Below, piece by piece: positions 1 through 64,000 of a DNA stretch of 64,000 nucleotides. A program made the translations under genes and the position numbers. How positions within the stretch are numbered: the stretch's first letter is position 1; every line of letters starts with the position of its first letter. The stretch covers positions 4,340,001 through 4,404,000 of the forward strand of contig NZ_CP087203.1 in the NCBI RefSeq assembly GCF_026016325.1, read 5' to 3'. The DNA is from Pseudomonas sp. B21-056. GTDB lineage: Bacteria; Pseudomonadota; Gammaproteobacteria; Pseudomonadales; Pseudomonadaceae. The notes beneath the pieces are model-generated. The model worked only from the letters and a program-made list of their open reading frames with translations, did no database searches and was not told where the DNA came from.

Positions 1-231
1 CCACGGCCGACCTCGTTCAACGCCTATCGCTACAAGGACAACCATCTTGTGCGCCTGAGCATCTACCCCGGCCTGACCGGCCTTTGGCAGATCTCCGGGC
101 GCAGCAATATCGACTTCGACCAGCGCGTGGAACTGGACCTCAGCTACATCGCCGAGCAGAGCCTGTTGTTGGATTTGAAGATCCTGATGATTACCCCCTT
201 CAAAGTTTTCAGCGGCCACGGAGCGAGTTAA
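1..231 (+). CDS. Undecaprenyl-phosphate sugar phosphotransferase, C-terminal part (5' end outside window)
   Basis: The open frame runs in from base 1, so only about 76 C-terminal residues are visible. They carry the end of the bacterial sugar transferase family (WcaJ/WbaP type): PGLTGLWQISGRS followed by the LDLSYIAEQSLLLDLKIL block and the terminal TPFKVFSGHGAS. Such inner-membrane enzymes load the first sugar-1-phosphate onto undecaprenyl phosphate and so start repeat-unit synthesis. It abuts the next gene directly (stop at 229-231, next ATG at 232), which makes it the visible first gene of the polysaccharide operon. Family assignment is firm; the sugar donor cannot be told from this fragment. 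Confidence 0.88.
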   Translation, partial: PRPTSFNAYRYKDNHLVRLSIYPGLTGLWQISGRSNIDFDQRVELDLSYIAEQSLLLDLKILMITPFKVFSGHGAS

Positions 232-876
232 ATGGACGGTTCAACGAATATCCTGAGCATCGCAAGCCCGAGCGAGACCAACCTGACCTCGACCGTGCTC
301 GACCCTTCCCTGCGGATCCTGCTTCTGACGTCCGCCAACACCGGCACCGGGACCAGCACCAGCGCCATGGCACTGGCCGCTCAACTGGCGCAGATGAGCA
401 GCGGCCGCGTATTGCTGGTGGATGCCAGCCAGTCGCCACGCAACCTCACCCAGCAACTGGGGCTGCACAAGGAGCGCGGCTTCAGCGACCTGCTGTTCAA
501 CCACCTCACGCCGCCCCTGTTGCAGGACTGCGTGGTGCAAACCTCCAGCCTGCCCTTCGACGTCCTGCCCATCGGCCGCCTGGGGCGCAATGCCGAACGG
601 CTCAATCCCGAACAGCTGCGACATCTGTTCAGGCACCTGGCCGCGCAGTACCGCTTCGTGGTGATCGACGCCGACGCCGTGTATACGGCCTCCGACACTC
701 TGGTCATGAGCGCCCAGGTGGATGGCGTGGTGCTGGTGGTACGCGGCGAGGACACCCGCTGGGAAGTGGCCCAGGCCACCCGCCAGCGCCTGGCCCAGGC
801 CGGCGCGAAAGTGGTGGGCAGCGTGTTCAACCGGCGCAAGTACTACATGCCCAAATGGCTCTACAACAACCTGTAA
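232..876 (+). CDS. CpsD/Wzc-type cytoplasmic ATPase (BY-kinase-like) with a degenerate P-loop
   Basis: A 214-residue protein with the fold signature of the cytoplasmic half of bacterial tyrosine kinases of capsule systems. Residues 34-44 read SANTGTGTSTS at the Walker A position; the family normally has a GKS/GKT lysine there and this copy has none. VLLVDAS (about 60-66) stands at the A' position and FVVIDAD (about 142-148) at Walker B. A tyrosine-rich tail, typical of autophosphorylating members, is nearly absent (the end is NRRKYYMPKWLYNNL). It sits between the initiating transferase and the export lipoprotein, with the matching membrane co-polymerase encoded two genes on. A role in controlling assembly is inferred; it may bind nucleotide poorly or not act as a kinase. 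Confidence 0.75.
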   Translation: MDGSTNILSIASPSETNLTSTVLDPSLRILLLTSANTGTGTSTSAMALAAQLAQMSSGRVLLVDASQSPRNLTQQLGLHKERGFSDLLFNHLTPPLLQDCVVQTSSLPFDVLPIGRLGRNAERLNPEQLRHLFRHLAAQYRFVVIDADAVYTASDTLVMSAQVDGVVLVVRGEDTRWEVAQATRQRLAQAGAKVVGSVFNRRKYYMPKWLYNNL

Positions 877-896
877 GCGTGCAGAAGGATGACGAG

Positions 897-1922
897 ATGA
901 ACGCCAAGATGCTTGTCCTGCTGTTGCTGCCGCTTGCCGGCTGCTCCAGCACCAGCGATACCCGCTCGATGCCGGTGCAGATCCTCACGGCCACGCCGGC
1001 CAACGCCCAGGCCACCGACATGCCCAAGGTCGAACAGACCCTGCGGCCCCAGGATGTGCTCGATGTGATCTTTCACATCGGCACCACCAGTCCCCAGGCT
1101 TATCGCGTGCAGCCGGGCGACCAGGTGGCCCTGAACTTCACCGCCGCCAGCCAACTCAACGGCACGCAACTGGTCATGCCCGACGGCAGCATCGAACTGC
1201 CGGGGGCCAATACGTCGGTGAAAGTCGCCGGCATGACCACCGACGAAGCGCGCCTGGCGGTACAACGGGCCTACGACCAGAAAATGCTGTTCCAGCCCAA
1301 TCGCAACCAGTTGACGGTGCTGGTGACCAGCCCGCTGTCCGGCGAGACGAACCTGCGCAACACCCTGGCCCACCCGGCCACCGGCATGAGCCGGGAAATC
1401 ATCGTGGGTCGGGATGGCTACGCCAGCTTCCCGGAAATCGGCTCGGTGCCGTTGCAAGGGATGACCGTCACCCAGTTGGAGACCTTCCTCAACGAGCGCT
1501 ACGCCCAGTTGCCCGGCCACATGACCGTGGACGTGCTGCTCAAGTCCACCGCCGGTAATGAAATCTATGTCCTCGGTGAAGTGGCCCAGCCCGGTTCCTA
1601 CCCGATCCGCCGGCCGATCTCGGTGCTTGAGGCACTGACCCTGGCCCGGGGCACGAACGTCAAGGCAAGGCTCGACTCGGTGGTGATCATGCGTCGCAAC
1701 GGCAATCAGGTCGAAGCCCGTCACTACGACGTGGAAAAAGCCCTGAATGGCGATGCCTCGCAAATTGCCTACCTGCAGCCGGAAGACATGCTCTTCGTGC
1801 CCAAGACCAAGCTTGCCAGCGCCGGCGAACTCGCCAGGCAACTGGCTGACGTGGTGCTGTTCCAGGGCGTGGGGGTCAGCTTCGGCTACCGCCTCGACAA
1901 CAAAAGCAGCAACAGCAACTGA
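897..1922 (+). CDS. Outer-membrane polysaccharide export lipoprotein (Wza/BexD family)
   Basis: 341 residues. The start at 897 is chosen because it follows an AGAAGGAT ribosome site and gives a lipoprotein signal peptide, MNAKMLVLLLLPLAGC, with lipobox LAGC. A poly-export domain (about residues 55-130, with RVQPGDQVALNF and MPDGSIELP) is followed by SLBB-type repeats (GRDGYASFPEIGSVPLQGMT and YVLGEVAQPGSYPI). Members form the outer-membrane channel through which polymer leaves the cell, docking on the inner-membrane co-polymerase encoded next. An open frame extends far upstream in the same phase but has the composition of a shadow of the two preceding genes. Confidence 0.9.
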   Translation: MNAKMLVLLLLPLAGCSSTSDTRSMPVQILTATPANAQATDMPKVEQTLRPQDVLDVIFHIGTTSPQAYRVQPGDQVALNFTAASQLNGTQLVMPDGSIELPGANTSVKVAGMTTDEARLAVQRAYDQKMLFQPNRNQLTVLVTSPLSGETNLRNTLAHPATGMSREIIVGRDGYASFPEIGSVPLQGMTVTQLETFLNERYAQLPGHMTVDVLLKSTAGNEIYVLGEVAQPGSYPIRRPISVLEALTLARGTNVKARLDSVVIMRRNGNQVEARHYDVEKALNGDASQIAYLQPEDMLFVPKTKLASAGELARQLADVVLFQGVGVSFGYRLDNKSSNSN

Positions 1923-1937
1923 GCCGGGTGATCGATC

Positions 1938-3530
1938 ATGAATCCCAAGGAAAACTATCTTCATGAGTTCTTCAGGATCTTCTTCGCCAACAAGCAGTGG
2001 GTGAAACGCATCTTCCTGATCTTCGCCGTGATTGCCCTGGCGCTGCCATTGATGCTCAAACAGAGCTTCGATATCACCGCCCAGGTGATCGTACAGTCGA
2101 AAAAACTCTCCCAAGGCGACGCGACCACGTCGCTGAACCAGGAAAACGCCACCTTCATTCCACCGTCCCTGGCGGACATGGAAACCGAGAGCAATATCCT
2201 GCGCTCGCCAGCGCTGATCCGGCAGACCATCAGCACCCTGCGCGACCAGGGCGAGTACAACCCCAGCCCTGGCATCTTCAACAAATGGGTGAGCGAACCG
2301 TTCAAGCGCTACGTCACCACGCCGCTGCGCGAGTACGTGATCAATCCGTTGCGCGATAACCTGGGGCTGGAGGTCGATCCGGTGCGCGACACCGTGCTCG
2401 ATACACTGACCGATGAAGCCGTCGAGAACCTCAAGATCGAGACCCTGCCCGGCTCCAACGTCATCTCCATCGTCTACAGCTTCGGTGATCCGCAGCAAGG
2501 CACCCGGTTCGTGGCGCAACTGCTGCAGAACTACCTCTCAAGCCGCCAGGAATTGCAATCGATCGAGTTGCCGCAGACCTTCTATGAGCAGAAGAAAAGC
2601 CAATACCAGAACCGCCTCGACGGTCTGGAAGGCACTCGGCTGGCCTTGCTCGAAGGCGTCGGTTCGGCGGATCCCAAGGAGGAAATCACCTTCCGCCTGA
2701 ACGCCATCAACACGGAAGAACAGGCCCTGAACCTGTACCAGGATCGCCTGCTGCAAAGCCAACGCTGGCTCGACTATCTCAAGACCAGTCTGGCAGCGGC
2801 GAACAGTTCGAAGTTCAACGACTACACCTTCCCCTTCACCTTCACCACCACCGTGGACAACATCGCCTTCGAAGACAGGGAGATCAAACAGTTGGGTGAG
2901 CAACTGACCGGCCAGGTCAGCCGCTATATGAATGACCTGGCGATCTTCCAGCCCGGCAGCGAACCGATGCTGCTGGCCCGGGAACAGATCGTGCGCACCC
3001 GCCAGCAATTCCTGAAGGTGGTGAACAACCGGATCCAGGAACGTACCACCGACCTGGCCGTTGTCAGCTCGGTGATCAATCAGAAGGTCGAGCGCATCGC
3101 CGCGTTCAAGGGGCGCATCCACCAGTTGCAGGAAACCCAGAGCAAGCTGCAGCAGATGGACACCGAGATCAACGCCCTGCATGCGGCGTTCTCCACCTAC
3201 GCCCAACGGTTCGCCGAAGCCAGCAGCGTCCGTTCGCTGGACAACGACCTGTCCAACGCCCGTGTGCTCAGCCCGCCCTTCGAACCGACCGCCGCGGCCT
3301 TCCCCAAGCCGATGCTGATTATCCCGTTCGGCCTGTTCAGCGGCCTGCTGTTGGCGATTGCCCTGGTCTACGTGCGTGAGTTCTTCGACCATCGCTTCAA
3401 GCACCCAGCGCAGATCAGCCAGCAACTGGATGTACCGGTGCTGTTGGTGATCAACGAGCAGTCGCCCGACCAGATCAACCCGCATCGCAACTGGAGCCTG
3501 CCCAGCCTTGTCCATTGGGTGCGCAATTGA
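1938..3530 (+). CDS. Polysaccharide co-polymerase / chain-length regulator (GumC/Wzz family)
   Basis: 530 residues with two membrane segments (about 25-42, IFLIFAVIALALPLML, and about 455-478, MLIIPFGLFSGLLLAIALVYV) enclosing a long periplasmic, coiled-coil-rich region. The C-terminal GLFSGLLLAIALVYVREFFD block is the family's second transmembrane motif. No kinase domain follows, consistent with the separate CpsD-like ATPase at 232-876, a two-protein arrangement as in GumC-type systems. It probably controls chain length and couples Wzy polymerisation to the Wza-type exporter. Confidence 0.88.
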   Translation: MNPKENYLHEFFRIFFANKQWVKRIFLIFAVIALALPLMLKQSFDITAQVIVQSKKLSQGDATTSLNQENATFIPPSLADMETESNILRSPALIRQTISTLRDQGEYNPSPGIFNKWVSEPFKRYVTTPLREYVINPLRDNLGLEVDPVRDTVLDTLTDEAVENLKIETLPGSNVISIVYSFGDPQQGTRFVAQLLQNYLSSRQELQSIELPQTFYEQKKSQYQNRLDGLEGTRLALLEGVGSADPKEEITFRLNAINTEEQALNLYQDRLLQSQRWLDYLKTSLAAANSSKFNDYTFPFTFTTTVDNIAFEDREIKQLGEQLTGQVSRYMNDLAIFQPGSEPMLLAREQIVRTRQQFLKVVNNRIQERTTDLAVVSSVINQKVERIAAFKGRIHQLQETQSKLQQMDTEINALHAAFSTYAQRFAEASSVRSLDNDLSNARVLSPPFEPTAAAFPKPMLIIPFGLFSGLLLAIALVYVREFFDHRFKHPAQISQQLDVPVLLVINEQSPDQINPHRNWSLPSLVHWVRN

Positions 3531-4630
3531 ACGCGCCGTTCGGCCCGTCCCACCGCAGCAGCCCCCTGCCGATCATTCATTTGCTCGACAGCGGTGGCTT
3601 CTACGGGGCCGAGCGGATGCTGCTCGATCATTGCCTGGCAACCCCGGGACAGCACCAGGTGCTGTTCCTCGCGGCGCCGCCGACCTTGATCACGCGCTTT
3701 CGCCAGGCCGGGGTCGATTGCCATTGCTGTGGGAGCTGGGGCGAGTTGTTGCAGCACTTGCGCCAACGGCGCAGCGAGCAACCGCTGCTCAATACCCACA
3801 ACTTCAAGGGGCTGCTGTTCGGCTGGGCCGCCGCCACGTTGCTGCGCCTGCCGTTGGTGATCACTCAGCATGGGTTCACACCGCGCAGCCCCAAGCAGCG
3901 CTTCTACACCTGGCTCAGCCTGCAACTGTGTCGCACGGCTCCGGTCAAGCGCGTGGTCTGCGTGGCCGAGAGCATTGCCGTGCTGCACCGCCAGGCCAGC
4001 GTGCAGGCGGAAAAGCTCGATGTGATCCCCAACGGTTTGCCGGCGCCCACGGCTCCGGTGGCGCACCGCGACGACGGCCAACGCTGGCGGGTCGGCTATG
4101 TCGGCCGCTTGAGCAGCGAGAAAGGCCCGGACCTGTTCCTCGACGCCATGATCCCCCTGTGCCAGCGGCATCCGTCGCTGCACGCAGTAATGCTCGGCGA
4201 CGGCCCGGAACGCCAGGCCCTGCTCAAGCGCATCAACGATGCCGGGCTGCCCACGCGTATTGAGCTGCCGGGGTACCAGACCGACATGAATGCCTGGTGG
4301 AGTCGCCTCGATGCGCTGGTGATCAGTTCGCGCACGGAAGGCACGCCGATGATTCTGCTCGAGGCCATGCAAGCCGGGGTGCCGGTGGTGGCATTCGGCG
4401 TCGGCGGCATTCCCGATGTGGTACAGGACCGTCACAACGGTTTGCTCGCCGCGCCTGCCAACAGCGCTGAGCTGGCCCGGCAGGTCGAAACGCTGTTCAG
4501 CGAACCGCCCCTGGCGCAGATCCTGGCCGACAACGCACGCCGCACCCAACAGGACCGCTACGACCTGCGGACGCTGGCCGAACGCTGGTCGCAGCTCTAC
4601 ATCCGCACGGCACGGGAGGCTCGCCCATGA
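3527..4630 (+). CDS. GT4-family glycosyltransferase
   Basis: About 367 residues. It has the GT-B retaining fold marks: an N-terminal HLLDSGGFYGAERML segment, DVIPNGLPAP linker, VGYVGRLSSEKGPDLFLDA donor-domain start and the EGTPMILLEAMQAGVPVV nucleotide-sugar motif. No ATG fits. A TTG at 3527 overlaps the stop codon of the preceding gene (TTGA) and is preferred; a TTG at 3515 is the alternative. It adds one sugar to the lipid-linked repeat unit on the cytoplasmic side of the inner membrane; the sugar is unknown. Confidence 0.85.
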   Translation: MNAPFGPSHRSSPLPIIHLLDSGGFYGAERMLLDHCLATPGQHQVLFLAAPPTLITRFRQAGVDCHCCGSWGELLQHLRQRRSEQPLLNTHNFKGLLFGWAAATLLRLPLVITQHGFTPRSPKQRFYTWLSLQLCRTAPVKRVVCVAESIAVLHRQASVQAEKLDVIPNGLPAPTAPVAHRDDGQRWRVGYVGRLSSEKGPDLFLDAMIPLCQRHPSLHAVMLGDGPERQALLKRINDAGLPTRIELPGYQTDMNAWWSRLDALVISSRTEGTPMILLEAMQAGVPVVAFGVGGIPDVVQDRHNGLLAAPANSAELARQVETLFSEPPLAQILADNARRTQQDRYDLRTLAERWSQLYIRTAREARP

Positions 4631-5997
4631 TTGTCCCACTCTCGATCGTCAGCCTGCTGGCGCTGGTCTGCCTGGCGTTGCTGGCCAGCCCCTATCCATT
4701 CCTGGCACCGGGGGCGGTGTTGGGCCTGGTGGGTGTCGCGGTGCTCTATCGCAAACCCGGCTGGGGCCTGCTGGGCATCGCCGCGCTGGTACCGTTCGAA
4801 GGGCTGTTCAAGGACAACGTGTTTTCCGGCAGCAAGTTCTTCGGCCTGGCATTGGCGTTGATCCTGATGCTGCAACTGGCCCTGCACCAGATTCCCGGGA
4901 CGCGCCTGCGCAGCAATATCTGGCGGCCGCTGATCGGCTTCATGCTGCTGTATGGCCTGAGCGTTTGCCTGTCGGACAGCCTGGAGCTGTCGATGACCCA
5001 TTTTCGCGAACTGAGCGTGGGGTTGATTCTGTTCGTCATTACCCTGCTGATCGGTCGCGGATTGAACCTGGACCTGTTTTGCCGCCTGGTGACGCTGAGT
5101 GTCACCACCACCTGCGTGCTGGCGATGTTTTCCGCCAAGTATCAGGATCAGGGCCGCGCCTCAGGCCTGCTGGAAGACCCGAACGCCTTTGCCCTGCTGA
5201 TCGCCTTTACCATGCCACTGGCGCTGCTGCTGGTGGTGCGCGGGCCGAACCTGCTGCACCGATTGTTCTGGATGGGTTGTCTGATTCTGCTGCTGGGTGG
5301 CATGACCAAGACCGAATCCCGTTCGGGGCTGGTGGTGCTCCTGCTCAGCCTGGCGATCGGGCTGTATCACTATCGCGCGCAACTGCCGCGTGTCCGTCCA
5401 CGGCACCTGGGGTTCGCCATGCTCGGGCTGGCGCTGCTGGTTCCCCTGGCAGTCGCCGTAATGCCGACCGGCTACGTCGCACGTATCCAGTCATTGAGCA
5501 TCCTCAGTGCCGGCGTCAATGCCCACAAGGATGAATCCCTCGGCCGGCGTGCTTCGTACATCGTGGTCGGCAGTCAGATGATCCGCGAAAATCCAGTGCT
5601 CGGCACCGGCCCCGGTACCTTCCCGCTGCACTATGCGCCCACCGGCTACGCCAAGGCGTTCTCGGCCAATCGCAAGCTGGGGGACCTGTATCGCCGGGCC
5701 CACAACACTTACCTGGAAATCTTCAGCGAAATCGGCATTCCGGGCGGGCTGATGTTCGTCGGCATGCTCGGCCTGGGCCTGTACAACCTGCTGCATGCGC
5801 GCCGGCTCTGGCTCGCACGCCGGGACTGGGCGCAGGCGGATCTGCTGACGCACCTGGGCATGAGTTTCCTGTCGCTGATGCTGTTCCTGATGTTCCTCAG
5901 TGCGCCGAACCATAAGCTGCTGTGGATCATGCTCGCCCTGACCAGTGTGCTGCGCCACGAGGCCGAACAGGCCACCCTCCAGGAGGCGCGCCCATGA
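4627..5997 (+). CDS. O-antigen ligase / Wzy polymerase family membrane protein
   Basis: 456 residues, almost wholly hydrophobic, with about ten to twelve membrane segments. The long periplasmic loop contains LGRRASYIVVGSQMIRENPVLGTGPGTF and RRAHNTYLEIFSEIGIPG, matching the family pattern (GxGxGxF, then HNxYLEIxxExGxxG). In this cluster it is best read as the Wzy polymerase joining repeat units in the periplasm. The ATG overlaps the stop of the glycosyltransferase before it by four bases, so translation is probably coupled. Polymerase versus ligase cannot be separated by sequence alone. Confidence 0.85.
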   Translation: MIVPLSIVSLLALVCLALLASPYPFLAPGAVLGLVGVAVLYRKPGWGLLGIAALVPFEGLFKDNVFSGSKFFGLALALILMLQLALHQIPGTRLRSNIWRPLIGFMLLYGLSVCLSDSLELSMTHFRELSVGLILFVITLLIGRGLNLDLFCRLVTLSVTTTCVLAMFSAKYQDQGRASGLLEDPNAFALLIAFTMPLALLLVVRGPNLLHRLFWMGCLILLLGGMTKTESRSGLVVLLLSLAIGLYHYRAQLPRVRPRHLGFAMLGLALLVPLAVAVMPTGYVARIQSLSILSAGVNAHKDESLGRRASYIVVGSQMIRENPVLGTGPGTFPLHYAPTGYAKAFSANRKLGDLYRRAHNTYLEIFSEIGIPGGLMFVGMLGLGLYNLLHARRLWLARRDWAQADLLTHLGMSFLSLMLFLMFLSAPNHKLLWIMLALTSVLRHEAEQATLQEARP

Positions 5998-6953
5998 ACC
6001 GGGTCAGCATCGTGATCCCGATGTACAACGAGGCCCGGCACATCGGCCGTACCTTGCTGGCGGCACAGGAAGCCGCCCGCCAGGCGCAGCTGGAGTGCGA
6101 GCTGATCGTGGTGGACAACGGCTCCGACGACCATGGCCCGCGCATCGCCAATGAACTGGGCGCGCGGGTACTGATCGTGCCCGGCGTGCACATCGGTGCC
6201 CTGCGCAACCGCGGCGCGGCAGTGGCCCATGGCGACTGGCTGGCGTTCATCGACGCCGACATCGAGATGCCGGCCAACTGGCTCAAGCTGCTGCTGGAGC
6301 TGGAAGGTCACCAAGGCGATGTGCTCGGCCTGGACCTCGACACGCCCCGCCAGGCGCCGTGGTTTGCCGAGGCCTGGCAGCGCCGCAGCCAGCGCCCCGG
6401 CGCCCATCGCCTGCACCGGGTGCAGTGGCTGCCCAGCGCCAACCTGTTGATGCGCCGGTCGTGGTTCGAACGGGTCGGCGGTTTCGACGAAAGCCTGCGC
6501 ACCGGCGAGGACAAGGACTTCTCCCTGCGCCTGCGCCAGATCGACGCGCAACTGTTGCTGGTCAACGAAAGCGTGGCCCTGCATTGGGGTTACGAAGGCA
6601 GTTGGCGCGAATGGATGAGCAAGGAACTGTGGCGCCAGGGCAGTCATCTGCAACTGTTGCGCAGCCACGGCCCGAGCCTGCGCCTGCTGCGTTTCCCGGT
6701 GCTGTCCATCGCAGCCTGGGGGCTGGACTTGCTGGCGCTTCTAGCCTTGCTCCAGGGGCAGTTGCGCCTGGCGCTGATGCTGTTGCTGATCACCTCGCTG
6801 CCGCCGTTGTTCCTCAGCCTGCGCCAGAGCCGTCGTGACCCGCGCCTGACCTTGCAACTGTGGGCCTTGCACGGGGTGCGCCTGCACCTCACCGGCGCCG
6901 CGTTGCTGCTCAACCTCTGTCATTGGAACGTCAGGAGACCTGCCCGTGGCTGA
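5994..6953 (+). CDS. GT2-family glycosyltransferase
   Basis: 319 residues. The start at 5994 overlaps the previous stop (ATGA) and opens directly on the GT-A domain: MNRVSIVIPMYNEARHIG, VVDNGSDDHG, the DxD-type FIDADIEMP, and VGGFDESLRTGEDKDFSLRL (ED acceptor motif). Two hydrophobic segments close the protein (about residues 235-290). It is an inverting transferase acting at the inner face of the cytoplasmic membrane. A longer frame begins at 5922 but would run inside the preceding gene and lacks support. Confidence 0.87.
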   Translation: MNRVSIVIPMYNEARHIGRTLLAAQEAARQAQLECELIVVDNGSDDHGPRIANELGARVLIVPGVHIGALRNRGAAVAHGDWLAFIDADIEMPANWLKLLLELEGHQGDVLGLDLDTPRQAPWFAEAWQRRSQRPGAHRLHRVQWLPSANLLMRRSWFERVGGFDESLRTGEDKDFSLRLRQIDAQLLLVNESVALHWGYEGSWREWMSKELWRQGSHLQLLRSHGPSLRLLRFPVLSIAAWGLDLLALLALLQGQLRLALMLLLITSLPPLFLSLRQSRRDPRLTLQLWALHGVRLHLTGAALLLNLCHWNVRRPARG

Positions 6954-8082
6954 ATTCATTTATTGGGCCTGCCTGCTGCTGCCGGTGTACGCCTACCTCG
7001 GTTACCCACTGATGCTGAGCCTGCTGACACCGCTGTTTCCAGTCCGGCGCTACGGCAAGGCACTGCCGATGGACATCAGCATTGTCATCGCCGCCCACAA
7101 CGAAGCACGGCACATCGAAGACAAGTTGCGCACCTTGCTCGCCCAGGATTATCAGGCGCGCTCGCTGCAGATCATCCTCGCCAGCGACGGTTCCAGCGAC
7201 GACACCGTAGCCTGCGCGCGCAGGGTGATCGACCCGCGCATCAGCGTGCTCGACCTGCCCCGCCAGGGCAAGGCTGCGGCGCTCAATACCGGCGTGGCCC
7301 ACAGCAGCGGTGAGATCCTGGTCTTTACCGACGCCGATAACCAATGGGCCCACGACACCCTTGGCCATTTGCTCGCCCCCCTGGGTGATCCGGAGGTCGG
7401 CGCCTGTGCCGGCCACATGGAAATCCCCGTACCGGGCAATGGCCTGAGCCTGGGCGACAGCCTGTATCGGCACTACGAAGGCTGGCTGCGGCGAGTGGAG
7501 AGCCGCACCGACTGCATGGTCTCGGCCGACGGCGCGTTGCTGGCCCTGCGCCGAGAACTGTTCGAGCCGATTCCGGCCCAGGTCAACGATGATTTCTTCC
7601 TCAGCACCTGCGCGCCGGCCGCCGGTAAATCCATCGTCTATGTGCCGAAGGCCCGGGTGATCGACCAGGGCGTGGACGAGGCCGACAAGCAGTTTCGTCG
7701 GCGCCAGCGGGTCACCGTGGGTGGCCTGCAGAGCCTGGCCCAGCGCCGGGCGCTGCTCAATCCGATGCGTCATGGCCTGTACGCCATCGGCCTGATCAGC
7801 CACAAGCTGGTCCGTCGCCTGGCGCCGGTGTTGCTGCTGCCGCTGTTGCTCAGCAACCTCTGGTTATGGAGCGACCAGGGGTTCTATCGCCTGAGCATGG
7901 CGGCCCAGGTGCTCGGCTACGCCATGGCGCTGCTTGGCTTGCTGGATATACACCACCGCTTGCCCCGGCCCTTTCGCCTGGCGGCGTTCGTGCTGGTGAC
8001 GCTGGCGGGCATGAGCATCGGCCTCTGGCAGTTCCTGCGGGGCCGGCGCTACAGCCAATGGAACCCCGAGCAGAACCGATAA
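6946..8082 (+). CDS. Membrane-anchored GT2-family glycosyltransferase
   Basis: 378 residues with a GTG start at 6946 that overlaps the previous gene by eight bases and follows a CAGGAG ribosome site. An N-terminal membrane segment (IYWACLLLPVYAYLGYPLML) precedes the GT-A domain: DISIVIAAHNEARHIEDKL, LASDGSSDDT, FTDADN, then a QRRQR-like box (QFRRRQRVTVGG). Three or four membrane helices follow. This architecture is that of processive or membrane-embedded GT2 enzymes, but with Wzx and Wzy present it more likely adds a repeat-unit sugar. Confidence 0.86.
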   Translation: MAEFIYWACLLLPVYAYLGYPLMLSLLTPLFPVRRYGKALPMDISIVIAAHNEARHIEDKLRTLLAQDYQARSLQIILASDGSSDDTVACARRVIDPRISVLDLPRQGKAAALNTGVAHSSGEILVFTDADNQWAHDTLGHLLAPLGDPEVGACAGHMEIPVPGNGLSLGDSLYRHYEGWLRRVESRTDCMVSADGALLALRRELFEPIPAQVNDDFFLSTCAPAAGKSIVYVPKARVIDQGVDEADKQFRRRQRVTVGGLQSLAQRRALLNPMRHGLYAIGLISHKLVRRLAPVLLLPLLLSNLWLWSDQGFYRLSMAAQVLGYAMALLGLLDIHHRLPRPFRLAAFVLVTLAGMSIGLWQFLRGRRYSQWNPEQNR

Positions 8083-8094
8083 GGAGCATGGCCA

Positions 8095-9099
8095 ATGTCG
8101 ATCAAACAAGTCTTCAAGCTCACCGGCGGCTGGCTGTACCTGAACACGGCTCTGGGCCGCGGCCCGTTGCGGGGCGCCGGCGTGATCCTGATGCTGCACC
8201 GCGTGCTGAGCAACGATCGCGCCGCCGAACTGCCCCATCGCAACGAGTTGTGCGTGGGGCCGGAAGCCTTCGAACACTTGTTGATCTGGCTGCAACGGCA
8301 TTTCGAATGCGTGCCGCTGATGACCCTGCTGCTGGCCGACCCTGCCACCGTTCCGGACCGTCCGCGGGTCACCCTGACCTTCGACGACGGCTGGCGCGAC
8401 AACGCCATGAATGCCTTCCCCTTGCTGCGCCAATATCAGGTGCCGGCGAGTATTTTTCTCTCCACCGATTTCATCGGCAGCCGCCAGCACTTCTGGTGGG
8501 AAAGCATCGGCGAAACCCTGTGGGGCAGTCACGGCCAGGTGGCACGGCTGGCGCTGATCGAGCACCTGCAACAGGCTGGCCGGCCGTTGCCGGTGATGCT
8601 CGATGACCTGGATGACGACCGCCGCAGCCTGTCGTTGCTGCACTATCTGCAAAGCCTCAAGACCCTCGCCCCACAGACCCTGAGCGACCTCACCGACACC
8701 TGCCCCCATGGCGCCCAGCCCCAGGCGCTGGACTGGACCCAAGTGCGCATGCTTGAAGATTCGGGGCTGGTGCGCTTCGGCCCCCACGGCGCCAGCCACG
8801 CGATCCTCACCGGGCTCGACGACCAGCGCCTGCACGAAGAACTGAGCCGCAGCCGGATAGCCATGGAAAACGCCTGCGCCCAACCGTTGCCGGTGTATTG
8901 CTACCCCAATGGCGATAACGACGAGCGTGTCCGCCACCAGGTGGCAGCCCACGGTTTTGCGTTCGCCCTGGGGACCGAGGCCGGGCTGTATCGCAACGAT
9001 GGCGATCCGTGGAACCTGCCGCGCTTCGGTGTCAGTCAACGCAACGCCCAGCATCCCGAACTGCTGGCTTGGCGCATTCGCCGAGGGACACGTCCATGA
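8095..9099 (+). CDS. Polysaccharide deacetylase (NodB-homology, CE4)
   Basis: 334 residues. The NodB motif 1 is VTLTFDDGWRDN (catalytic Asp pair near residues 97-98), followed by PASIFLSTDFIG and a later PNGDND segment. No signal peptide is evident; the N-terminus is MSIKQVFKLTGGWLYLN. Such enzymes remove N- or O-acetyl groups from hexosamine units. With a second, unrelated deacetylase at the operon's end it suggests an amino-sugar-containing product. It is flanked by a ribosome site AAGGAGCA and overlaps the flippase gene by four bases. Confidence 0.84.
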   Translation: MSIKQVFKLTGGWLYLNTALGRGPLRGAGVILMLHRVLSNDRAAELPHRNELCVGPEAFEHLLIWLQRHFECVPLMTLLLADPATVPDRPRVTLTFDDGWRDNAMNAFPLLRQYQVPASIFLSTDFIGSRQHFWWESIGETLWGSHGQVARLALIEHLQQAGRPLPVMLDDLDDDRRSLSLLHYLQSLKTLAPQTLSDLTDTCPHGAQPQALDWTQVRMLEDSGLVRFGPHGASHAILTGLDDQRLHEELSRSRIAMENACAQPLPVYCYPNGDNDERVRHQVAAHGFAFALGTEAGLYRNDGDPWNLPRFGVSQRNAQHPELLAWRIRRGTRP

Positions 9100-10400
9100 G
9101 CCGCGCGCATTACCTCAAACACCTGGTGCTGAGCATGGGCACGCGCCTGGCGATGATCGGCCTGCGCCTGCTGCGCAACGTGTTGCTGGCACGCATCCTG
9201 GGGCCCAGCGAACGCGGGTTGTTTGCTTTGCTCAGCACCTTGCCGGACCTGATCAGCGCCGCCACCAGTGGCGGCCTGAATTCCGCCGTGGGCTATCAGG
9301 CGGCGCAGCAGCGTTCGATGGGGCTGCTGCTCAGCCAGGTGCTGGTGTTCGGTTGCCTGTTGGCCGGGTTGTTGACCCTGTTGGTGGTGGTGCTGGCACG
9401 CGAGTTCGGCGCTGATCTGGACATCACCACGCAGTTGGGTTTGCTGGCCTGGCTGCTGTTGCTCGCCGTGCCGTTGACCGTGCTCAAGAGCGGCCTGCTG
9501 ACGCTGCACAATGCCTCAGGCGGCGTGGGCGGCTTCAATGCCTTGCGCCTGATGGAATCCCTGGCGCCGCTGTTACTGTTCTTGGCCTTGTTCTGGATGT
9601 GGAAAGACGCGGCCCTGGAAGCGGCGTTGATCAGTTGGTTGACGGGCCTGAGCCTGGTGGTACTGGCCGGTTGGGTCTGGTTGCGGCGGGATCACGACGT
9701 GTCACTGCAATGGAACCGCGCCAGCCAGGGCGAGCTGCTGCGCTACGGTGCCCGCAGCCATCCGGACCTGCTGTTCCAGCAAGTGATACTGCGTTCGGAC
9801 TACCTGTTCATCGGCGCCCTGCTGGGCAGCGCCGCCCTGGGTCACTACGCCATGGCCAGCGCCGCCGCCGAGCTGCTGTTGATCGTGCCGGAAGCCGTTA
9901 CCACACCGCTGATGAAGCGCCTGCTGCAACAGGACAGCGATATGCAGCGCCTGACGCCCCTGGCCCTGCGCCTGACCGCCACGGTGATGCTCGGCGCTTG
10001 CCTGGGCATGGCACTGATCGGCGAATGGCTGATCGTGACCCTGTTCGGCGTTGCCTACCAACCGGCTTATCCTGCCTTGCTGGCGCTGCTGCCGGGGCTG
10101 TTCGGGTTGTGCTACGCGAGCATCCTGCGCCTGGACCTGCTGGGCAAGAACCGGCCCGGCACGGTATCGCTGTTGATGGGCGCGGGCGCGTTGTTGAACC
10201 TGGCGCTGAACCTGCTGCTGATCCCACGCTATGGCATCGTCGGGGCTGCCGCCGCGTCTTCTATCGCTTACCTGGGCGTGACCCTGGCGTTGCTGGCGAT
10301 GTATTGCCGCCTCAGCGGCGTGGCACTGTGGCAAACACTGATCATCCTGCCCAGCGACCTGCTGCCCATGCGGCAGATGCTGATGGGGAAATCGGCATGA
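9096..10400 (+). CDS. Wzx-type oligosaccharide flippase (MATE/MVF superfamily)
   Basis: 434 residues with about twelve hydrophobic segments and the family's N-terminal pattern (SMGTRLAMIGLRLLRNVLLARILGPSERGLFALL). The start at 9096 overlaps the deacetylase stop as ATGA. The likely role is moving the undecaprenyl-linked repeat unit to the periplasmic face for Wzy. An upstream in-phase extension from 9009 lies within the preceding gene and is rejected. Confidence 0.88.
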   Translation: MSRAHYLKHLVLSMGTRLAMIGLRLLRNVLLARILGPSERGLFALLSTLPDLISAATSGGLNSAVGYQAAQQRSMGLLLSQVLVFGCLLAGLLTLLVVVLAREFGADLDITTQLGLLAWLLLLAVPLTVLKSGLLTLHNASGGVGGFNALRLMESLAPLLLFLALFWMWKDAALEAALISWLTGLSLVVLAGWVWLRRDHDVSLQWNRASQGELLRYGARSHPDLLFQQVILRSDYLFIGALLGSAALGHYAMASAAAELLLIVPEAVTTPLMKRLLQQDSDMQRLTPLALRLTATVMLGACLGMALIGEWLIVTLFGVAYQPAYPALLALLPGLFGLCYASILRLDLLGKNRPGTVSLLMGAGALLNLALNLLLIPRYGIVGAAAASSIAYLGVTLALLAMYCRLSGVALWQTLIILPSDLLPMRQMLMGKSA

Positions 10401-12445
10401 GCTTCGTCGCCCCTATCGCGAGCAGGCTCGCTCCCACAGGGTTCAGCGAGATCCCTGTGGGAGCGAGCCTGCTCGCGATGGGGTCGGCGCGGTACTGGAT
10501 AATGAGCGCATGCCTGTGGGCCCTGGTACTTCCAGCCCATGGCGCCTCCATGTCCTGGACCGGCATCCGCGACGGCAGCCTGTACCTGCAGACCGACCGG
10601 CCGGACCGGGTGACCGTGCGCTGGGTGCCGGCCTGGCAGGCCAACGCCAATTCGGAATACCTCTACCTGCTCAACGGCCAGGGGCGCCTGGTGGGGAAGC
10701 GCTTGATCAAGAAGGCCCAGGAACGTGGCGAGCAACAATGGCCATTGCTGCCGGGGGCCGCCAGCTATCGCCTGGAAATTCCCGGCTACAGTTTCCGCCG
10801 CTACACCGTCGAACACGACGCCCATACCCGGGCGCTGTTCGCCCCGGCCAAGGTGCATTTCAATGCCGAAGCCCACGACGGCGATGAGTTGTATTTCAAG
10901 GTCGCCCCCGGCGAACAGGCCGTGCTGGCGGGTAAGTTCCACGGCGGCGTGCGCAGCCTGCAAGCCCGGCGCGTTGCCGATGGCAAACAGGTGCAGTTGA
11001 ACCTCAAGCCGTATCCGGCCTATGGGCAGTTCGATCAAGTCGCCCTGCCCGTCGCCAATGTCGAGCAAACCTGGCGCCTGCAATTGCAGGGCAACGGCAA
11101 GGCGGCATTCTGGCTGGATGGCACGGCGAACCTGTTCGCCCAGGCCCCGGAGCATCTGCAACCGCTGCACCAGGACCCGGGGCAGGTGCACCTGAAACTC
11201 TATGGCGATGTCCTGGGAACAACCCCGAAACTGGGGGTCTACCTGCCCTATGTCATGCCCCCGCCATCGGCCTACCCGGTGATCGAAGCCATCAAGCCCC
11301 AGGCCGCCAGCTTTTACAGCCTGGTCGACATCACCGCAGACAGGCCGGACTATGAAAATCAGTTTCGGCGCCTGTACCAGGACCGCTTCGGCATCACCCG
11401 GGACATCACCCTGCTGGCCGGTAGCGCACGCAAGGCCGATCTGCGGGCCGATCGGGTCAGCAACAGCGGCTTGCAAGCCTGGCTCATGGCGACTCGCGCC
11501 CTCGGCGGCAAAGGCATTCATTACCTGGGTTTCGCCGATGAGCCGAACCTCAACTACGCCGATTTCGCCAGCTACCAGCAAGTGTTCGAGAGCATGGCCA
11601 ATCAGGTCCGCGCCCTACCCGCCAACGCACGGGCAGGTGTGCGCATTGCCATTCCCGCCAGCTCACGGTTCACCAACGGCCCCCTGGCCGACAACGCGGC
11701 CGACAAACGCGGAATCGATTGGGCGCGACGCCTGCTGGCCAGGTACGACGACCAGATCGACGCCTTGGCCTGGCATGAATGGATGATTCGCGACCTGCTC
11801 GCCACCCGTATGTACCGCCACAGCGTGCGTCAGGCCGCCCGCCTGGTGGGCCTGGATAACAACGGACGACCACGCAAGGCCCTGCTGCTGGACCAGACCA
11901 ACATGTCCAGCGGCTCGAGCCTGAGCCCCTACGACCAGGAAACCCACTACGCCGCCCTGTGGTGGACGTCCGTGGTCATCAACGCCTCGGCCGACGGCTG
12001 GCTGGACATGCTCAACTGGTTCATGCTCGCTGACGAACCTGAGTACCCCAAAGGCATGGTGCGGGTGCTGGACAGCCAGCGCTTCGAACTCAAACCGGTG
12101 GGTCTGGCCCAGCAGTTCATCCAACAGCATTGGCTCAACCAGGTGCTACGCCTGGATAACGACGCCTTCGAAGTCGACGTGCTGGCCATGGCCACCGACA
12201 CGAGGCGCAGCCTGCTGGGCGTGAACAAAAGCACGCGCCCGCAACAGGTCAGCCTGGACGGCGCGTCCTGCCCCCAGCCGCAAGCGGAGCTGATGTATTT
12301 CGGCCCCGACAATCAAAGCCGTAGCGCCCCGTTCAACTGCGAGGCCGGGCAGATCCGTTTTCTCCTGCCAGGAGAAACCGTGTTTGCCCTGGGCTGGACC
12401 GCCCTCTCTTTCCCCCCACCCGCCACCCGTCAGGAGGCACCATGA
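10397..12445 (+). CDS. Secreted glycoside-hydrolase-like protein of the polysaccharide operon; REP element embedded in its 5' end
   Basis: Up to 682 residues. Around residue 382 the sequence GFADEPNLNY resembles the acid/base region of clan GH-A (beta/alpha)8 glycosidases, and LAWHEWMIRDL and LNWFMLADEP downstream could hold the second acid; this is inference. The N-terminus is odd. The ATG at 10397 overlaps the flippase stop and has a GGGGA ribosome site, but the next 28 codons are a REP pair read in frame. In-frame ATGs at 10478 and 10502 would give the signal peptide ending ACLWALVLPAHGA. A periplasmic hydrolase trimming or releasing polymer is the likeliest role. Confidence 0.7.
   Translation: MSFVAPIASRLAPTGFSEIPVGASLLAMGSARYWIMSACLWALVLPAHGASMSWTGIRDGSLYLQTDRPDRVTVRWVPAWQANANSEYLYLLNGQGRLVGKRLIKKAQERGEQQWPLLPGAASYRLEIPGYSFRRYTVEHDAHTRALFAPAKVHFNAEAHDGDELYFKVAPGEQAVLAGKFHGGVRSLQARRVADGKQVQLNLKPYPAYGQFDQVALPVANVEQTWRLQLQGNGKAAFWLDGTANLFAQAPEHLQPLHQDPGQVHLKLYGDVLGTTPKLGVYLPYVMPPPSAYPVIEAIKPQAASFYSLVDITADRPDYENQFRRLYQDRFGITRDITLLAGSARKADLRADRVSNSGLQAWLMATRALGGKGIHYLGFADEPNLNYADFASYQQVFESMANQVRALPANARAGVRIAIPASSRFTNGPLADNAADKRGIDWARRLLARYDDQIDALAWHEWMIRDLLATRMYRHSVRQAARLVGLDNNGRPRKALLLDQTNMSSGSSLSPYDQETHYAALWWTSVVINASADGWLDMLNWFMLADEPEYPKGMVRVLDSQRFELKPVGLAQQFIQQHWLNQVLRLDNDAFEVDVLAMATDTRRSLLGVNKSTRPQQVSLDGASCPQPQAELMYFGPDNQSRSAPFNCEAGQIRFLLPGETVFALGWTALSFPPPATRQEAP
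10415..10479. repeat. REP pair (BIME) inside a coding frame
   Basis: Two inverted copies of a REP palindrome, ATCGCGAGCAGGCTCGCTCC at 10415 and its reverse complement ending at 10479, separated by about a dozen bases. The same unit occurs at 17411, 23719 and 61520. This copy lies between the flippase and glycosidase genes and stays open in the glycosidase frame. Confidence 0.92.
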
Positions 12446-13131
12446 GCATTCTGCAAGCATTACGTGATGGCATTCAGAAAAAAGGCCTGAGCTCCGTCCT
12501 CAAACTGCTGTTCAGGCGCTACGTGTTTTTCCACACCCGACTGGTGTGGCTGGAGCACGATGTGCGGACCCCACTCCCCCCGCATAACCTCAAGCCCTAT
12601 CCACCGATGCGCCTGGAGTTCATCACGGTCAGCAATGCCGATGCTTTTGCCCGGCACTTCGGCGACCGCGTCGAAACCATGCGCGAGCTGGCGGCCGAAG
12701 GCTACACAGGCTTGATGTACCTGGATGCTCAGGGCGATACCGTGGGTTTCGCCTGGGCCAGTACACGGGACTATTTCGACCGCCATTTCTATCGCTGCAA
12801 TTTTCCCATCAAGCCTGGCGAGTATTTTCAGTTCGGTGGCGAGGCGATCCGTGAATACTGGGGTTCCAGTATCTCGGCGGACATGCAGTTGCAAGTGTGG
12901 AAAGTCATGGCAGACCACGGTTGCAACACCATGGTCGATGTCTGCGATTTGCAAAACATCCAGGCAATCAAGATGCACCTGCGCATGGGCTTCCAGGAGC
13001 GCGGCAAGATCACCCATGTGTATCGCCTGTTCGGTCGCTGGCGGTTTTTCCGCGACACGCTCTACCGCGGCTCGGCACTGAACGCCTTTCGTAAACCGGC
13101 CCCGCCGCTTGCATCGACTGCCCCAGTCTGA
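12442..13131 (+). CDS. GNAT-like acyltransferase, first tandem copy
   Basis: 229 residues, start overlapping the previous stop by four bases after an AGGAGG site. Conserved blocks FGDRVETMRELAAEG, TGLMYLD, RDYFDRHF and GCNTMVDVCDLQNIQAIKMHLRMGF resemble the acetyl-CoA N-acyltransferase fold, with the last block like the helix following strand 5. Its neighbour at 13209-13898 is the same length and aligns without gaps over its whole length at well above half identity, so the pair arose by duplication. Location implies acylation of a sugar intermediate; donor and acceptor unknown. Confidence 0.72.
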   Translation: MSILQALRDGIQKKGLSSVLKLLFRRYVFFHTRLVWLEHDVRTPLPPHNLKPYPPMRLEFITVSNADAFARHFGDRVETMRELAAEGYTGLMYLDAQGDTVGFAWASTRDYFDRHFYRCNFPIKPGEYFQFGGEAIREYWGSSISADMQLQVWKVMADHGCNTMVDVCDLQNIQAIKMHLRMGFQERGKITHVYRLFGRWRFFRDTLYRGSALNAFRKPAPPLASTAPV

Positions 13132-13146
13132 TGTCCATGGCGATCC

Positions 13147-13174
13147 CCCCATCGCGAGCAAACCCGCGATGGGG
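13147..13174 (+). terminator. Intercistronic hairpin between the two GNAT copies
   Basis: Ten-base perfect arms CCCCATCGCG (13147-13156) and CGCGATGGGG (13165-13174) around an eight-base loop, followed by TCTTTC. The left arm reads like half of the REP element. It may attenuate transcription or stabilise upstream mRNA; the weak T run argues against a strong terminator. Confidence 0.6.
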
Positions 13175-13208
13175 TCTTTCCCCAACCCGCCCCGTGCCAG
13201 GAGGTACC

Positions 13209-13898
13209 ATGAACGTTCTGCAAAAATTGCGTGATCGCATTCGGACAAGAGGTTTGCGCGCCGTTCTGAATCAGCTGTGCAGGCACTACGTGTATTTCCA
13301 CGAACAACTGGTATGGATGGAACGTGATCTGGTCAGTCCGATACGGCCCAACAACCTCAGGCCCTATACGCCGTTGCGCCGGGAAATCATTACCACCCGT
13401 AATGCCGATGCCTTCGCCACGTACTTTGGCGACCGCGTCGAGACCATGCGCGAACTGGCTGCCGAAGGCCACACCGGGCTCATGTACCTGGACGACAAGG
13501 GCGACGCCGTCGCTTTCATCTGGGGCAGTAAACGGGACTATTTCGACCGCCATTTCTTTCGCTGCTGGTTCCCGGTCAAACCGGGTGAGTTCTTCGAGTT
13601 CGGCGGTGAGCTGTACCGCACTTACTGGGGGACCCAGCTATCGGTGGATTTCCAGCTGGATCTGTGGAAAGCCATGGCCGAGCAGGGTTGCAACAAAGTG
13701 GTCGACGTCTTCGAGCTGAGCAACATTCCAGCCGTCAAGCTACATTTGCGAATGGACTATCAGGAGCGCGGCCAGATTACCCATATGTATTGCTTGTTCA
13801 GCCGCTGGCGGTTCTTCCGTGACACGTTTTACACCGGCTCGCTCCTGGACTCTTTTCGTAAACCGGCCAAGCCGGTTCCATCTACTGCGGCGGCCTGA
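13209..13898 (+). CDS. GNAT-like acyltransferase, second tandem copy
   Basis: 229 residues, from the ATG after an AGGAGGT site. It shares FGDRVETMRELAAEG, TGLMYLD, RDYFDRHFFRC and RWRFFRDT with the copy upstream and differs mostly at the ends and in the middle third (for example WFPVKPGEFFEFGG against NFPIKPGEYFQFGG). Retention of two full-length, diverged copies suggests two acceptor positions or donors. An in-phase extension upstream to 13131 runs through the hairpin and is unlikely. Confidence 0.72.
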   Translation: MNVLQKLRDRIRTRGLRAVLNQLCRHYVYFHEQLVWMERDLVSPIRPNNLRPYTPLRREIITTRNADAFATYFGDRVETMRELAAEGHTGLMYLDDKGDAVAFIWGSKRDYFDRHFFRCWFPVKPGEFFEFGGELYRTYWGTQLSVDFQLDLWKAMAEQGCNKVVDVFELSNIPAVKLHLRMDYQERGQITHMYCLFSRWRFFRDTFYTGSLLDSFRKPAKPVPSTAAA

Positions 13899-13903
13899 CG
13901 TCC

Positions 13904-15061
13904 ATGACCATCCGGTTCCAATGGTGCCACTCCCTGGGCGCGGCGGACTTTCCTGTATCAGCTTATGAACAGCTGCGAAGCCAGGTGGCCGATGCAACCC
14001 CTTTCAACACCCTGGCCTGGCTGCAGGCGGCGGAATTCGCCCTGTTGCCGGATCAGCAGTTGCATGTGTTACTGGGCTGGCAGGACCAGGACTTGTCTCT
14101 ATGCCTGCCCCTGGTTTCGGGACGTGAGCGTATCGGCGGACTGCGGTTCCGGGTGTTGCATCACTTGGGTTATCCCTTGGCCGACCGCATCGGCCTGCTG
14201 GCGCGCCTGGACGCCGAAGGCATGGGCCAGGCGCTGATGCAGATTCGTCAGCAACTGCCCCACGCGATGTTGCAACTCAATGAAGTGGTGGAACCGGTCG
14301 GCGAGCAAAGCGTCCTTAGCGCCTGGATGGCGCTGAGCTCCACCGGAGAGCGGCGGCTCAGTTGCCGGGTTCCGGTGCACTTGATCAGCGACAGTGATCA
14401 TCAGGAAATTTCCGGTGATCCACGCTACAAGCTGCGCCGGGCGCGCAAGCGGATCGCTGCGTGCGGTGCGCGTATCCAGCGGGAAACGCCGGATGCCATT
14501 GGCATGGGGCCGCTGCTGCGGACCCTCGCCGAAGTCGAGGCGCTCAGTTGGAAAGGCGAAGAAGGTGTCGGCATCTTCTCCGACCCCATGCGCCGACAGT
14601 GGATGAACCACGCCTTCACAGCCCTCGCCGCCGAAGGCCTGGTGCGGGTGGTGATGCTGGAACTGGATGGGCACTGCATCAGCTATCGCCTCGGGCTGCT
14701 GGAGCAGGGGCGCTTGTACGACTACAACCTGGCATTCCTGCCGGAGCATGCCGACCTGGGCAGTGGCCGGGTACTGCTCGAAGAGTGGATTCGCTGGGGG
14801 CTGGATGACAACTGGCACTGGATCGATGCGTCGCGGGTCAGCCTGGAAAATTCCAGCCATCAATTGCATGAGCGCATGACCGGACAACTGGAACACTGGC
14901 GCTGGAGTTTCTATTCATGGCAACCCGATGGCCTGGTTCTGGGCCTGGCGCTACGACTATGGAAGAGTCTCAAGCCGTGGCTCGGCAAGCGCCCGCGCCA
15001 ACAAAACACAACGACTGTTTCTTCACCCAATCCCAAAAGCAAGGAGAGCGATCATGCCTAG
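13904..15061 (+). CDS. CelD/BcsL-type GNAT acetyltransferase
   Basis: 385 residues. The central DPRYKLRRARKRIAACG and the C-terminal VRVVMLELDGHCISYRLGLL, YDYNLAFLPEHADLGSGRVLLEEWI pattern match the acetyltransferase domain described from cellulose and other exopolysaccharide clusters (Acetyltransf_6 type). The gene starts five bases after the previous stop. It is the third acyltransferase-like gene of the operon, making polymer or intermediate acylation likely. No membrane segment is seen, so it is cytoplasmic. Confidence 0.8.
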   Translation: MTIRFQWCHSLGAADFPVSAYEQLRSQVADATPFNTLAWLQAAEFALLPDQQLHVLLGWQDQDLSLCLPLVSGRERIGGLRFRVLHHLGYPLADRIGLLARLDAEGMGQALMQIRQQLPHAMLQLNEVVEPVGEQSVLSAWMALSSTGERRLSCRVPVHLISDSDHQEISGDPRYKLRRARKRIAACGARIQRETPDAIGMGPLLRTLAEVEALSWKGEEGVGIFSDPMRRQWMNHAFTALAAEGLVRVVMLELDGHCISYRLGLLEQGRLYDYNLAFLPEHADLGSGRVLLEEWIRWGLDDNWHWIDASRVSLENSSHQLHERMTGQLEHWRWSFYSWQPDGLVLGLALRLWKSLKPWLGKRPRQQNTTTVSSPNPKSKESDHA

Positions 15062-15848
15062 CGAGGTCATAATCAACGCCGACGACTTCGGACTCAGTTG
15101 CAGCGACAACGCAATCATTCAATCGGCCTTCAAGGCAGGGGTCATCAGCTCCGCCACCCTGATGGTCAATACCCCGGGTTTCGAACAAGCCTGCAAGATG
15201 ACCCGACACCCCATGCTCCGCGGGCGTATTGGCTTGCACTTCAATATGACTCATGGCTTGCCGCTGAGCCCGTCGATTGCATCACGCCCCGCATTTTGCG
15301 ACACAGACGGTGTATTCGACCTGAACCTGTCGCGTTATGCCCTGCGCCTGGGCGCGAAGGACCTGGCCGCGGTGCAGGAGGAACTCCAAGCCCAGTGGCA
15401 ACGTTGCCTGGACTACGGCGTGCGGCCCAGCCACCTCGATTCCCACCAGCATGTGCACAATATCTGGCCCATCGGCGAAGTCGTGGCCCGTTTCGCCGCC
15501 CGGCAAGGCGTGCCCGTACGCCTGGCACGCAACCTGGGGGCGAACCTGAACCTGCCCAAGCGCATTTTCAAGACCCTGCTCAACCGGCGCCTGCGCAACC
15601 TCAGCGGCGCCACGGCCGACTACGTCTGCACGCCGGCCGACCTGCAACACGCCGCACCACCGGACCATGGCACTCTCGAAGTGATCGTGCATCCGCTGCA
15701 CCTCGAAGGGGACTTTGGCGACGACAGCCTGAAAGCCGGGCATTCATTGACCGAGGTGTTGCGCAAGCGCTTGGAAGGGGTGCCCAAGGTGCCTTATGGC
15801 GGGGCGAGACGGCGGTTGGTGTGGACTGAGTTTGAGGATGCGCATTGA
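15054..15848 (+). CDS. ChbG/HpnK (YdjC-like) carbohydrate deacetylase
   Basis: 264 residues; the start at 15054 follows AAGGAGAG and overlaps the previous gene by eight bases. Family motifs are IINADDFGLS (metal-binding Asp pair) near the N-terminus and HLDSHQHVH in the middle, with a C-terminal EVIVHPLH. ChbG-type enzymes deacetylate N-acetylhexosamine-containing substrates; HpnK acts in hopanoid synthesis. Here it closes the operon and probably acts on an intermediate or on released oligosaccharide. It is unrelated in sequence to the CE4 enzyme at 8095-9099. Confidence 0.83.
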   Translation: MPSEVIINADDFGLSCSDNAIIQSAFKAGVISSATLMVNTPGFEQACKMTRHPMLRGRIGLHFNMTHGLPLSPSIASRPAFCDTDGVFDLNLSRYALRLGAKDLAAVQEELQAQWQRCLDYGVRPSHLDSHQHVHNIWPIGEVVARFAARQGVPVRLARNLGANLNLPKRIFKTLLNRRLRNLSGATADYVCTPADLQHAAPPDHGTLEVIVHPLHLEGDFGDDSLKAGHSLTEVLRKRLEGVPKVPYGGARRRLVWTEFEDAH

Positions 15849-15924
15849 TTGAAGAGAATGCTCAATCGGGATGAGGCAGTTACATCGTGACAAGCAAATG
15901 CTGTGATACTGCATTGCCCGAATA

Positions 15925-15940
15925 GTATCCACCTGGATAC
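15925..15940. promoter_or_regulatory. Palindromic candidate operator of the antitoxin unit
   Basis: GTATCCA-CC-TGGATAC, seven-base perfect arms with a two-base centre, ten bases ahead of the decayed toxin start. Its place suits autoregulation by the downstream HTH antitoxin. This is inference from position and symmetry. Confidence 0.55.
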
Positions 15941-15949
15941 ATTCGCCGA

Positions 15950-16038
15950 ATGAACTATCTTATCCAGCAGACTTCAACGTTTCTCGAATGGAAGATATCA
16001 GGCGAGCAAAAAAAATGGCAAAGGAGGTACAGGTATGA
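15950..16038 (+). pseudogene. RelE/HigB-type toxin gene reduced to its two ends
   Basis: From ATG 15950 the sequence encodes MNYLIQQTSTFLEW, a typical start of small RelE/HigB-like toxins of the HI1419 type. Directly after, in another frame, it encodes EDIRRAKKMAKEVQV and a TGA at 16036-16038 that overlaps the antitoxin ATG, a typical toxin C-terminus. About 70 central codons are missing and the join is out of frame. The gene cannot make an active toxin. Confidence 0.8.
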
Positions 16039-16337
16039 GCCAGACACTGATTGCATTTGATCTGGCAACGTTGCTGGACAGTGACGAAGCCATCAGCGAA
16101 TACCTTTCTCAGGTATTGGCCGACGGTGATAATGAAGAGTTTCTCAGAGCAATAGGCTACGTTGCCAAGGCCAGAGGCATGGCCCAGATTGCCAGGGACT
16201 CCGGCATGGGTCGCGAAAGTCTTTACAAGGCATTCGCACCTGGAGCGAAGCCTCGTTTCGATACCGTACTCAAAGTGGTTCACGCCTTGGGCATCGACTT
16301 ATGCGCGCGACCAAGTGGCCTGTGTAGCCAGTCATAA
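16035..16337 (+). CDS. HTH antitoxin of a HigBA/HI1419-HI1420-type module (orphaned)
   Basis: 100 residues. It resembles the addiction-module antidote family: FDLATLLDSDEAISEYLSQVL at the N-terminus, then KARGMAQIARDSGMGRESLYKAF (helix-turn-helix) and PRFDTVLKVVHALGIDL. It has an AAAGGAGG site within the toxin remnant. Since its toxin partner at 15950-16038 is internally deleted, it is an orphan that may still repress from the palindrome at 15925 or neutralise a related toxin elsewhere. Confidence 0.85.
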   Translation: MSQTLIAFDLATLLDSDEAISEYLSQVLADGDNEEFLRAIGYVAKARGMAQIARDSGMGRESLYKAFAPGAKPRFDTVLKVVHALGIDLCARPSGLCSQS

Positions 16338-16417
16338 ACTGGAACCCTCCAAAATCCCTCCATCTTGCAAGCGAATCTGCTAAAACGCATCTTCTGTCCT
16401 GAGTATGAGTCGCGTCG

Positions 16418-17359
16418 ATGTCTTCATCTTTACTCCCACGCCGTCGGCGCCGCTGGCTCGCCTATTTGTGCATGGCTGCAATGGTGGTCGGGTTGCCGGT
16501 GGGCTGCGCTGTGTTGCAGCACAAGGAGCGGCAGTTGGTGTTTCGCATCGAGCCGGGAACGGCGAGCTGGTTCAGCGGCCTTCCGAGCAGCGTGCAGGAG
16601 TTTGACCTCAAGCCCAAAAGCTTCAAGGCCGGGGAAAATATCCACGGATGGTGGTGGCCGGCCGAACGCAAGAACGCACCGGCGATCCTGTATTTGCACG
16701 GAGTGCGCTGGAATCTGACTGGCCAGTTGTTTCGTATCCAGCAGTTGCGGGCCCTGGGCTTTTCGGTGCTGGCGATCGATTACCGTGGCTTTGGCAAGAG
16801 CCATGGCGACCTGCCGTCCGAGGCCAGCGTCTACGAAGATGCGCGGATTGCCTGGGAGCGGCTTGAAGTGTTGCAACCGGACCCGGCCCTGCGGCTGATC
16901 TACGGTCATTCCCTGGGCGGCGCCGTCGCGGTGGACCTCGCTGCCGAACTCGGCCAGAAGGCCGCCAAAGACGGCGGCGTCGTCCCGGCTCGCGGCCTGA
17001 TCATCGAATCCACTTTCACGTCACTGGGCGATGTGGCGACCGCCATGGCGAACACCTCCCTGCCCGTGCGCTGGCTGCTGTCGCAGAAATTCGACTCCAT
17101 CGACAAAATCCCCGAGATCAACATGCCACTGCTGGTGGTGCATGGCGCGGCGGACAACTACGTTGCGCCGCGTTTCAGCGAGCAACTGTTCAAGGCGGCC
17201 CATGAGCCGAAACACCTGCTGCTGGTGCCTGGAGGAACGCACAACAACAGCATGAGTCTGGCCGGCAAAAACTACCGGCAGGCGCTGGATACACTGATGC
17301 AAGCCCGGCCCTCTCCCATGGCTGGGGCTCCCCAGGCAAGCAAGGTCAAGGCTGGCTGA
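16418..17359 (+). CDS. Alpha/beta hydrolase, probable lipoprotein
   Basis: 313 residues. An Arg-rich start and hydrophobic stretch (LAYLCMAAMVVGLPVGC) suggest export, with VGC a possible lipobox. The catalytic serine lies in GHSLGG, the acid is likely in HGAADNYV and the histidine in GGTHNNS; HGVRWN supplies an oxyanion-type segment. It belongs to the BEM46/YfhR-like serine hydrolases of unknown substrate. It is monocistronic, followed by one REP and the shared terminator at 17492. Confidence 0.82.
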   Translation: MSSSLLPRRRRRWLAYLCMAAMVVGLPVGCAVLQHKERQLVFRIEPGTASWFSGLPSSVQEFDLKPKSFKAGENIHGWWWPAERKNAPAILYLHGVRWNLTGQLFRIQQLRALGFSVLAIDYRGFGKSHGDLPSEASVYEDARIAWERLEVLQPDPALRLIYGHSLGGAVAVDLAAELGQKAAKDGGVVPARGLIIESTFTSLGDVATAMANTSLPVRWLLSQKFDSIDKIPEINMPLLVVHGAADNYVAPRFSEQLFKAAHEPKHLLLVPGGTHNNSMSLAGKNYRQALDTLMQARPSPMAGAPQASKVKAG

Positions 17360-17410
17360 TTCACATGATGGTGGTGGATCAGTAAGCGTCGATGTTGGAT
17401 GGGCCGGCGT

Positions 17411-17438
17411 CATCGCGAGCAGGCTCGCTCCCACAGGG
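17411..17438. repeat. Single REP element
   Basis: One copy of the CATCGCGAGCAGGCTCGCTC palindrome between two convergent genes, the only unpaired full copy of this family in the window. Confidence 0.88.
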
Positions 17439-17491
17439 TTCGGTGGGGTGTCTGGGTGGTTTGGGCGCTTCCGTTCTTTCCCGGGTTCAAG

Positions 17492-17521
17492 AAAAACGGC
17501 ACCTTTCGGTGCCGTTTTTTT
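17492..17521. terminator. Bidirectional intrinsic terminator
   Basis: Hairpin ACGGCACC-TTTC-GGTGCCGT flanked by A5 on the left and T7 on the right, so it can work for both the hydrolase (plus) and the ABC transporter operon (minus). Confidence 0.9.
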
Positions 17522-17533
17522 ATTGCAGGGTGC

Positions 17534-19276
17534 TTACTTGCGGGCTGCTTCCCACGATTTCAGTAGTTCGGCGTAGCTCACGGTTTCGCCTTTAGGCTTC
17601 TCGTTCGCCAGTTTCGGCTTCGGTGCGCCCGGTTGGTCGAACCAGTACTGCGCGTCGCGTTCCGGGTTCATTTTCGGCGCGCAGGTGGCCTGGGCCTTGG
17701 AGCGTTCCAGACGGGTCATGATCGCGTCCTGATCCTTGGCCAGGCCGTCGAGTGCCTGTTGCGGAGTCTTCTCGCCGCTGGCAGCTTCGGCGATGTGGCT
17801 CCACCACAGTTGCGCGAGACGCGGATAGTCCGGCACGTTGGTCCCGGTCGGGGTCCATTGCACGCGGGCCGGGCTGCGGTAGAACTCCACCAGGCCACCG
17901 AGTTTCGGCGCCAGGTCGGTCATCGCCTGCGAGTTGATGTCCGACTCACGAATCGGCGTCAGGCCAACGATGGTTTTCTTCAGCGACACGGTTTTCGACG
18001 TCACGAACTGCGCGTAAAGCCAGGCCGCGAGTTTCTGCTTCTCAGGCGTGGACTTCATGAAGGTCCAGGAACCCACGTCCTGATACCCCAGCTTCATGCC
18101 CTCTTCCCAGTACGGACCGCGCGGCGAAGGTGCCATGCGCCATTTCGGCGTGCCGTCCGCGTTGACCACCGGCAGGCCCGGCTTGGTCATGTCGGCGGTG
18201 AACGCGGTGTACCAGAAAATCTGCTGGGCGATGTTGCCCTGGGCCGGCACCGGGCCGGATTCGGAGAAGGTCATGCCCGCCGCTTCCGGTGGCGCGTACT
18301 TCTTCAGCCAATCCACGTATTTGGTGGTGGCGAACACGGCCGCAGGGCCGTTGGTATCGCCGCCACGGGTCACGCTGGAACCGACCGGATGGCAGTCCTC
18401 GACACGGATGCCCCACTCGTCCACCGGCAAGCCGTTGGGCAGGCCTTTGTCGCCGCCACCGGCCATGGAGAACCAGGCATCGGTGAAGCGCCAGCCCAGG
18501 GACGGGTCTTTCTTGCCGTAGTCCATGTGGCCGTAGACACGCTTGCCGTCGATCTCCTTGACGTCCTCGGAGAAGAACTTGGCGATGTCTTCATAGGCCG
18601 ACCAGTTCACCGGTACGCCCAGCTCGTAGCCGTACTTCTCCTTGAACTTGGCTTTCAGGTCCGGACGCTCGAACCAGTCGGCGCGGAACCAGTAGAGGTT
18701 GGCGAATTGCTGGTCGGGCAGTTGATAGAGCTTGCCGTCCGGCGCGGTGGTGAAGGACGTACCGATGAAGTCCTTGATGTCCAGGGTCGGGGAAGTGAAG
18801 TTCTTGCCTTCATTGGCCATCAGGTCAGTGATCGATTCGGTCTTGCCGTAGCGAAAGTGCGTACCGATGAGGTCCGAGTCGTTGACCCAGCCGTCATAGA
18901 TATTCTTGTCCGACTGCATCACCGTCTGCATCTTTTCCACCACGTCGCCTTCTTGCAGCAGGTCGTGGGTCAACTGGATCCCGGTGATTTCGGTGAAGGC
19001 CTTGGCCAGTACCTTGGACTCGTATTCGTGGGTGGTGAGGGTTTCCGACACCACGTTGATCTTCATGCCACGAAACGGCTCCGCAGCCTTGATGAACCAC
19101 TTGAGCTCTTCGAGTTGCTGCTCGGCTGTCAGGGTTGACGGCTTGAATTCACTGCCGATCCATTTTTTTGCGGCGTCTTCATAGGCGTCAGCCCAGGCCA
19201 CAGCGCTCAACCCGCTGAGTGCCAGTGCGGCTGCCAATGAAACGCTATGTCGCAGCTTATTGTTTTTATTGAACAT
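17534..19276 (-). CDS. glpV: Periplasmic substrate-binding protein of a GlpSTPQUV-like ABC transporter
   Basis: 580 residues with a Sec signal peptide (LAAALALSGLSAVAWA/DAYED). It is unusually long for a sugar-binding protein, as is GlpV of the rhizobial glycerol transporter, and includes KWIGSEFKPSTLT and YQLPDQQFANLYWFRADWF. It is the last gene of a leftward operon with the order S-T-P-Q-U-V, which matches glpSTPQUV. Glycerol as substrate is inferred from that order and overall resemblance. An AGGAGGT ribosome site precedes it. Confidence 0.85.
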   Translation of the reverse strand: MFNKNNKLRHSVSLAAALALSGLSAVAWADAYEDAAKKWIGSEFKPSTLTAEQQLEELKWFIKAAEPFRGMKINVVSETLTTHEYESKVLAKAFTEITGIQLTHDLLQEGDVVEKMQTVMQSDKNIYDGWVNDSDLIGTHFRYGKTESITDLMANEGKNFTSPTLDIKDFIGTSFTTAPDGKLYQLPDQQFANLYWFRADWFERPDLKAKFKEKYGYELGVPVNWSAYEDIAKFFSEDVKEIDGKRVYGHMDYGKKDPSLGWRFTDAWFSMAGGGDKGLPNGLPVDEWGIRVEDCHPVGSSVTRGGDTNGPAAVFATTKYVDWLKKYAPPEAAGMTFSESGPVPAQGNIAQQIFWYTAFTADMTKPGLPVVNADGTPKWRMAPSPRGPYWEEGMKLGYQDVGSWTFMKSTPEKQKLAAWLYAQFVTSKTVSLKKTIVGLTPIRESDINSQAMTDLAPKLGGLVEFYRSPARVQWTPTGTNVPDYPRLAQLWWSHIAEAASGEKTPQQALDGLAKDQDAIMTRLERSKAQATCAPKMNPERDAQYWFDQPGAPKPKLANEKPKGETVSYAELLKSWEAARK

Positions 19277-19324
19277 AGAGACCTCCTGTTTGGTTTTAAG
19301 AGCCTGATCGTCAAATTTGCGCGA

Positions 19325-19600
19325 CTAGCCCCACCGCATCACTGCCAACAGCCACACCCAGGACAACGCGAACGCTGTCCAGATGCTCCAGTCGGTGGCG
19401 CCGATTACCAGCAGATGCAGGTAGGCGCTACCGAGAAGACCGATAAACAACCGATCGCCACGGGTCGTGGTAATCGGCAGAAAACCACGCCGAGGGATGC
19501 TCGGCGAACGCAACTCCCAAGTGGTCATGCCTACCAGGAACAAGGCGATAACCCCAAAAAACGCCGCCGTCGGGACGGTCCAGTTCATCCATTCCATCAT
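19325..19600 (-). CDS. glpU: Small membrane protein GlpU-like (DUF2160)
   Basis: 91 residues with two to three membrane segments (TAAFFGVIALFLVGMTTW and WTAFALSWVWLLAVM) and the family segment SIPRRGFLPITTTRGDRLF. The ATG at 19600 follows GAGGAG; an upstream in-phase ATG at 19654 would overlap the permease gene. It is a standard but poorly understood member of glycerol-type ABC operons, placed between the permease and the binding protein. Confidence 0.82.
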   Translation of the reverse strand: MMEWMNWTVPTAAFFGVIALFLVGMTTWELRSPSIPRRGFLPITTTRGDRLFIGLLGSAYLHLLVIGATDWSIWTAFALSWVWLLAVMRWG

Positions 19601-19607
19601 CGACTCC

Positions 19608-20408
<801 letters not shown>

Positions 20409-20418
20409 CGTGCAGGCC

Positions 20419-22390
<1,972 letters not shown>

Positions 22391-22391
<1 letters not shown>

Positions 22392-23485
22392 CAGGCAACC
22401 CTCGCAATACGCTGGCCGGGGGCCTGAACCAACTTGCCCTGGGCATCGAAGACAAACAGTTTGTGGGTCGGGATGTAGATGCGGATCGGCGCATCCACGT
22501 CGTACTCATGCACGCCGGGCAGGTGCAGCACCAACAGGAAATGCTCGTTGCGCACGTGCAGGAAGGTCTCCGAACCACTGATCTCGGCCACCTCGACGGT
22601 CACCGCCAGTTCCAGGTCGTCGTCGTTGCTCGGCACCAGCGAGATATGGCTGGGACGCACGCCGAAACGGAACTCGCCCTCGCCCACCGGGCGCAGGTCG
22701 ACGTTCAACGGGAAGTGCACAAAATTGGCAAAGCTCACTTCATTACCGGCAATACGGCCCGGCATGAGGTTGATCGGCGGCTCGGAAAACAGCTCGGCGG
22801 CCAGCACGGTTTGCGGCTGGTGATAGACCGAGGCCGCCTTGCCGCTCTGGATCACCCGCCCCTCGTGAAGGATCGTGGTCGTGCCACCCAGGGCCAACGC
22901 TTCGTTGGGCTCGGTGGTGGCATAGACGGCAATGGTGTGGCGAGCCTGGAACAGTTCGCGCATTTCCTGGCGAAGCTCTTCGCGCAGCTTGTAGTCCAGG
23001 TTCACCAAGGGTTCGTCGAACAGGATCAGCTCGGCATCTTTCACCAGCGCGCGGGCCATGGCGGTACGCTGCTGCTGGCCGCCGGACAGTTCCAGTGGAT
23101 GGCGCTTCAGGAATTTTTCGATCCGCAGCATCTTCGCGGTTTCCAGCACCTTGCTCTGGATCACCTCGTTGGACACACCGGCCTGGCGCAAGGGCGAGGC
23201 GATGTTTTCGAAAACGGTCATGGTCGGGTAGTTGATGAACTGCTGATAGACCATCGACACGTTACGCAGTCGCACCGGACGATTGGTCACATCAACGCCG
23301 TTCATCAGGATGCGCCCGCTGTCGGGCTTGTCCAGGCCAGCCATCAAACGCATGAGGCTGGTCTTGCCGGACAGGGTGCGGCCCAACAGAACGTTGAAGG
23401 ATCCGGGTTCGAAATTCAGGTTGGCATCGTCGATCCAGGTCTGGCCTTCGACGGTGCGACAGATGTGCTCAAGCGTTAATGACAT
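22391..23485 (-). CDS. glpS: ABC transporter ATP-binding protein (GlpS-like)
   Basis: 364 residues, first gene of the operon. Walker A GRTLSGKTS, signature LSGGQQQRTAMARALV, Walker B LILFDEPLVNLD; the expected H-loop histidine position reads YATTEPNEAL, with Thr instead of His (family: THDQ/EA). A TOBE-type C-terminal domain follows. With the T subunit it energises the PQ channel. Transcription probably starts about 35 bases upstream from the sigma54 promoter at 23531-23546. Confidence 0.86.
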
Positions 23486-23530
23486 GGCTCGGCCTTTTTA
23501 TTTTTTGGAGTCAAGCGACCGAAGGTTAAA

Positions 23531-23546
23531 AGCGAAAGGCGTGCCA
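23531..23546 (-). promoter_or_regulatory. Sigma54 (RpoN) promoter of the transporter operon
   Basis: On the minus strand the sequence is TGGCACGCCTTTCGCT: GG and GC with ten bases between, the canonical -24/-12 spacing of TGGCACG-N4-TTGC with one change in the -12 box. It lies about 46 bases before the first gene's ATG and next to a divergent sigma54 activator gene. Confidence 0.8.
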
Positions 23547-23610
23547 GAAATTCCAACCGCCTGAATTTATTGGGTTTTGGTGTTTTTTGTAGGAAAAATG
23601 TATTCGCCGA

Positions 23611-23694
23611 TGAACACAAGTGAACAGACATGATTGAACAACTGAACAATTCGTAGGTTGACAATGAACAATTCTGAACAACAATGAATGAACG
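23611..23694. promoter_or_regulatory. Array of TGAACA repeats, candidate enhancer for the sigma54 activator
   Basis: TGAACA begins at 23611, 23621, 23635, 23643, 23665 and 23675, and TGAACG at 23689. The triplet 23611/23621/23635 and the triplet 23665/23675/23689 have identical internal spacing (10 and 14) and are offset by exactly 54 bases. They lie roughly 90-175 bases upstream of the inferred sigma54 start, the usual range for enhancer sites. Confidence 0.7.
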
Positions 23695-23718
23695 TTTTCT
23701 CGGGCGGAAACTGTTTTC

Positions 23719-23812
23719 CTGTGGGAGCGAGCCTGCTCGCGATAGCGGTGGATCAGCCAGCATCCATATTGCCGATAGACCGCTATCGCGAGCAGGCTCG
23801 CTCCCACACAGG
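23719..23812. repeat. REP pair (BIME)
   Basis: Two inverted REP copies with extended outer arms (CCTGTGGGAGCGAGCCTGCT from 23719, and the reverse complement ending at 23812) around a 30-base spacer. It separates the TGAACA array from the activator gene. Confidence 0.92.
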
Positions 23813-23908
23813 ATTTGCGTTCTACCTGGCAATCGGGGCTTGCCCCAGCACAAGGAGTCTGTGCGAAACTCACCACAACAATAAAAACAGCTCCTGCGAG
23901 AATGCCCC

Positions 23909-25759
23909 ATGGCCGCACCAGCTCCTGCCTTGTCCCACGACGCCATCATCCAGGCTTCCTGGTCCCGCTGCCGTGCCTTTGGCCTGAATCACCAGAGCGC
24001 ACCAGCCTTCGACCCGTTGCCCGCCGAAGGCATCGCCCAGTTGCTGGAGAGCCAGCATTCCCTGGTGCAGACCACCCACCAGGAAGTCCTGCCGTACTAC
24101 GAAAACATCCTCAGCAACTCCAATTGCCTGATCATGCTGGCCGACAACCAGGGCCAGGTGCTGACCTCCTGGGGCACCCAGCGCTTCATCGAGCCGAAAC
24201 TGGCCCACGGCTTCAGCGCCGGGGCGAGCTGGATGGAGCGCTGCACCGGCACCAACGCCATCGGCACCGCACTGGCCTGTGAGCAGGCGGTGCACATTGA
24301 ACACGATGAACACTTCCTCAAGGCCAACCGCTTCATGACCGGTTCCGCCGCGCCGATCTTCGACGCCGAGCGCAAGGTCATCGCCGTGCTGGACGTGTCC
24401 AGCGACAGCTACCTGCCGCCCTCCCACACCCTGGGCATGGTCAAGATGATGAGCCAGACCGTGGAGAACCGGCTGATCCTCAACCTGTTCCGCAGTGAAC
24501 ACTTCCAGCTGACCTTCAACACCGGGTTGAACAACCTCGACAGCCAATGGGCCGGGCTGCTGATTTTCGACGAGAGCGGCCAGGTGCTTTCCGCCAATCG
24601 CCGGGCCGACAACCTGCTGGGCCTGAGCCTGTCGCGGGTCAGCATCGAAAGCCTGTTCAAGGTTTCGCTGCTGGAATTGCTGAACCAGCCCGACGGCCTG
24701 CCGTTCTCCTTGCAAGCGGCTGGGCGCCATCGTTTCCAGTGCATGCTCAAGCGCCCGAACCAGGTGTCGATCAAGCCACGCATCTTCACCGAGCCGGCGC
24801 CCTCGCCCGCCCCGGCTGCTGCTACCCACGTCATCAGCCTGAACACCCTGCACTTTGGTGACAGCCGTGTGGAAAAGGCCGTGCGCCAGGCCGAGCGCTT
24901 GTTGGAAAAAGACATTCCGCTGTTGATCCACGGCGAGACCGGCGTCGGCAAGGAAGTGTTCGTCAAGGCCCTGCACCAGGCCAGTTCCCGCTGCAAGCAG
25001 CCGTTCATTGCGGTCAACTGCGCGGCGATCCCGGCCGAACTGGTGGAATCGGAATTGTTCGGTTACGAAAAAGGCGCCTTCACCGGCGCCAACCAGAAGG
25101 GCAGCATCGGCCTGATCCGCAAGGCCGACCGTGGCACGCTGTTCCTCGACGAGATCGGCGACATGCCCCTGCCGACCCAGGCCCGACTCCTGCGGGTGTT
25201 GCAGGAGCGTTGCGTGCAACCGGTGGGCAGCGCCGAGCTGTTCCCGGTGGACATCCGCATCATCTCCGCCACCAACCGCTCGCTGCGCGAACAGGTGCAA
25301 CTGGGCCGCTTCCGCGAAGACCTGTACTACCGCATCGGCGGCCTGACCCTGGAACTGCCGCCCCTGCGCGAACGCAGCGACAAGCAGGCCCTGTTCAAAC
25401 GCCTCTGGGAACATCACCGCGAACCAAGCCAATGGGCCGGCCTGAGCCGCGAGGTGCAGGAGCTGTTCGAGCGTCATCCGTGGCCGGGCAACCTGCGCCA
25501 AGTCAGCAGTGTGCTGCAAGTGGCCCTGGCGATGGCCGAGGAACAGCCGATCCGCCCGGAACATCTGCCGGATGACTTCTTCGTGGACCTGGAAATGGAC
25601 CCGGTGGACACACCGGAGCCGCTGTCGGTGGACTTGAACGATGCCGAAGACCTGAACCGCCAATTGCAGGCGGTGGGCGGAAACATCTCGCACCTGGCAC
25701 GTCGGCTCGGGGTCAGTCGCAATACCTTGTACAAACGTCTGCGGCAGCTTGAGAGCTGA
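23909..25759 (+). CDS. AcoR-like sigma54-dependent activator (GAF-AAA+-Fis)
   Basis: 616 residues. The N-terminal sensor region includes a GAF-like part with WMERCTGTNAIGTALACEQ; the AAA+ domain has Walker A GETGVGKE (about 345), the sigma54-contact loop GAFTGA (about 389), Walker B LFLDEIGDMP and arginine-finger region; a Fis-type helix-turn-helix closes it (NISHLARRLGVSRNTLYKRL). It is divergent from the transporter operon that carries a sigma54 promoter, so it very likely activates it in response to a small ligand such as the transported polyol. A REP pair lies between. Confidence 0.9.
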   Translation: MAAPAPALSHDAIIQASWSRCRAFGLNHQSAPAFDPLPAEGIAQLLESQHSLVQTTHQEVLPYYENILSNSNCLIMLADNQGQVLTSWGTQRFIEPKLAHGFSAGASWMERCTGTNAIGTALACEQAVHIEHDEHFLKANRFMTGSAAPIFDAERKVIAVLDVSSDSYLPPSHTLGMVKMMSQTVENRLILNLFRSEHFQLTFNTGLNNLDSQWAGLLIFDESGQVLSANRRADNLLGLSLSRVSIESLFKVSLLELLNQPDGLPFSLQAAGRHRFQCMLKRPNQVSIKPRIFTEPAPSPAPAAATHVISLNTLHFGDSRVEKAVRQAERLLEKDIPLLIHGETGVGKEVFVKALHQASSRCKQPFIAVNCAAIPAELVESELFGYEKGAFTGANQKGSIGLIRKADRGTLFLDEIGDMPLPTQARLLRVLQERCVQPVGSAELFPVDIRIISATNRSLREQVQLGRFREDLYYRIGGLTLELPPLRERSDKQALFKRLWEHHREPSQWAGLSREVQELFERHPWPGNLRQVSSVLQVALAMAEEQPIRPEHLPDDFFVDLEMDPVDTPEPLSVDLNDAEDLNRQLQAVGGNISHLARRLGVSRNTLYKRLRQLES

Positions 25760-25765
25760 GGATGC

Positions 25766-25787
25766 AGCAGCCTGCGGACAGGCTGCT
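25766..25787. terminator. Hairpin between convergent genes
   Basis: AGCAGCCTG-CGGA-CAGGCTGCT, nine-base perfect arms, right after the activator stop. No T run follows, so its strength as a terminator is uncertain. Confidence 0.45.
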
Positions 25788-25807
25788 ACGCCTGATTCAA
25801 CCGAGTC

Positions 25808-26308
25808 TCAATCGAACGCACCGTTCAGAACTTCGTAGATGATGCCAGTGGCTATCGCTACCAGGATCAGGTCCGTGCCCACCTGCCGCCACTCGTAGCC
25901 ATCGTAGTGCGGCAAGCGTCCCAACAGGCGCCCGTCCAGCTTCTTGGCGATACCCGGCGGCATCGGTTTGCCCCGGGCGAGGTTCTTCTGGATACCCGGC
26001 GGCAGTGCCGGGCCGGGGCTCCAATAATCGCGATAACCGCCGATCACGCCGATGATACCGCCTCGGTCGATGCTCGGGCCGTTGTGCCAATCGCCACCGC
26101 CACCGTGAGCGTTGCCCTTGCCACCCTGGTTACCGTAGTTGCCTTGACCACCCTTGTTGCCTTGTCCTCCTTTTCCCTGCCCGTGACCCGGACCCTGGTC
26201 GAACTGAGCGTTTCCCTTGCCGTTCCCCGGATCCGCAACGACAATTTCAGGCCCCGCCACCAAGGCGAAGCAAGTCACCACTGCAATCAACGAGCGCGAT
26301 TTGAGCAT
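25808..26308 (-). CDS. CigR-like Gly-rich exported protein (RcnB family)
   Basis: 166 residues. Signal peptide (LIAVVTCFALVAGPEIVVA), then a low-complexity Gly/Asn/Gln/Lys stretch (about 25-85), then the family core with two copies of a PPGI-K-LARG/KK motif (LPPGIQKNLARGKPMPPGIAKKL), LPHYDGYEWRQVGTDL and a C-terminal hydrophobic helix. CigR of Salmonella is an anti-virulence inner-membrane protein that is also a type III effector; here it is probably only an envelope protein. The ATG at 26308 gives the signal peptide; an upstream ATG at 26344 does not. Confidence 0.78.
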   Translation of the reverse strand: MLKSRSLIAVVTCFALVAGPEIVVADPGNGKGNAQFDQGPGHGQGKGGQGNKGGQGNYGNQGGKGNAHGGGGDWHNGPSIDRGGIIGVIGGYRDYWSPGPALPPGIQKNLARGKPMPPGIAKKLDGRLLGRLPHYDGYEWRQVGTDLILVAIATGIIYEVLNGAFD

Positions 26309-26423
26309 TATGGTTCTCACTAAAAAGGGAATGTCCCTGCACATATGGACGCTTAGGGTGATATTAGTTCCACATCACGTCTCCTGCTGCTGAGGCTTGC
26401 AACGAACGCTATCAAGGAGCTCC

Positions 26424-27634
26424 ATGCACAAGGATTACCTGGCCTTCTTCGTCTCATTGTTCCTCTCCCGACTGGCCGACCAGATCTTGCTGTTCATCGT
26501 CCCGTTGATTGTGTTCCAGACACCAACAGCGTCTCCTGGGCGGGCCTGGCCTTCTTCGTCGAATCCCTGCCGCGCTATTTGTCGTTCCCGATCTGCGGCG
26601 CCTTGTGCGACAAGTTCCCGCCCATCCGCATCCTGCACATCAGCCAGGTCTACCGCGCCGTGGCGTGCGTCGTCGCCATGGCCCTCTATGGGATCGTTGG
26701 CGGCCTCTACTGGATCATCGCCCTCTCGGCCGTGTGCGGCGTGCTGACCACCCAAGGCATCATGGCCCGCGAAGTGGTGATGCCGTATATCTTCAAGCAC
26801 TACACCTATACCAAAACCCTGTCCTACTCGCAGATCGCCGACCAGGGCGGACTGGTACTGGGCCCGCTGCTCGCCGCGCTGATGCTCGACGTGTGAGCAT
26901 GGCATTGGGTGGTATTGGCCATTTCCGCGCTGTTTCTGCTGGCGGACCTGGCCATGCGGTACTGGCAGCGCACCAGTTCGGTCACCCTGGAAACCTTTGA
27001 GCAACACCACGACCTCTGGCTGAACCCGCTACGCATCGCTTTCAGCCATATCCGCAACCTGGCAGAGCTGAAGAAGCTCATCAGCCTGGCGGTCGGCGTC
27101 AATCTGATCATCGGTGTCACCCTCGCCACTTCGGCGGCCATGGTCATCGGCCACTACAGCGCCGGCAAGGACTATTACGCCGGGCTGCAGGCGGCCGGCG
27201 CCGTGACCACTATCGTCATTCTGTTCCTCCTGGCACGGGTCACGCTGCCCTTGAAGTGGCTGGGTATTCTGTCCTACACGCTGATCGCCACAGGCGCCTT
27301 CATCACCGCCCTCAGCCCGAACGCCTGGGGTTACGTGGTGGGTTTCCTGCTGGTCGTCGGCTTCGACAAGATGTTCAACGTCTACATGCGCAGCATCCGC
27401 CAGCAAGTCATTCCGCCCCAGGACTTCGGCAAGACCGTCGGCGTCATCACACTGCTCAACAACCTGTCACAACCGCTGGCGGGCCTGTTGGTCGCGCTGC
27501 TGGCCGCACCGATCGGATTGCAAAAGTTGATTCTGCTGCTGGCGTTGGCGACTGGCCTGATCGGCTTCGGGGTGGTGGTGGCCTATCGAAGCCGGAGTCC
27601 TCGATCAACGTTCCGTGGCGCGGATACCGAATGA
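26424..27634 (+). pseudogene. MFS transporter broken by a frameshift and a stop codon
   Basis: Translation starts well (AAGGAG, then MHKDYLAFFVSLFLSRLADQ). At about 26519-26522 the frame is lost (one base missing before TNSVSWAGLAFFVESL), and at 26894-26896 a TGA interrupts LMLDV*AWHWVVL where TGG would restore Trp. The remaining frame encodes membrane helices to the end at 27634. The parts join into one transporter of about 400 residues with no other gap, so the damage is recent or, less likely, assembly error. Substrate unknown. Confidence 0.82.
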
Positions 27635-27873
27635 ATTCGCGCAACCGATGATGACCTCGCGCTGTCAGCCCGTCGCTGCACGCTTACTGACTTATTGTTT
27701 AGGCATGATTGAGGCATTAGGTGTACGAATCCATTCGTCGCCTGTCAGACGTGGCCAACCTTGCCCGGTCACGTCTGGCTCAGGGTTTGCAGCAATCGCC
27801 GTAGCAGCCAGGACGACGATATCCTGGCGCTGCGACAACCCAATCACGCTTGGTCGGCCACCGGAGATGTACC

Positions 27874-28080
27874 GTGTCAACTCTCAATGAAATCGCAGCG
27901 AACCACGCGAGAATGGCAAAGGCAAAGGAAGAAGAATCGATACGGCTGAGTGAGTTTCATGCACAGGTGCTGGGTGGTTTTGGACTGCCGTCTGTTGATG
28001 CGACGCAGGAGTCGGCCTTGTTCTTCATGGCTCCCGTTCTGGAGCATTCGTTCGTGGAAGGCACTGGCTGCACGATCTGA
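27874..28080 (+). CDS. Small hypothetical protein
   Basis: 68 residues from a GTG after a GGAG site; a charged N-terminal helix (NEIAANHARMAKAKEEESIRL) and a C-terminal half with no known motif. I do not recognise it. The GTG start and GGAGAT leader look like those of the delta-60 repeat gene at 28268, so the two may be a unit. The 239 bases before it hold nothing I can support. Confidence 0.35.
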   Translation: MSTLNEIAANHARMAKAKEEESIRLSEFHAQVLGGFGLPSVDATQESALFFMAPVLEHSFVEGTGCTI

Positions 28081-28267
28081 TTTCTCACTCCGGTGTCGAG
28101 GGGACCGGAGAAACACATTCTGGAAACATGTGTACAGGATTTATGAACTGCATAAGTCTTTCCATCACCACTCATCAGATACATTGCGCGACCTGTCAAC
28201 TCTGACAGTAGCCATGAATCGGATCGAGGCATGAAATGACGCCAGTACCCCAAATGGAGATACCGGC

Positions 28268-29584
28268 GTGGACACCGACAACAGTAAAACTACAAACGCA
28301 GCCTCACCCCGGGCAGGCGAACTTGATCCCGAATTCAATAACGGTCAGATCCTCATTCTTTCCGGAACAGACGCCACCGATGTTGCAATCGGTCCAGGGA
28401 ACAAGCTGTATATCGTGGGTGGCACTGCCCTCAACGCCAGTAGTCAATACCTGATTACTGTGCTCAATCCTGACGGTACTCCCGATGAAACCTTCAATAA
28501 CGGCAGCTCCGTCACAAACTCATTCGTACCTGACTTACCAAGCCTGGCAGATCAGGTTCACGTATTACCAGATGGAAAAATCCTCATCCTTGGAAGAGTA
28601 ATAATTCCACCTGATGTTATGGTTAGCAATTTCGCACTGGCCCGTTACCTGCCAGACGGCACCCCGGATCTTTCATTCGGCGTCAACGGTCACTCCGTTC
28701 CGCTTCATGAAGATTTCGATAATCTAAGCTTGAGCAGCTACAACTTTGCAGCCGACTCACCTGCCCCAAAGTATCTTGAGCCTGGGCAAACTTCGTTATT
28801 TCTGCATGGCGGGCGCACGTACATTTCGGGATTTACTGTGAGAGAGGGCAAAGCCTTGACGCTGCTCATGTGTCTGGATGACTTGGGCAATCTCGTACAG
28901 GACTTTGGCAACAAGGGAGGAAGTATCATTGAGCATCCCAAGCCGTACCCCGATACCCATCATGTGAATGCACGAAGCATGCTGGTCACCGATCGCCATA
29001 TCTATCTGGGAGGTCATATACAGTACAACCAAAAGAATTACATGGCATGGGTCAGAGTACACTTGAACGGACAGCTCGACTTGAGTTTTGGCGCAGGTGG
29101 CTTTGTCTTTGATTTCGACGATAAAGGCAGAGGAACTTTCAACTCCATCACATTCAGAAACGACCTCACGCTTGTCGGAGTCGGCAGCGGTAAGAGCGCC
29201 GCCACTCGGCTTACGAGTCATGGAATGCTGGCAAGCATCGACAAGGAAGGCAGCGCAGATCCGAATTTCAATTATGGCGAGCCCATCCTGAGTATCATGA
29301 ATGGTAGCTCTCGATGGCACGACTGTGCCGTTCAACCGGACGGGCGCATTGTCACCTGTGGCAGCTCCGGGAAAAATGAAGAGCTCCTGATTGTTGGACG
29401 TTATCAGCCCGATGGGACGTTCGATGCCAGCTTCGGCAAAAACCATGGCTGGAACGAGTATCCCATGAAGGACGAAATGTTTCTGTCAGCACTGACGGTA
29501 CAGCAGGACCATGCCATCGTCGTAGTCGGTCGGTTTGCTGAGAACCGCCGGGTATTCCCTTTCGTATTGCGACTGAAAGGGTAA
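28268..29584 (+). CDS. Delta-60 repeat (beta-propeller-like) protein
   Basis: 438 residues, GTG start behind GGAGATACC. At least six degenerate repeats of about 55-60 residues end in a G-x-D-x-F-x-x-x-G motif: PDGTPDETFNNGSS, PDGTPDLSFGVNGH, DLGNLVQDFGNKGG, LNGQLDLSFGAGGF, KEGSADPNFNYGEP and PDGTFDASFGKNHG. This is the delta-60/DUF5122 pattern, predicted to fold as a propeller. No signal peptide is visible. Composition is less GC-rich than the core genes around it. Function unknown. Confidence 0.8.
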   Translation: MDTDNSKTTNAASPRAGELDPEFNNGQILILSGTDATDVAIGPGNKLYIVGGTALNASSQYLITVLNPDGTPDETFNNGSSVTNSFVPDLPSLADQVHVLPDGKILILGRVIIPPDVMVSNFALARYLPDGTPDLSFGVNGHSVPLHEDFDNLSLSSYNFAADSPAPKYLEPGQTSLFLHGGRTYISGFTVREGKALTLLMCLDDLGNLVQDFGNKGGSIIEHPKPYPDTHHVNARSMLVTDRHIYLGGHIQYNQKNYMAWVRVHLNGQLDLSFGAGGFVFDFDDKGRGTFNSITFRNDLTLVGVGSGKSAATRLTSHGMLASIDKEGSADPNFNYGEPILSIMNGSSRWHDCAVQPDGRIVTCGSSGKNEELLIVGRYQPDGTFDASFGKNHGWNEYPMKDEMFLSALTVQQDHAIVVVGRFAENRRVFPFVLRLKG

Positions 29585-29667
29585 GGCATGGAGAAAAAGC
29601 AGTTATTCCCTCGGGAAATCATGAAGAGCTCACGATCAGGGGCTTTCCCCTCATAAAATCATAGACA

Positions 29668-29976
29668 TCAGAGGTGCCTCACCACAGCAGCTGCCAGTAT
29701 GCCGGCCGCAATCGCCGGCAACGGTTTCTTCAGGACCAGCATGACAACTGCCGTGGTGAGCAACGCCAGGCGTGCGCCGTCATCCCCCTTGACCGCCATC
29801 GGTGCCAGGAGCGCCACCAATACCGAGCCTGACATGGCGGTGATGAATTGCTGCACCCGATAGCTGATCGGTACGAACGACATCACGAAGACCCCGCCCC
29901 AGCGGGTCGCCAATGTCACCAGCGCCATGATCAGGATGATCACCAGCGTGCCATACCCCGCCGTCGCGATATTCAT
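29668..29976 (-). CDS. azlD: AzlD-type branched-chain amino acid export subunit
   Basis: 102 residues with three to four membrane segments and the family pattern TLATRWGGVF...FVPISYRVQQFITAMSGSVLVALL. GGAGG precedes the ATG, which overlaps the azlC stop by four bases. AzlC and AzlD together export branched-chain amino acids or analogues. Confidence 0.87.
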   Translation of the reverse strand: MNIATAGYGTLVIILIMALVTLATRWGGVFVMSFVPISYRVQQFITAMSGSVLVALLAPMAVKGDDGARLALLTTAVVMLVLKKPLPAIAAGILAAAVVRHL

Positions 29977-30683
29977 TGTTTTTCCTCCATCCACAACGCG
30001 CCCAGCAGCCCGCCCGCCAAAGCCCCCACGACGACATGACTGTTGGCCGGTAAGTACCAGTAAGCCATCAGCGAAGAGCAGGCCGCGACGGTCCAGATGA
30101 TGAACATGCGCAAGTTCTTCTTGCCGCCAACCACCATCGCCAGCAGGAAACACCCCATCACCATGTCGAGCCCGAAACTGACGGGATTCTGGATGGCGCT
30201 GCCGAAATGCAGGCCCAGCCAACTGCCCAGGATCCAGGCGGCCCACAGCGCAATGCCGCCCCCGAACAACAACCCGAACCCCGGTTTACCGCGGTTGAAC
30301 GCCTGCATCGCCATGGCCCAGTTGGCGTCCGAAACCACCAGCATCACGCCGTAGCGCTTGGCCACCGGCAGCTCCCGCAGCCACGGGTAGAGCGTCGCGC
30401 CCATCAACAGGTGGCGGGCGTTGATGGCGAACACGGTGATGATCAACGGCACCACGGGCACCTGTTCGCCCCACAGATCCAGCGCGGCAAATTGTGAAGC
30501 GCCGGCAAATACCAGCGTACTCATGAGTACCGCCGACGTATCACTCAAGCCCGTTTGCGCTGCAGCCAGGCCGAACGCGACCCCGAACACGACGACGAAC
30601 AGAGAGATCGGCATCAACAGCCGGAAGCCGTCGTAGATGTACTCGCGCTTCAACTCGTGCAGAGGGGGTTCAACGTTTGACAA
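29973..30683 (-). CDS. azlC: AzlC-type branched-chain amino acid exporter, large subunit
   Basis: 236 residues, about six membrane segments. Family marks are GFRLLMPISLFVVVFGVAFGLAA, FAGASQFAALDLWG and INARHLLMGATLYPWLR. It is co-transcribed with azlD. The 209 bases upstream to the next gene show no other feature I can support. Confidence 0.88.
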   Translation of the reverse strand: MSNVEPPLHELKREYIYDGFRLLMPISLFVVVFGVAFGLAAAQTGLSDTSAVLMSTLVFAGASQFAALDLWGEQVPVVPLIITVFAINARHLLMGATLYPWLRELPVAKRYGVMLVVSDANWAMAMQAFNRGKPGFGLLFGGGIALWAAWILGSWLGLHFGSAIQNPVSFGLDMVMGCFLLAMVVGGKKNLRMFIIWTVAACSSLMAYWYLPANSHVVVGALAGGLLGALWMEEKQ

Positions 30684-30892
30684 GACAGCGCCTCGTTCAA
30701 GGATCGGCTTAGAAGGAATCAGTATGCGAGCCGAAGGCGACTTCCGAAAAGCACATAATTCGAACAGGCCCTATTCGATAACCTCATGCTTCAGTGAACG
30801 CGTTCATATCGAAGACGCTTGTCTGACGCTAAGATTGCCGCACGGTCGATCAGTCCCCGCGTCGAGCATCCCTGGAGAACGAGTGAGGTGGC

Positions 30893-31318
30893 ATGAGTAC
30901 GCTTGAGAAAGCCATAGCGATTTCCGCCCGGGCCCATGAAGGGCAAACCGATAAGGGTGGCTCGCCTTACATCCTGCACCCGCTGAAGGTCATGTTGCGT
31001 CTGGTGCATCACGACGAACGTATCGTGGCGGTGCTGCATGACGTGGTCGAAGACACCCACGTGACACTCGCAGACCTGCGCAACGAGGGTTTCAGCGAGG
31101 CTATTCTGACCGCCATCGAATCCCTCACCAAGCGCGAAGGCGAGACCTATCAGGCGTTCATCGAACGGGCTGGCCTTGACCCCTTGGCGCGTCGGGTGAA
31201 ACTCGCCGACCTCGCGGAAAACAGTGATTTATCACGGCTAGACAGGCCGAGCCAGAACGATCTGGAGCGGGTTGAAAAGTATCGCAAGGCCGCTGAGTAC
31301 CTGACGGCGCTCGAGTGA
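30893..31318 (+). CDS. HD-domain phosphohydrolase (RelA/SpoT HD-like, MESH1 type)
   Basis: 141 residues. The HD-type motifs are AHEGQTDKGGSPYILHPLKV, AVLHDVVEDT and VKLADLAENSDLSRL, in the order of the (p)ppGpp hydrolase domain of SpoT. The protein has no synthetase or regulatory domain, so it would be a small stand-alone hydrolase. Substrate is inferred only. It is monocistronic. Confidence 0.82.
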   Translation: MSTLEKAIAISARAHEGQTDKGGSPYILHPLKVMLRLVHHDERIVAVLHDVVEDTHVTLADLRNEGFSEAILTAIESLTKREGETYQAFIERAGLDPLARRVKLADLAENSDLSRLDRPSQNDLERVEKYRKAAEYLTALE

Positions 31319-31340
31319 CAAAGTGCCGGCGGAAAGACTT

Positions 31341-31685
31341 TCACAACAGCGGGCAAGTGCCGATGACTTGATAGTCCGGTTTGGAAGATACGATCTCGAC
31401 CACCCAGCCTTCGCTAAAGACCAACGCCTGCTCCTCAACCATCGCGCTGATTTCCGGACAAAGGTTGCGGGCGTCTTCTGAAGAACCGTCTATGACGATA
31501 TTGACCGTACGATGCTCTACCGAGAACTCGGAAGCCTGGGTCAAGGCATCCATGCCATCCAGCAGCTTGCAGAGCAACGATGCGCTCTCTTCAGTCTCAT
31601 CTCCCCCACTGCTGTAGGCCGGTTGAACAATCATGGCCATCAGCAGAAAAAACGCACCCGTTATAAACCTGTTTCTCACAGCCAC
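31341..31685 (-). CDS. Hypothetical exported protein
   Basis: 114 residues with a signal peptide (FITGAFFLLMAMIVQPAYS). The mature part has three cysteines and an acidic start. I do not recognise the family. It is eleven bases downstream of the YceK-like lipoprotein gene and is probably co-transcribed. Confidence 0.6.
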   Translation of the reverse strand: MAVRNRFITGAFFLLMAMIVQPAYSSGGDETEESASLLCKLLDGMDALTQASEFSVEHRTVNIVIDGSSEDARNLCPEISAMVEEQALVFSEGWVVEIVSSKPDYQVIGTCPLL

Positions 31686-31696
31686 GCTTCCTCCGG

Positions 31697-31966
31697 CTAC
31701 TTATGCGCAGGTTCGGTATTGAACGCGGTATACGGCAGGAACAATGTATCGGCAACCAGGCTGAACGGCAGGTCAATGAGCGCCACCGGTAACAACACAC
31801 GGAGCACGCCAGCGTTTTCCTCCGTCGCCCCCTTGAACACCTCGATATCCGTGGAAGATCCGCAATAGGGATGAGCACCACAACGCGGGTGATCGTCAAA
31901 GGTTTCGGCAAGCGTCGAACATCCCGTCAGGAGCATGACGGTGATCGCGCCAAGAAAAGACTTCAT
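31697..31966 (-). CDS. YceK/YidQ-family lipoprotein
   Basis: 89 residues; lipobox LLTGC within MKSFLGAITVMLLTGCSTL. The mature region has HPYCGSSTDIEV and VALIDLPFSLVADTLFLPYTAF, the family's closing motif. ATG at 31966 follows GGAG. It is an outer-membrane or periplasmic-face lipoprotein of unknown role. Confidence 0.8.
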   Translation of the reverse strand: MKSFLGAITVMLLTGCSTLAETFDDHPRCGAHPYCGSSTDIEVFKGATEENAGVLRVLLPVALIDLPFSLVADTLFLPYTAFNTEPAHK

Positions 31967-32155
31967 ATGGAGCACTCCAAAAATATCGCGGGCGTTGGGC
32001 AACAAGCCCAAGTTACCGGAAGTCCTGCTCCTCTGCCGGAACCAGTTGGCAGAACGGCCCATCCAGCGTCGCGTTGTGGTGAGCCACACTGTCTTCAGCG
32101 CTCATCACCGGTGAGTCCGAGGTGGTATGACCGTCGGCCCGGGGTCCATTCAGGC

Positions 32156-32611
32156 TCAGGGAGTATTGGCACTGGAGGCAGCATCCTGATCAGGCTGCGC
32201 CGAAAGCGGTACATCGAACACGCGATCGAACACCCATTGAAAAACCAGTGAATAGAAAAAGAAAAACACAAACAGCCCCAGGTTGGTGATCAATGCCAGC
32301 CACAGACTGATGCTTAGCCACGCCCCAATCACCGGAGTCAGGATCAGCGTCAATCCCCCCTCGAATCCCAAGGAATGCAACAAGCGTCGTCGCCAACTGC
32401 GATGACGATGGTACTGGCGGCGCTCCCACCATTCGAACAAGCCGTTGAAAAGCATGTTCCAGCCCAGCGCGACGGCGGAAATCACCAACGACAGTTGGGT
32501 CGAATAGGCCAGACCTTGTTCGTAAGTAAGCGCCAGGGCCGGCGCCACGAACAGCACGCCGCCAACCTCATAGAGGATCGCCTGGAGAATCTTGCGGGGA
32601 GCGCCTTGCAT
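32156..32611 (-). CDS. PACE-family efflux protein (bacterial transmembrane pair domain)
   Basis: 151 residues, four membrane helices in two repeats. The family motifs are visible: RKILQAILYEVGG, SLVISAVALGWNMLFNGLFEWWE in repeat 1, and HSLGFEGGLTL, WLALITNLGLFVFFFFYSLVFQWVFD in repeat 2. PACE proteins such as AceI expel cationic biocides and short polyamines. It is divergent from a LysR regulator, the usual arrangement for aceI-type genes. Confidence 0.86.
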   Translation of the reverse strand: MQGAPRKILQAILYEVGGVLFVAPALALTYEQGLAYSTQLSLVISAVALGWNMLFNGLFEWWERRQYHRHRSWRRRLLHSLGFEGGLTLILTPVIGAWLSISLWLALITNLGLFVFFFFYSLVFQWVFDRVFDVPLSAQPDQDAASSANTP

Positions 32612-32654
32612 CGTGGCTCTCTCGATTGGGGTGAGGAGACCACAGCCTGGCGAG

Positions 32655-32697
32655 TTGAGCGCCCACGCACAATTGAGCTAAATTGAGCCACGCTCAA
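32655..32697. promoter_or_regulatory. LysR-type operator region between the efflux gene and its regulator
   Basis: TTGAGC occurs at 32655, 32673 and 32683; the last is half of the perfect palindrome TTGAGC-CAC-GCTCAA (32683-32697). The cluster sits between divergent start codons and suits binding of the LysR protein. Confidence 0.6.
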
Positions 32698-32717
32698 CCT
32701 GAGTAACCCACCCTCCC

Positions 32718-33602
32718 ATGTTCGCCAAACTGCCCCTCACCGCCCTGCGCGGCTTCGAGTCTGCCGCACGGCTGAGCAGCTTCAAGGCAGCGGCCCAGGA
32801 ACTGAATGTCAGCCCGGCGGCGATCTCCCATCAAGTCAAAAGCCTCGAAGCCTTCCTCGGAGTGCAACTGTTCAAACGCTCCAGCCAGAATGTACGCCTG
32901 AGCGCCGATGGCGAGCGCCTTCACCCGCACATCCACCGGGCTCTGCTCGATATCCAACACGGCTTGCAACTGCTGTCGCCGCCTCGTGCTGCCCAGTCCC
33001 TGGTGGTGAGCACCACGCCGGCGTTTGCCAGCTTGTGGCTGATACCCCGGCTTGGGGACTTTCATCGCCTGCACCCGGAGATCGACGTCAGCCTGCACAG
33101 CAGCAACGAGGTGGTGGACCTGCGGCGTGACGCAAGCATCGACCTGGCGATCCGCGCCCTGTTCATGACTGATCCACAGCTATTCGAGCAGCCTTTATTG
33201 GATGAGTACTTTGGCGTCTATTGCCGCCCCGACTGGCAACCGCCCGCTGCGAACTCGCCCGTCGAACTGATCGACGTGCCGTGGTTGAGCAGCTCGAACC
33301 TCGCGGTCGACTGGCCTGCCTGGTGCGCCAAGGCCGGTACCCTCGGCTGGTTGGATGACGCGCGCTTGCGGCGTTATGACGAGGAGCAACACGCGTTGCA
33401 GGCAGCAATCGCCGGGCATGGGCTGGTGCTTGCCAGTAATGTGCTGGTTGCTGACGCGGTTGCGCGAGGGCAATTGGTTGGCTATCGCCCTGAGGTGCGT
33501 CTGCCGGGGGCACGGTATAGCGTGGTGTGCGTGCCGGGGCGGGAGCGGGAAGCGGCTGTGCGGTTTTTTAGTGAGTGGCTGCTGACGCAGACTATAGGCT
33601 GA
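32718..33602 (+). CDS. LysR-family transcriptional regulator (GcvA-like)
   Basis: 294 residues. N-terminal winged HTH: LTALRGFESAARLSSFKAAA, ELNVSPAAISHQVKSLE; the effector domain follows (VVSTTPAFASLWLIPRLGDF). Divergent from the PACE gene, which it most likely controls through the TTGAGC sites. Confidence 0.9.
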   Translation: MFAKLPLTALRGFESAARLSSFKAAAQELNVSPAAISHQVKSLEAFLGVQLFKRSSQNVRLSADGERLHPHIHRALLDIQHGLQLLSPPRAAQSLVVSTTPAFASLWLIPRLGDFHRLHPEIDVSLHSSNEVVDLRRDASIDLAIRALFMTDPQLFEQPLLDEYFGVYCRPDWQPPAANSPVELIDVPWLSSSNLAVDWPAWCAKAGTLGWLDDARLRRYDEEQHALQAAIAGHGLVLASNVLVADAVARGQLVGYRPEVRLPGARYSVVCVPGREREAAVRFFSEWLLTQTIG

Positions 33603-33624
33603 GCATCGGGTGCTCGTGCCTGTT

Positions 33625-34248
33625 TCATCTATCCAAGACCAAATCTGAACAACTCCAACCCTCAGGACGCTTCTGACCAAAAGCGTCGCGCTCTTCTACA
33701 TCAACGTTCTCCAACATGAGCATGTCTCCACAGGGGAGCTGCCAATCGTAGAAGTCTGAAAAGTCTGTCCTTGCCAGCGCAAATATCGTCTTGGCAATGA
33801 AGCCGTGGGTAACCAGCAGGATAGTCTTTGACCGGTATCGATCTCCAAGCTCAAGCAAACCCCTTCTCACTCGCGTCACCACATCAGAGACCGACTCCCC
33901 ACCCGTCGGGCCAGCAGCCCAGCGACGCGTGATGTTCTGTGACCACAATTCCGGATAACGTTCGCTTGCGTCCTCCGGAGTCAGGCCCTCAAAAACGCCA
34001 ACGTCGCGCCCTCGGAAGGCATCCATTATTTCGCTGGAGAGATTCAGGGAGCGGTTGATGATATCGGCAGTTTCCTGGGTCCTGAGACGTGGAGAAACGA
34101 CGATTGCGTCCAGGTTTTCAGGCAGATGTCCTAGGAGCGCGAGAGCTTGTGCCCTGCCCCGTTCGTTAAGTGCTGGATCGAGCGATCCGAGGTAACGTTG
34201 TTCGGCGTTCGCGCAGGTTTCACCGTGCCGTATGACGCATAGATGCAT
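33625..34248 (-). CDS. Histidine phosphatase family protein
   Basis: 207 residues. RHGET at residues 8-12 gives the phosphorylated histidine; VSPRLRTQETA and LLVTHGFIAKTIF supply the other conserved arginine and histidine. It belongs with cofactor-independent phosphatases of the GpmB/CobC group; the substrate is unknown. Nothing links it to its neighbours. Confidence 0.85.
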   Translation of the reverse strand: MHLCVIRHGETCANAEQRYLGSLDPALNERGRAQALALLGHLPENLDAIVVSPRLRTQETADIINRSLNLSSEIMDAFRGRDVGVFEGLTPEDASERYPELWSQNITRRWAAGPTGGESVSDVVTRVRRGLLELGDRYRSKTILLVTHGFIAKTIFALARTDFSDFYDWQLPCGDMLMLENVDVEERDAFGQKRPEGWSCSDLVLDR

Positions 34249-34368
34249 GGATTCACCTCTTAGGTTTTATGAGGCCGGGCTATCGACAACGGATGGCTCA
34301 ACGTTTGTCACCTTTTTACGTGGTTCTCGTGCAATGCGGGTTCGGGTCGAGTAACCGGGAGCCATCAC

Positions 34369-34464
34369 ATGTTCAAGCATCCAAACACGCTGGAAATGGA
34401 CATCACGCCTTACCTGGGCAAAACCGAGAAGGTCAACGTGACCCTGCCAGGCTTTGTTCGATAA
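34369..34464 (+). pseudogene. hicB-like antitoxin fragment
   Basis: Thirty-one codons encode LEMDITPYLGKTEKVNVTLP and then GFVR and a stop. That segment matches the joint of HicB antitoxins between the RNase-H-like half and the C-terminal DNA-binding half; both halves are otherwise missing and no hicA is seen. Confidence 0.6.
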
Positions 34465-34530
34465 CGTGGCGCGGGAATGCTATTTTCAATGCCGCACCGG
34501 GAAGGACCGGCATCAATCAAAGGAATGATC

Positions 34531-34737
34531 ATGGCATTCGATTGGCACTCAGGACCTATCACCCGCTCCACGCTTATCGACCAGAACTACCGGAGTACCC
34601 AGAAGGTACGCCAGTTCCTCATCGACGAATGCGGCGGCGCATTCAAGTTTGATCGCGCCTTTATGGCCTGGATCAAGAGCGGCGAGCCATCGACGATGGG
34701 TGATGTGGCAGACCAATGGCTACACACACGCCGCTGA
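34531..34737 (+). CDS. Small DUF6434-like protein
   Basis: 68 residues, ATG after AAAGGA. The sequence (FDWHSGPITRSTLIDQNYRS, VRQFLIDECGGAFKFDR, FMAWIKSG) fits a small widespread family sometimes attached to SAP domains. Function unknown; nucleic-acid binding is a guess. Confidence 0.65.
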   Translation: MAFDWHSGPITRSTLIDQNYRSTQKVRQFLIDECGGAFKFDRAFMAWIKSGEPSTMGDVADQWLHTRR

Positions 34738-34783
34738 CCACGATACCCATACCCACCCAACCGATCACTGTATTGGGACTCGC

Positions 34784-35266
34784 CTAGTGGCCCAAGCTAA
34801 CGGTTTTACTGCTGGCGCGGACATAATAATTATCAAATTCGCTGCTCTCTACGAATACGAAACCATGGCGAACGTAAAACCGATTCGAGGCGCTTTCCTT
34901 GAGAGCGCCAACCCTGATAGAACGTCCGATCTCATCTGCTTCTCGGAAAATCCGAGTGAGAACTTCAGTGCCTATCCCTGCTCCTTGAGCGCTCGGTATT
35001 ACATACAGATGGTCAAGCAGCAGCTCGTCCTGAAGGTCTTTGATAACGACAAAACCGACCAGATCACCTGATACCTCTATGCGGCGTGTACTGCTGACGT
35101 CGAAACCATTAAGAAACCGTTCGCGCGCACGATCAGGATCAAATCGCCCAAGCCTCTCCAGGCTTTCGCGCATGGCCTCAATCCGAATGGCTACCAGATC
35201 TTCCAGATCGCAGGTTGATGCTCCGCGTAAAACGACAGCGTTTTTTTGATCAGAGGGGGCAGACAT
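34784..35266 (-). CDS. GNAT-family N-acetyltransferase
   Basis: 160 residues. The acetyl-CoA motif is LYVIPSAQGAGIGTEVL; RFYVRHGFVFVE is the later conserved block. Start 35266 is preferred; an in-phase ATG at 35284 and an extension to 35392 are alternatives. Acceptor unknown. Confidence 0.82.
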   Translation of the reverse strand: MSAPSDQKNAVVLRGASTCDLEDLVAIRIEAMRESLERLGRFDPDRARERFLNGFDVSSTRRIEVSGDLVGFVVIKDLQDELLLDHLYVIPSAQGAGIGTEVLTRIFREADEIGRSIRVGALKESASNRFYVRHGFVFVESSEFDNYYVRASSKTVSLGH

Positions 35267-35363
35267 GACAAGCACTCTGGACATTACCGGGTGACTATAG
35301 AGAGCATGGGTTGGATAACCAGTTCCCCCGGTCCCACCCCGCGTTACCGGCCTGCTCTTGCCT

Positions 35364-35564
35364 TCAATGAAGAACCCTACGGCTCTCTCCAATCCTGATC
35401 CGGTCGAGCGCTCTGTTTAACGCATCCAAGGCATCGAGCAGCGCTTTCGCCTCAACTTCCCGGCCATCGCCCCAGAGGCGTTCAGCCATTTTGTTCAGTG
35501 CCTGGATAGAGCGCTCGATGTCAGCAGCAGTCACTGCTTTGCTTTCCTGATTTTTCTTTGTCAT
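35364..35564 (-). CDS. Small hypothetical helical protein
   Basis: 66 residues, highly charged and predicted all-helical (IERSIQALNKMAERLWGDG, AKALLDALDALNRALDRI). GGAAGGGG lies a suitable distance before the ATG. Not recognised. Confidence 0.55.
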   Translation of the reverse strand: MTKKNQESKAVTAADIERSIQALNKMAERLWGDGREVEAKALLDALDALNRALDRIRIGESRRVLH

Positions 35565-35709
35565 CGATCACCCCTTCCTCAGGGCGTGCCTGATCGGCTT
35601 CAGTGCGGCTCGCCCATCAGAACACATGATCCAGGATCGAGCATTGCCGTCCTTGCACCTCAGCAAAGCTTATTTCCTTTCTGTCCGTTTCCCTAAAGCC
35701 AGGATCGTC

Positions 35710-36255
35710 TTACTTGGCTTTCGCGTTCTTGATGTCACTTATGATTTGCTGAGAAATAGCCTGAACCTGCTTTTGGGTCATGGCCGACATGACGCCTTCC
35801 CAAGCGGAGGACGACGTGTCATAGGTCCGGGTGCCAATCAGACGGCCTGATTTCAAGTCCGAATAATCTGCGCGGGAGTTGACCCACGCATTTCCTACCA
35901 TGACACCGGCTCCGTAGCGTGCACCTGGGGTCAGGTAACGGAAATTGGTCACGTTGATCTTGATGCCGACTCCGTCTTTACCGTCGAGACTTGTCGGCTG
36001 GGCTTCGACAAGGTGGTAGCCCGCGCGAGTCGCTTCCACTTGCAGAGCGTCATTCCATTCTTGCTTCAAGCGAGACCAGTCCTCGTTTTGTTCAACCTTG
36101 CTGTTTCCCTGGAAGTTGACGATCAGGTTCTGCTTGGCTGACTCCTGGATGACCAGCGCTTCAGTTCCGCCGCTTTTCACGGAGGCAGCACACCCACTCA
36201 ACATCACGATGGCAACAGAGCAGGACAGCGCAATCGAAAGCTTGAAGTTATTCAT
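35710..36255 (-). CDS. DUF4410-type lipoprotein
   Basis: 181 residues with signal peptide and lipobox LSGC (MNNFKLSIALSCSVAIVMLSGC). The later part (KINVTNFRYLTPGARYGAGVM, LKSGRLIGTRTYDTSSSAW, ISQQIISDIK) fits the DUF4410 family of envelope lipoproteins. Single gene; role unknown. Confidence 0.75.
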   Translation of the reverse strand: MNNFKLSIALSCSVAIVMLSGCAASVKSGGTEALVIQESAKQNLIVNFQGNSKVEQNEDWSRLKQEWNDALQVEATRAGYHLVEAQPTSLDGKDGVGIKINVTNFRYLTPGARYGAGVMVGNAWVNSRADYSDLKSGRLIGTRTYDTSSSAWEGVMSAMTQKQVQAISQQIISDIKNAKAK

Positions 36256-36569
36256 TGATTTCCATATCCACAAGATAGGTTGAGAGACGGTCAGGTATTC
36301 CCGCTGGGCCGGATGAGCGCGCACATCGAACGCGCAGAATCTAGCATCATTACTTCGCCACTACGAGCCGGGAGCATCATGAGAGATCGGGGGCAATCCG
36401 CGATTCTGGGTTCATCCCGTAATCGGTCTGTCTTACTCGTGGCCTGCTCTGTTTTCTGAAGCTGAGTGGAAATTGGTCGTCTCCTATGGTCCAAGCACCA
36501 GTATCGAAAGTCTGTTGCCTGCCCATAGCACCTGTGTAGGGACTCATTTCACGCCGGGAAGGTATTAGC

Positions 36570-37130
36570 TCATGACTTAGCCCGCCACGGTGGAAGAGCC
36601 CCTTCGAAAAGTGAAAAGGCTCGATGCATGAAACGATTGAAGCGAGCGGCATCACGCCGTAGCCCTGCCTGTTGACCGCCAATCAGGCACAAATGGGCCA
36701 CTTGACCAATCACTTCTGCTTCGCCCGGCCTATGGAGCAAGCGGCGGCAGGTCCGTATCGCGAAGTCCAGTCGTCTTGTGTCGACACGCTGCTGAAACTC
36801 GCCTACCAACGGATCGTGCAGCGACCAGGCTCGAATGGAAACTTCCCGTCCAGGTTGTTTCTCAGCGGCGATACTCAAGTAGCGTTTCAAGGTTTCGCCC
36901 GCGCTCCGACCCTGCGCCGCATGAGCAAGCATGCGCTCTGTGTAGTCTTCTTCCCAAGCGGCCAGCAAGGTGCGGACAAAGTCTTCGCGATTGCGGAAAT
37001 GGTGATAGAACGATCCACGGGTCACATTCAATCGGCGCGATAGACTCTCGGCCGAAACGCCCAGGTGCCCTATTTGGTCGAGGGCCTCAAAACCAGCCGC
37101 GATCCAATGGTTACGCGTTAGTTTTTTCAC
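36570..37130 (-). CDS. TetR/AcrR-family repressor
   Basis: 186 residues. HTH at residues 20-48: LGVSAESLSRRLNVTRGSFYHHF, followed by an all-helical ligand domain. Divergent from the DJ-1-like gene; a 25-base imperfect palindrome at 37153 lies between. Likely represses itself and the divergent genes. Confidence 0.87.
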   Translation of the reverse strand: MKKLTRNHWIAAGFEALDQIGHLGVSAESLSRRLNVTRGSFYHHFRNREDFVRTLLAAWEEDYTERMLAHAAQGRSAGETLKRYLSIAAEKQPGREVSIRAWSLHDPLVGEFQQRVDTRRLDFAIRTCRRLLHRPGEAEVIGQVAHLCLIGGQQAGLRRDAARFNRFMHRAFSLFEGALPPWRAKS

Positions 37131-37152
37131 CCGTTATTTCGCTCCCTGTTTA

Positions 37153-37177
37153 GCACCATACAGACTGTGTAGGGTGC
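37153..37177. promoter_or_regulatory. Candidate TetR operator
   Basis: Arms GCACC-A-TACA (37153-37162) and TGTA-G-GGTGC (37168-37177) around GACTG; nine of ten arm positions pair. It lies 23 bases before the tetR ATG and 37 before the DJ-1-like gene. Confidence 0.65.
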
Positions 37178-37214
37178 ACACCCGATTGATACGTTGCGAA
37201 CACCAGCACTTGTC

Positions 37215-37844
37215 ATGGAGTTCGCCTTGAAGAAAATCGTTCTGGTTGCTTTCGACCAATTCACGGATATCGACCTGTTCCTGATGTGGGACATCTTAGG
37301 CCGCAACACTGAGGACTGGCACGTCCGAATATTGGGTGCTAGCCCTATCGTGCGATCGGCACATGGCCTGCCTGTTTCGGTGCACGGTCCGCTTTCGGAG
37401 GCCAATAGTGCCGACGCGATATTGTTCGCCAGCGGCAAGGAAGGTATACCCACGGCACTTGCCGCCCCAGATTTCCTGCCGTCGTTTGAACTTGACGCCA
37501 GACGCCAGCGAATCGGCTCCATATGCGCCGGCGCTTTCATTCTCGAACGGCTTGGGCTGCTCAGCGGCCAAGCGACGACACACCCGGATGCACGATCGAG
37601 CTTGCAAGCCCTGGGACTTGAGCCCATGGACCAGCCTCTTGTATGCCAGGGGAACGTTGCCACCGCTGGCGGATGCCTTTCGGCACTCTATCTGGTGGGA
37701 TGGTTGGTGGAGTCCTGGTTCGGTGTTGCCAAGCGCCGTGCGACATTGCTCCCTGTTCTGCCAGCTGGGCAGCAAGCGCTCTATGATGCCTTGATCGGGC
37801 TCAGTATTCGCCAAGGAAAAGTGAGCGGATCGGCTGGCTCATGA
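37215..37844 (+). CDS. DJ-1/PfpI-family protein
   Basis: About 209 residues. The nucleophile-elbow SICAGAFILERLGLL with its cysteine and the N-terminal VLVAFDQFTDIDLFLMWDIL define the family; it has no AraC domain, unlike GlxA-type regulators. ATG 37215 is used; a TTG at 37194 is possible. The stop overlaps the next ATG by four bases, so both are one unit, probably under the TetR repressor. Confidence 0.83.
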   Translation: MEFALKKIVLVAFDQFTDIDLFLMWDILGRNTEDWHVRILGASPIVRSAHGLPVSVHGPLSEANSADAILFASGKEGIPTALAAPDFLPSFELDARRQRIGSICAGAFILERLGLLSGQATTHPDARSSLQALGLEPMDQPLVCQGNVATAGGCLSALYLVGWLVESWFGVAKRRATLLPVLPAGQQALYDALIGLSIRQGKVSGSAGS

Positions 37845-38176
37845 AAGTCCGAGACATCGTTGCCTGTTTTAGTCTCAAGACAGCCAAACAGTTGGCAACG
37901 CTTGCCAATCGGGTTGGAATCTTCAAGGTCTACAGCACGAACCAGACTGAAATCGTGCTGGGAGAAGACGACAAGCACCTCGACTTCCGGATATCGATCC
38001 TATGTGCTGAGGAGGCAGAACAGGAAGGCAGTCGCCAACTGGTTTTTTCAACCGTGGTGCAGTGTCGCAAGCGTTTAGGCCGGGCCTACATTTTGATGAT
38101 TGCCCCGTTTCACCGCTTGGTTGTTAAGGCCAGCCTTCTTCGTGCGGCGCGGGTCGGTTGGCCTTTGGCTAGCTGA
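37841..38176 (+). CDS. DUF2867-like protein (short form)
   Basis: 111 residues. VGIFKVYSTNQTEIVLGEDD, KHLDFRISIL, FSTVVQCRKRLGRAYILMI and APFHRLVVKASLLRAARVGW follow the DUF2867 pattern. Family members are often longer or fused behind NAD(P)-binding domains, so this is a minimal version. Co-transcribed with the DJ-1-like gene. The 290 bases after it contain nothing I can support. Confidence 0.7.
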   Translation: MKVRDIVACFSLKTAKQLATLANRVGIFKVYSTNQTEIVLGEDDKHLDFRISILCAEEAEQEGSRQLVFSTVVQCRKRLGRAYILMIAPFHRLVVKASLLRAARVGWPLAS

Positions 38177-38466
38177 TACGAAGACTGAAAGCGTTGTGTG
38201 CCCCCTGAGGTCTAACACGTCCATCGAAAGAGTAGCGAAAAAGCTCTATTGCAAAAGATCGGTGGGTTACGACTATCAGGTAGGCTGCGATAACTCAACA
38301 GTTCTTCCTTCCCTTTTGGCAATGTCATACCTCCCATGTTCGACGCAGTTGCCTTAAAATGTAAGGCTGGGACGGGGGGCGTCATACGGAATGGCGGAAA
38401 AATTACGCCACTTATATCGCTTGCTTATAGCTAACTTATAATTAGACATTCGGGGCAATCGAAGCT

Positions 38467-38901
38467 ATGCGTTTATTGAGCGGGGTACCTTTGGTGCTTG
38501 CTGGGCTGTGTGCTTCTTGCACAACGCTGGTTGATACTACAAATTGGGATGTGGTTAAGCCATTTCTCGGCATCGAGCTAGGTAAGGAATTTCAATTGGC
38601 GGGCAGCGCTACATATAAACCCCATTTTATGGGAGATAAAAATGGCGTTGGTTCATATTATATTGACTTCAAGCATAATGAGCTGCCTTTCAGCACCCTA
38701 AAAATCGGTGTGACGCCTAAAAGCAAGCTGGTGTTTTCGATTAACGCGATAGCAGAGTACCATGATAGAAAGTCATGTCGTGATGAGCTGATATCAAGGC
38801 GTGACTATCTCGAAAACAAATTATCCATTAAGTTTCTTTATGAGGGTGACGAAACTTTTTACTCGCATAGTATTGCAGTCAAAAATATTGAATTAACTTA
38901 A
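38467..38901 (+). CDS. Hypothetical low-GC lipoprotein
   Basis: 144 residues; a lipoprotein-like start (VPLVLAGLCASC). Beta-rich mature region, no recognised domain. The DNA is clearly AT-richer than the core genes, a sign of recent acquisition. The stop TAA overlaps an ATG opening a 28-codon frame (38901-38987, MCFGTQYTEIYKDWPVMWSA) that may be the displaced C-terminus. Confidence 0.6.
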   Translation: MRLLSGVPLVLAGLCASCTTLVDTTNWDVVKPFLGIELGKEFQLAGSATYKPHFMGDKNGVGSYYIDFKHNELPFSTLKIGVTPKSKLVFSINAIAEYHDRKSCRDELISRRDYLENKLSIKFLYEGDETFYSHSIAVKNIELT

Positions 38902-39183
38902 TGTGTTTCGGCACGCAATACACGGAAATCTATAAAGATTGGCCGGTGATGTGGTCTGCAGTAAAAGAGCTAGACGGATTAAAATAATTTAATGTGTGAA
39001 GCTAATAGTCCGCGATAGAAACAGAAAAGGGAACGAACAGAAAAAGAGAAAAATTTACTTACAGCAAATAAATCCCTTTCCTGCCACCTCCCTTTTATGC
39101 CTTTTTTGGGGCATCCCCGCTCAAACGCTGCTATTGAGAAGAGGAGGAAGGAATACACTGCGACGCCCCCAAGGGGCGCTATC

Positions 39184-39582
39184 CTATCGGCAAGGATAGG
39201 CATCCGATAGCGCAGTGGCAACAGCCACGTTTTGGTTCAGCTGGCGCAACTCGTCATCGTCTTCCAGGCGCAGCATTACCAACTTAATCAACTCGCTGTT
39301 AATAATCCCCTTGGGAACGCACAAGAATGGCTTCATCAATTGAGCCTGTTGCAAACCGGATATCGTGCTCTTCGTGCTAAGTATGGTACCAACGCAGTAG
39401 CCAGCCCTGAACGGGTCTCTTCGAGATGCATCCGAATTGCTCCACTCGTGGCAGGCGCTAAGTAGCTCATTGCCATCGTACTTGAGGGTCTGCTGCGGGG
39501 ACTCTTGGAGAGCCAGAGTAGAAGTAGACAGGGTTGCCATAAGAAGGAACGTGAATAGCTGTTTCGACATATCGATGCTCAT
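39184..39582 (-). CDS. Rap1a/Tai-type periplasmic immunity protein
   Basis: 132 residues with a signal peptide (LFTFLLMATLSTSTLA). The mature part has the family order: NELLSACHEW, FRAGYCVGTI, FLCVPKGIINSELIKLV, LRLEDDDELRQLNQNVAVATAL and a closing DAYPC, including the conserved cysteines. Such proteins protect against type VI amidase effectors in the periplasm. No effector or secretion gene is in the window. Start 39582 or 39570 is undecided. Confidence 0.72.
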   Translation of the reverse strand: MSIDMSKQLFTFLLMATLSTSTLALQESPQQTLKYDGNELLSACHEWSNSDASRRDPFRAGYCVGTILSTKSTISGLQQAQLMKPFLCVPKGIINSELIKLVMLRLEDDDELRQLNQNVAVATALSDAYPCR

Positions 39583-39623
39583 TGTTCTAGTTAGATTCGT
39601 TTTTTGCTCTTTTTTGCTGGGCT

Positions 39624-39971
39624 TTAGTTTTCTTTAGAGAACTCCTCACAAGCGTTGCCAAGCTCATCTGAGCTTAAGGAGTTTGCCTTCGATTCTATCT
39701 GGGCGAACACACGAGCGTAGGGTTCAGAAGCCCGCAATTTTTTGAGGAAATCTGCATCCGCATCCTGTAGGAAGGTGGCGGCCACCGCAGAGTATCGCTC
39801 TCGCATACCAGGATTCACTGAAGAGCACTTGGCCTCGAAAAAATCGTATGGGGCAATAAAGGAAGCCGATGCTTCGTCAACGCACCCATCACCTGTGCAG
39901 GGTGAAGTTGCGCTGGCTAATGTGACCCAAAGCATCGGTAAGCAAGCCAAAGTTTTCAAAGTGTTTTGCAT
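39624..39971 (-). CDS. Hypothetical exported Cys-containing protein
   Basis: About 115 residues. Signal peptide (LACLPMLWVTLASATS), then CTGDGCVDE, a single helical body with KCSSVNPGMRERYSA and a final GNACEEF. Family not recognised; its size, export signal and place directly before the Rap1a/Tai gene suggest another immunity-like protein, which is inference. Confidence 0.5.
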   Translation of the reverse strand: MQNTLKTLACLPMLWVTLASATSPCTGDGCVDEASASFIAPYDFFEAKCSSVNPGMRERYSAVAATFLQDADADFLKKLRASEPYARVFAQIESKANSLSSDELGNACEEFSKEN

Positions 39972-40331
39972 CGGTTGATCTTGATTAGGGTTGAAGAGGT
40001 GCAATTTCGCACCTTCCACTTGAACTCGACGTGGCGATTATTGACGTCGGGATCCTCCTCATCGCCACGGCGGGGCGCCCGAATTTTCGCAAACGGAATG
40101 CCAAATCTGTCCAGTCGATCCGGGATCCAAGCAAGCATAGCCATCTATTTGCCATTATTCCATCCGCAGGCAGCTTTCGCGGTTAAGGAGACGGTAAAGG
40201 GCCTTCACGCGTCGGCGGGCAGCGCCTGTTGGGCACGCGCTCTTAGAGGTAACCAGGCAACCAAGGCTCTTGCTCGATTGCTGCAACGTCTCCCACAATC
40301 CTATCGACTGTTCTTGGCCGGTAGCCGGCTA
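39972..40331. other. Gap without a supported gene
   Basis: A 62-codon minus-strand frame (39956-40144) is present but has no ribosome site or family resemblance, and it overlaps the start of the exported protein gene. No repeat or RNA signal was noticed. Confidence 0.4.
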
Positions 40332-40550
40332 CTACCTAATGTTGAAAATTCGGGAAATCAGGGCTGTAGCTTTTTGACCGTCAGCCTCATAGAGGCCAGT
40401 CAGCAATGTCTGATCCGCTAGCTTATGAAGGTTGAAAAAATTGTAGAAAGCTTGACCGAGCCTCTGTTGTTGGAAGGCGTCTTGATTCCATTGGATCAGA
40501 AACTCATCGTAAGCCGCTTGCTCTATTTCCAATGCTGCATGGCTTTCCAT
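40332..40550 (-). CDS. Small hypothetical protein
   Basis: 72 residues. GGAGG five bases before the ATG at 40550 supports the start. The sequence (FLIQWNQDAFQQQRLGQAFY, LADQTLLTGLYEADGQKA) is soluble and helical and looks like a real conserved protein, but I cannot name the family. Confidence 0.55.
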   Translation of the reverse strand: MESHAALEIEQAAYDEFLIQWNQDAFQQQRLGQAFYNFFNLHKLADQTLLTGLYEADGQKATALISRIFNIR

Positions 40551-40779
40551 ATGCACCTCCGTGGCTATAAGCGCTTTCAGAACGTACTCAGCCCGTTTGG
40601 CTGGTGCAAGGAATAACGGCTGCTAACCCGAAGCGGGCATTGCCTGGATTTGAAGTTGACCGTCAATGAAGCCGTATTGCAGCATGGCATTGAACATGTG
40701 GCGGCTGTGCGGCCACCCTGTTGGATAGAGAGCTTATGAGTGATGCAAGCGTACCTTCGTACCTAACCGGAAGAAGCTC

Positions 40780-41166
40780 ATGATCAGGGTGTTACCGAAG
40801 AGTGAGCTCGAGAAGCTTTCGATGAAAGCTGGCGCAGACGGTTTAACCCTGAGTGATCTTACCGCCACTTGTGAGAAATTTGATGTTACGGCGCAAGATG
40901 TGCTGAACGAGCTGTCCGTTGCGGTTGCGGAAGGCTATCTACAGGGATCTTTGATCTATGATTTTTGCGACGACGTCATGAACGGGATCGTAAATGCCGT
41001 GGTTGAGGTGGGTATGACCAACGAAATGCCTCAGCCTGCTTTCTCGCTTTACCAAGCGTTCGATCAAGGTGAGTGGATCCGTAGTAGCGACCCGCCTGAG
41101 ACTGACCCCAGTGAGAAATACACAAGGCCGGTGGTTAGCGAAATAATGCGAGCCCTTACAAATTGA
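40780..41166 (+). CDS. Hypothetical protein
   Basis: 128 residues, start after GGAAG. Predicted helical N-terminal half (LTLSDLTATCEKFDVTAQDV) and an acidic C-terminus; the first part has the look of a winged-helix-like segment. No family recognised. Confidence 0.5.
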   Translation: MIRVLPKSELEKLSMKAGADGLTLSDLTATCEKFDVTAQDVLNELSVAVAEGYLQGSLIYDFCDDVMNGIVNAVVEVGMTNEMPQPAFSLYQAFDQGEWIRSSDPPETDPSEKYTRPVVSEIMRALTN

Positions 41167-41253
41167 GAGTTTTTCGTTATTGGGGTGGACGCAGGCGTGG
41201 ATCGGCCAAAAGCAGCCTCCTTCGCCTGCCCGAGCATGGCCGAAACAGTCATT

Positions 41254-41559
41254 TCAATCAAGAACGGGACGAAGGAAACTGCGCTCGTAGCTCAGGATGA
41301 ATTTTTGCTCGGTAGCCTGCTTCACCAATTGAACGCACTCAGGATCTACTCCGGCCTCCCTACGGTACTGCTCATAATCTGCCAGGCTGGAAAAGCTGAA
41401 TAGACAGTAAGCGATGTTATTGGCGCCTTCGGCTGGTAGAAAGTAGCCGTGGTGGCTCCCTCCCATACGGTTCACCACACGAATCCAATGGCGAGAATAG
41501 CTTTCGAAAGCCGGGATCTGATAGGGATCGATTACATACCTGACGTGGCAAGTGATCAC
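41254..41559 (-). CDS. NIPSNAP-family protein
   Basis: 101 residues. ITCHVRYVIDPYQIPAFESY, NRMGGSHHGYFLPAEGANN and LADYEQYRREAGVDPE are the features of small bacterial NIPSNAP/ferredoxin-like dimeric proteins. Function unknown. Confidence 0.8.
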   Translation of the reverse strand: MITCHVRYVIDPYQIPAFESYSRHWIRVVNRMGGSHHGYFLPAEGANNIAYCLFSFSSLADYEQYRREAGVDPECVQLVKQATEQKFILSYERSFLRPVLD

Positions 41560-41668
41560 TGGGTCATTCCTTTGAAAATGGGGGAAATCGCTATTCTACA
41601 CATGCCATAAGCTGAGTCGTCGATGGCAGCTTTGGGTCGGAGACTGTCGCTCGCGAACGACTGCAATT

Positions 41669-41854
41669 GGCCGATTCTGTTGAAAAAGTCGGTCTGCCCA
41701 AACTGCATAGCCATTGACCGGTGAAAACGCCTTTTTTGCACGCTGCTACGTGAAATCCGAGTCAGAAAGCCTCTGCCAAAAGTAAAGATTTCAATCTCGG
41801 ACGCGTACTTTTCTGACGCGCAAACCATGGCCGACTTTTTCAACACAATCGGCC
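41669..41854. repeat. Short element with 24-base terminal inverted repeats (MITE-like or IS remnant)
   Basis: Left arm 41669-41692 and right arm 41831-41854 are reverse complements with one mismatch (core TGTTGAAAAAGTCGG). The 138 bases between have no convincing gene. Total 186 bases. Confidence 0.7.
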
Positions 41855-41900
41855 GATTTCTGCCCGTCGTCACCTGCATCGACGCGTTGCTCTCAGCCTG

Positions 41901-42491
41901 TCATGGCTGATAAGTGCGCTGACCAATCCGCCGTGTTTTGTCGATGGTTGACGTAGCGGTTTCGACCGGGGGATTCGCGCTTTGCAGGCAGTCAGCTCGG
42001 TTGAGTGTGTACTCATCCAAGTGGCTTTGGATCGAGCCGGGAATCGGCTCAGTACCGCCTTGGCGAGCGGCTGCCACTTGGGCCTGCCACCAGCTGTTGG
42101 CAAAGACGGCCGCCGAGGTGCACTTGCCTAAGGGTTGAAACACGGAGCGACCGAATTGCGCGTAGCCCTCTTTAAGCAATGATTTGAATATTTGGCTGTG
42201 AGCGGCCAGTTCAGGGAGCTGGTTGGCCTTGAGTAGGTGCATCCCTTCAGTCATCGCGCTATCCAGCTGCGATAGGTACCTGGTTGCACTGCTCAAGGCC
42301 TGTGCACTGGCGCGGTTGTGTCGGGCTGTGGGGGGCAGTGCTTCAGTTTCGATGCCTGGTGAGGGAGCACTCGGTTCGGGTTTGTTCGGCAGGAATGCGT
42401 ATGCCATGAGGCTTGCGATGATCAACCAGCCGACGATCAATGCGATTTTTTCGGCGGCGGGCCGATCTTTCCAAGGTCCTCTCACATACAT
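41901..42491 (-). CDS. Hypothetical membrane-anchored protein, start touching an IS end
   Basis: Up to 196 residues: one membrane helix (IALIVGWLIIASLMAYAFL) and a Pro-rich linker, then a periplasmic domain with two cysteines. Not recognised. The ATG at 42489-42491 includes the first base of the inferred IS end at 42491, so the natural start or promoter may have been lost; GTG at 42485 is an alternative start. Confidence 0.55.
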   Translation of the reverse strand: MYVRGPWKDRPAAEKIALIVGWLIIASLMAYAFLPNKPEPSAPSPGIETEALPPTARHNRASAQALSSATRYLSQLDSAMTEGMHLLKANQLPELAAHSQIFKSLLKEGYAQFGRSVFQPLGKCTSAAVFANSWWQAQVAAARQGGTEPIPGSIQSHLDEYTLNRADCLQSANPPVETATSTIDKTRRIGQRTYQP

Positions 42492-42762
42492 GGACGCCCC
42501 CAGTTTGCCGAGCTTTCAATTCGCGACAACACAGACGGGGTTGAGATTGCAGCCATACATCCGGACTTTATGTGAGGCTCTGCCTCTGTCCCTGATGGAA
42601 TTCGCTGATCGGGCTCTTATCACCACCACGCGCTCGAAGCGCCTGTGAGAGGGCAGAGTTACCCGATCCCGGTCCGACCTGTCTTGCCATCACGTCATGA
42701 TTGCCTGGGCAACCTTGGAAGTACTCCTTCTAACCCATCATCGCCTGACTCCACCGGTCTGG
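42491..42762 (-). ncRNA. Candidate guide RNA region of the IS110-family element
   Basis: Noncoding 3' part of the element between the transposase stop and the right end. Position is the only evidence; the fold was not computed. Confidence 0.35.
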
Positions 42763-42799
42763 TTACGCTCCTGCGACAGCAGGGGTGTAACCAGACCGG
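42754..42799 (-). terminator. Strong hairpin over the transposase 3' end
   Basis: Thirteen-base perfect arms (42754-42766 and 42787-42799, core GGTCTGGTTAC) with an inner CCTGC-GACA-GCAGG stem. It covers the last codons and stop of the transposase. It may end transcription or process the element's RNA. Confidence 0.65.
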
Positions 42800-43799
42800 A
42801 ATCTGCGGTCATGGGCCAACAGCGCCCAGGCAATCCGGGCATTTTTGTTGGCCTGTGCGATGACTGCCACATTCGTGTTGCGACGCACCAACAAACCCTT
42901 CAACCAATCCGCTGAGGGGTCGGTTTTACCTTCGGCGTAACGAACCACAGCTCGTGCTCCGTGAACCAGCAATGTGCGCAAATAGCTATCGCCCCGCTTG
43001 CTGATACCTAACAGCGTGGACTTGCCTCCGCTCGAATGCTGTCGCGGTACTAATCCCAACCATGCCGCCATCTGCCGACCGTTGGCAAAACTCTTCGCAT
43101 CACCTACCGAAGCCACCAGAGCACTTGCGGTGATCGGTCCAATACCCGGTATTTCTGCAAGCTTGCAACTGGCTTCGTTCCCTCGATGCCATTGTTGAAT
43201 TTCCCGTTCAAGTTGACCCACCTGCCGGTCCAACTCCTTCAGATGATCGCCCAGGCGCTGCATCAATTGCCGGAATGAACTGGGTAGACCGTTTTCGCCA
43301 TCTTCCAGGATGCCCGGCAAACGCTCGACGATATGGCCGATCCCTTGCGCGATGACAATGCCGAACTCACCGAGCAGACCTCGAATCGAGTTCGCTTGCG
43401 CTGTACGCGCCTTAACAAAACCCTGACGCGCACGATGCGTGGCCAAGACCGCTTGTTGCTCTGTCGTCTTGATCGGCACGAAACGCATATTGGGTCGAGC
43501 TATCGCTTCACAGATGGCTTCTGCATCGGCTGCGTCGTTCTTGTTCGTTTCACATAGGGCTTAACAAATTGTGGAGCCATCAACTTGACCGTATGTCCAA
43601 ATGCTTGCAGTTTTCTTGCCCAGTGATGGGCACTGCCGCAAGCCTCCATACCGATCAAGCACGGCGCCAATACTGCAAAGAAAGGGGCAAGCTGGTCACG
43701 TTTGAGCTGCTTTTTCAGTACTGGCTTGCCTTGTTCGTCGACTCCGTGCACTTGAAACACGTTTTTTGCCAAGTCGATACCAACAGTCGTAAGCTTCAT
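42763..43799 (-). pseudogene. IS110-family transposase, frameshifted
   Basis: The N-terminal part from 43799 (MKLTTVGIDLAKNVFQVHG, first Asp; GMEACGSAHHW, Glu) ends out of frame; the C-terminal part (NMRFVPIKTTEQQAVL to the IS116/IS110/IS902 domain with EIPGIGPITASALVA) continues to 42763. One A is missing near 43548-43551; restoring it gives VKTNKNDAADAEAI, which holds the remaining two acidic residues of the DEDD site. With it the gene would be 345 codons, normal for the family. Confidence 0.85.
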
Positions 43800-43876
43800 G
43801 GGGACGCTCCCTTCCGTTAAGTGCTATTAACACTTTCACTTTGGCACATCGATGCCGTCAGGATAGGGGGCGTCCA

Positions 43877-44390
43877 TTCCATTACCACCGTACGTACGGT
43901 TCCGTATACGGCGGTTCAGGCTATGCGGATAAACCGTTGATCGTATCCAGTATCGAGACCAGCCCAAGGCCATCCCACAACTTCTTCGGCAGTGCCTGAT
44001 TCATACGTGGCGCTGCCGAGTTCCACCACGGGCCACGACCATTGACCGTCGACTTCCAAGCACGCGCTTCATCGAGGCAAGCCGGATCAGGTTGCGGGCC
44101 CTCGTCGAGGGTCGCTTCCATTGCCGCCACCCGATGCCCCTTGTTGCTGACTACACGTTGATACCCACGCTTGAGGTTGGCCGGTGCAAGCACCCGCTCC
44201 ATCGTGTTCGCCTCCGCTTTCGTCCACGTCACAGACGCCGCAGATACACACTGGCAGCCTTCATCCTCGGATAGACAGCATGCCCGTGTGAGGTACGAAC
44301 AACGGGCAAGGGAGTGAGCTTGCGAACGTACCACCACCTAGACAAGAAAGGGCTCAAGCCTTACGTATCAATAGGTTAAGGAGAGCCGTT
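43877..44390 (-). mobile_element. Remnant of a group II intron
   Basis: Contains a deleted maturase gene (43921-44202). Upstream of it on the minus strand is intron-like leader sequence, and after it lies the paired motif CCGTATACGG/CCGTACGTACGG (43888-43912), common just 3' of the maturase frame in bacterial group II introns. The IS110-family element abuts this motif. Exact intron ends were not determined. Confidence 0.6.
43921..44202 (-). pseudogene. ltrA: Group II intron maturase (LtrA) with the whole middle deleted
   Basis: The first 22 codons read MERVLAPANLKRGYQRVVSN, the usual LtrA start. A short unrelated stretch follows, then a typical maturase C-terminus: NGRGPWWNSAAPRMNQALPK and LWDGLGLVSILDTINGLSA. 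Only about 94 of some 450 residues remain; the reverse transcriptase YADD region is gone. Confidence 0.82.
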
Positions 44391-44470
44391 CACAATTCTG
44401 AGTGTGAAAACAAGAAAGCCCCTAAACCGTTCACACTAGGCAACTGTGAAAGGAGGGGCTAAATTGTGAA
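44389..44470. repeat. Nested inverted repeats with TTCACA motifs
   Basis: Outer arms TTCACAATT (44389-44397) and AATTGTGAA (44462-44470), inner arms AGCCCCT (44417-44423) and AGGGGCT (44454-44460), plus AGTGTGAA (44401-44408) with TTCACACT (44430-44437). Could be a tiny MITE remnant or structured leader. Confidence 0.5.
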
Positions 44471-44485
44471 TGTTTCTCTGTAAGC

Positions 44486-44514
44486 AAAAAGGGCCCACCT
44501 TTCGGTGAGCCCCT
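44486..44514 (-). terminator. Terminator of tRNA-Val(GAC)
   Basis: GGGCTCACC-GAAA-GGTGGGCCC hairpin on the minus strand with one mismatch, followed by T5. It is 30 bases past the tRNA 3' end. Confidence 0.8.
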
Positions 44515-44543
44515 CTAGACCGCCCAGCAGAGCGGATTTTGTT

Positions 44544-44620
44544 TGGTAGGCGCGATTGGACTCGAACCAACGACCCCCACCATGTCAAGGTGGTGCTCTA
44601 ACCAACTGAGCTACGTGCCT
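44544..44620 (-). tRNA. tRNA-Val(GAC)
   Basis: 77-base cloverleaf with encoded CCA. Anticodon loop TTGACAT (GAC) on a CACC...GGTG stem; D arm GCTCAGTTGGTTAGAGC; T arm GTTGG-TTCGAGT-CCAAT. The acceptor stem AGGCACG/CGCGCCT has an A-C mismatch at the fifth pair. It borders the mobile-element region. Confidence 0.95.
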
Positions 44621-44804
44621 GCTGTGAGGCGGCATTCTACGGAATTCCGAAGGGGTGTCAACACCTTTTTTTCACCTAACCCTATGAATATGCAAAATAT
44701 TTAATTTCCCCCACGGGACGGAGACTTTGGGGGTGGCTGGCGGCCGATTTTTATCTCGGGTAGGATCTGCGCACTCGTAAAAAATATAAAACAGAGGTTG
44801 CAGA

Positions 44805-46088
44805 ATGGCGAACACACCTTATCCAGCGTCCTATTACGCCGCGTCGGCCAATCCGGTGCCGCCCCGCCCGGCCCTGCAGGATGACATCGAGACTGATGTG
44901 TGCGTGATCGGTGCAGGCTATACCGGTCTGTCCTCTGCCCTGTTTTTGCTGGAGAACGGTTTCAAGGTCACGATTCTCGAGGCCGCCAAGGTGGGGTTTG
45001 GCGCTTCGGGTCGCAATGGCGGGCAGATCGTCAACAGTTATAGCCGCGACATCGATGTGATCGAGCGCAGTGTCGGCCCGCAGCAGGCGCAGTTGCTGGG
45101 CAAGATGGCGTTCGAGGGTGGGCGGATCATTCGCGAGCGGGTGGCGAAGTATCAGATTCAGTGCGATCTGAAGGACGGCGGTGTATTCGCGGCCCTTACA
45201 GCTAAACAGATGGGCCATCTGGAGTCGCAGAAGCGTTTGTGGGAGCGCTTCGGCCATACCCAGTTGGAGCTGCTGGATCAGCGTCGTATCCGTGAGGTGG
45301 TGGCGTGCGATCAATATGTCGGCGGCATGCTGGACATGAGCGGCGGCCATATCCATCCGCTCAATCTGGCGCTGGGTGAAGCCGCGGCGGTGGAGTCCCT
45401 GGGTGGGGTGATTTATGAACAGTCGCCGGCGGTGCGCATCGAGCGCGGTGCCAGCCCAGTGGTGCATACGCCACAGGGCAAGGTCAGGGCCAAGTTCATT
45501 ATCGTGGCCGGTAATGCCTATCTGGGCAATCTGGTGCCGGAGCTGGCGGCCAAGTCCATGCCTTGCGGCACGCAGGTGATCACGACCGCGCCGTTGGGAG
45601 AGGAATTGGCTCGCAGCCTGTTGCCTCAGGATTATTGCGTCGAGGATTGCAACTACCTGCTCGACTACTACCGGTTGACCGGCGACAAGCGCCTGATCTT
45701 CGGCGGTGGCGTGGTGTATGGCGCCAGGGACCCGGCGAACATCGAGGCGATCATCCGGCCGAAGATGCTCAAGGCGTTCCCGCAGCTCAAGGATGTGAAG
45801 ATTGATTACGCCTGGACCGGAAACTTCCTGCTGACTTTGTCGCGTCTTCCGCAGGTCGGACGCCTGGGGGACAACGTCTACTATTCCCAGGGGTGCAGCG
45901 GTCATGGCGTGACTTATACGCATCTGGCGGGCAAGGTATTGGCCGAGGCGTTGCGCGGCCAGGCCGAGCGTTTCGATGCGTTTGCCGACCTGCCCCATTA
46001 TCCGTTCCCCGGCGGCCAGCTGTTGCGCACGCCATTCGCGGCGCTGGGCGCATGGTATTACGGGCTGCGGGACAAGCTCGGGGTTTGA
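44805..46088 (+). CDS. puuB: FAD-dependent amine oxidase, gamma-glutamylputrescine oxidase-like
   Basis: 427 residues of the DAO family. FAD-binding DVCVIGAGYTGLSSALFLLE near residue 32; FGASGRNGGQIVNSYSRD and the C-terminal GCSGHGVTYTHLAGKVLAEAL are as in PuuB-type enzymes, which oxidise gamma-glutamylputrescine in putrescine catabolism. Stands alone here with no other puu genes. The specific substrate is inferred from similarity. Confidence 0.82.
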   Translation: MANTPYPASYYAASANPVPPRPALQDDIETDVCVIGAGYTGLSSALFLLENGFKVTILEAAKVGFGASGRNGGQIVNSYSRDIDVIERSVGPQQAQLLGKMAFEGGRIIRERVAKYQIQCDLKDGGVFAALTAKQMGHLESQKRLWERFGHTQLELLDQRRIREVVACDQYVGGMLDMSGGHIHPLNLALGEAAAVESLGGVIYEQSPAVRIERGASPVVHTPQGKVRAKFIIVAGNAYLGNLVPELAAKSMPCGTQVITTAPLGEELARSLLPQDYCVEDCNYLLDYYRLTGDKRLIFGGGVVYGARDPANIEAIIRPKMLKAFPQLKDVKIDYAWTGNFLLTLSRLPQVGRLGDNVYYSQGCSGHGVTYTHLAGKVLAEALRGQAERFDAFADLPHYPFPGGQLLRTPFAALGAWYYGLRDKLGV

Positions 46089-46141
46089 AACCTGTAGTAG
46101 TCCCCGCGAGAGAATGGGGCTATTCCATCAGGGGCTGATGC

Positions 46142-47002
46142 TCAAAAAAGCCCCTGCAACCTTCCCTCAACCTGAGTACGCGTTTCTCCACCGACCCAGA
46201 CCTGACCGGCCTCATCGCGGCTCACATGGATGCGCCCTTTGCGACCGAGACAAGTGCCTTGGGCCGCGACATAGGCTTGCTCAGCCTGACCAGCCTTGAA
46301 CAACCACTGCGCCAATGAGGCATTCAAACTGCCCGTGACCGGGTCTTCGACGATAGCGCCCAGGTGATTATTGAAAAAGGCGCGCACTTCGAAAGCCGCA
46401 TCCCCACTGGCGTGCGGCCCGACCACGCCAACGTCGATTCTACCCGGCTAGTTTGGTGCCGGTTGCAGGGCGAGGACTTGCTCGGCCGATGCCAATCGGA
46501 TTCCCAACCATCCAGGACCATTGTCGACCCAGGTCGCATCGACGACGTCGCACGGATCTATCCGCAGAAACCGCACCGCCTCGCTCAGCTCTTCCCTTGA
46601 CGGGGCGCCGGCGCGAATCAACGACGGAGCGGCAAAGCAAAGCCGGCCTTGGTCACGACGAACTGCAACGAGTCCTACACCACACTCCTGGACAATCTGC
46701 GCTTCACTCCTGGGTGTGCGGCCGGTCGAAAGCCAGGCATGACAACTCCCCAATGTCGGGTGCCCGGCGAACGGCAACTCTCGGTCCAGCGAGAAAATCC
46801 TGACCCGGTAGTCTGCGTCCGGATGCGCCGACGCCAACAAAAAGGTCGTTTCCGACAAGTTGAGCCAGCGCGCCAGACGCTGCATTTCATCCGTCTCCAG
46901 CGCATCGGCTCCCATGACCACCGCCAGCGGATTGCCGGAGAGCGGCCCCGCGCTAAACACATCAACGATCTGAATCACAGGCTCCAAGGCATTCCTCCTC
47001 AT
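46142..47002 (-). pseudogene. PhzF-family isomerase with an in-frame amber stop
   Basis: The frame starts QIVDVFSAGPLSGNPLAVVM and has the catalytic-Glu segment NLSETTFLL and FAGHPTLGSCHAWL. At 46448-46450 a TAG follows LQPAPN; beyond it the same frame goes on with DVGVVGPHASGDAAFEVRAFF and EDPVTGSLNASLAQWL to 46142. Both parts fit one PhzF protein of about 286 residues. A single base change would explain it. Confidence 0.83.
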
Positions 47003-47030
47003 TTTTTCTGCTGGTTTCGAACGCGAATCG

Positions 47031-47660
47031 TCAGTTGGATGACACGAGCAGCTTCAATCCCGCAACAGCAAACAGCGCAGAAAAAAGCCCTTGTATCCAG
47101 CGTCGCAGCTGGGCGTAGCCAGCGATCATCCTGGCCGTTGAAAAGACAATGGCATAGCCACCGAAGATGAGGACGCCGAGCAAGGCGCAGCCGCCGATGA
47201 TCGCAGCCAAGGTGCCGGCTGGCGCATCTTCACGAAGCCCGAGCGACATGATCGCCATCCACGACATAACGGCCTTGGGGTTGCCGATGTGCATGAGCAC
47301 GCCCTGGCGGTACAGAGGCAGATAACGTCGCGCCTCCCGCCCGTCAACCGCACCGGCGCCCTCGTGTGTCGATGCCATGGCAGCCTTACCCGCGCGCATC
47401 GCCAGGTAGAGCAAATAGACCCCGCCCGCCACCTTGATGACGAAGAGCGCCTGAGCATAAGCCGCCAACAATGCGGAGATGCCCGTTGCCGCCAGGAACG
47501 CCCAGAAGAGCGACCCTGTCATGACGCCGGACGCCAGGACCAAGGCGTGGGAGCGCCCGTCACGCATCGCCACGCCCATGATCGCCATATTGCTCGGGCC
47601 CGGGCTGGCGGCAGCAAGAATGTAGCTGCCAAAGGCGAGCATGATCGTGTGGTCGATCAT
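47031..47660 (-). CDS. LysE/RhtB-family amino acid exporter
   Basis: 209 residues, six membrane segments. The signature SYILAAASPGPSNMAIMGVA and GDFLW-like LASGVMTGSLFWAFLA, with NPKAVMSWMAIMSLG later, define the family. ATG 47660 used. Downstream of the VOC gene and likely co-transcribed with it under the MocR regulator. Confidence 0.87.
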   Translation of the reverse strand: MIDHTIMLAFGSYILAAASPGPSNMAIMGVAMRDGRSHALVLASGVMTGSLFWAFLAATGISALLAAYAQALFVIKVAGGVYLLYLAMRAGKAAMASTHEGAGAVDGREARRYLPLYRQGVLMHIGNPKAVMSWMAIMSLGLREDAPAGTLAAIIGGCALLGVLIFGGYAIVFSTARMIAGYAQLRRWIQGLFSALFAVAGLKLLVSSN

Positions 47661-47706
47661 GGGAACGCCCCTAGGCACGGAGCCCTAAATCCATGAGTAG
47701 GTTTAT

Positions 47707-48111
47707 TCATGGCAGCAGGTCCGCGCGGTGAACGATGTGAACCTTGTTTCCATCAGGGTCGCGCAGATAGGCGCCGAAATAACCGTCGCCGTAGTGAGGG
47801 CGCGGACCTGGCTCTCCTTCGTCCGTCCCACCCTTGGCAAGCCCCGCAGCGTAGGCCTGCTCTACGGCGTCTTTCGAGGACGCCAGGAAGGCGACCATGC
47901 TGCCATTGCCAATGGTCGACGGGTCGCCGTTGCGAGGGGTATAGACATAAAAGCGTGGCAACGGCGCAACGCCCGTCACCCAGCAGAGCGACGCTGGCCC
48001 GCCATCCGGCACGACGGCACGACGCTTCAGACCGAGTGGCGCGAGGATGGCATCGTAGAAATGGCCGGCCTGCTCAAGGTCCTGCGTCCCCACGGTGACA
48101 TGGCTAAACAT
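47707..48111 (-). CDS. VOC-superfamily (glyoxalase-like) protein
   Basis: 134 residues with two beta-alpha-beta modules: MFSHVTVGTQDLEQAGHFYDAI and the closing YGDGYFGAYLRDPDGNKVH. Metal ligands His4 and a C-terminal acid are plausible. Divergent from the MocR gene; substrate unknown. Confidence 0.84.
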   Translation of the reverse strand: MFSHVTVGTQDLEQAGHFYDAILAPLGLKRRAVVPDGGPASLCWVTGVAPLPRFYVYTPRNGDPSTIGNGSMVAFLASSKDAVEQAYAAGLAKGGTDEGEPGPRPHYGDGYFGAYLRDPDGNKVHIVHRADLLP

Positions 48112-48171
48112 TAGGCGCTCCCTGGTTCGCTATCGCAGTTAAATAAGTCATTTAGAAAGCACCATAATGCG

Positions 48172-48215
48172 CGTGACACTTCATGACTATTGAAATAGTG
48201 TCACGCGACACTATT
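48172..48215. promoter_or_regulatory. Candidate MocR operator between divergent genes
   Basis: AATAGTGTC-ACGC-GACACTATT (48194-48215) has nine-base perfect arms, and CGTGACACT (48172-48180) pairs with AGTGTCACG (48197-48205) as another perfect nine-base arm set. Three GTGACACT-type half sites lie in 44 bases. Confidence 0.7.
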
Positions 48216-48234
48216 CATTCACTGGGTACCCGCA

Positions 48235-49593
48235 ATGCGCCTTCAATCGCCCTGGACACCCCGCCTCGCGGACATCGAAGCGAACGCATCAGAACGGCTG
48301 GTGTGCGCCCTGGCCGACGATATCGTTGAAGGACGATTGAACAGTGGCGACCGCCTGCCCGCCCATCGGGAGCTTGCGTGGCAACTGGGAATCGGGCTGG
48401 GCACGGTGACGAAAGCCTATGCCGCCCTGGAACGACGGGGCCTGGTGCGCAGCGTCAAAGGGCGGGCAACGTTCGTGGCCATCCTGCAGGCACACGGGCA
48501 GCGGCAGATCGATCTCTCGTCCAATGTGCCGCCGGCCATGTTGACGAGCCGCCTCCTGGCGCAGACCTTGACCGGCATCGCTCGCAAGATCGACGCCGAC
48601 CATCTCAATCTCTACTCACCACCCGCCGGACACCTGGAACATCGGCGCCTATTGGCCCGTTGGCTTGAAACCCTCGGCATCGTGGTCGAACCGTCCCACC
48701 TGGTGCTGACGGGCAATGCCCGCCAGGCCATTTCCCTGGCTTTCGACCTCGCCTGCGGCCCCCACGGAGTGATCCTGACGGAACGCCTCACGTACCCCGG
48801 CGCGATTGCCCTGGCCCGGCGCAAAGGCTACCGGATGCAAGGGGTCCAGATCGACGCGCAAGGCATGCTGCCGGAGGCGCTCGCCCAGGCCCTCGGTCAT
48901 CTCGCAGCAGCCAGCAATAAAGTGGTCTATCTCACCCCCACGCTTCACAACCCGACCACGGCGACGATGGATGCGGCGCGACGGCAAGCTATTGTCGAGG
49001 TCTGTCGACAAGCGGGCGTCTGGATCATCGAGGATGGGGTCTATGCGCTGGGATCTGCGTCAGTGCCTGCCCTCGCGACGCTGGCGCCCGAGAGGGTGCT
49101 GCACGTCAACGGCCTGTCCAAATCCCTCGGCCCCGGATTGAGGATCGGCATGCTCACGCTGCCCGCTGAGTTGCTTGTCGCGGCGCAGGAACACCTGCAG
49201 GATATTCCCCTGGGCCCGTCGCCGTTGTCCTGTGCCGTGGTGGAAGACTGGTTGTCCAGCGGCGTCATCGCCTCCATCCAGCAGGACTTGCGGCATGAAG
49301 CGCGGCGCAGAACGGGGCTCGCCAGCGAATTGCTCGGCGAGGCCGAATGCGTCTCGCACCCGGACGCTTATCACATCTGGCTACCGATGCCTCGCGACGC
49401 CGCTGATCGCTTCACGAAGGCGGCTGCCCTGGCAGGCATCAGGGTGACGGCGCCGGAATCGCTGATGGTGGATCGCGATGAACCGATGACCGGCATTCGC
49501 CTGTGTCTTGGGGGCCCGTCCTTCGAGGAACTGACCCAGGGGCTGACACGCCTGTCGAACCTGCTGGAGCCCGAGCCGGACGCGCCTGATTGA
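48235..49593 (+). CDS. MocR/PdxR-family regulator (GntR HTH plus aminotransferase-like domain)
   Basis: 452 residues. GntR winged HTH at residues 20-85 (GDRLPAHRELAWQLGIGLGT) is followed by a fold-type I aminotransferase domain with the PLP lysine in VNGLSKSLGPGLRIG. MocR proteins sense PLP or amino compounds and often control a divergent gene; here a VOC-LysE operon, suggesting control of metabolite export. Confidence 0.87.
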   Translation: MRLQSPWTPRLADIEANASERLVCALADDIVEGRLNSGDRLPAHRELAWQLGIGLGTVTKAYAALERRGLVRSVKGRATFVAILQAHGQRQIDLSSNVPPAMLTSRLLAQTLTGIARKIDADHLNLYSPPAGHLEHRRLLARWLETLGIVVEPSHLVLTGNARQAISLAFDLACGPHGVILTERLTYPGAIALARRKGYRMQGVQIDAQGMLPEALAQALGHLAAASNKVVYLTPTLHNPTTATMDAARRQAIVEVCRQAGVWIIEDGVYALGSASVPALATLAPERVLHVNGLSKSLGPGLRIGMLTLPAELLVAAQEHLQDIPLGPSPLSCAVVEDWLSSGVIASIQQDLRHEARRRTGLASELLGEAECVSHPDAYHIWLPMPRDAADRFTKAAALAGIRVTAPESLMVDRDEPMTGIRLCLGGPSFEELTQGLTRLSNLLEPEPDAPD

Positions 49594-49615
49594 ACCAGGG
49601 CAGCCTTCAAACGCC

Positions 49616-51667
49616 TCAGACGTCCAACACCAGAGTCTCACTCCCCTGGGCCGGCACAGCGCAACAGATCAACACTTCATCCTCCGCCAATCGTTGCGCC
49701 GGCGTGTTCAGGTAATGCACCTGGCCACTGCTCAGTCGGGTTTTACAGGTGCCGCAGGAACCTCCGCGGCAACTGAATTCCGGACTCAGGCCTCGTGCCT
49801 CCGCCAATTCAAGCAACGTCCCGGCCCCCGGTTCCCAGCGCGCTTCCTTGCCCGAGGTGGCGAACAGGACTTTCACCGCTTCATCGGCCATGGGCACCTG
49901 TTCCGCCGCAGGCACGCTGACTTCAATGTCACGAACCAGCGTCGACGGGCCGAAGGTTTCCGCGAGGATGCGATCATCCGGAATGCGTAATTTGCGCAGG
50001 CCATCATACAGCGCCTGGGTAAAGCTCCCCGGCCCGCAGAGGTAGTAGTCGTAGTCATTCAGCGGGAGCAAGGTCTTGAGCAGCTCGACATCGATGCGGC
50101 CGGCCATGTCATAGCTGTCGGCTGAACCGTCGATGGGCGGCTGACTGACCACCCGCAGGACCTTGATCTTGTCCCCCGCACGGGCCACCAGCTCGTCGAC
50201 TTCATTACGAAAAGCCAGGTCGGCGACTGCACGGCTGCTTTGTATCAGCCACGTCGGCCGCATGCGATTGATGCGTTTCCCTTGATAAACCACTTCCCGC
50301 AACATCGACAGCAACGGCGTAATGCCAACCCCCGCGCCCAGCAGTACCAGGGGGCGTCGCTCGGCGGCCTGGACGGTGAAATCCCCTTGGGGCGCTCGGG
50401 CTTCGATCCAGTCCCCGACGTGAATACGATCATGCAGATGCGATGACACCGAGCCGTCGCGTTTGACGCTGATGCGCAAGAACTCATCGGACGGTGAACT
50501 GGAAACACTGTAGGTACGAATCGAGAGTGCCTGCTGCCCTTCCAGCAGAACCCGCACGGGCAAGTGCTGCCCCGGCTCGAAGCTGGGTAAGCCGGCGCCG
50601 TCATTGGCTTGCAGATAGAACGAGCGGATGCTGCGGCTCTCGTCCTCAATGCGCACCACCCGCATCGGTCGCCAGTGACTGCGCAGGGCTTCGGCCTGCA
50701 AGCGCTCGGTGGCTTGCTCCCAACTGCCCGTCATCATCGAGTTAGGTGAGGCGCCTTCGGCCGTGTCTGTCCAGCGCAACGGGATCGCGGCCTGACGATA
50801 GACAATACGCTGCGGCTTGAAGCGCCATAGCCGCTCGGCGCCCTGGAACGCAGCAATTTCGGGGCTGTCCAGCAGCACCTCGGCAGAGCCGCTCATCTGC
50901 AGCAGGTCGCCGGTCTGGAAGTCAACGAACACCAGTCCAGCCCGGGGGTTCAGCAGGATGTTGCCCAGGGTGTTGAAGAACAGATTCCCGGAGAAGTCCG
51001 GAATGGTCAGCGTCCCGTCTTCTTCCATTCGCACAAAACCGGGTTTGCCGCCGCGATGTGAGGCATCGACCTGGTTCTGGCCGTCGCGCACGACGTAGGT
51101 CGCGACATAGAACGAGTCGGCCGCGGTGACCATGCGCCGTACCTGTGGGTCTGCGCTGGTCAACTCGAGCACGGCGCCCGCTGTCTCGTCGACGAAGGCG
51201 TACTGGCGCAGATTGATGTAGCGCGGGCAATTGCCGTAGGCCTGGGTCACGGCGATTTCAATGCCGTCATCCAGCTGACGCAGCACGTTGCCGTTCATGC
51301 GGTTGCGTCGACGGGTATGCAACTCGATGCCGAGCATGCCAATGGCATCGCCTTGCTGCATGCCGTCCTGGGCAGGGTCGTCGGGCTGTGGCTGGAGGGT
51401 GATGTGCAGGCGTTCCGGCGTTGGGGAATGCATGAAGCCAGGTTGCCCCGTGCGAATCGTGGCCCACACATCGCCTTGCCGGTCCACAGCCCCCAACACC
51501 ACGAAGGGCAGTTGGGCATAGAACTCACGATGCTGGTCCGGCATCCACGCCCGGGCCATTTGCCGCTGGCCTACACCCACCATCATGTCGACCGCACCGA
51601 CTGCGCGCTGCAAGGTCAACTCGCCTTCATGCCAGGGCGAACGTTGTGGTGTTGAGATTTTGTCCAT
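49616..51667 (-). CDS. Fused pyridoxamine-oxidase-like / ferredoxin reductase / [2Fe-2S] protein
   Basis: 683 residues in three parts. About 30-300: a split-barrel flavin-binding domain (PNPOx-like; FYAQLPFVVLGAVDRQGDVW, SGNLFFNTLGNILLNPRAGL). About 345-580: FNR-type reductase with RTYSVSSSP (flavin) and LLGAGVGITPLLSML (NAD(P)H). About 595-683: plant-type ferredoxin with CRGGSCGTC and a final ICC. Electrons would run from NAD(P)H through flavin to the cluster. Substrate unknown; the gene is single. Confidence 0.85.
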   Translation of the reverse strand: MDKISTPQRSPWHEGELTLQRAVGAVDMMVGVGQRQMARAWMPDQHREFYAQLPFVVLGAVDRQGDVWATIRTGQPGFMHSPTPERLHITLQPQPDDPAQDGMQQGDAIGMLGIELHTRRRNRMNGNVLRQLDDGIEIAVTQAYGNCPRYINLRQYAFVDETAGAVLELTSADPQVRRMVTAADSFYVATYVVRDGQNQVDASHRGGKPGFVRMEEDGTLTIPDFSGNLFFNTLGNILLNPRAGLVFVDFQTGDLLQMSGSAEVLLDSPEIAAFQGAERLWRFKPQRIVYRQAAIPLRWTDTAEGASPNSMMTGSWEQATERLQAEALRSHWRPMRVVRIEDESRSIRSFYLQANDGAGLPSFEPGQHLPVRVLLEGQQALSIRTYSVSSSPSDEFLRISVKRDGSVSSHLHDRIHVGDWIEARAPQGDFTVQAAERRPLVLLGAGVGITPLLSMLREVVYQGKRINRMRPTWLIQSSRAVADLAFRNEVDELVARAGDKIKVLRVVSQPPIDGSADSYDMAGRIDVELLKTLLPLNDYDYYLCGPGSFTQALYDGLRKLRIPDDRILAETFGPSTLVRDIEVSVPAAEQVPMADEAVKVLFATSGKEARWEPGAGTLLELAEARGLSPEFSCRGGSCGTCKTRLSSGQVHYLNTPAQRLAEDEVLICCAVPAQGSETLVLDV

Positions 51668-51854
51668 TCGAGGTCACCTCGCGCACGCGGCGCAATCGCG
51701 CGCCAGCGGCTACGGCCAGAGTTCTTTCACCCCCTGCGGAGGTGAGCGTGAGCGCTCATATTCCTCCTGATGCACCTGTGACGGAATGCGCACAAACCAC
51801 AATCCACTCTTTCAGAAACTGGAATGGTCGCAGGCTTGTCTTGAATTGCACAAA

Positions 51855-51882
51855 CAAAAAACCCCGGTCTTTCGACCAGGGT
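51855..51882 (-). terminator. Terminator of the tRNA cluster
   Basis: Hairpin ACCCTGGTC-GAAA-GACCGGGGT on the minus strand, one mismatch, followed by T6. Confidence 0.8.
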
Positions 51883-51957
51883 CTTTGCTATCGATCAGAA
51901 GAGGCCTTTTGGCTTTCTTCCTGGCTTCAAGGCGTTCAGTGGGCCTCGAAGCAGATA

Positions 51958-52034
51958 TGGCGCAGCGGACGGGACTCGAACCCGCGACCCCCGGCGTGAC
52001 AGGCCGGTATTCTAACCGACTGAACTACCGCTGC
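51958..52034 (-). tRNA. tRNA-Asp(GUC), copy 2 of the cluster
   Basis: 77 bases with encoded CCA. Acceptor GCAGCGG/CCGCTGC; anticodon loop CTGTCAC; T arm CGGG-TTCGAGT-CCCG. Identical in sequence to the copy at 52123. Confidence 0.96.
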
Positions 52035-52122
52035 GTATCGCTGTGGACTTGCGTCCATTTGACTCGTCTGATCAAAACCCTCGGGCTTGATCTCGAACCA
52101 GGCGGACCTGACTCGGAAAATA

Positions 52123-52199
52123 TGGCGCAGCGGACGGGACTCGAACCCGCGACCCCCGGCGTGACAGGCCGGTATTCTAACCGACTGAACTACCGCTGC
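52123..52199 (-). tRNA. tRNA-Asp(GUC), copy 1 of the cluster
   Basis: Same 77-base gene as that at 51958, 88 bases upstream on the minus strand. One transcript with tRNA-Val(UAC) is likely. Confidence 0.96.
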
Positions 52200-52257
52200 G
52201 CGTCGGTGGAGGCTTTTGACAGCTTCCGTCTTGCTTTCGCAAAACTCTCGTGAAACA

Positions 52258-52333
52258 TGGTGGGTGATGACGGGATCGAACCGCCGACATTCTGCTTGTA
52301 AGGCAGACGCTCTCCCGGCTGAGCTAATCACCC
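52258..52333 (-). tRNA. tRNA-Val(UAC)
   Basis: 76 bases with encoded CCA. Acceptor GGGTGAT/ATCACCC; anticodon loop CTTACAA (TAC); T arm GGCGG-TTCGATC-CCGTC. First gene of the Val-Asp-Asp cluster. Confidence 0.96.
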
Positions 52334-52409
52334 TTTGCTTCGCTGAGGCCGCGAAATTTACGCAGGTGCCGAAGCTAAGTCAATAGCAGGGTTGGTTTTT
52401 TTTCAAAAA

Positions 52410-52500
52410 CAGCTTCGAGCGACAAGCTTCAAGCTGCAAGCAGAAACGCCAACACCGCGAAACCGCTTGCAGCTTGCAACTCGCCACTTGCAGCTGCTTC
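52410..52500. repeat. Inverted GCTTGCAGCTTG-type repeat
   Basis: Perfect 12-base arms CAAGCTGCAAGC (52430-52441) and GCTTGCAGCTTG (52465-52476) with further imperfect pairing outside (AGCTTCGAGCGACAAGC against CTCGCCACTTGCAGCTGC). Sits between the SDR gene end and tRNA-Val; a different family from the REP above. Confidence 0.75.
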
Positions 52501-53272
52501 ATTCATAGATCATTTTCTTGGTCATGCCGCCGTCCACCACGAACTCCTGGCCCGTGACGAAACCGGCATTGCGCGACAGCAACCAGGCCACCATTGCCGC
52601 CACGTCCTCCACCGTGCCGACCCGGCCCGCCGGATGCTGGGCATGATCGGTGTCGGTCAACGGCTCTGCACGGCGCTGGGACGGGTCCCGTGCGTCGATC
52701 CAGCCAGGGCTGACGGCATTGACCCGGATCTCCGGCCCGAGGCTGATTGCCAAAGCGTGGGTCAGGGCCAACAGGCCCCCTTTGCTCGCGGCATAGGCTT
52801 CGGTGTCGGGTTCCGACTGCGCGGCGCGGGTCGAGGCCAGGTTGACGATGGCGCCGTTGTGGGCACGCAGGTAAGGCGCACAGTGCTTGGCCAGCAGCAT
52901 CGGTCCGCCAAGGTTCACCGCCAGGACCCGATTCCAGTAGGCCAGGTCCAGGCTTTCGAGGGTGATGTTGTGTGGGTCGGCAATCGCCGCGTTGCACACC
53001 AGCGCGTCGAGCCGGCCGAACTGGCCCAGCACCTCGGCAATGCCCGTGGCGACCTGCGCTTCGTCCGCCACGTCCATGGCGATGAACCAGGCGTTATCAC
53101 CCAACGTCTTGGCCACCTTGGAGCCGCGTTCACGATCCAGGTCGGTCAGTACCACTTGCCAGCCTTCACAGATCAGCCAGGCGGCGATGCCCAGGCCAAT
53201 GCCCCGGGCGGCGCCCGTCACCAGTGCAACCCGGCCATGGGTGCCGCTCGGCGGCGTCGCCAGCTCGATCAC
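52499..53272 (-). CDS. Short-chain dehydrogenase/reductase
   Basis: 257 residues. Cofactor motif [13 protein letters not shown], acid residue in LTDLDRERG (NAD preference likely), NAAIAD, catalytic Ser in NLASTRAAQ and YAASK. C-terminal [10 protein letters not shown] is typical. The start overlaps the metZ stop by four bases, so it follows metZ in one operon. Substrate unknown. Confidence 0.88.
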
Positions 53273-54480
53273 AAGGCCGCCAACCCACGCGCCAGGTCGG
53301 CTTGCAGGTCGGCCACGTCTTCCAGGCCGACCGCGACGCGGATCAGGCTGTCGCGGATCCCCGCAGCTTCACGCTCTTGCGGCGACAAGCGACCATGGGA
53401 GGTGGTGCTTGGGTGGGTGATGGTGGTCTTGCTGTCGCCCAGGTTGGCGGTGATGGAGACCAGCCGGGTGGCGTCGATGAAGCGCCAGGCGCCCTCCTTG
53501 CCCCCCTTGACCTCGAAGCTCACCACCGCGCCGAAACCGCGCTGCTGACGCAGGGCCAGGTCGTGTTGCGGATGGCTCTTGAGGCCGGCGTAATGCACCT
53601 TCTCGATGCCGTCCTGCTGTTCCAGCCACTCGGCCAACGCCTGGGCGTTGGCGCAATGGGCCTTCATGCGCAGGCCCAACGTTTCCAGGCCCTTGAGGAA
53701 GACCCAGGCGTTGAACGGGCTGAGGGTCGGCCCGGCGGTGCGCAAAAAGCCCACCACTTCTTTCATCTGCTCGCCACGACCGGCCACCACGCCACCCATG
53801 CAACGGCCCTGGCCGTCGATGAACTTGGTTGCCGAATGCACCACCACGTCCGCGCCCAGCTTCAGCGGTTGTTGCAGCGCCGGGGTGCAGAAACAGTTGT
53901 CGACCACCAGCATGGCGCCCTTGGCATGGGCGATTTCCGCCAGCGCGGCAATGTCCACCAGTTCGGCCAATGGGTTGGACGGCGATTCGACAAATAGCAG
54001 CTTGGTATTGGCCTTGATCGCCGCATCCCACCCGGACAGATCCGCCAGGGGTACATAATCGACTTCCACGCCGAAGCGTTTGAAGTACTTTTCGAACAGG
54101 CTGATGGTCGAGCCGAAGACACTGCGCGATACCAAGACATGGTCACCGGCGCTGCACAGGCTCATCACCACGGCCATGATCGCCGCCATGCCGGTGGCGG
54201 TGGCAACCGCTTGCTCGGCACCTTCCAACGCGGCAATGCGCTCTTCGAAAGCGCGCACGGTGGGGTTGGTGTAGCGCGAGTAGACGTTACCCGGCACTTC
54301 ACCGGCGAACCGCGCCGCCGCATCGGCGGCGGTACGGAACACGTAGCTGGAGGTGAAGAACATCGGATCGCCGTGTTCGGCTTCCGGCGTGCGGTGCTGG
54401 CCGGCGCGAACCGCCAGGGTGTCGAACGCTACTCCTTCAAGGTCGCTGTCCAGCCGACCGGCATCCCAATCCTGACTCAT
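53269..54480 (-). CDS. metZ: O-succinylhomoserine sulfhydrylase
   Basis: 403 residues of the Cys/Met metabolism PLP family. PLP lysine in [35 protein letters not shown] and SPSNPL are conserved. MetZ makes homocysteine directly from O-succinylhomoserine and sulfide, the usual Pseudomonas route. Gene order purF-metZ is typical of the genus. Start 54480 gives [13 protein letters not shown]. Confidence 0.93.
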
Positions 54481-54508
54481 GCTGTCACTCCTGCAATCGG
54501 TCAAACGC

Positions 54509-54532
54509 AAACCGGCCCCTCAGGGCCGGTTT
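54509..54532 (-). terminator. Hairpin between purF and metZ
   Basis: AAACCGGCCC-TGAG-GGGCCGGTTT on the minus strand, ten-base perfect arms, only seven bases past the purF stop. It lacks a long T run, so partial read-through into metZ is possible. Confidence 0.75.
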
Positions 54533-54538
54533 GTCACT

Positions 54539-56044
<1,506 letters not shown>

Positions 56045-56085
56045 GCGACGCAACCCCTACTTAATGGATCTGAACTGAACAACAC

Positions 56086-56646
56086 TCACTGCGGCGTTTT
56101 GGCCGTCGGCAAGAGGTGTTCCTTGAACGGTATTTCAGCGGGTACGCTGATACCGCTGGCAAGCCACTGACTGCTCCAACCCAGGATCAGGTTTTTTGAC
56201 CAGTCTGCAACCAATAGAAATTGTGGCACGAGCCGGGACTCCTGCCACCACGAATCCTGTTGTACCGGCCCCAGGCTCAAGAGCCCGACGGCCACGACCA
56301 CCAGCAACGCGCCACGCGCCGCGCCAAAGGCCATGCCCAGGAACCGGTCCGTCCCGGAAAGCCCGGTGACGCGAATCAGTTCGCCGATCAGATAGTTGAT
56401 CATTGCGCCGACCAGCAAGGTGGCGACAAACAAGATGGCACAACCCGCGATCACGCGAGCCGACGGTGTTTCGATGTATCCGGCGAGGTACTGGGACAGC
56501 GAGCCACCAAACATCCAGGCAACGACTCCCGCGATGATCCAGGTCAGCAGCGAGAGGGCTTCCTTGACGAAGCCTCGGCTCAGACTGATCAATGCGGAGA
56601 TGGCGACGATCGCAACGATCGCCCAGTCAACCCAGGTAAATGGCAC
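56086..56646 (-). CDS. cvpA: CvpA-family membrane protein
   Basis: 186 residues; four membrane segments (WAIVAIVAISALISLSRG, LTWIIAGVVAWMFG, AGCAILFVATLLVGAMI, ALLVVVAVGLL). First described for colicin V production, later for envelope stress tolerance; conserved next to purF. Confidence 0.92.
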   Translation of the reverse strand: MPFTWVDWAIVAIVAISALISLSRGFVKEALSLLTWIIAGVVAWMFGGSLSQYLAGYIETPSARVIAGCAILFVATLLVGAMINYLIGELIRVTGLSGTDRFLGMAFGAARGALLVVVAVGLLSLGPVQQDSWWQESRLVPQFLLVADWSKNLILGWSSQWLASGISVPAEIPFKEHLLPTAKTPQ

Positions 56647-56738
56647 GGTGCAGCCTACAGACGGATAAGGCGGCGCATTTTAGCAGAGCCCAGGGCTGTC
56701 GGTAAGCTGCGATTGTCAGTGTGAGTCAAATCAGGTGC

Positions 56739-57407
56739 TTAGCCGCGCTCCGGCTGGAAACGCACCACAAAACCCTTGAGATTCTGCTGCCGACCGAGCA
56801 GGTCCCGCAGACGGTCGGCTTCGGCACGCTCGATCAGCGGACCGACAAACACCCGGTTCTTGCCATCGGCGGAACGGATGTAGGCGTTGTAGCCCTGGCT
56901 GCGCAGGGATTTCTGCAGGTTCTCGGCACTTTCGCGACTGGTCAGGCTGGCCAGTTGCACGGACCAGCTGACCGACAGGCCGTTGGCGTCCACGCGACTT
57001 TGAGTGGTGTCCGGCTTGCTCGGCGCGGCGGTGATCGGTTGGGTCGGCGCCGGCTTGACCGCCGGGGTCGCCGGAACGGGAGCTGGAGCTGGAGCCGGAA
57101 CCACGGCGGGCTTGCTCGATGCAGCCGGTGCCGCGGGGATGGGTGCGGAAGGCACGGCCGGTTGCTCAGCCAGTTCCTCGTCGCTCGGGACGGGCTCCTG
57201 GGGCAATGCCTGCGGCTCGGGCACCGTCACCGGCTCGACCTGCACAGGCGGAACCGATGGCGCCTGGGGCGCGGCGGGTGCATCGACTATGACCTGGCGC
57301 TGCTCGTCCTGACGGGAAAACAGCATCGGCAGGAAAATCACCGCCAGGGCCACCAATACCAAGGCCCCCACCATGCGCTGCTTGTATGCCTTATCCAGCA
57401 ATGCCAT
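56739..57407 (-). CDS. dedD: SPOR-domain cell-division protein
   Basis: 222 residues. One membrane segment near the N-terminus (RMVGALVLVALAVIFLPMLF), a Pro/Ala-rich periplasmic linker (about 45-140) and a C-terminal SPOR domain (VQLASLTSRESAENLQKSL, RVFVGPLIERAEADRL). SPOR binds denuded septal peptidoglycan. The start at 57407 overlaps the folC end by 17 bases. Confidence 0.91.
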   Translation of the reverse strand: MALLDKAYKQRMVGALVLVALAVIFLPMLFSRQDEQRQVIVDAPAAPQAPSVPPVQVEPVTVPEPQALPQEPVPSDEELAEQPAVPSAPIPAAPAASSKPAVVPAPAPAPVPATPAVKPAPTQPITAAPSKPDTTQSRVDANGLSVSWSVQLASLTSRESAENLQKSLRSQGYNAYIRSADGKNRVFVGPLIERAEADRLRDLLGRQQNLKGFVVRFQPERG

Positions 57408-58698
57408 CTGCAGCTTCCTCCGTGGAGCGCCGGGCCAGCCATTGCAAGGCCTCGGCGACACAAAAAAATGATCCGAACAACAGGATTTCATCATCGGCCG
57501 TTGCCACGGCGCACTGCCCTTCCAACGCGGCGGCCACACTGGCGTAAGCATCCACCGAAGCGCCACGACCCTGCAAGGCGGCCTGCAATTCAGCCGCAGG
57601 ACGTGATCGCGGCGAATCCAGGGGCGTTACCGCCCAGTGCTGGACACTAGCATCCAACGCCTCGACCACGCCATCCAGATCCTTGTCGGACAGCAACCCG
57701 AACACCGCCAGCCGCCGCCCCGCCACCGGCCGCCGCGCCAGGCGCTCAGCCAGGTACTGCGCCGCGTGGGGGTTGTGACCGACATCCAGCAACAGGTTCA
57801 GGCGCTTGCCCTGCCACTCGAACTGGCGCCGATCAAGACGACCGACGATGCGCGTCGCCTGCAATGCTTCGACGATTTTCCCGGCGTCCCACGGCAACCC
57901 CAGCAGCAGGTAGGCCTGGAGCGCCAGCGCGGCATTCTCCATCGGCAGGTCCAGCAGCGGCAGGTCGCGCAACTCCACCGGATTACCGTGCAGATCGCTG
58001 CCACGCCATTGCCAATGCTGCTCGGTCATTGCCAGATCGAAATCCCGCCCCCGCAGGAAGAACGGACAGGCCAGTTCCCGGGCCTTGTCCAGCAGCGGTT
58101 GCGGAGGATTGAGATCACCACAGAGCGCAGGCGCGCCCTGGCGAAAGATACCGGCCTTCTCGAAGGCCACGGATTCGCGGGTATCGCCCAGGTAATCGGC
58201 ATGGTCCACGCCGATACTGGTGACCAACGCGATGTCCGCGTCCACCAGGTTGACCGTGTCCAGCCGTCCGCCCAGGCCGACTTCCAGCACAACGGCGTCG
58301 AGACCGGCACGGGCAAACAGCCAGAAAGCCGCCAAAGTGCCCATTTCGAAATACGTGAGGGATATCTCGCCCCGCCCGGCTTCCACCGCGGCGAAGGCTT
58401 CGCACAGCTCGGCGTCAGCAGCTTCGACACCGTTGACCTGCACCCGCTCGTTGTAGCGCAGCAGGTGCGGCGAGCTGTAGACACCGACGCTCAACCCCTG
58501 GGCCCGCAGCAACGAGGCCACGAAGGCACAGGTCGAGCCCTTGCCGTTGGTGCCGGTGACGGTGATGACCCGGGGCGCCGGCTTGCCCAGCCCCATGCGG
58601 GACATGACCGCTTGCGAGCGCTCCAGCCCCATGTCGATGGCCGATGGGTGCAATTGCTCGAGATAGGCCAGCCAGTCGCCCAGGGTGCGTTCGGTCAT
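57391..58698 (-). CDS. folC: Folylpolyglutamate / dihydrofolate synthase
   Basis: 435 residues. P-loop [10 protein letters not shown] near residue 50; [25 protein letters not shown] and [13 protein letters not shown] are family motifs. Makes dihydrofolate and adds glutamates. ATG overlaps the accD stop by four bases. Confidence 0.95.
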
Positions 58699-59615
58699 AG
58701 CCCGGCAGGCACCGGCGGAACCACCATCGGCTCGATTGGCGCGGCGACGAATGTCGGCGTCGGCAGGCCCATCAGTTGAGCCAACAGGTTACCCAGGCGC
58801 GGACGCAGTTCCTGGCGATGAATGATCATGTCGATGGCGCCGTGTTCCAGCAGGAACTCACTGCGCTGGAAACCTTCCGGCAGTTTTTCGCGCACGGTTT
58901 GCTCGATGACGCGTGGACCGGCAAAGCCGATCAGGGCTTTCGGCTCGCCGACGATCACGTCGCCCAGCATCGCCAGGCTGGCGGAAACGCCACCGTAGAC
59001 CGGATCGGTCAGCACGGAAATGAACGGAAGGCCTTCTTCACGCAGACGCGCCAGGACGGCAGAAGTCTTGGCCATCTGCATCAGCGAGATCAATGCCTCC
59101 TGCATCCGCGCACCGCCGGAAGCGGCGAAGCAGATCATTGGGCAACGGTTTTCCAGGGCATAGTTGGCGGCGCGAACGAAGCGCTCGCCGACGATGGCGC
59201 CCATGGAACCGCCCATGAAGGAGAATTCGAAGGCCGAGACCACCACCGGCATGCCCAACAGGGTGCCACTCATGGACACCAGGGCGTCTTTTTCACCGGT
59301 CTGCTTCTGGGCCGCGGTCAGGCGGTCCTTGTACTTCTTGCCGTCGCGGAATTTCAGGCGATCCACGGGCTCCAGGTCGGCACCCAGCTCAACACGGCCT
59401 TCGGCGTCCAGGAAGATGTCGATACGGGCACGCGCACCGATGCGCATGTGGTGGTTGCACTTGGGGCAAACGTCCAAGGTCTTTTCCAGCTCGGGGCGGT
59501 ACAGCACCGCTTCGCAGGATGGACATTTGTGCCACAGACCTTCAGGCACCGAGCTTTTCTTCACCTCGGAACGCATGATCGAAGGGATCAGTTTGTCTAC
59601 CAACCAGTTGCTCAT
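58695..59615 (-). CDS. accD: Acetyl-CoA carboxylase carboxyltransferase beta subunit
   Basis: 306 residues. Zinc ribbon with Cys31, Cys34, Cys50 and Cys53 (KCPSC...CPKC) and the crotonase-like core [19 protein letters not shown]. Forms the carboxyltransferase with AccA for malonyl-CoA. Start 59615 follows GAAAG and matches the family N-terminus [13 protein letters not shown]. Confidence 0.95.
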
Positions 59616-59872
59616 GCTTTCTTTCTCCAGTACCGGCGGCCCGAACGCTCTGGTTCGCGGCCCCGCGTATGCCCTTGAGCTAAATTCATTGTGCGGCGAG
59701 GGCCGAAAGGCCACCACGGTCAGTGCCAGACATGACCTGCGTGCAGCCCAACCTTCCTCAACCATTCCTGCAACCGCTGCACCGCGGTTGCCACTACGCT
59801 ATCGGCCCGCCCGGAGGCGGCGCCTGCCTGCTGTGTACAGTGCAGGTATGGACGGCGGCAGTCTGCCAGCCG

Positions 59873-60505
59873 TCACATTGGCGACTGGCTGCTGCGTACA
59901 GCCGCCATGAACGCCCGGATCTTCGCCGGGTCCTTGATGCCCTTGCCCTGCTCCACCCCACCGCTGACGTCTACCGCGTAAGGACGAACCTGGCGAATCG
60001 CTTCGGCCACGTTGTCAGCCGTCAGGCCACCGGCGAGGATGATCGGCTTGCTCAGGCCATGGGGCACCAGCGACCAGTCGAACGCTTCACCGGTACCACC
60101 TGGAACGCCCTCTACATAAGTGTCCAGCAAAATGCCACTGGCGCTGGCAAACGTCTCGCAAGCGGCCGCGATGTCATCCCCCGCCTTGACCCGCAGCGCC
60201 TTGATGTAGGGACGGTGCCAGCCTTCGCAATCGGCCGGCATCTCGTCGCCATGGAACTGCAACAGGCCCAGCGGCACCGCATCGAGTATCTCGCCCAGCT
60301 CGCAACGGCTGGCGTTGACGAACAGGCCGACCGGGGTCACGAACGGCGGCAAGGCCTGGATGATCGCCCTCGCCTGCTGCACGGTCACCGCCCGCGGGCT
60401 CTTGGCATAGAACACCAGCCCGATGGCATCGGCCCCGGCCTCGACAGCCGCCAGCGCGTCCTCGACGCGGGTGATCCCGCAAATCTTGCTGCGAACGACC
60501 GACAT
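59873..60505 (-). CDS. trpF: Phosphoribosylanthranilate isomerase
   Basis: 210 residues. Catalytic cysteine in KICGITR (Cys9), the general acid in [26 protein letters not shown] and [10 protein letters not shown] are typical. Third committed step of tryptophan synthesis. The 257 bases between it and accD contain no gene I can support. Confidence 0.94.
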
Positions 60506-60567
60506 GTTGTCAAAACCCCAGGTAAATCCGTGAAAGTCCCGGATGGTAGCAAATGCAACGGAGGGCG

Positions 60568-61392
60568 TCAGCCGTCGAGTTCCGAGAAGCCGGTGAGGAA
60601 ATGTGGCCCGATGTAACGCTGCGGCAATTCGAACTCGTCGCGATATTCAACCTGCACCAGGTACAAGCCGAACGGATGCGCGGTCACGCCGCCGGAACGG
60701 CGGATGCGGCTGTCGAGTACTTCCTTGATCCACTCCACCGGCCGTTCACCGGCGCCAATGGTCATCAGCACGCCGGCGATGTTGCGCACCATGTGGTGCA
60801 GGAAGGCACTGGCGCGGATGTCGAGCACGATCATCTTGCCGTGACGGGTCACGCGCAGGTGATGCAGTTCCTTGATCGGCGACTTGGCCTGGCACTGGCC
60901 GGCACGAAAGGCGCTGAAATCGTGAACCCCGACCAGGTATTGCGCGGCTTCGGCCATGCGCTCGACATCCAGCGGACGGTGGTTCCAGGTGATTTCTTCG
61001 TTCAGGTGCGCCGGGCGGATCTGGTCGTTGTAGATCACGTAGCGATAACGCCGGGCGATGGCTTTGAAACGCGCATGGAAATGCGCCGGCATCACCTTGG
61101 CCCAACTGACGCTGACGTCGTGGGGCAAGTTGATATTGGCGCCCATGACCCAGGCCTTCATCGAACGCTCGACCTGGGTGTCGAAATGCACCACCTGGCC
61201 GCAGGCATGCACGCCGGCATCGGTGCGCCCAGCGCAGTGCAGCGACACAGGTGTATCGGCGACTTTGGACAGCGCGTTTTCAAGGGTTTCCTGCACGGTC
61301 GCCACACCGGAAGCCTGGCGCTGCCAGCCGCGATAACGCGAGCCTTTGTATTCAACGCCCAAGGCGATCCGGGAAAAGCCGTCAGCCGCCAT
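60568..61392 (-). CDS. truA: tRNA pseudouridine(38-40) synthase
   Basis: 274 residues from ATG 61392, close to the usual length. Catalytic Asp58 in [27 protein letters not shown] and [13 protein letters not shown] follow. TTG starts at 61422 and 61449 would lengthen it by 10 or 19 residues. Modifies the anticodon stem-loop. Confidence 0.93.
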
Positions 61393-61519
61393 TTCGGCGG
61401 CCGGGTTGTCTATGTTTGCCAAGGAATTACAGCCTGCTGAGGTACGCAAAGGCGGGCATTATAAGGCGGGTGGGGTGGGATGCCAGTGCAACCGTCGATC
61501 CTGCGGCGGATGTGCCGGC

Positions 61520-61600
61520 CTTATCGCGAGCAGGCTCGCTCCCACAAGGTTCTGTGAACGCTGCAGATCCCCTGTGGGAGCGAGCCTGCTCGCGATGAGG
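61520..61600. repeat. REP pair (BIME)
   Basis: TATCGCGAGCAGGCTCGCTC near 61522 and its inverted partner from 61571 to 61600, between truA and fimV. Confidence 0.92.
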
Positions 61601-61632
61601 CCAGCCCGGACACCTTCGCATTCAGCCCAAAC

Positions 61633-61660
61633 AAAAACGGCAGCCCCAATGGCTGCCGCG
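61633..61660 (-). terminator. fimV terminator
   Basis: CGGCAGCC-ATTGG-GGCTGCCG on the minus strand followed by T5, 18 bases past the fimV stop. Confidence 0.88.
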
Positions 61661-61678
61661 CTTGTTACTGCAAAGATC

Positions 61679-64000
61679 TCACACCAGGCGCGTCAGCATC
61701 TCCTGCGCTTCGCTCTTCTGGGTCGCATCGCCTTCGCTGAGGACTTCACCAAGGATATCCCGGGCGCCGTCATGGTCGCCCATGTCGATGTAGGCCTGGG
61801 CCAGGTCGAGCTTGGTCGCCACTTCATCGGTGCCGCTGAGGAAGTCGAAGTCCGGCTCGTCCTCGACACTGGCCAGGGCGTCTTCCGCCGTGAAGGATGG
61901 CTGGCCCAGGCTGTCGGACAGGCGATCCAGTTCGGCGTTGACATCGTCCAGCTCGGACTCGAAGGGATCCTTCGGTGCGTCCATTTCGTCAGCCAGGGAC
62001 AGATCGAAATCCGCCGGCAGCTCGAGATCGTCGGCTGGGGTGTCGAGCAAGGCCGGGGTGTCGGCCGCAGGCACGTCCAGACCCTTGAGGTCGTCGCCCA
62101 GGTCCAGCAGGAAGTCTTCATCTTCCAGGGCTGGAGCCGGGGCATCGGCGCCCAGGTCCAGGTCGAACTCCGACAGATCGTCCAGGCTTTCGTTGGCTTC
62201 GGTCTGCTGCTTGAGCACCGATTCGAAGCTCAGATCGTCGTCCATCGGGAACGCATCCAGCTCCGCTACCGGCTCAGGGGCGGGCGCTGTCGGTGCGTTC
62301 TCCAGGTCATCCAGACTCAGGTCGAAGGCACTGTCCAGTTCTTCATTGGTTGCCGGCGTTTCTTCCAGCAGTTCCTTGACGTACTGGGCGTCCAGTTCGG
62401 CAGCCACCGCCGCCGCGGCCAGGGTGGCACTGGTGGCAACCACCATGGCCGGGAAGCGGCTCTTGAGCTGCTCGACCTGGGCGAAGTTTTCACCATTGGC
62501 CACCAACTGGCGTTCCTGGGCGACAAACGCGTCGCGGTCGCCCTGCTGGCCGTAGACTTCCATCAGTTTCAGGCGCAGGTCGCTGCGCTGTGGCTCGGCC
62601 TTGATGCCTTGCTCGAGCTGATCGGCCGCCTGGTTCAAGCGCCCGCGATCGATATGGGCCTGCGCCTGGCCCAGCACGTCGTCGAAAGGATCGGCAGCCG
62701 GGGCGACCAATGGCGCCGCGATAGGCGCCGAGACCACCACAGGAGCAACCACAGGAGCCGGCTGGGGAATCGGCTTGGGGGCCGGCGCAGGGGCTGGCTT
62801 GGGATCGAGCTTTACGCTTGGCGCGGGTACTTCAATGCCCTCGAAGCTGCTCGGGGGCAGATCGAGCTCCGGGGAGAAGTCGGCCTCCTCCTCGAGGGCT
62901 CGAGCCATGCGCAGATGCTTCTCGGCTTCCTGGTGGGCCTTTCGGCGACGGGCGAGCAGCAACAACAGCAACAGCAGGACCAACGCCCCACCGCCGACCA
63001 AACCGAGCAGGATCGGGTTGGTCAGCAGGTCGTTGTACTTCTGCTCGCTGGATACCGCCGGTTCCTCGGCCGGAGTAGCCGCAGGCGTCGCTTCGGGTGT
63101 CGCTTCAGGGGCCACCTGCGGTGCAGGCGCCGGGACCTGTGCCGTCGGTGCGGGCGTCAACTGCGCCGACATTGCCGGTGGCGCTTCATTGGCTGGCGGA
63201 ACCGCGGCACCTTCGGCCTGCATCTTCGCCAGCTGATTGTTCTTCAGCTCGATCAGGCGCTGCAGCTTGTCCAACTGGCTCTGCAGATCGGCCATGCGGC
63301 TTTTCAGTTCTTCATTGTCACGGCGAGCCGAGTCGAGGCTTTCTTGGGTGACCGCGAGCTTGTTGCTCAGGGCCTGGGCATCACCGGCAGCCCCCTTGCC
63401 TTTGCCCTTGCCCGCCTTCGCAGACTCGGCCGTCACCAGGCTCAGGTTATCGCGGCCTGCGGTCTGCGCCGGTGCGGCTTCCCCCTGCCCACGCTTGGTC
63501 GCGTCCAGTTGCTGCCGGCCACCAGGTGCTGCAGTCGCACGCCCTTGACGCCCCTGGCGCCAGGCGGCGTTCTGCGCAGCCACTTCGGCAATGGCCTGGG
63601 GTTGTGGCAACGCGGTGCTTTGCACCGGGTCCGGCAGGCGCAGGACCTGGCCGGTCTTGAGCAGGTTGATGTTGCCGTTGATGAATGCGTGCGGGTTCAG
63701 CGCCTGGATCGCCAGCATGGTTTGCTGGACCGACCCGCCGTTGCGGGCCTTGGCGGCGATTTCCCAGAGGGTATCGCGCGGTGTGGTGGTGTACTGGGAC
63801 GGTTTGGTAGCGCCGGTGACCGGCGTCGACACCACCTGGGGCGGTTTCGGTCGGGCGGCCTCGGCAGCCTGGGGCGAGAACTTGGACGGATCGACCAGTA
63901 CGCTGTAGTCACGCAGCAGGCGGCCATTGGGCCACATCACCTGCACGAGGAACTTGACCAGCGGTTCGGACAACGGCCGGCTGGAGGTCACCCGCAGGAC
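61679..64000 (-). CDS. fimV: Pilus assembly / polar scaffold protein FimV (5' end outside window)
   Basis: At least 773 residues, open to the window edge. Visible parts: the end of the N-terminal domain (EPLVKFLVQVMWPNGRLLRD), a LysM peptidoglycan-binding domain (PRDTLWEIAAKARNGGS to GQVLRLP), a coiled coil (about ESLDSARRDNEELKSRM), one membrane helix (LVGGGALVLLLLLLLLARRR), TPR-like region, a long acidic cytoplasmic stretch and the conserved C-terminal TPR (DEVATKLDLAQAYIDMGDHD). FimV organises type IV pili and polar signalling. Confidence 0.93.
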   Translation of the reverse strand, partial: VLRVTSSRPLSEPLVKFLVQVMWPNGRLLRDYSVLVDPSKFSPQAAEAARPKPPQVVSTPVTGATKPSQYTTTPRDTLWEIAAKARNGGSVQQTMLAIQALNPHAFINGNINLLKTGQVLRLPDPVQSTALPQPQAIAEVAAQNAAWRQGRQGRATAAPGGRQQLDATKRGQGEAAPAQTAGRDNLSLVTAESAKAGKGKGKGAAGDAQALSNKLAVTQESLDSARRDNEELKSRMADLQSQLDKLQRLIELKNNQLAKMQAEGAAVPPANEAPPAMSAQLTPAPTAQVPAPAPQVAPEATPEATPAATPAEEPAVSSEQKYNDLLTNPILLGLVGGGALVLLLLLLLLARRRKAHQEAEKHLRMARALEEEADFSPELDLPPSSFEGIEVPAPSVKLDPKPAPAPAPKPIPQPAPVVAPVVVSAPIAAPLVAPAADPFDDVLGQAQAHIDRGRLNQAADQLEQGIKAEPQRSDLRLKLMEVYGQQGDRDAFVAQERQLVANGENFAQVEQLKSRFPAMVVATSATLAAAAVAAELDAQYVKELLEETPATNEELDSAFDLSLDDLENAPTAPAPEPVAELDAFPMDDDLSFESVLKQQTEANESLDDLSEFDLDLGADAPAPALEDEDFLLDLGDDLKGLDVPAADTPALLDTPADDLELPADFDLSLADEMDAPKDPFESELDDVNAELDRLSDSLGQPSFTAEDALASVEDEPDFDFLSGTDEVATKLDLAQAYIDMGDHDGARDILGEVLSEGDATQKSEAQEMLTRLV

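Follow-up and report, generated by a model that had tools for sequence, protein, structure and literature searches.

A conserved TGTTCA array between a glycerol-type ABC transporter operon and a divergent AcoR/DhaR-like activator gene in Pseudomonas: a predicted sigma-54 enhancer

Introduction

How is a glycerol-type ABC transporter operon switched on when it lies divergent from the gene of a sigma-54 activator, and which protein reads the hexamer repeats crowded between the two? The locus that raises this question is found in the genome of Pseudomonas sp. B21-056, within a 64,000-nucleotide stretch (contig NZ_CP087203.1, positions 4,340,001 to 4,404,000; hereafter the window). An initial annotation of the window had placed a sigma-54 promoter before the operon, described the repeats as two matched triplets, and proposed that the divergent AcoR-like protein binds them and that the repeat may be the unreported recognition sequence of this protein. 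Here, the locus is compared with its counterparts in other genomes of the genus and with homologous operons that occur without the regulator.

Materials and Methods

Among 249 sampled genomes of the same genus, the regulator was counted in 183 at E ≤ 1e-120 and the first transporter ATPase in 184 at E ≤ 1e-130. The 119 orthologous loci compared below come from distinct genomes, out of 185 in the genus that encode the regulator, the transporter ATPase, or both. Of these loci, 83 are centered on the regulator, 16 represent 15 genomes missing the strict array pattern plus G161, and 20 were chosen for the pattern. Two of 90 regulator-centered loci (L012 and L037) stop short of the transporter gene and were excluded, and five others (L045, L073, L076, L079, and L080, among the 15 strict-pattern misses) were replaced by a second retrieval of the same genomes. 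G161 was included although its regulator is below the cut-off, and G069 was used as a control.

Eight homologous operons without the regulator were available for comparison. One is from the same genus (G069; no regulator at E ≤ 1e-70), and seven are from other families of the class (no regulator at E ≤ 1e-120). The binding protein was found in 13 genomes outside the genus, of which seven have a readable upstream region, four gave no ATPase match in the stretch retrieved, and two have the operon at contig ends.

Results and Discussion

The Transporter Operon and Its Links to Glycerol

The operon lies on the minus strand and begins with genes for two ABC ATPases (22391..23485 and 21282..22391; both PF00005), followed by those for two ABC permeases (20419..21285 and 19608..20408; both PF00528), a small DUF2160 membrane protein (19325..19654; PF09928), and a glycerol-type substrate-binding protein (17534..19276), which has no Pfam or NCBIfam match of its own. 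With its DUF2160 protein and GlpV-like binding protein, the operon has the six-gene make-up of the glpSTPQUV type. According to the accessible text of PMC7912956, the same two ATPases, two permeases, small membrane protein, and binding protein are encoded by glpSTPQUV of R. leguminosarum and Rmet_2229-2234 of C. metallidurans.

Several observations concern the substrate. Among the best 120 relatives of the binding protein, some that are 78–86% identical bear the name "glycerol transport system substrate-binding protein", a name given by JGI alone, and a PDB sequence search returned one weak match, a trehalose/maltose-binding protein. In this genome, glpK is located about 590 kb from the operon; elsewhere, homologous operons adjoin glpD or a GlpR-type gene. 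The Cupriavidus homologue is described as GlpR-repressed and glycerol-responsive (PMC7912956, accessible text). In a P. chlororaphis mutant, GlpV was 8.16-fold up relative to the parent in glycerol medium, a result on expression and not on regulation (PMC4895345, accessible text). The gene layout and the names of relatives suggest that the operon serves the uptake of glycerol.

The Repeat Array in the Window

The intergenic region between the regulator gene and the operon spans 423 bp and has divergent genes on both sides. On its plus strand, TGAACA can be read directly at 23611, 23621, 23635, 23643, 23665, and 23675, and TGAACG at 23689, such that seven TGAAC(A/G) copies are packed into 84 bp. 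Dinucleotide shuffling of the 423-bp region (20,000 rounds) gave at most three copies per equal span (reached 14 times), which bears out the seven repeats of the initial annotation. On the operon strand, the copies are TGTTCA at 134, 124, 102, 94, 80, and 70 bp upstream of the T in the -24 element, with CGTTCA at 148 bp. The triplets at 23611/23621/23635 and 23665/23675/23689 do have a common 10/14 spacing and a 54-bp offset in the window, with 73% identity over 30 nt.

Two cluster patterns were searched in the 6.45-Mb genome. The triple pattern GTTCAN{3,9}GTTCAN{3,20}GTTCA occurs at 10 places, of which four, mutually overlapping, are at the array locus; none of the other six is made of three TGTTCA. 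The pair TGTTCA-N2..4-TGTTCA also occurs at 10 places, three inside the array, and among the seven outside one has the N4 spacing of the array and none has N2. Because these two patterns revealed no second such array, the idea of a genome-wide regulon signal was set aside.

Conservation of the Array Across Pseudomonas

Upstream of the orthologous operons, where the initial annotation had suggested looking for TGAACA arrays, all 119 loci keep three to seven exact TGTTCA (six in 59 loci, five in 27, four in 28, seven in three, and three in two). The copies are strongly oriented, with 628 TGTTCA on the operon strand and 26 inverted TGAACA over the 119 loci. The commonest unit comprises six operon-strand TGTTCA at intervals of 10/22/8/14/10 and is closed by an inverted half-site, whereas some clades (e.g., L031–L033) have intervals of 10/22/10. 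Half-site 2 (23665..23670) served as the comparison anchor and is exact in 112 of the 119 loci and inverted to TGAACA in two. At their offsets from this anchor, exact copies were found for half-site 1 (23675..23680) in 92 loci, half-site 3 (23643..23648) in 108, half-site 4 (23635..23640) in 94, half-site 5 (23621..23626) in 76, and half-site 6 (23611..23616; 70 bp from the -24 T) in 74, all on the minus strand in the window. Most spacer columns are poorly conserved, other than the inverted half-site and the TTGAC and AACACT blocks discussed below.

These counts bear on the matched triplets. The seventh copy (CGTTCA; 23689..23694, minus strand) is lineage-specific, being an exact TGTTCA in one of the 119 loci and within one mismatch in 19, whereas half-site 3, which lies outside the two triplets, is among the best conserved. 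The triplet pair is therefore a trait of the window strain and its near relatives and not a conserved design, and it was rejected as a binding unit.

The inverted half-site reads CGAATA on the operon strand in the window (23601..23606, minus strand; consensus YGAACR) and lies 10 bp beyond the promoter-proximal TGTTCA. It matches TGAACA at four or more of six positions in 88 of the 119 loci. Dyad (inverted-repeat) sites are not the design of the array, as an imperfect dyad is present at its proximal end only. Helix-turn-helix (HTH) dimers usually read dyads, and the enhancer sites of most described cases are dyads, so half-sites in the same orientation are atypical.

Promoter, Spacing, and Overlapping Elements

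A -24/-12 element of the sigma-54 type, TGGCACGCCTTTCGCT (23546-23531, minus strand), lies 45 bp from the ATG at 23485 of the first transporter gene, in agreement with the initial annotation. The GG-N10-GC arrangement is kept in 119 of 119 orthologous loci, with the majority consensus TGGCACGAATCTCGCT, and the operon promoter is predicted to depend on sigma-54. None of the 119 loci examined lacks both the repeats and the -24/-12 element.

The distance between the array and this promoter varies from locus to locus. From half-site 2 to the -24 T, distances of 89, 100–102, 112–113, 123–124, 132–138, and 143–146 bp were found among the 119 loci, a ladder that is broad at its two longest steps. The array moves as a block relative to the -24 element, in steps of roughly 11 bp. 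Rayleigh tests on the 17 distinct half-site 2 distances gave p values of about 0.098, 0.0017, and 0.00016 for periods of 10.0, 10.5, and 11.0 bp, respectively, and those on 18 last-half-site distances gave 0.2, 0.047, and 0.0059, all uncorrected for ancestry and choice of period. The ladder is the pattern that a looping enhancer obliged to face the polymerase would show.

Between the array and the -24 element, many relatives have WATCAANNNNTTR at a position where the window has a weak IHF-like site (23554..23566, minus strand) whose 7/9 match is within chance. Scored against the IHF consensus, perfect sites occur in this interval in 26 of the 119 loci (0.2 expected from shuffles) and matches of at least 8/9 in 72 (6.0 expected). 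The perfect sites begin 20, 30–31, or 42 bp before the -24 T.

At the other end of the array, a promoter-like element for the regulator gene, TTGACA-N16-AACAAT (23658..23685, plus strand), overlaps half-sites 1 and 2; one element of this type was found, compared with 0.3 expected from shuffles. Its -35-like block is TTGACA in 100 of the 119 loci and TTGACT in 19, although the comparison anchor demands GTCAA and thus makes that core invariant by construction. The -10-like block, which is free of the anchor, is AACACT in 82 loci, GACACT in 17, AACAAT in 11, and others in nine. In several loci of one clade (L119–L121, L123, L125, and L126), the AACACT/GACACT block is retained alongside a weakened half-site 1, so the block seems to have a role of its own. 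The natural reading is that TTGAC(A/T)-N16-AACACT represents the sigma-70-type promoter of the regulator, lying under half-sites 1 and 2. This overlap argues for autorepression, in which the divergent activator probably represses its own gene. The fixed intervals, the inverted proximal half-site, the helical-turn ladder, the IHF-like site, and the embedded regulator promoter are all absent from the initial annotation.

The Divergent Regulator as the Probable Reader of the Array

The divergent gene (23909..25759, plus strand) encodes an AcoR/DhaR-like sigma-54 activator of 616 aa. Its AAA+ domain (PF00158, 223.7 bits) has Walker A, GAFTGA, and Walker B motifs (GETGVGKE at 342, GAFTGA at 389, and LFLDE at 411), and a Fis-type HTH is located at the C-terminus (PF02954, residues 584–613). 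The regulator has the N-terminal region, AAA+ domain, and Fis HTH in common with the DhaR/AcoR family, and its residues 13–243 produce a match (E = 1.6e-7) to 4lrx_C, a solved DhaR regulatory protein. Unlike DhaR, it scores below the equivalog cut-off (265.1 bits against 551 for NF008485) and adjoins a transporter operon. DhaR belongs to dihydroxyacetone/glycerol metabolism. Because the operon has links to glycerol and the N-terminus of the regulator resembles the regulatory part of DhaR, our guess is that the inducer is glycerol or a derivative. The predicted structure of the regulator has a mean pLDDT of 79.9 and a pTM of 0.49, and a fold search with this model gave, among the best 50 of 1710 matches, AAA+ activator folds and nothing on the sensor.

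The array pattern was found in 167 of the 183 regulator-positive genomes and in none of the 66 regulator-negative genomes of the genus, and a reversed control pattern was found in none of these genomes. The 16 regulator-positive genomes missing the pattern have variant or degenerate arrays together with the -24/-12 element. Linkage explains much of this co-occurrence, because 64 of the 66 regulator-negative genomes are also without the transporter ATPase at E ≤ 1e-130. Within the regulator, all 19 orthologs aligned, the most distant at 56% overall identity, keep the HTH sequence SR(N/T)T(L/V)YKRL, whereas nine relatives at 36–41% identity have YRK or YRR instead of YKRL. The correspondence between YKRL and the array fits the regulator as reader and is confounded with descent.

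Based on these sequence comparisons, the array is very probably the enhancer of the sigma-54 promoter that drives the six-gene glycerol-type ABC operon, read by the divergent AcoR/DhaR-like activator. The initial proposal thus names the likeliest reader, whose binding we infer; the further idea, that the repeat may be an unreported recognition sequence of this protein, has good comparative support. In the mechanism envisaged, the Fis-type HTHs of the regulator would dock on TGTTCA half-sites that are mostly in one orientation, at 10/22/8/14/10 bp and with the inverted half-site on the promoter side. The bound oligomer would loop over, with IHF assisting in lineages that have the site, and the regulator would touch the sigma-54 holoenzyme at -24/-12 through GAFTGA and remodel it with ATP. 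Occupancy of the two distal half-sites would shut the sigma-70-type promoter of the regulator.

Operons Without the Regulator and Alternative Readers

Operons that occur without the regulator test this reading better than the co-occurrence counts do. In the upstream 400 bp (217 bp for G069), TGTTCA/TGAACA and TGGCA-N7-nGC are both missing from all eight homologous operons of this type. Five of these (L261–L263, L289, and L290) make weak controls: an open frame on the same strand stops no more than 76 bp before the ATPase gene, and no promoter is expected there. This frame is glpD-type by profile in L261 and L289, a GlpD-like sequence in L262 and L263, and other enzyme-like in L290. The remaining three (L117, L288, and L291) are true intergenic controls. 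In L291, the ATPase gene lies 91 bp after a DeoR/GlpR-type gene, whereas in L288 (2561–2720; G355) and L117 (G069) about 160 bp separate the ATPase gene from the start of a divergent gene. The divergent gene of L288 is of the DeoR/GlpR type, with 269 bits against a cut-off of 331, and the 19 residues visible of that in L117 are identical to it. Therefore, the same transporter occurs with a GlpR-type gene replacing the regulator, without the array or the sigma-54 promoter. G069, the one same-genus operon found without the regulator, fits the reading of the array as the regulator's target in having neither the repeats nor the promoter.

These neighbors raise an alternative, to which we give only a small chance: the array may be the operator of GlpR, the DeoR-family glycerol repressor, while the enhancer-binding protein uses another site. 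The sequence TTTTCG-N4-YGAACA was found upstream of glpD in all 29 readable loci of 30 (e.g., L308, 4580–4630), and its TGTTC/GAACA core and 10-bp dyad spacing are like those of the array. In G069, CGAACA-N4-CGAACA direct repeats lie between the two divergent genes (L117, 1–217), beside the DeoR-like gene. The glpD or GlpR-type neighbors of homologous operons and the GlpR repression described for Cupriavidus (PMC7912956, accessible text) lend further weight. However, the two groups of sites differ in sequence: an A stands before TGTTC in 73 of 95 glpD-upstream copies and in 21 of 638 copies from the array, whereas at the sixth base it is found in 33 of the former and 628 of the latter, with copies that are not independent within or between genomes. 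By these counts, the array departs from the ATGTTCR half-sites in TTTTCG-N4-YGAACA-like dyads that would mark a GlpR operator; the GlpR-type dyad pattern is present in 12 of the 119 array loci. Moreover, there is no evident cause for a GlpR repressor site 60–150 bp upstream to be phased with the -24/-12 element, and no other conserved block for the activator was seen between the regulator and ATPase genes. It is most likely that the array and the glpD-upstream sites are read by different proteins, although GlpR may bind the array in part.

A more speculative scenario, which we hold to be unlikely as a whole, is a regulator swap. The Pseudomonas glycerol ABC operon would have passed from GlpR-type repression, which relatives with a divergent DeoR/GlpR-type gene would have kept, to a sigma-54 activator in the same place, with a target that kept the GlpR core (TGTTC and 10-bp steps). 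GlpR may then compete for some half-sites, and the array would integrate both inputs and shut the promoter of the activator.

Slightly less probable than a GlpR operator is that the array is the target of another enhancer-binding protein, whose gene lies elsewhere, and that the divergent gene is a mere neighbor. Activator relatives are many in Pseudomonas (16–53 first-look candidates per listed genome), and we infer the specificity of the divergent regulator for the array. The genomic context argues against this explanation. In 88 of 90 loci, the regulator and ATPase genes diverge, and the other two loci stop at a contig edge. A one-genome-per-species scan gave at least 119 array-pattern matches, and 116 of those listed are the Pseudomonas locus; among the matches listed, 102 adjoin both genes and 13 adjoin the one gene in view, and the match L184, at the end of its stretch, has the array and the start of the -24 element. 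Three of the listed matches are outside Pseudomonas and have neither gene (a Smithellaceae bin, a Bacilli bin, and Desulfopila). In addition, the loci of 13 related or paralogous activators have no hexamer cluster, with none exceeding one hexamer per 100 bp.

Finally, although TTGAC and AACACT are strongly conserved over half-sites 1 and 2, it is scarcely credible that the hexamers mark only the overlapping regulator promoter or an AT-rich spacer without regulator binding, because half-sites 3–6 lie outside this promoter and keep fixed intervals while most spacer columns vary.

Comparison With Known Systems

With the divergent regulator as its predicted reader, the array belongs to a known kind of element, the sigma-54 enhancers, and has an unusual same-orientation design. 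The PilR sites at the pilA promoter are also short repeated direct motifs for a Pseudomonas enhancer-binding protein, with a motif, protein, and target other than those of the array. In P. aeruginosa, the GcsR enhancer that precedes gcvH2 likewise consists of adjacent sites for one enhancer-binding protein at a sigma-54 metabolic operon (PMC4894688, accessible text). However, the GcsR sites are described there as three 18-bp dyads, TGTAACG-N4-CGTTCCG, whereas the array has mostly same-orientation 6-bp half-sites at unequal fixed intervals and a different sequence. As for the operon, the accessible text of PMC7912956 places a GlpR repressor near glpK/glpD for glpSTPQUV and Rmet_2229-2234, in contrast to the sigma-54 promoter, array, and divergent activator of the window.

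In the literature searched, we found no description of a TGTTCA array, of sigma-54 control of such an operon, or of a TGTTCA target for a DhaR/AcoR-family protein. Two HT-SELEX papers (PMC7532196 and PMC8041468) have no TGTTCA or TGAACA in the accessible main text, and a motif logo in their supplements is possible. The TGAACA in the accessible text of PMC3224230 is part of a PCR primer.

The comparison provides a predicted DNA target for an uncharacterized activator group present in 183 of the 249 sampled genomes of the genus. Furthermore, the arrays, offset from one and the same promoter in steps of about a helical turn, form a natural series on the distance and phase tolerance of a sigma-54 enhancer. 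The results also suggest that Pseudomonas activates this glycerol-type transporter in another way than is the case for the relatives linked to GlpR, a difference relevant to growth on glycerol.

Variant Loci and Other Intergenic Features

In two loci (L115 and L116), the inverted half-site 2 forms a TGTTCA-N4-TGAACA dyad. In G161 (L116, L274, and L281), the regulator gene is broken into two overlapping pieces, one of them with a reported stop, which may be due to decay or sequencing error; the -24/-12 element is kept, as is the array, in which one site is inverted. The gap between the regulator and ATPase genes ranges from 246 to 465 bp among the regulator-centered loci. In the window, a REP-like inverted repeat of 38 nt (23720-23808; 92% complementary, 13-nt loop) lies between the array and the regulator gene, and similar palindromes occur in some relatives.
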